Part shown: positions 1-21,317 of the stretch, in pieces
Numbering within the stretch: position 1 is the first letter of the stretch
How the letters are laid out: each line of letters begins with the position of its first letter
Source of the DNA: a virus
Strand: one strand, 5' to 3'
Length of the DNA: 21,317 bases
IMG/VR virus record: IMGVR_UViG_3300020419_000096
Span: 1 to 21,317 of that record
Notes under the pieces: model-generated
The model's input: the letters and a program-made list of their open reading frames with translations, nothing else
Database searches by the model: none
What the model was told of the DNA's origin: nothing
Program-made: the position numbers and the translations under genes

Positions 1-2603
1 TAGGTGGTGATTTATCAGTATCGGGTAATTTAAATATTACAGGTGATATTAATAGCACATCGGTTACAAATCTTGATGTTACAGATAAAACAATTACAGT
101 TGCAAATAATGCTGGTTCATCTTCTGCAGCAGATGGTGCTGGTCTGATAGTGGATACAGGTGGTACTTTACCATCACTTTTATGGGATCACAGTAATTCA
201 GCATTCCAATTTAGTAAAGCATTAAGAGTTGTTAATACAGTAAGAATTGTCGGCGGAGATACTTCAGGCAGTTCATATGGTCTTATTGTTAAAAATTCAA
301 GTAATGCAAATACTTTACTTGTAAGAAACGATGGTGTTGTACAGATTGATACAAATTATTTATATGTTAATAATAATAATGGAATATATTCCAATGGTGC
401 AATAAAGGCCAGAGGTGGAATACATAACGACCAAGGTGATTTAACATTAAATGATACAGTTCAAGTTGCAGGGCCTATGGTTATACAAGGTAGTACAAGT
501 CAAGAGAGATATCTTGCCTTTACATTGGATGGTAAATCTTCTGCGTTTTCTGGTAGTAATAATTGTTTCATATTTAATGGCCAAGGTTCGTCAGGAGATT
601 TCTTAGCTGGTGCATTATATTTCCAGAGTAGAAGTGCGACTGCAGGTAGAGAAATAGGATTTATTACAGGTACAACTCCTGCAAAACGAATGGTTATTAC
701 CAGTACTGGTAATGTTGGTATCGGAGATGATTCTCCTTCGGAAAAATTAGAAATTGGGGGCACCAATGGATCAATTCGACTCGGTGGAATGAGGTTATCT
801 AATGCTGGCGCAGGTAGAATTGGTTTAAATAGAAATCCTGCTGATGGTAGCACTCCTGATGCTAGTTTAAGAAGATTTCAAATTAATGGGCCTGATGCTT
901 CGGGTGGCGATTATTTAGATTTTCAAAGTTATAATAGCAGTGGAACTTTCCAAGGTTATTTTGTTCTTCAAGATGGTAAGTTAGGTATAGGAACAAATGC
1001 TCCAACTCACAATCTTACGGTATATTCACAAGGAACATCTGGATCGGTATTTAGAAGAAGTACCAATGCTGGACAAGTTATGAATTTCCAATTCGGCGGA
1101 AGTGCAGCCGGAAATATTACTGTTCAATCTGGCGGCTTAGGATTTGGTGGAGGAGCAACAGAAGATAAATTATTCATAGATACAGCAGGTTCTGTTGGTT
1201 TTGGTACTTCAAGTCCACAAAGACCATTTGATGTCCGACAGTCTTTAAGTATATTTGGTACTGGCGGATATACAGAATTAATGATGAGAGGTAGAGCGGG
1301 AACTGCTCAAAACCTTGGTGCATTCCATTGGGCTATTCGTGGAGATGTTGGTGGCAATAATGATGACTTAATGCTATTAAGGTTTACTGGCGGTAACAGT
1401 CCTTCATATGCAGGGACTTCAATGCATATCAGAAATGATAATGGGTTTATTGGTATTGGTACTAATACAGGACAACCAAGTTCCCCATTACACATTAAGT
1501 CAGATACTGAGTTTCAATTAAAAATAGAGGCAAGTGCATCAGCAGGTGCATCTCAACAATTATACACTCCTGGTGGTTATGCGTATACAGTTTATCAAAA
1601 CGGTTCTGCAACTTGGAGACAAGGTGCTTATGGTGGCAGTAATTATATTCTAAGGAATCATGGTACAAGTGTTGATGAATTTACTCTTTTACCAAGTGGG
1701 TCATTAAAATTACAAACTGCAACACAATCAGAAACAGGTATTGCACAACTAGAACTACAAAATAATGTAAATGCAAACCCATCTCATGTTAATATTAAAT
1801 TTAACACATATGCATGGTTGGGTATGATACAGTGTGAACAAAGGTCATCAGTTCAACATGGTGCACTAAATTTCTGGACTGCTAACAATGGTAACCCAAC
1901 ACAGAAAATGTGTTTAAACAATAATGGTAATTTATGTCTTGCAAATTCTGCAAATCAAGATGGAGTAAATCCAAAACATAGAGTCATTGCAGTAACAGGT
2001 TCTACAACAGTTACAGCAACTTCTTGGAGTGTAAGTCCGGGAAGTAATGGTGGGTATGATGTCAGTAATGATGATTCTAGTGAATTTAGTTATAATGGTG
2101 CTTATACAGGAGCAGGTTACTATAACAGACATATTGCAAAATTCTGTTTAGTAGGTAATTATACTGCCGATACTTGGTATCCAATTGTAGCTTCGGACCA
2201 ATTATTTGATTGGGTATCATCAGGAAGTCCAGGTGCAAATCCATGGGATGGATTTTCTATGTATTTTAGAATATATACTTATGACATAAGTGCTGGTGGT
2301 AGTGAATATTTATCACATAGAATGACAGATAGAATTTGGGTAAATGGTTATAGTTGTAATTCAAACCAAAGACATCAGATAGCAATAGGTGCGGGCTGGG
2401 GTCATGCACCAAATGGTGGACAAAGTAATGACCATCAGGACTATGGAAGTAACCCATATCAGATGTCTGTAAATCATCACTATAATAATGATTCTTATTA
2501 TCCAGCAAAACAGACAGTAGAATTTAAATTTAAAACAGCAAGAACAGGGTTAACAGAGGCGCATAGTGCTCAATCTGTTTATGTTTATGCATACGTGGGG
2601 TAA
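1..2603 (+). CDS. Tail fibre protein, 5' end outside the window
   Basis: Long fibre-type virion protein, probably a trimeric host-contact appendage. The reading frame is open from base 3 to the stop at 2601-2603, giving 866 visible residues, so the start lies off the left edge. A GTG at 150 is in frame but is not the start, because the 49 codons before it encode a module shared with the next fibre gene (3543-3750). The middle holds four GIGT-type repeats (GNVGIGDDSPSEKLEI, GKLGIGTNAP, GSVGFGTSSPQ, GFIGIGTNTG), typical of phage fibre shafts. From about visible residue 658 the repeats stop. A distinct C-terminal region of about 200 residues, rich in Tyr, Trp, His, Asn and Gly, follows and may be the receptor-binding tip (inference). 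No S74 chaperone motif is present. The stop is 3 nt from the next gene. Confidence 0.85.
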   Translation, partial: GGDLSVSGNLNITGDINSTSVTNLDVTDKTITVANNAGSSSAADGAGLIVDTGGTLPSLLWDHSNSAFQFSKALRVVNTVRIVGGDTSGSSYGLIVKNSSNANTLLVRNDGVVQIDTNYLYVNNNNGIYSNGAIKARGGIHNDQGDLTLNDTVQVAGPMVIQGSTSQERYLAFTLDGKSSAFSGSNNCFIFNGQGSSGDFLAGALYFQSRSATAGREIGFITGTTPAKRMVITSTGNVGIGDDSPSEKLEIGGTNGSIRLGGMRLSNAGAGRIGLNRNPADGSTPDASLRRFQINGPDASGGDYLDFQSYNSSGTFQGYFVLQDGKLGIGTNAPTHNLTVYSQGTSGSVFRRSTNAGQVMNFQFGGSAAGNITVQSGGLGFGGGATEDKLFIDTAGSVGFGTSSPQRPFDVRQSLSIFGTGGYTELMMRGRAGTAQNLGAFHWAIRGDVGGNNDDLMLLRFTGGNSPSYAGTSMHIRNDNGFIGIGTNTGQPSSPLHIKSDTEFQLKIEASASAGASQQLYTPGGYAYTVYQNGSATWRQGAYGGSNYILRNHGTSVDEFTLLPSGSLKLQTATQSETGIAQLELQNNVNANPSHVNIKFNTYAWLGMIQCEQRSSVQHGALNFWTANNGNPTQKMCLNNNGNLCLANSANQDGVNPKHRVIAVTGSTTVTATSWSVSPGSNGGYDVSNDDSSEFSYNGAYTGAGYYNRHIAKFCLVGNYTADTWYPIVASDQLFDWVSSGSPGANPWDGFSMYFRIYTYDISAGGSEYLSHRMTDRIWVNGYSCNSNQRHQIAIGAGWGHAPNGGQSNDHQDYGSNPYQMSVNHHYNNDSYYPAKQTVEFKFKTARTGLTEAHSAQSVYVYAYVG

Positions 2604-2606
2604 AAT

Positions 2607-2831
2607 ATGTTATTAGATACAAGAGAACAAGATTTTTATATTATATATGATTCAAATGATAATAATAAAGTTGTAGGAATGCTAGATTCCGAAGCTGATA
2701 AAGATGCACATGATGCATTAAATCCTAATCATATAAAAATTAGCACAAATACAGTAAATAGTCCTTTGGGGTCATGTCTTTATTTACATGAAGTACAAGT
2801 AAACTCTGATGGCACAGCTAGTAAGGTATAA
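2607..2831 (+). CDS. Small acidic protein of unknown function (74 aa)
   Basis: I do not recognise this family. The 74-residue product is rich in Asp and Asn, with no signal peptide, membrane segment or known motif. It starts 3 nt after the upstream fibre stop; the GGGG just before that stop (2597-2600) could serve as a weak ribosome binding site. Its own stop (TAA, 2829-2831) lies inside the TATAAATA box of the next fibre gene. Sandwiched between two fibre genes, it may be a fibre-associated or fibre-assembly protein, analogous in position to the small accessory genes near T4 fibre genes. That role rests on position only. Confidence 0.7.
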   Translation: MLLDTREQDFYIIYDSNDNNKVVGMLDSEADKDAHDALNPNHIKISTNTVNSPLGSCLYLHEVQVNSDGTASKV

Positions 2832-2834
2832 ATA
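2825..2834 (+). promoter_or_regulatory. T4-type late promoter box before the 1329-aa fibre gene
   Basis: GGTATAAATA, with the full T4 late consensus TATAAATA at 2827-2834. It overlaps the preceding gene's stop codon and ends 5 nt before the ATG at 2840. In T4 this box lies at about -13 to -6 and is read by the gp55 sigma factor, which would place the transcript start at or next to the ATG. No Shine-Dalgarno sequence fits in the gap. Confidence 0.65.
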
Positions 2835-2839
2835 CAAGT

Positions 2840-5800
2840 ATGGCAAACACTAAAGTAACATCATCACTTATAGAATCCGGAGCAATAAATGCAGGTCACG
2901 TTACTAATTTAACGTCAGCCCATATTGCTGAAGGATCAAATCTATACCATACAGATGCGCGTTCACGTGCAAGTATATCTGTTGGTGGTAGTGATATAGC
3001 ATATAATTCTAGCACTGGTGTTATTACAGGATCAAGACCTAGTCTTGCGCAGGTATTAGGCCAAGGTAATAGTACAGGTTCAGCTGGTATTGCATTTCCT
3101 GATAACCAAAAGGCATTATTTGGGACAGGTTCAGATTTACAAATTCATCACGATGGTACTAATAATCTTATACAAGGAAGTGCCGGTACTGTTCTTTATA
3201 TACAAGCTAAAGCCGGAGAAAATTCCATTCTTGCAATACCAGATGGTGCAGTAACTCTTTATCATAACAATCAGTTAAAATTTGAAACAACTTCTACTGG
3301 TATATCAGTTAATCAAGGCAAACTAACAATAAGTGAATTCACAGGTTCTGATAATTATACACAAATTAGAAAAACAAATACTGGTTCTAATCTAGCTTTA
3401 GTTTCACAAGAAAGTATCTATATGATGCTTGATGAAAATAACGACCAAACAAATCGATCATTCCAAGTTAAGAAAAATTCAGGTGCACCTGGAAGTGGAT
3501 CGGTGTTATTTATTGTAGAAGAAAACGGAAACTCTACAGTATACGGAAGTTTAGCTGTCACAGGAGATTTAAATATTACTGGCGATATTAATTCGGTATC
3601 AGTAACAGATTTAGATGTTGTAGATAAAACAATTACTCTTGGAAGGGGACAAACTGAATCCGCTTCAGGTGGTTCTGGTATTATAGTTGATGGTTCAAGT
3701 GCTAGTTTATTGTGGGATGAATCAACAGATATTTGGGACTTTAATAAAGGGTTTGAGGCTGGGGGTAAAGTATTTTTTAAACCTACTAGTGCACAAACTG
3801 GTTATGCTCTTTTTGATGATGGTTCAAATGGCGGCATTCATATTAAAGCAGATACATCATCTGTAACTACAGAATATATTACAACAGGTTTTGGAGCATT
3901 TGAAGAGGCTCGATTTGTTGCATCTAATTTTGTGTGGAAAAATTCTGGTACATCTACTAGAGCAGAAATTGATTCAAGTGGTAATTTCGCAGTATTAGAA
4001 GGAAATATGCTAAGAGCATATCGTGCTGGAAATAGTGCATATGCTGCACTCTTTATGGACTCTGGTGAAAAGCTTTATATAAGAAATAGTTGGGGCACTA
4101 AAGATATTGTAATGCTAAGAACTGGTGAGGTTGGTATAGGAACAGCTAGTCCATTACAGAAATTAGATGTTCGTGGCGGTAATATATTTGTTGGTGGATA
4201 TGGCAGTGGTAATGATTATGGTATGATATTTAGTCCAGCTGATGGATCATCATACTGGAACATTTATAATGATGCTGGCGGAGAGTTAGCCTTTTGTAGA
4301 AATATTACTATCGGTTCCAGTGAAATGGCTAGATTTGATGGTACTGGTAATTTTGGTATCGGAACTAATAATCCATCTGCAAAATTAAATGTAAAACACA
4401 CAGGAGGTACTGGAGTTCGTATAGAAACGGACGGAGATACAGATTCTAACTTTTTACACTTTAAAACTTCTTCTAGCACAGGGCAGGGATATATTGGAAC
4501 TGAAGGTAACACAGCAGGAGCAAACTTTACAGGAAGTACTGCTTATGCGTTTGTAGTCGGTTCAACTTCAAGTGGGGTAGACACACAATTTCTTACTGCA
4601 GGAGCAGTTAGAGCAACTATTGATCACACGGGCAAAGTCGGTATCGGCACAACTTCTCCAGCTGGACCACTTCATGTTGATGGACATACGGGCTCTCTTG
4701 CAACAATACTTGAAGGTAATGGAAACGGCGATACAGTACCTTTACATTTTAGAGTAAAAGCAAATAATAATAATGTTACTAATCATGGTATTTTTGGAAA
4801 TGCAGGATCAACTGGAGCAGATAACTTTATTCACATAGGGCCATCTAATACAAGTGGTATATCTGTTATGAGTACTGGCAACGTCGGTATCGGCACTAAT
4901 AATCCAGGTGTTGAATTAGATATTCAGAGAACAGCAAATTCATACCCATTAAGAATTGGTTCAAGCCAAGGAGAGGGTCGTGCTATAGTATTTGCTGACG
5001 TTCACGCATCACCTAACAAATATAACTGGATAACCGGTTCACAGTATAACGTAGATAGTTCATTTGAAATAACACCTTCTACTGCTGTAGGCGGTTATAC
5101 TTTTAATAATCCATCTATGGTATTTAAACCAGATGGGCAGGTATTAATTAATAAAACAGGTTCTGATGTTGGCGCATCTACCAATATATTGGAAATAGAT
5201 GGAAATGTTAGAATACAAGGTGGGCATTACGGAATTAAATTAAATAATGGTGCAGTCGAAAGATACCTTGGAAGACTCTTATCAAATAATTCCCTTACGA
5301 TACTTCATGATAAAATTGGTCTTGATACAAATAATAATATAAAGTTTTCTGGAATTAGTCAAAAGGCTATTACGATTGAAAATTCACCTGCATCAAATGA
5401 TGTAGGAGTTACAACATTCCTTGCATCAAATAATGCAAGTGCTGGTGTAGGTTATGCAGCAAATATAATAGGTGTTAATATTGCAAATACCGTTAACAGT
5501 AATAACATGCCTACACAAAATAATACCTGGGGTGGTGTATCAGGTGCTTCTGCATTTTCAATGAACGCAGATATGACTGGCACACCTACTAATACATATT
5601 TTAGATTTATGCGAACAGAACAAGACTCCTCTGCAGGTACGGAGCTAGTAACAGTGGCTTCCATAGACAAAGATGGCAAGTTTGTAGGGGGTGGTGCAAC
5701 ATTATCAGGTAATGTTAATATTAGCGCAGTACATTCTCAATTAACATTAACTGACACAGACGACAGTAAATTTGTTTTATATAGTTATTCAGGTGGTAAA

Positions 5801-6829
5801 TTAATAGTTAGAAATAATTCAATTAATACTACAGTCAATCAATTTACATTGCTTGAGGATGGCAAGTTTGGAATTGGAACAATTAATCCAACACATAAAC
5901 TGGATGTATATGGTACAGATGATATTACTATGCGTATACATAGGCCTAGTTCTGGATTGGCAGCAACAGATACTTGCGGTATTGGTTTCTCACAAAGAGG
6001 AGATGCAAATACTTCAACCTCAGATACAAGGGCTGGTATATTTAGTACATATAATGGAAACTTATTTTTAGCCACTGAACCTGGAGGCAATTTAAGTAGT
6101 AATCCAATGGATCATTCAGCGTTAATGATTACAGGTACTAGTCAAAAAATTGGTATCGGAACAATTAATCCACAAGATAAACTACATGTATATAACGGTG
6201 ATATAGGAATAGAAAATAGTTCAGGTAGAAGATATAGGTTAATTGCTGAAACCAATGGCGGATTTACAATTAGAGACCAATCAGCTTCAGCAGGCAGATT
6301 AGAAATTGATACTAGTGGTAAACTTACTGTATTATCTGGAAATATTCAACTTGGTGCTTCTACTAACTATAAAGTAGTAAAAGGTGTTTATAGAAAAAAT
6401 ATTTCGGCCAATAAATCATTTACTGCAGCATTTAAAGTTAATGGTAGTGTATTAGGATCACAATTTAGATTTTCAATAATCGGATCAATCGGAAACGTAG
6501 TTATTAATGCAAGATACGAAATACTGGTAAATCACTCTTACGATTGTGTAGTACAAAGTTTAAGTGGCTCCTATACCGAAACAAAAGTAAAAGTTGTAAG
6601 TAATGGAAATGAAGACTGTACAGTTTATGTAGGGGCAAATACCCATTTAGGTAATACCATTTCAAATCTTGAATGTGAGGTTGAAACATTTAATAATGAG
6701 ACAATTTCATTTGATACTAGTAGCCCACATACAACTGCACACTTTATACATACTGCATCTCCAGGTGCTAATACAACATTTACTGGTGCAATGCCAACTG
6801 GTGCGGGAACAACTACTGCATACACATAA
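2840..6829 (+). CDS. Tail fibre protein (1329 aa)
   Basis: Large fibre protein. The N-terminus (about residues 1-60) carries the LYHTDARSRASISVGG motif common in marine T4-like fibres, and a LQIHHDGTNNLIQ motif follows at about 109-121. Residues 236-303 are a module paralogous to the visible start of the upstream fibre (DLNITGDINSVSVTDLDVVDKT). Six GIGT units follow (GEVGIGTASP, GNFGIGTNNP, GKVGIGTTSP, GNVGIGTNNP, GKFGIGTINP, QKIGIGTINP), each continuing into an L-D/N/H-V strand, as in beta-rich trimeric shafts. From about residue 1177 a non-repetitive C-terminal domain begins, ending in a Thr/Ala/Gly-rich tail, with no S74 chaperone motif. The ATG at 2840 is the natural start, 5 nt after a late promoter box and without a visible ribosome binding site. 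It is probably a host-binding appendage; its exact place in the virion cannot be told from sequence. Confidence 0.88.
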   Translation: MANTKVTSSLIESGAINAGHVTNLTSAHIAEGSNLYHTDARSRASISVGGSDIAYNSSTGVITGSRPSLAQVLGQGNSTGSAGIAFPDNQKALFGTGSDLQIHHDGTNNLIQGSAGTVLYIQAKAGENSILAIPDGAVTLYHNNQLKFETTSTGISVNQGKLTISEFTGSDNYTQIRKTNTGSNLALVSQESIYMMLDENNDQTNRSFQVKKNSGAPGSGSVLFIVEENGNSTVYGSLAVTGDLNITGDINSVSVTDLDVVDKTITLGRGQTESASGGSGIIVDGSSASLLWDESTDIWDFNKGFEAGGKVFFKPTSAQTGYALFDDGSNGGIHIKADTSSVTTEYITTGFGAFEEARFVASNFVWKNSGTSTRAEIDSSGNFAVLEGNMLRAYRAGNSAYAALFMDSGEKLYIRNSWGTKDIVMLRTGEVGIGTASPLQKLDVRGGNIFVGGYGSGNDYGMIFSPADGSSYWNIYNDAGGELAFCRNITIGSSEMARFDGTGNFGIGTNNPSAKLNVKHTGGTGVRIETDGDTDSNFLHFKTSSSTGQGYIGTEGNTAGANFTGSTAYAFVVGSTSSGVDTQFLTAGAVRATIDHTGKVGIGTTSPAGPLHVDGHTGSLATILEGNGNGDTVPLHFRVKANNNNVTNHGIFGNAGSTGADNFIHIGPSNTSGISVMSTGNVGIGTNNPGVELDIQRTANSYPLRIGSSQGEGRAIVFADVHASPNKYNWITGSQYNVDSSFEITPSTAVGGYTFNNPSMVFKPDGQVLINKTGSDVGASTNILEIDGNVRIQGGHYGIKLNNGAVERYLGRLLSNNSLTILHDKIGLDTNNNIKFSGISQKAITIENSPASNDVGVTTFLASNNASAGVGYAANIIGVNIANTVNSNNMPTQNNTWGGVSGASAFSMNADMTGTPTNTYFRFMRTEQDSSAGTELVTVASIDKDGKFVGGGATLSGNVNISAVHSQLTLTDTDDSKFVLYSYSGGKLIVRNNSINTTVNQFTLLEDGKFGIGTINPTHKLDVYGTDDITMRIHRPSSGLAATDTCGIGFSQRGDANTSTSDTRAGIFSTYNGNLFLATEPGGNLSSNPMDHSALMITGTSQKIGIGTINPQDKLHVYNGDIGIENSSGRRYRLIAETNGGFTIRDQSASAGRLEIDTSGKLTVLSGNIQLGASTNYKVVKGVYRKNISANKSFTAAFKVNGSVLGSQFRFSIIGSIGNVVINARYEILVNHSYDCVVQSLSGSYTETKVKVVSNGNEDCTVYVGANTHLGNTISNLECEVETFNNETISFDTSSPHTTAHFIHTASPGANTTFTGAMPTGAGTTTAYT
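4124..6200 (+). repeat. Six GIGT..P..L-V fibre-shaft repeats
   Basis: Degenerate coding repeat with consensus G-x-x-GIGT-x-x-P-x-x-x-L-x-V. The units begin near 4124, 4345, 4633, 4876, 5857 and 6147. Spacing is irregular (roughly 220 to 980 bp) and the DNA has diverged between copies, so selection appears to act on the protein. The unit is widespread in phage fibres and usually marks a shaft or subdomain boundary. Confidence 0.75.
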
Positions 6830-6834
6830 AATAG

Positions 6835-6844
6835 GGTATAAATA
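6835..6844 (+). promoter_or_regulatory. T4-type late promoter box before the giant fibre gene
   Basis: GGTATAAATA, with consensus TATAAATA at 6837-6844. As at 2825, it ends 5 nt before the ATG (6850), and the next bases again read ATGGC. The spacer (GAATA) leaves no room for a Shine-Dalgarno sequence. Only 20 nt separate the upstream stop codon from this start, and the box occupies most of that gap. Confidence 0.65.
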
Positions 6845-6849
6845 GAATA

Positions 6850-9800
6850 ATGGCGTATACAATAAACAGACATTTAGCTAACCTACTTACCAGTACAGGG
6901 TCACTTGCGACTGGAAAAATACCTGCTGATTATATTACTAACGCACACATTGCAGATAATACAATTGCAACTTCCCAATTACATTCTTCATTTACTATTG
7001 GGTCAGGACATATACCTGCAAATACAGTAACCATTTCACATCTTGCGGTAACAGATGGTTCTGCAGGTCAAGTATTAAAGACAGATGGTTCGGGTAATTT
7101 ATCATTTACAACAATATCTGCAGATAAAATTACAGAAGGAAATACTTTTGTAGAAGCAGTAGATACTGGTTCAAATGGCCAAATTTTATTTGTAACAGAA
7201 AATACTCAAAGATGGCAAATATCATCTGCAGGACATTTACTACCTATTGCACATAATTCATTTGATATTGGTTCAGCATCACATAAGGTAAGAGATTTAT
7301 ATGTGGATGATAACAGTATTCACATAGGTGAAGATACAAAGTTAAGTGTTGATGCCGCTGGTGAATTTAATATTACTGATAATGCTGGTATTCCTAAGAA
7401 AATAAAAGTTGATGAAATAGAAATTGGTACTGGTGATGATAGAGTTATTCTTAAAAAGGGTGCTAGTGGAGATATAGAACAGCAGAGAAAATTATCCGGT
7501 GTAAAACAAACAGCAACAAAACCATTTTTAATTGGCGTCCATAATAGTGGAGATATCACAGAAGGCGGATCAAATAAATTCTATACAGATGCCAGAGTAC
7601 AAGCATATCTTACTGGTCAAGGGATTGTAAATCAGACTTCGGTTATTGCGGCAATTACTGATTCTGCTCCTGCCGCATTAGATACACTGAATGAATTGGC
7701 TGCAGCAATAGGTGATGATGAAAACTTTTCCACAACCATTACAAATAGTATTGCTACAAAAGCGCCAAAAGCAAGTCCAATATTTACGGGAACTGTGACA
7801 GGTGTTACAGGATCGTTTTCAGGAAGTCTGGCTTTAAGTGCAGATAGTTCACAACTCCAGCTGGGTACTGGTAATCGAGCTCAAATATTCCATAATAGTG
7901 CTGCACTTTATTTACGTAGTTCTACAGGTGGAGTTATTGTACAAGGTCCCACATTAAATCATTATTCATCAGATGCTACAACATTATATTTTAGTTCTGC
8001 ATCTGGTGGTTTATCTTTTGGTGGAACTAACTTTTTAAATTCATCAAGAAAATTACAGAATGTTACTTTAGGTGAAGGCACAACCGGGGCAAGATTTCAG
8101 GCTAATGCTTGGCATTATGATAACAGCGGCCTGGCACGTTTCTACTTTGAAGGTAATGGCCGTACATTTTATAGATCGGAAACTGGTCACCAATTTAGAG
8201 CCAATGGAGATGCTACAAGATTTAATATTAGTCCTGCAGGTCATATTCATATTGCATCAAATGGAGATTCACAAGCAAGTAGCACTGAATATATTAAGGC
8301 TGGTGGTGTAGCAGTTTTAACTTCTAGCAGAGTCTTGCAAAATGTCTCTGGTAATGTTTCTATGTTTACCAATGATGCTGGTTACACAACAAATGTTGGA
8401 GATGTAACTGCAGTTGGTGGACAATCGGGAACTCCAATTTCCGTTGCTGATGGTGGTGGGCCAGTTCCAAAAATTGGTTGGTATACTACACTTATTAATA
8501 CCAGTACAAATAATGATGATGGTGATTATTTCTTAGTTCACAATGGTACTGCAAATAGTGGAAGTTCACATAAACTTTTAAAGGCCAATATTAATATATC
8601 AGGATTTAATAATGATGCTGGTTATACCTCATTCGATGGTAATTATAACAGTTTATCAAATAGACCTACAATACCAACAAATAATAATCAATTAACTAAC
8701 GGCGCGGCTTATATTACCTCAAGCGCACTAAGTCCATATTTAACATCCAGTACTGCAGCATCTACATATGCGACACCTGCTGATATTACAGCGGCAGTAA
8801 ATGGTCTTGTAGATGGCGCGCCAGGTGCACTTAATACTCTTGATGAATTGGCCGCAGCATTGGGTGATGATCAAAATTTTGCCACAACAATTACAAACAG
8901 TATTGGAAATAAGGCACCTATAAGCACAACGGTTACTCTTGCAGATACACAAACAATAAGTGGTGCAAAAACATTTAGCAGTTCTTCACTCCGACTTAAA
9001 GGTCATATGTTCTTTGATCAGTATTCAGCTGGTAGACATTATATTCACTTTGCTGCTCCTGCCGGTCAGCATACAAACAGAGTTGATTGGAGAATTCAGA
9101 CCGATGGTAATAATTCTACAATACATTCGTGGTATCATGATAAAGTTGTCTTTACTACTCGAATGGAAGTTAATGCATCAAGTTCAAGTCTTAAAGGGCC
9201 GGTTTATATTACCGAACAAAATTCTACCGGCGAAGGTGGAGAGATTACATTAAATGGAAGTAATGGAAATACAAGCCATACACTTGATACAGTAAACGGT
9301 ACATTTAGAATATTTGATACAAGTGGAACTTTTATAACTGGTAACTCAGGATATGGTTTAAATTCCATAAACGGCTATCGTGTAAATGGTACTAGTGTTA
9401 TTGATTCGGGTAGGAATACTAACTTTAATAATTCTAATGCGATAAGTTTCTTATCAACAAATGGTTACTGGGTTGGAGGCACTAGACGAATAGATGGCTC
9501 TGGTAATTTAGAAAATATTGGAACTATCTCTAGTGGTGCTATAACAGCTAATTCAGGAAACAGAGTACTTACATTACTTACTGCAAGTCAAGCTGTTACC
9601 GATGATAATGCGGGCTTCACAATAAGAGAGAAAGATACTTATTCAGACGGCAGATACGAACACAGATTTAGAAAAAGAGACGAAGGTGGCGGAATACCAC
9701 TTTATATAGACAAAACCTCACATATTGCAGGTACTCATGCACAAATTGCCAGATTTGGTAGTTATACAAGTAACCCTGACGAATTTGAAGTTTATGGTGG

Positions 9801-12800
9801 TATGAGAGCAGCAAGTGGTGCTATAATAGGAAAACTTGCTGTAAAGAGTAGTGCTGTTCATGCATCTTATGATTTCTATAACAATGGAACTTCATACTTT
9901 AACGGATCGGTTGTTGTAGATGACGCATTAAGTATAACTGGTGCTAGTGCAAAATTAAATATAGGCGGCCAACAGGTTTTATCTTCTGCACGAAATATGA
10001 CCAATGTGACTGGTAATATTTCCATGTTTACTAACGATAGTGGATATATTACATCGGCCAATGGTGGTAATGCAGCAACATTAGATAGTCTTGATTCTAC
10101 TAAGTTTACTTATTATCGAGGTGTAGTATCTGGAGATTGGGATACTATCTTTACCACTGCATCAAATCAAACAGGTACAAGTGGACTTTATCAGATAAAC
10201 AATACTGCAAGTGGACATAGTAATTTCCCAGTTGCATCAGGTGCAATGCTTTCACCATACAGTTATGGCGGTGTCTTTGCATGGAATCTTGCAAACCATA
10301 CATTTAAATTATATTCACCTCATGTGGGTAATTTATATTATCAATCAGGTTGGAATAATGATGAATATTCTGGCTGGAGAATGATAATTGATAGTGGTAA
10401 CTATGCATCGGCAGGTTTATGGGCAAGTCACAATGATGGTTCAGGATCAGGCCTAGATGCAGATACACTTGATGGACAACAAGGATCCTACTATGCAATT
10501 GCAGGTGATTCACAAGTATTCCAAAGAAGAGGAAGTCTTAATATTAATGATACCTCTGATGGAAGTCAACACAATCCATTCGACAATGCACATGTAGAAA
10601 CAAAGGTTGCAGAAAATGGAAGCAGATCAGTAAGTTATACCGGTGCTAGTGCACACTTATTTACTTCATTTACTGGAGGTAGTGCGTCAGTATTACAAAT
10701 TGGTGCTCATTATAACGGCGATGATTTCTACATGCGAGTTAGAACAGATGGTTCTAGTTGGAAAGACTGGAGAAAATTGTGGCATACAGGGAATGATGGT
10801 GCAAGTTCTGGCTTAGATGCAGATTTACTTGATGGTCAACAAGGATCATATTATCTAGACTATAATAATTTAAGTAATAAACCAACCATCTCGGGTGTTA
10901 ATACTGGAACAAATAATGTATTTACCGTAACACAATATTTTAGAAAGAATAATGTAACAAATTATACAGATGCTCAACTTTTAACCGAAAGTTATGGTGG
11001 GGCCTCTTCAACAGCAGGTATTGGTTTCCATATATCAGGTTCTGTCGGCCGATACTTATACATGAATAATGTAGGTGATTTATATTGGAACAGTAGTAGT
11101 GCTAAAATATGGAGACAAGATAATGATGGCTCAGGTTCTGGACTTGATGCAGACTTATTGGATGGATTGGACAGTGGTATTTTCTTTAAATCTGCTACAA
11201 ATAATCATGGTGGTTGGTCACAAGCAGATAGAAACTTTAGTGTAAGAAGTGGCGGTAATGCTGTTGGTCTACACATGGAAGAGTCTGACGGAACATTTGG
11301 ATTCCAGTTATATGGAGATGGTTCTAATTATGGCTTCCTCGATGCAGAGTGGGGTGCCTGGGATGTAAAGAAAACAACAAATGGACAGTTGCAAATAGAT
11401 GAAGGAAGTGGACTTAATAAAGTTTGGACGGCAGGTAACGATGGTTCAGGTTCTGGCTTAGATGCAGATTTACTTGATGGCATTAATAGTGGTTCATTTT
11501 TACGCAGTGATAATTCTGATACTTTTGGTTCTACTTCAGCAAATCAATATATTAGATTTAATGTTAACTCAGGACAATATATTGCCTCAGCTGGTTCATC
11601 AAGTAGATTCCCAATAGAAATATATGCACCGACAGCAAATGGTGGCGATGCAGGTATTACATTCCACATTAGTGGTGACTATGCTGGTTTCTTTGGATTG
11701 GCTTCTGACTGGAACGATTTAGCGTGGGGTGGTTGGTCAGTAGGATCAACAACTAAACATAGAATTGCACATACAGGTAATTTTGCTAGTACAGGTATAT
11801 GGTATAATGGTAATGACGGTTCAGGATCAGGCCTAGATGCAGATACACTTGATGGACAACAAGGCTCTTACTATTACCCTGCTAGTAATCCTAATGGCTA
11901 TACAACTAACACTGGTACTCTAACAGGTAACCAAACAATTACATTATCTGGTGCTGTAACTGGTTCTGGTACAACATCAATATCAACATCAAATCCATAT
12001 CAGACTTCAGTAACATTCCAAGGAAGTAACGGTAATTCGCCAGATAGTGCAATGGAATACCAACAATTATCTGGTGTTACTGATACTAAAATATCTCCTA
12101 CTGGAGATTGGCACAATTCAATAAGAATGGGTCACGGTGATCCATATAATTACTACAGTAATACCATTGCAATACAGATGACAGGTGGTTTATCTGGTAC
12201 CATGAGAACACAAGGCATATACAATAATAATGCAAGTGGTTGGAGAACAGTTTGGGATACAGGTAATGATGGCTCTGGATCTGGCTTAGATGCTGACTTA
12301 CTAGACGGAGTTCAATTAGCGAATATTGCAAGAACAGACGTTGCAGAAACTTTTACTTCAAATCTAACAGTAAATAATAATTTATATATTGGTGATGGTA
12401 ATGACGGTTATTTTTACAATGACCAAAACGGTAGAACTGCATTTGCAAATGGCGATTTCTACATACAAAACTCTGTAGGTAATTATTACAACTATGCGAC
12501 AAATCAATATATTGGTGACAGTAGTGGAGACAACATTTATTTCCGAGGCAATACCCTTTCAGGAAATAGTTGGTCTCTTACAGGGGGAGGGGCCTTTACC
12601 ACTTCCGGAGTCATTGATGTAAATGGAGGTCATGGTGGTATTAACCTTACCAGTTCTTCTATTGTTTCTGATGCAACATCAACTTGGACGGGAAACCCTG
12701 GTGCACAAGGTAAAATACAATATCATTCAAACAGATGGTATATAGTTGCTGATTCATCATCAAATAGAATTGTACAATTTAGAAGAAATGGAACAGATGT

Positions 12801-13965
12801 ATCTCACATTGATAATTCTGGTAATTTCGTAGGTAATATAACAGGTTCTGCTGGTACTTTGGATGGTTTAGACAGTTCCTCATTCCTAAGAAGTGATACT
12901 GCAGATTCATTTACTGGCCAACTTACAATGTCTACACAAAAAGCTCTAATTGCCAGTAATTATGGCCATGGAGTTTATGGTGTTTATGCATCTACCCGAC
13001 ATCAGCATGTATGGTCAATGGGTACTGCTTACAATTTATCAGCTGATGGTTCGGGTGTTGGTAACCTATACGGGCTTTCATATACTCACACAAACGTTGG
13101 TACGGGATATGGATCCAATTCTGCAGCTGGATTAGGTCACCAATTAAATGGTAGAGCAAATGGTACCTTACAATGGGCACTAGGAGAAGGTATATATTCT
13201 GCAGTATCTGGAACTGTAATAGGCCTTAATAATGACGGTTCTGGTTGTGGACTGGATGCAGATTTAGTGGATGGTATTCACGGCTCATCATTCCTAAGGG
13301 GTGATTCAAATACTCAAATTAATGATAGTGTCATACTCACAGTAAGAGGAGCATTAACAACTGGTACATCTGGGCAGAACTATGCATCGGGTGGTAATTA
13401 TTACTATGGATATCAATATCAAGGAGCATGGTCTCATCCTTACCCAGACCTAGTTTTAGGTTATCATACTGGTATGAGGCTTGGAGGTTACACTGGGTAC
13501 GGAGGTACAAGATTCTATTCAGACCACCCACATAGAACAACAACTATATTATTTAGTGTAGGTAATGGCGACAGTCATGTAAGAGCAACAAATAATATTT
13601 ATGCATATACATCTGATATAAGATTAAAAGAAAACTTTAGGCCTATAGAAAATGCAGTTGATAAAGTAAAAGCAATAGGTGGATTTATATTTGACTGGCG
13701 TAAAGACATGATGGATGAGCATGATTTTGTTCCTGACCAAGAAAAGGATGATGCAGGATTAATTGCTCAAGAAGTACAAAAAGTATTACCTGCTGCAATT
13801 AAACGAGCACCTTTTGACCATGACTTAACAAAACCAAATCAGAGTAAGTCTGGAGAAGAATTTTTAACAGTCCAATACGAAAAAGTAGTACCTCTCTTAG
13901 TAGAGGCTATTAAAGAACAACAAAAACAAATAGATGAATTGAAAAAATTATTGGAGAATAAATAA
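6850..13965 (+). CDS. Giant tail fibre protein with C-terminal S74 chaperone domain (2371 aa)
   Basis: Very long fibre, about twice T4 gp34 or gp37. The N-terminus has an ITNAHIADNTIATSQL stretch, then FYTDARVQAYL near residue 245. Two copies of a tail-fibre repeat (ALDTLNELAAAIGDD..F..TITNSI) lie at about 273-306 and 648-690. Residues 1085-1193 resemble a pyocin-knob-type domain ending in SGWRMI. Seven NDGSGSGLDADLLDG-type units punctuate residues 1195-2151, several directly preceded by a W..WR.LWHTG-like strand. The end (2255-2371) matches the peptidase S74 intramolecular chaperone: SDIRLKENF, DAGLIAQEVQKVLP and LTVQYEKVVPLLVEAIKEQ, then a terminal coiled coil. S2255 and K2260 have the Ser-x4-Lys spacing of the S74 cleavage dyad. 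The domain is expected to trimerise the fibre and then cut itself off just before S2255. The stop overlaps the next start (TAATG). Confidence 0.9.
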   Translation: MAYTINRHLANLLTSTGSLATGKIPADYITNAHIADNTIATSQLHSSFTIGSGHIPANTVTISHLAVTDGSAGQVLKTDGSGNLSFTTISADKITEGNTFVEAVDTGSNGQILFVTENTQRWQISSAGHLLPIAHNSFDIGSASHKVRDLYVDDNSIHIGEDTKLSVDAAGEFNITDNAGIPKKIKVDEIEIGTGDDRVILKKGASGDIEQQRKLSGVKQTATKPFLIGVHNSGDITEGGSNKFYTDARVQAYLTGQGIVNQTSVIAAITDSAPAALDTLNELAAAIGDDENFSTTITNSIATKAPKASPIFTGTVTGVTGSFSGSLALSADSSQLQLGTGNRAQIFHNSAALYLRSSTGGVIVQGPTLNHYSSDATTLYFSSASGGLSFGGTNFLNSSRKLQNVTLGEGTTGARFQANAWHYDNSGLARFYFEGNGRTFYRSETGHQFRANGDATRFNISPAGHIHIASNGDSQASSTEYIKAGGVAVLTSSRVLQNVSGNVSMFTNDAGYTTNVGDVTAVGGQSGTPISVADGGGPVPKIGWYTTLINTSTNNDDGDYFLVHNGTANSGSSHKLLKANINISGFNNDAGYTSFDGNYNSLSNRPTIPTNNNQLTNGAAYITSSALSPYLTSSTAASTYATPADITAAVNGLVDGAPGALNTLDELAAALGDDQNFATTITNSIGNKAPISTTVTLADTQTISGAKTFSSSSLRLKGHMFFDQYSAGRHYIHFAAPAGQHTNRVDWRIQTDGNNSTIHSWYHDKVVFTTRMEVNASSSSLKGPVYITEQNSTGEGGEITLNGSNGNTSHTLDTVNGTFRIFDTSGTFITGNSGYGLNSINGYRVNGTSVIDSGRNTNFNNSNAISFLSTNGYWVGGTRRIDGSGNLENIGTISSGAITANSGNRVLTLLTASQAVTDDNAGFTIREKDTYSDGRYEHRFRKRDEGGGIPLYIDKTSHIAGTHAQIARFGSYTSNPDEFEVYGGMRAASGAIIGKLAVKSSAVHASYDFYNNGTSYFNGSVVVDDALSITGASAKLNIGGQQVLSSARNMTNVTGNISMFTNDSGYITSANGGNAATLDSLDSTKFTYYRGVVSGDWDTIFTTASNQTGTSGLYQINNTASGHSNFPVASGAMLSPYSYGGVFAWNLANHTFKLYSPHVGNLYYQSGWNNDEYSGWRMIIDSGNYASAGLWASHNDGSGSGLDADTLDGQQGSYYAIAGDSQVFQRRGSLNINDTSDGSQHNPFDNAHVETKVAENGSRSVSYTGASAHLFTSFTGGSASVLQIGAHYNGDDFYMRVRTDGSSWKDWRKLWHTGNDGASSGLDADLLDGQQGSYYLDYNNLSNKPTISGVNTGTNNVFTVTQYFRKNNVTNYTDAQLLTESYGGASSTAGIGFHISGSVGRYLYMNNVGDLYWNSSSAKIWRQDNDGSGSGLDADLLDGLDSGIFFKSATNNHGGWSQADRNFSVRSGGNAVGLHMEESDGTFGFQLYGDGSNYGFLDAEWGAWDVKKTTNGQLQIDEGSGLNKVWTAGNDGSGSGLDADLLDGINSGSFLRSDNSDTFGSTSANQYIRFNVNSGQYIASAGSSSRFPIEIYAPTANGGDAGITFHISGDYAGFFGLASDWNDLAWGGWSVGSTTKHRIAHTGNFASTGIWYNGNDGSGSGLDADTLDGQQGSYYYPASNPNGYTTNTGTLTGNQTITLSGAVTGSGTTSISTSNPYQTSVTFQGSNGNSPDSAMEYQQLSGVTDTKISPTGDWHNSIRMGHGDPYNYYSNTIAIQMTGGLSGTMRTQGIYNNNASGWRTVWDTGNDGSGSGLDADLLDGVQLANIARTDVAETFTSNLTVNNNLYIGDGNDGYFYNDQNGRTAFANGDFYIQNSVGNYYNYATNQYIGDSSGDNIYFRGNTLSGNSWSLTGGGAFTTSGVIDVNGGHGGINLTSSSIVSDATSTWTGNPGAQGKIQYHSNRWYIVADSSSNRIVQFRRNGTDVSHIDNSGNFVGNITGSAGTLDGLDSSSFLRSDTADSFTGQLTMSTQKALIASNYGHGVYGVYASTRHQHVWSMGTAYNLSADGSGVGNLYGLSYTHTNVGTGYGSNSAAGLGHQLNGRANGTLQWALGEGIYSAVSGTVIGLNNDGSGCGLDADLVDGIHGSSFLRGDSNTQINDSVILTVRGALTTGTSGQNYASGGNYYYGYQYQGAWSHPYPDLVLGYHTGMRLGGYTGYGGTRFYSDHPHRTTTILFSVGNGDSHVRATNNIYAYTSDIRLKENFRPIENAVDKVKAIGGFIFDWRKDMMDEHDFVPDQEKDDAGLIAQEVQKVLPAAIKRAPFDHDLTKPNQSKSGEEFLTVQYEKVVPLLVEAIKEQQKQIDELKKLLENK
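7666..7766 (+). repeat. Tail-fibre repeat, copy 1 (LDTLNELAAAIGDD)
   Basis: Encodes APAALDTLNELAAAIGDD followed by ENFSTTITNSIATKAP. A second copy with the same plan lies at 8803-8920. The unit resembles the short phage tail-fibre repeat family (phage_fiber_2 type) found in many fibre proteins. The family name is from memory and was not verified by a search. Confidence 0.65.
8803..8920 (+). repeat. Tail-fibre repeat, copy 2 (LNTLDELAAALGDD)
   Basis: Encodes VDGAPGALNTLDELAAALGD followed by DQNFATTITNSIGNKAP, then a VTLADTQTISGAKTF stretch. It matches copy 1 at 7666-7766 with conservative replacements. The copies are about 1.1 kb apart, which suggests duplication of a larger fibre module followed by divergence. 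Confidence 0.65.
10438..10484 (+). repeat. 47-bp exact direct repeat, copy A
   Basis: Identical base for base to 11818-11864 (read by eye). It encodes GSGSGLDADTLDGQQG. Other units of this repeat family differ at many third codon positions, so this identity suggests a recent duplication or gene conversion. Confidence 0.8.
11818..11864 (+). repeat. 47-bp exact direct repeat, copy B
   Basis: Partner of 10438-10484, 1380 bp downstream (460 codons, in frame). Recombination between the copies would delete 460 residues from the fibre without a frameshift. Confidence 0.8.
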
Positions 13966-14147
13966 TGAAATATTATAAAACAACTTTATACAATCCAGGG
14001 CCGCCTGCAGATATGGACGATACCGAAGTGGTATATGTTGCAGCAGAAAACCCGATGGATTTATTACCCACAGCTATGGATGCTCATTCTAAACCTGTAA
14101 AGGAATATGAAGAAGTAACTGAAGCTGTTTACAACGAAAATACATAG
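13965..14147 (+). CDS. Small acidic protein of unknown function (60 aa)
   Basis: No family recognised. The 60-residue product is acidic (Asp/Glu-rich), with an N-terminal KYYKTTLYNPGPPADMDD segment and no membrane segment or signal peptide. Its ATG shares one base with the stop codon of the giant fibre gene (TAATG), so translation is very likely coupled to the fibre. Its stop is embedded in the strong ribosome binding site of the next gene. The position directly after a fibre, like that of the 74-aa gene at 2607, makes a fibre-assembly or virion accessory role plausible but unproven. Confidence 0.7.
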   Translation: MKYYKTTLYNPGPPADMDDTEVVYVAAENPMDLLPTAMDAHSKPVKEYEEVTEAVYNENT

Positions 14148-14151
14148 GAGG
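14146..14151 (+). promoter_or_regulatory. Strong Shine-Dalgarno site for the 93-aa gene
   Basis: A perfect AGGAGG, overlapping the upstream TAG stop and 6 nt from the ATG at 14158. It is the best ribosome binding site seen in the window, where most starts have weak or no such site. It fixes the start at 14158. Confidence 0.85.
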
Positions 14152-14157
14152 ATAATT

Positions 14158-14439
14158 ATGGCAATTTCGTATACTTTAGATGAAACTTTTACTGGAAAAA
14201 GAACTACACAAGTTCCCGATCCAGATAACGAAGGTAAAATGATAGAAACTGAAACTGACGTACGTGATGTTAAAGTTACTTTCACTGATGATTCATATGA
14301 CCCAGATAAGACACATTCACGTTCAGTTAATGTAGTGTTTGATTCTTCTGGCAACTATGATGAAGATGCAACCAAAGTTAGAATAGAAGAAGTCATGAGC
14401 GGAGTAGAAAATAAGTTTGCTGTTGGCGCAATAGAATAA
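14158..14439 (+). CDS. Small protein of unknown function, probably virion-associated (93 aa)
   Basis: Acidic 93-residue protein beginning MAISYTLDETF, with alternating hydrophobic and polar stretches (VKVTFTDDSY, RSVNVVFDSS) that suggest beta strands. Small proteins with a similar MAI-x-YT start occur among marine T4-like phage structural clusters; that resemblance is from memory and weak. It has a strong AGGAGG site, implying efficient translation from the late fibre transcript. It contains no cysteine, signal peptide or membrane segment. A small structural or decoration-type protein is possible, but function is unknown. Confidence 0.75.
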   Translation: MAISYTLDETFTGKRTTQVPDPDNEGKMIETETDVRDVKVTFTDDSYDPDKTHSRSVNVVFDSSGNYDEDATKVRIEEVMSGVENKFAVGAIE

Positions 14440-14445
14440 TAACCA

Positions 14446-15063
14446 ATGGCCTTACCTGCGTCTGGACAAATAGATTTCGGCCAAATTCAAACTGAATTTG
14501 GTGGGTCTAATCCTATCGCTATGAACGAGTATAGCGATAGACTCGGACTTGGTTATGTGCTAAATTACACTGGTTCACATAACATAGGTATGTTTTATGG
14601 CTTATCTAACATATCACTTGGTTCTTGGCCCGCAGGAACTCTTGGTTGGTATGAGCTAACTGCATTTAAATCGGATCAATATGAGGCTTTTTTAAGGCTT
14701 AATTTTTCTATTTCGGGTAGTAATGTAGTATTAGGTTGGACTAAAGGTGGAAGTTCTGCAATTGCAACAGAAGTTACTCAGAATCTTCCATTTACTGGAG
14801 AAAACCCACAAGTAAAAGTTGTATGGAGCATAAATGCGCAAACTGGTACTAGATCGTCGCCTTCATTGACAAGTAATACATATTATTCAATACCTACATC
14901 TGGGGCAAGGCAGTATCTTTGGAAAGCTGGATTTGCAACGTCAGGTATTAATACAATAAGCGGCAGTTATACAGTATATATTAATAATTCTGCTGGTACA
15001 GTTAATAGTGGTTCTAGAAACTTTTCTCTAAGTACAACTGCAGGTGGGTTCAATCCAAAATGA
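14446..15063 (+). CDS. Putative virion structural protein (205 aa)
   Basis: The N-terminus MALPASGQIDFGQIQTEFGG, continuing SNPIAMNEY, is a recurrent opening of phage virion proteins (MALP..G.I.F..I..EFGGSNPI...Y) and may be a docking segment. The rest (about residues 55-205) is Ser/Gly/Thr-rich with many predicted short beta strands and no enzymatic motif, consistent with an adhesin-like or decoration domain. It starts 6 nt after the previous stop with no convincing ribosome binding site, and its TGA overlaps the ATG of the following 57-aa gene. A head, tail or fibre accessory role is inferred from context. Confidence 0.75.
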   Translation: MALPASGQIDFGQIQTEFGGSNPIAMNEYSDRLGLGYVLNYTGSHNIGMFYGLSNISLGSWPAGTLGWYELTAFKSDQYEAFLRLNFSISGSNVVLGWTKGGSSAIATEVTQNLPFTGENPQVKVVWSINAQTGTRSSPSLTSNTYYSIPTSGARQYLWKAGFATSGINTISGSYTVYINNSAGTVNSGSRNFSLSTTAGGFNPK

Positions 15064-15236
15064 TGTATCCTATATTTACATATAATACTGACCTGGGTGT
15101 GATTGGAATACAGGCTGAAAATAATGTATTAGTAAAAGTTACCGGAACTGATAATATAGATTTTGATGAAACTATGGAAGCTTATAGTGTTGAAAGAAAT
15201 AGAATAAAAAGTGTAAATGAGATAGTAGAAATATGA
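15063..15236 (+). CDS. Overlapping small gene of unknown function (57 aa)
   Basis: Short open frame of 57 codons plus stop. It starts at the ATG that overlaps the upstream stop (TGATG, 15061-15065) and ends with a TGA overlapping the next start (ATGA, 15233-15236). It fills exactly the 169-bp gap between two larger genes, which is the main evidence that it is real. The product begins MYPIFTYNTDLGVIGIQ and ends in a charged segment (SVERNRIKSVNEIVEI), with no known motif, signal peptide or membrane segment. Both overlaps imply translational coupling. Confidence 0.72.
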   Translation: MYPIFTYNTDLGVIGIQAENNVLVKVTGTDNIDFDETMEAYSVERNRIKSVNEIVEI

Positions 15237-15850
15237 GTTATACACATGAAGTGCATACATCCGGCCCTGGTATTACATTAGAAGAATTTGGTCCTATATG
15301 GGAAGCAAATAAAAGAAGGTTCTGGGTTAATCATTCTTTTGCAGAAAGACTTTGGGAAAATTATAATATAACCACCGAAGAAGAGGCAAAGGTTTATATT
15401 CATAAAAGATTAAGTAAGTGTTTTAGTAATGAACATCCAGGGTTACAACACATAGTAAAAAGAGGTACAGAGGTTGCAGCGATACGAATATTTGCAGGTA
15501 TGAGTCCAACTTATAATTTTCCAGGCTCAGAACAAATTACTGAAAAGCTTGGGAACGAATTCTGGTGGAAAACAACTGCATATATCCCAACTGCATTATA
15601 TACGAGGGATGAAAATGGTTCATCTGAATGGATAGAAGATTTAAGAAAAAGACCAGAAGAAAAGACTGCCCTTACAGCCCTTGGATATGATAAATGGGTT
15701 ATTATAACTTCTGGCCAATTACAAAAAGCATGGTTATATAACCATAAAGAAATGAAATATGTAGGCGATTATGTGGATGACAATGGAACACCAGCTACAT
15801 TTTTAGGACCTTATGGATGGCCTGATGATTTAGGTCAAGTAGGGACATAG
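15233..15850 (+). CDS. Conserved-looking protein of unknown function (205 aa)
   Basis: I do not recognise this protein with confidence. It is soluble-looking and rich in aromatic residues (for example RRFWVNHSFAERLWENY and GNEFWWKTTAYIPTALY), a composition closer to an enzyme or globular domain than to the Ser/Gly-rich fibre genes around it. The C-terminal half (ALGYDKWVIITSGQLQKAWL) faintly recalls acyltransferase-like folds, but no diagnostic acetyl-CoA loop was found, so I do not name it. The start overlaps the previous stop (ATGA). The stop is 35 nt before gp13, and a late promoter lies in that gap. Confidence 0.75.
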   Translation: MSYTHEVHTSGPGITLEEFGPIWEANKRRFWVNHSFAERLWENYNITTEEEAKVYIHKRLSKCFSNEHPGLQHIVKRGTEVAAIRIFAGMSPTYNFPGSEQITEKLGNEFWWKTTAYIPTALYTRDENGSSEWIEDLRKRPEEKTALTALGYDKWVIITSGQLQKAWLYNHKEMKYVGDYVDDNGTPATFLGPYGWPDDLGQVGT

Positions 15851-15854
15851 TTAT

Positions 15855-15862
15855 TATAAATA
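15855..15862 (+). promoter_or_regulatory. T4-type late promoter box for the neck and terminase unit
   Basis: TATAAATA in the 35-bp gap before gp13, ending 23 nt upstream of its ATG. This leaves room for a short leader with a weak TAGGAA ribosome binding site (15874-15879). It is the conventional arrangement, in contrast to the fibre genes, and probably drives genes 13 to 17. Confidence 0.7.
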
Positions 15863-15885
15863 GTATTAAGAAATAGGAACTTAAA

Positions 15886-16635
15886 ATGGCAAAACCAAAT
15901 TCAAGAACAACTTTTATTGATTATTGTTTAAGACAATTAGGTGCGCCTGTGATCGAAATTAATGTTGACGACGATCAAGTTGATGATAGAGTAGACGAGG
16001 CTCTACAATTCTATCAGCACTATCATGCAGATGCAATAGAAAAAGTCTATCTAAAACATGAGATTACATCAACTGATATTACTAATGGGTTTATACCTCT
16101 TAACGATGCAGTTACGGATGTTGTTAGATTAATGCCAATAAGAGGTACTAATTCCAGTAGTAATATGTTTGACATACAATATCAAATTATGTTAAACGAT
16201 ATGTATAATCTAGGTTTTATGGGTCAAATATTGGATTATCAAATGAAAATGCAACATCTGGCATTACTTGATATGATATTGGATTCTGATGACAAACATA
16301 TATCATTTGATAGACATAAAAATCAATTAAGAGTTGATATGGATTGGTCGCAGGAAGTAACTGCTGGTCAATATATTGTCGTTGAATGTTATAGAATTTT
16401 AGATCCAGACACATATACAGATGTTTATAACGATTACTATTTAAAGAAATATGCAACTGCATTAATTAAAAAGCAATGGGGACAGAATTTACTTAAATTC
16501 GAAGGCATGACTATGCCAGGTGGCGTACAGTTTAATGGTCGACAACTTTATGAAGATGCATTACAAGATATAGAAAGATTAGAAGAAGAAGTTAGATTGA
16601 ATTGGGAACAACCAGTTGACTTTTATACGGGGTAA
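15886..16635 (+). CDS. 13: Neck protein gp13
   Basis: Homologue of the T4 neck protein gp13, which with gp14 forms the head-tail connector completing the capsid portal so the tail can attach. It opens with MAKPNSRTTFIDYCLRQLGA then PVIEINVDDDQVDDRVDEAL, the characteristic N-terminus of T4-like gp13 with its acidic helix. Length is 249 aa against about 309 in T4, within the shorter range seen in marine relatives. Gene order is the strongest support: 13-14-15-16-17-18 follow without interruption. The start is set by the late promoter and TAGGAA leader. The stop is 3 nt before gp14. Confidence 0.9.
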   Translation: MAKPNSRTTFIDYCLRQLGAPVIEINVDDDQVDDRVDEALQFYQHYHADAIEKVYLKHEITSTDITNGFIPLNDAVTDVVRLMPIRGTNSSSNMFDIQYQIMLNDMYNLGFMGQILDYQMKMQHLALLDMILDSDDKHISFDRHKNQLRVDMDWSQEVTAGQYIVVECYRILDPDTYTDVYNDYYLKKYATALIKKQWGQNLLKFEGMTMPGGVQFNGRQLYEDALQDIERLEEEVRLNWEQPVDFYTG

Positions 16636-16638
16636 TAA

Positions 16639-17586
16639 ATGCCTAGAAATGTTTACTTTTCACAGGCCGTAAAATCCGAACAGAACCTTTACGAAGACCT
16701 GATAATAGAATCACTCAAAATATTTGGGCAAGATGTCTATTATATTCCTAGAACTCTAGTTAATAGAGATAATGTTCTGGGCGAGGATGCTGCATCCAAA
16801 TTTGACGATGCATATTTACTAGAAGCCTATATCGAAAATGGTGAAGGGTTTGAAGGTACTGGCGATCTTTATAGTAAATTCGGTGTTGAAATTAGAGATG
16901 AGGCCACATTTATAATTTCTCGATCACAATGGAATAAATTTGTAGGTCTATGGAATAATAGTGTTGATACTCCTAAACCATTGGAAGGTGATATTATATT
17001 CTTACCAATGACAAATAAGTTCTTTGAAATTACCTTTATAGAACACGAACAACCTTTCTATCAATTATCTAATTTACCAGTATATAAATTACAATGTGCT
17101 CTCTTTGAATATAATGATGAGGACTTTGAAACTGGCGTTGAATTAATAGATGACTTATCACAGGCAAGTGCATATACTGAATCATTTGATTTAACAGTCA
17201 CAGGTGGTAATCACTTTAAACAGGGTGAAAGGGTATCACAAACATTAGTTGCGGCAAGTGGTTCTACTCCTGCAATAATTATATCAGGAGAAGTTGCAAC
17301 AATAACTAAAACCACAGATATACTGGCAACTATAAGTGTAAGTAATATTAATGTTACAGGTTCTTCTGGTGAGGCAAAATCATTTATAGTATCTAATAGT
17401 ATAGGCCTAGTCGGATCAGAATCAACTAATACTTGCTTTATTAATAAAATTTATGGACTTACAGATACAATAAATACATTTGCAACCGATGGTGGTGCAG
17501 AAAATGTGGCGTTCGAATTAGCGGCTGATGGTTTCTTGGACTTTACTGAAACCAATCCGTTTGGTGACCCATCGGAGACTTACTAA
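16639..17586 (+). CDS. 14: Neck protein gp14
   Basis: Homologue of T4 neck protein gp14, partner of gp13 in the head-tail connector. The N-terminal part (about 1-165) is conserved, with PRNVYFSQAVKSEQNLYEDL, a GEDAASKFDDAYLLEAYIEN segment and FGVEIRDEATFIISR. The C-terminal NPFGDP also fits gp14 proteins as I recall them. At 315 aa it is longer than T4 gp14 (about 256). The extra length appears to be a Ser/Thr/Val-rich beta-type insertion at about 184-285, preceding the conserved end. The TAA stop overlaps the gp15 ATG (TAATG), implying coupling. Confidence 0.9.
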   Translation: MPRNVYFSQAVKSEQNLYEDLIIESLKIFGQDVYYIPRTLVNRDNVLGEDAASKFDDAYLLEAYIENGEGFEGTGDLYSKFGVEIRDEATFIISRSQWNKFVGLWNNSVDTPKPLEGDIIFLPMTNKFFEITFIEHEQPFYQLSNLPVYKLQCALFEYNDEDFETGVELIDDLSQASAYTESFDLTVTGGNHFKQGERVSQTLVAASGSTPAIIISGEVATITKTTDILATISVSNINVTGSSGEAKSFIVSNSIGLVGSESTNTCFINKIYGLTDTINTFATDGGAENVAFELAADGFLDFTETNPFGDPSETY

Positions 17587-18332
17587 TGTTTGGTACACAC
17601 TTTTATCACTCAACCATGAGAAAGGCTGTTGCCGTATTTGGTACTATATTTAATAATATTAGTGTTATTAGAACCAAGGCAGATGGTAGTATTTTAAATC
17701 AGATCAAGGTTCCTCTTGCATATGGCCCTAAAGATAAAGTACTTGCAAGATTGGATCAGAGTACTGGTGGTGAGGCCAATATGGCTATTAAATTACCTAG
17801 GATGGGATTTGAAATTACTTCATTAGAATTAGACTCTACTCAAAAACTTGCTAAAAGAAATACTATTTCAGAAAATCATGCATCAGATTCTACTAAAAAG
17901 AAAACAATTAAACATCAGGTGGCATATAACATAAACGTTTCTTTATATGCAATGGCTAAAAACCAAGATGATGGTCTGCAAATATTAGAACAGATATTAC
18001 CATACTTCCAACCAGAATATACAGTTACTATAACACCTGTGAGTGGATTTACATATAAACAAGATGTACCAATTATACTAACCGGTGTTACTATTCAGGA
18101 TGATTACGAAGGTGACTTTTTAACACGAAGAGCATTAATATATCAAATGGACTTTACAATGAAAATGAAATTTTTTGGTCCTACAAGTAACCAAGGAGTG
18201 ATACGAGAAATTAACATCGATTTTAATAATGATGCGGGAGGTTCGGAGATTTTAGAGAACATGGATTTCACTATCACCCCATCAACAGCGGATGAGGATG
18301 ACAATTATAGTGTAGTAACCACTATTAGTTAA
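17586..18332 (+). CDS. 15: Tail sheath stabiliser / tail terminator gp15
   Basis: Homologue of T4 gp15, which forms the ring capping the finished tail tube and sheath and joins it to the neck. The N-terminus MFGTHFYHSTMRKAVAVFGT, with FNNISVIRT shortly after, and the later central segment KLPRMGFEITSLELD are typical. Length is 248 aa against about 272 in T4. It lies between gp14 and gp16 as in T4. The start overlaps the gp14 stop; an in-frame ATG at codon 11 is possible but less likely, since the residues before it look conserved. The stop is 7 nt before gp16. Confidence 0.9.
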   Translation: MFGTHFYHSTMRKAVAVFGTIFNNISVIRTKADGSILNQIKVPLAYGPKDKVLARLDQSTGGEANMAIKLPRMGFEITSLELDSTQKLAKRNTISENHASDSTKKKTIKHQVAYNINVSLYAMAKNQDDGLQILEQILPYFQPEYTVTITPVSGFTYKQDVPIILTGVTIQDDYEGDFLTRRALIYQMDFTMKMKFFGPTSNQGVIREINIDFNNDAGGSEILENMDFTITPSTADEDDNYSVVTTIS

Positions 18333-18339
18333 TAATATT

Positions 18340-18756
18340 ATGGATAAAAAGAATAAACTTACTGCAAGTTTAGAAAAGAACTTGCCTACTAAAAAACCTG
18401 CTCAAGTCTTTATTGATAAAAAAGATATTAAAGACGATTATGAGTATTCCAGAAAGACCTATAAGGATCTAATAGACACAGGTATTAGGTCTCTTGATGT
18501 TCTGTCCGAATTAGCCAGAGAGTCTGAACACCCTAGAGCATTTGAAGTATTATCTAAAACTATAAAAGACATTGGTGATACTACAGAGAAGTTAATGGCT
18601 TTACAAAAAGATAAAAAAGATTTAAACAAAGACGAAACTGAAGAAAATAAACAGGTCACGAATAATAATGTATTTGTTGGTTCTACTACGGATTTACAAA
18701 GAATCTTACAAAAAGAAAATGAAAGAATAATTAATCATGCAGAGGATAAAGAATAG
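18340..18756 (+). CDS. 16: Small terminase subunit gp16
   Basis: Homologue of T4 gp16, the regulatory terminase subunit that forms a ring, recognises DNA and stimulates gp17 ATPase during packaging. The 138-aa length (T4 about 164) and strongly charged, helical composition fit: a basic N-terminal segment, a central helical region (YEYSRKTYKDLIDTGIRSLD, then VLSELARE) matching the oligomerisation coiled coil, and a Lys/Glu-rich linker (about 90-110) before a short conserved tail (VFVGSTTDLQRILQKENERI). It overlaps gp17 by 20 bp. No clear ribosome binding site precedes the ATG, so coupling to gp15 is likely. Confidence 0.88.
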   Translation: MDKKNKLTASLEKNLPTKKPAQVFIDKKDIKDDYEYSRKTYKDLIDTGIRSLDVLSELARESEHPRAFEVLSKTIKDIGDTTEKLMALQKDKKDLNKDETEENKQVTNNNVFVGSTTDLQRILQKENERIINHAEDKE

Positions 18757-20350
18757 CGAATTCGGTTATCTAGGTAATCCCTCTGTCAAAAGAGATGGCG
18801 TAGAAACACAATTCTCACAAAAGGAAGTCCAAGAATACACAAGGTGTATGAAGGATCCTGCCTATTTTGCTCGTAAATATATTAAGGTTATATCCTTAGA
18901 TAGAGGACTGGTTCCTTTTGATTTATATGAATATCAAGAAAAGATGTTCCATCACTTTAATGATAATAGATTTAGTATTGTTCTTGCATGTAGACAGTCT
19001 GGTAAAAGTATATCTTCGGTAGTATATTTACTATGGTATGCCTGTTTCCATCCTGAAAAAAATATTGCCATTTTGGCTAATAAGGGCGCAACTGCTAGAG
19101 AAATGTTAGCCAGAGTTACTCTTGCATTAGAAAACTTACCTTTCTTCTTACAACCAGGTTGTAAGGCATTAAATAAAGGGTCTATAGAATTTAGTAATAA
19201 TTCAAAGATAATGGCCGCGGCAACGAGTGGGTCATCTATTCGTGGTTTATCTATTAATTTATTATTCTTAGATGAGTTTGCATTCGTGGAAAATGATGCT
19301 CAATTTTATACATCAACATATCCTGTAATATCATCTGGTAAAGATACTAAGGTTATTGTAACATCTACTGCTAATGGTATAGGTAATATATACCATAAAA
19401 TATGGGAAGGCGCGTCACAAGGAACAAATGAATATAAACCATTTAGAGTTGATTGGTGGGACGTACCAGGGCGTGATGAAAAATGGAAGAAAGAAACTAT
19501 ATCAAATACTTCTGCTTTACAGTTTGAACAAGAATTCGGTAATACATTCCATGGACGTGGTAATACACTTATAGATGCCAATCATCTATTGGCTCAAGTA
19601 TCAGAAGACCCTATAGAACATAAAGAAAATATAAATATATACACACCACCAATAGAAAGTCATGAATATGTTATGACAGTGGATGTAGCCAAAGGTAGGG
19701 GTCAAGATTACTCCACATTTAATATTATAGATATTACAACAAGACCTTTTGAGCAAGTGTGTGTCTTTAGAGATAATAATATATCTCCAATGCTACTACC
19801 GGATTTAATTTATAAATATGCAAATCATTACAATGAAGCATATGTTATTATAGAAAGTAATGACCAAGGTGCTGTAGTTTGTAATGGATTATATTATGAT
19901 TTAGAATATGAACAGATGTTTGTAGAATCATCTATTAAGGCTAATGCATTAGGGGCAACAATGACCAGAAGGGTTAAAAGAATTGGTTGCTCTACGGTAA
20001 AGGATTTAATAGAACAAAGAAAATTATTAATAAAAGATTCCAATACTATAATAGAATTAAGTACGTTTGTTTCAAAGGGTAATTCATATCAGGCAATTGC
20101 TCCTAACCATGATGATTTAATGATGAACCTAGTATTATTTGCATGGTTTGTTACAACGGATATCTTTGAAAATATGTCCAATATAGACATGAAAGATATG
20201 TTATATAAAGAAAGATTAAAGGCAATACAAGATGATATGTTGCCTTTTGGGTTTATACCCGAAAAAGAAGATGATTTTTCAAGTGCAGAGAAAGACGGCG
20301 ATGGTAACCTATGGCTAGATGCTACTACATTTGATAAGTTACTGCGTTAG
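18737..20350 (+). CDS. 17: Large terminase subunit gp17 (ATPase and nuclease)
   Basis: Packaging motor: an N-terminal ATPase pumps DNA into the prohead and a C-terminal RNase H-like nuclease cuts the concatemer. Walker A is CRQSGKS (85-91, K90), Walker B LLFLDE (175-180, D179 and catalytic E180), and the coupling motif TSTANG (209-214). Nuclease acidic residues are D316 in MTVDVAKG, E373 in IIESND and D459/D460 in NHDDLM. All key positions are intact. Length is 537 aa against 610 in T4, mainly because the part before Walker A is shorter. An in-frame TAA at 18728-18730 makes ATG 18737 the first possible start, 20 bp inside gp16 and without a good ribosome binding site. Confidence 0.97.
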   Translation: MQRIKNSEFGYLGNPSVKRDGVETQFSQKEVQEYTRCMKDPAYFARKYIKVISLDRGLVPFDLYEYQEKMFHHFNDNRFSIVLACRQSGKSISSVVYLLWYACFHPEKNIAILANKGATAREMLARVTLALENLPFFLQPGCKALNKGSIEFSNNSKIMAAATSGSSIRGLSINLLFLDEFAFVENDAQFYTSTYPVISSGKDTKVIVTSTANGIGNIYHKIWEGASQGTNEYKPFRVDWWDVPGRDEKWKKETISNTSALQFEQEFGNTFHGRGNTLIDANHLLAQVSEDPIEHKENINIYTPPIESHEYVMTVDVAKGRGQDYSTFNIIDITTRPFEQVCVFRDNNISPMLLPDLIYKYANHYNEAYVIIESNDQGAVVCNGLYYDLEYEQMFVESSIKANALGATMTRRVKRIGCSTVKDLIEQRKLLIKDSNTIIELSTFVSKGNSYQAIAPNHDDLMMNLVLFAWFVTTDIFENMSNIDMKDMLYKERLKAIQDDMLPFGFIPEKEDDFSSAEKDGDGNLWLDATTFDKLLR

Positions 20351-20358
20351 GATATGGT

Positions 20359-20370
20359 TATTTATAAATA
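20359..20370 (+). promoter_or_regulatory. Palindromic T4-type late promoter for the tail sheath gene
   Basis: TATAAATA at 20363-20370, inside the perfect 12-bp palindrome TATTTATAAATA. The box ends 60 nt before the sheath ATG, giving a normal leader with a ribosome binding site. A separate late promoter suits a highly abundant sheath protein. Confidence 0.7.
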
Positions 20371-20416
20371 ATAATAGTGAAAATTCGTATTATGAGAACA
20401 TATTAACTAACTCAAT

Positions 20417-20423
20417 GAGAGGA
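20417..20423 (+). promoter_or_regulatory. Ribosome binding site of the tail sheath gene
   Basis: GAGAGGA, 7 nt before the ATG at 20431. It supports that start and indicates good translation. Confidence 0.75.
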
Positions 20424-20430
20424 TAAAGCG

Positions 20431-21317
20431 ATGGCATTTCAAGTATCACCAGGAGTTCAAGTCAAGGAAATAGATGCAACAGGGGTAGTACCTGCAGTAT
20501 CGAGTTCTATTGGCGGATTTGCTGGGTCATTTAATTGGGGTCCTGTTGACGAGATCGTATCTGTTTCTTCTGAGAAGCAATTAGCGGATACCTTTGGTTC
20601 ACCGGACGACAATACTTATAAATACTTCCTTACAGCCGCGTCATTTTTAAAGTATGGCAACGCGTTAAAAGTTGTTAGAGTCGCATCAGGGCATGATAAT
20701 GCTAATGCTGCGGGTGGTAACCTTTTAATTAAAAATAGGGAAGATTATAACAACTTGAATCTTAGTGGAGTTTCACAAGGAGCATGGATTGCAAAATATC
20801 CAGGTGAATTAGGAAATTCTCTTAAGGTTTCAGTCTGTCCTGCAAATGCTACGGCATTTAATGCATGGACATATGCTTCTGAGTTTTCTGGACAACCAGG
20901 CACATCACAATATGCAACTGATTTAGGGCAGACTTCTGCCAATGATGAGATGCACATTGTTGTAATTGATGAAGATGGTTCATTTACAGGAAAAACAGGA
21001 TCAATATTAGAAACTTTTGAATTCGTTTCACAAGGTTCTGATGCTAAAAAATCAGACGGAACTTCAAATTATTATAAAGACGTTATTAATAATAACTCTG
21101 CATATATTTGGTTCTTAGCAGCACCGACTGGATTATCTGATGCAGGAGCGGCTATTTCAGCTACTTCTTCATATACAACCGTAACAGCGGCTGTAGATAA
21201 CAGTTTATCTGGAGCTACAGATGATAACGCTCCATCAACAGGAGAAATTATATCTGGTTTTGCAAAATTTGCAGATTCAGAAACTGTTGATGTAAATTTA
21301 TTGTTTGCATATCCAGA
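20431..21317 (+). CDS. 18: Tail sheath protein gp18, 3' end outside the window
   Basis: Major subunit of the contractile sheath. The frame is open from ATG 20431 to the right edge (295 complete codons; T4 gp18 has 659 residues), so this is roughly the N-terminal half. The start MAFQVSPGVQVKEIDATGVV fits the sheath signature SPGV.v.E.D, and SIGGFAGSFNWGPVDEIVSV followed by FGSPDDNTYKYFLTAASFLK is typical of T4-like sheath N-termini. Its position directly after gp17 matches T4. It has its own late promoter and ribosome binding site in the 80-bp gap. Residues after about 130 look like the variable, surface-exposed insertion domain. Confidence 0.93.
   Translation, partial: MAFQVSPGVQVKEIDATGVVPAVSSSIGGFAGSFNWGPVDEIVSVSSEKQLADTFGSPDDNTYKYFLTAASFLKYGNALKVVRVASGHDNANAAGGNLLIKNREDYNNLNLSGVSQGAWIAKYPGELGNSLKVSVCPANATAFNAWTYASEFSGQPGTSQYATDLGQTSANDEMHIVVIDEDGSFTGKTGSILETFEFVSQGSDAKKSDGTSNYYKDVINNNSAYIWFLAAPTGLSDAGAAISATSSYTTVTAAVDNSLSGATDDNAPSTGEIISGFAKFADSETVDVNLLFAYP

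Follow-up and report, generated by a model that had tools for sequence, protein, structure and literature searches.

Late promoter boxes set at a fixed distance from the start codon in T4-like phages of marine heterotrophs, and the leaderless late mRNAs that they predict

Results

Gene layout of the record

The window, by which we mean the whole 21,317-base stretch analysed (virus record IMGVR_UViG_3300020419_000096), derives from a T4-like myophage and has no near match over its whole length among named phages. From left to right, it carries a fibre ORF that runs off the left end, then a 74-aa ORF, the two giant fibre genes and small ORFs, and its right part holds gp13, gp14, gp15, gp16, gp17 and the beginning of gp18 (Table 1). 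The named phages closest by gp13 protein, all at less than 50% identity, are T4-like phages of cyanobacteria, Stenotrophomonas, Caulobacter and Pelagibacter. No gp55, gp33 or gp45 gene lies within this 21-kb fragment. An ORF of 93 aa and unknown family at 14158 is preceded by a strong Shine-Dalgarno sequence (SD), AGGAGG, and lacks a late box immediately upstream.

Table 1. Late promoter boxes, spacers and associated genes in the window
Feature	Position	Strand	Remarks
Late promoter box GGTATAAATA of fibre gene 1	2825..2834	+	T4-type; core TATAAATA at 2827-2834
5-nt spacer CAAGT, fibre gene 1	2835..2839	+	predicted -5 to -1
Fibre gene 1	2840..6829	+	1329 aa; ATGGC start; PHROG tail fibre, 4.7e-13; predicted transcript +1 = 2840
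Late promoter box GGTATAAATA of fibre gene 2	6835..6844	+	core TATAAATA at 6837-6844
5-nt spacer GAATA, fibre gene 2	6845..6849	+	
Fibre gene 2	6850..13965	+	2371 aa; C-terminal Peptidase_S74 chaperone, PF13884, 3.4e-14; predicted +1 = 6850
Late box of gp13	15855..15862	+	ends 23 nt before ATG; AGGAA in leader; leadered mode
gp13, head-tail adaptor Ad2	15886..16635	+	PHROG 211, 5.6e-44
Late box of gp18	20363..20370	+	ends 60 nt before ATG; SD AGAGGA in leader
gp18, tail sheath	20431..21317	+	PHROG 23, 3.7e-34; leadered comparison gene; runs off record

A late box and start codon at common spacing before both giant fibre genes

Both giant fibre genes are preceded by the same arrangement, GGTATAAATA-N5-ATGGC, as a preliminary description of this DNA had stated, and these are the only two copies of GGTATAAATA in the whole record. 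The first box shares bases with the stop codon (TAA, 2829-2831) of the 74-aa ORF that precedes it; the second sits in the 20-nt gap past the stop of fibre gene 1. The lack of an SD, claimed in the same description, also holds: the box-to-ATG interval contains none at either gene, and the only candidate, an AAGG at -17 of fibre gene 1, is not at a usable distance and lies upstream of the predicted +1. Both sites resemble T4 late promoters in having an exact 8-bp TATAAATA box about one helical turn before the predicted +1 (definition in PMC2988020), an A/T-rich segment just downstream of the box (CAAGT or GAATA), and a position upstream of late virion genes (gp13 to gp18 and the fibres) in a T4-like phage. 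As the first base of the T4 late box lies at -13 (PMC2988020), a spacing of 5 places the predicted +1 on the A of the ATG at both fibres, which would leave the transcripts without a leader.

Ordinary leaders would be restored if the true start codons lay downstream. The next in-frame ATG, GTG or TTG, however, is found only at codon 195 of fibre gene 1 and codon 152 of fibre gene 2, so that the annotated starts stand; moreover, the residues just after the ATG are conserved among homologues. We therefore reject wrong start codons, the probability of which is negligible.

The shared layout might also be an accident or the trace of a recent duplication in AT-rich sequence that makes TATAAATA common. 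Counts of the box leave some room for this reading: the window holds nine copies of TATAAATA vs. 4.91 expected, a number reached in 7 of 100 shuffles, so that enrichment is not clear and the count is only weakly above shuffles. The placement of the boxes is nevertheless non-random: when the 60 nt upstream of 13 window genes were shuffled in 20,000 rounds, two genes with a common spacing arose in 3 rounds and two at spacing 5 in none. Neither the N-terminus nor the spacer is the same in the two fibres, and unrelated genes on other contigs have the same spacing; chance is refuted by these comparative data, and we give it practically no weight.

The boxes of gp13 and gp18 lie farther from their start codons, at the distances given in the preliminary description. 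The gp18 box also pairs with a minus-strand TATAAATA at 20359-20366 to form an overlapping palindrome, TTATTTATAAATAATAA (20359-20370), possibly a bidirectional late promoter.

Two spacing modes in marine T4-like relatives

A search of viral contigs with the fibre 1 protein gave no match, and no named phage is near; relatives were therefore gathered through gp13 and gp17. In 154 T4-like loci fetched from viral contigs by the window gp13 and gp17 proteins, with promoters disregarded, the distance from TATAAATA to the first ATG-ORF is exactly 5 nt in 36 cases and almost never just below, and a second hump begins at 15; control 8-mers in the same loci give no spike at spacing 5. After fibre relatives and whole records were added and duplicates dropped, 223 boxes remain, and the spacing has two modes: 4-7 nt accounts for 63 boxes, among them 45 at exactly 5, and 14-30 nt for 96, with 9 in between at 8-13 nt; these counts are not fully independent because of shared ancestry, against which a tree, a gp2 set fetched by protein and recurrence across genes serve as guards. 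The gap at 8-13 nt would be expected if a transcript either has no leader or needs one with enough room for an SD. An SD-like sequence accompanies 82 of the 96 boxes at 14-30 nt, and start codons at spacing 5 are exclusively ATG (43, with no GTG and no TTG). About 18 boxes stand at 4, 6 or 7 nt, so that transcription may begin a base or two off.

Base composition around the predicted +1 was read in both modes: at leadered promoters, the base six positions past the box, the predicted +1, is a purine in 77% and C in 0%, and at spacing-5 genes base -1 is T or C in 94%. The 10 nt tabulated upstream of the box in relatives are A-rich, with a modest G excess in the two bases before the box at spacing-5 genes (38% and 40%, vs. 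12% and 21% at leadered genes), a difference that kinship of the gp13 copies inflates. These two bases correspond to 2825-2826 and 6835-6836 in the window.

The complete pattern GGTATAAATA-N5-ATGGC has at least 120 matches in IMG/VR; among the matches listed, 107 of 119 start an ORF of at least 60 aa, and the genes concerned include gp25, gp2, a tail-tube-family protein, the portal, the head protease and fibre-assembly-type proteins. The control GGTATAAATA-N10-ATGGC has 69 matches in total, 31 of them starting an ORF of at least 60 aa.

Fixed spacing within genes and switching between modes

In relatives, the box stands at the same 5-nt distance before fibre, gp2, gp25, gp13, gp16, portal and tube-type genes. 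The earlier suggestion that the layout is special to the largest virion proteins is thus not supported, since gp2, gp25 and gp13 show it more often, and a fibre-specific explanation is rejected. The gp2 set, 80 loci fetched by protein alone, contains 48 distinct loci with a box, and the spacing is exactly 5 nt in 43 of these and 4-8 nt in 46. All gp25 loci examined, likewise fetched by protein, have the box at 5, or at 6 with the variant GATAAATA. Both genes keep a spacing of 5 or 6 down to ~35% protein identity while the upstream sequence changes. The spacing in relatives had been set beforehand as a refuting test: fibre homologues that share the N-termini of the two window fibres all stand at exactly 5, one of them, found through the pattern itself, not counting as independent, and the test does not refute the leaderless reading.

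The gp13 gene behaves differently, in that its spacing varies among relatives but jumps between two discrete classes, so that this variation does not refute the leaderless reading. Its 84 orthologues occupy leaderless, leadered or no-box states, and on a maximum-likelihood tree the leaderless state requires at least seven changes, and also seven when only strongly supported branches are kept. The window gp13 is leadered, whereas orthologues in near relatives, including a neighbouring group at up to 80% protein identity, are leaderless. Arrivals at the leaderless state have a spacing of 5 or 6 nt, with one at 8 (HTVC008M). Flips of gp2 (in G006) and gp25 (in Melnitz) are also seen, each with the expected SD leader.

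These patterns bear on a further alternative, in which the box is a promoter but translation proceeds mainly from longer messages started upstream. Ribosomes would then begin by termination-reinitiation, or by S1-dependent initiation where the message is A/U-rich, and the 5-nt spacing would reflect no more than the crowding of promoters into short gaps. The gaps are indeed short (8 nt from the upstream stop to the fibre 1 ATG, 20 nt before fibre 2), and with genes on one strand read-through is likely. Crowding, however, should give short spacings of various lengths rather than a sharp peak at exactly 5 followed by a gap at 8-13; it does not predict the exclusive use of ATG at spacing 5; and it sits poorly with the constancy of gp2 and gp25 despite changing upstream sequence. 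We regard it as improbable.

Distribution among named phages

The layout is found in the cultured Pelagibacter phages HTVC008M and Mosig and in the methylophage Melnitz, in which 5 of 10, 2 of 16 and 2 of 16 TATAAATA boxes, respectively, stand at exactly 5; environmental relatives have one to four each. Genome-wide, Syn9, S-PM2 and Cr30 have no TATAAATA box at spacing 5. Matches to the looser NATAAATA at this spacing exceed control in HTVC008M (9 vs. 1), Mosig (8 vs. 0) and Melnitz (4 vs. 0), are about at control level in Syn9, S-PM2, S-CAM9, P-SSM2, P-SSM4 and P-TIM40, and are slightly above it in P-HM2 (4 vs. 1); T4 has 2 vs. 0. By these measures, T4 and the cyanophages stay close to background.

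The deposited annotation of HTVC008M, made by others, places five CDS starts exactly at spacing-5 ATGs: gp2 (DNA end protector), gp25 (baseplate wedge), a fibre-like "baseplate wedge initiator", CsgF and a 2OG-Fe(II) oxygenase. The leaderless late layout of the curli secretion gene csgF (NC_020484, 7562) suggests that it is expressed late, alongside virion genes. As a separate observation, G005 carries divergent late promoters ~50 nt apart (100966-101019) that face gp4 and a neighbour gene; the pair is conserved in G016, G006 and Mosig and resembles the layout before T4 gp4 and gp53.

Discussion

The spacing, the exclusive use of ATG, the absence of an SD, the gap between the modes, the repeated switches and the phage distribution are all directly observed. 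Taken together, they argue, with a probability that we put at roughly 0.83, that the box and the start codon make up a single unit and that T4-type promoters in these phages give rise to leaderless late mRNAs. The preliminary description had proposed leaderless messages for the fibres, and comparison of sequences strongly supports that prediction through the fixed spacing, the gap at 8-13 nt, the restriction to ATG and the presence of SD leaders where the box lies farther away.

In the mechanism that we propose, a phage late sigma of the gp55 type would read TATAAATA at -13 to -6; RNA polymerase would start on the A of the ATG, and exactly there in the window phage, to yield a 5'-AUG mRNA with no leader; and the host would translate this message without an SD. 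Alongside these, the same phages would employ ordinary late promoters whose leader, ~10-25 nt long, contains an SD, and a gene could flip between the two modes in evolution while intermediate spacings are avoided. The predicted transcripts would share two features with leaderless mRNAs, in that they begin with AUG rather than GUG or UUG and contain no SD. Leaderless mRNAs are often poorly translated in E. coli, which counts against this reading, and read-through from upstream late promoters could also yield leadered copies of the same messages.

T4-like phages of marine heterotrophs thus have two modes for their late genes, of which this layout is one. It may be asked whether the modes amount to a two-mode late programme, in which a leaderless set and an SD-led set of virion genes would be tuned separately, possibly because, at late times, the phage or the infected host makes ribosomes favour 5'-AUG initiation; a programme with such a regulatory benefit seems unlikely to us.

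A related proposal, made in the preliminary description, is that leaderless mRNAs limit the dosage of low-copy virion parts; it is an addition to the leaderless explanation and not an alternative to it. Copy numbers of virion proteins are here those generally known for T4, and the per-gene comparison leaves out gp19, for which the count mixed two tube-type paralogues. The proposal gains from gp2 and gp25, which are low-copy and nearly always leaderless, and from the high-copy gp18 and gp23, for which our sample has no leaderless case (0 of 16 boxes and 0 of 3, respectively). The low-copy gp4, however, is leadered in all 6 cases (0 leaderless) and the portal gp20, also low-copy, in 35, with 2 leaderless; the leaderless layout is frequent in a tail-tube-family protein (PHROG 45); and gp13 flips freely between modes. 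A simple copy-number rule is not upheld by these counts, and dosage control, although a live idea, is unproven and in our judgment rather doubtful.

T4 late promoters and leaderless mRNAs are each textbook matter. The promoters described here share with the gp55/gp33/gp45-dependent TATAAATA promoters of T4 the same 8-base box, the A/T-rich segment after it and the association with virion genes. They differ from them in spacing: of 20 T4 boxes within 60 nt of an ATG-ORF, none stands at 7 nt or less and 17 stand at 14-30 nt with SD leaders, whereas about a quarter to a third of the boxes in marine relatives are fused to the ATG. The late promoter of the T4-like cyanophages S-PM2 and Syn9 is NATAAATA (PMC2984593); it belongs to the same box family, and the cultured Pelagibacter phages fall in the same virus family (Kyanoviridae), but the cyanophages lack a clear excess at spacing 5.

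A leaderless phage mRNA is familiar from lambda, in cI transcribed from PRM. Bacterial leaderless genes are also known (PMC9031893, PMC3160421), and the genes studied here resemble both in a predicted transcript start at AUG, the absence of an SD and the use of AUG only. The earlier cases concern single genes or host genes with other promoter types, whereas here a phage late promoter class is involved, repeatedly for virion genes, and the leaderless state alternates with an SD leader at the same gene. A study of pelagimyophages reported that late promoter prediction was unsuccessful in those genomes (PMC7029224). Our search of the literature on T4-like phages, cyanophages and pelagiphages, conducted mostly outside subscription journals, found no report of leaderless late mRNA. 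The regular fusion of late box and ATG in these phages of marine heterotrophs is real and, as a variant of T4 late promoter use, apparently undescribed.

If our interpretation is correct, a group of phages abundant in the ocean combines promoter and translation start in a single short signal and makes key virion parts from leaderless mRNAs, and a sequence rule becomes available for recognizing late genes and their correct start codons in pelagimyophages. Sister phages that differ in whether a given gene has a leader would then provide a natural experiment on the use of leaderless translation.
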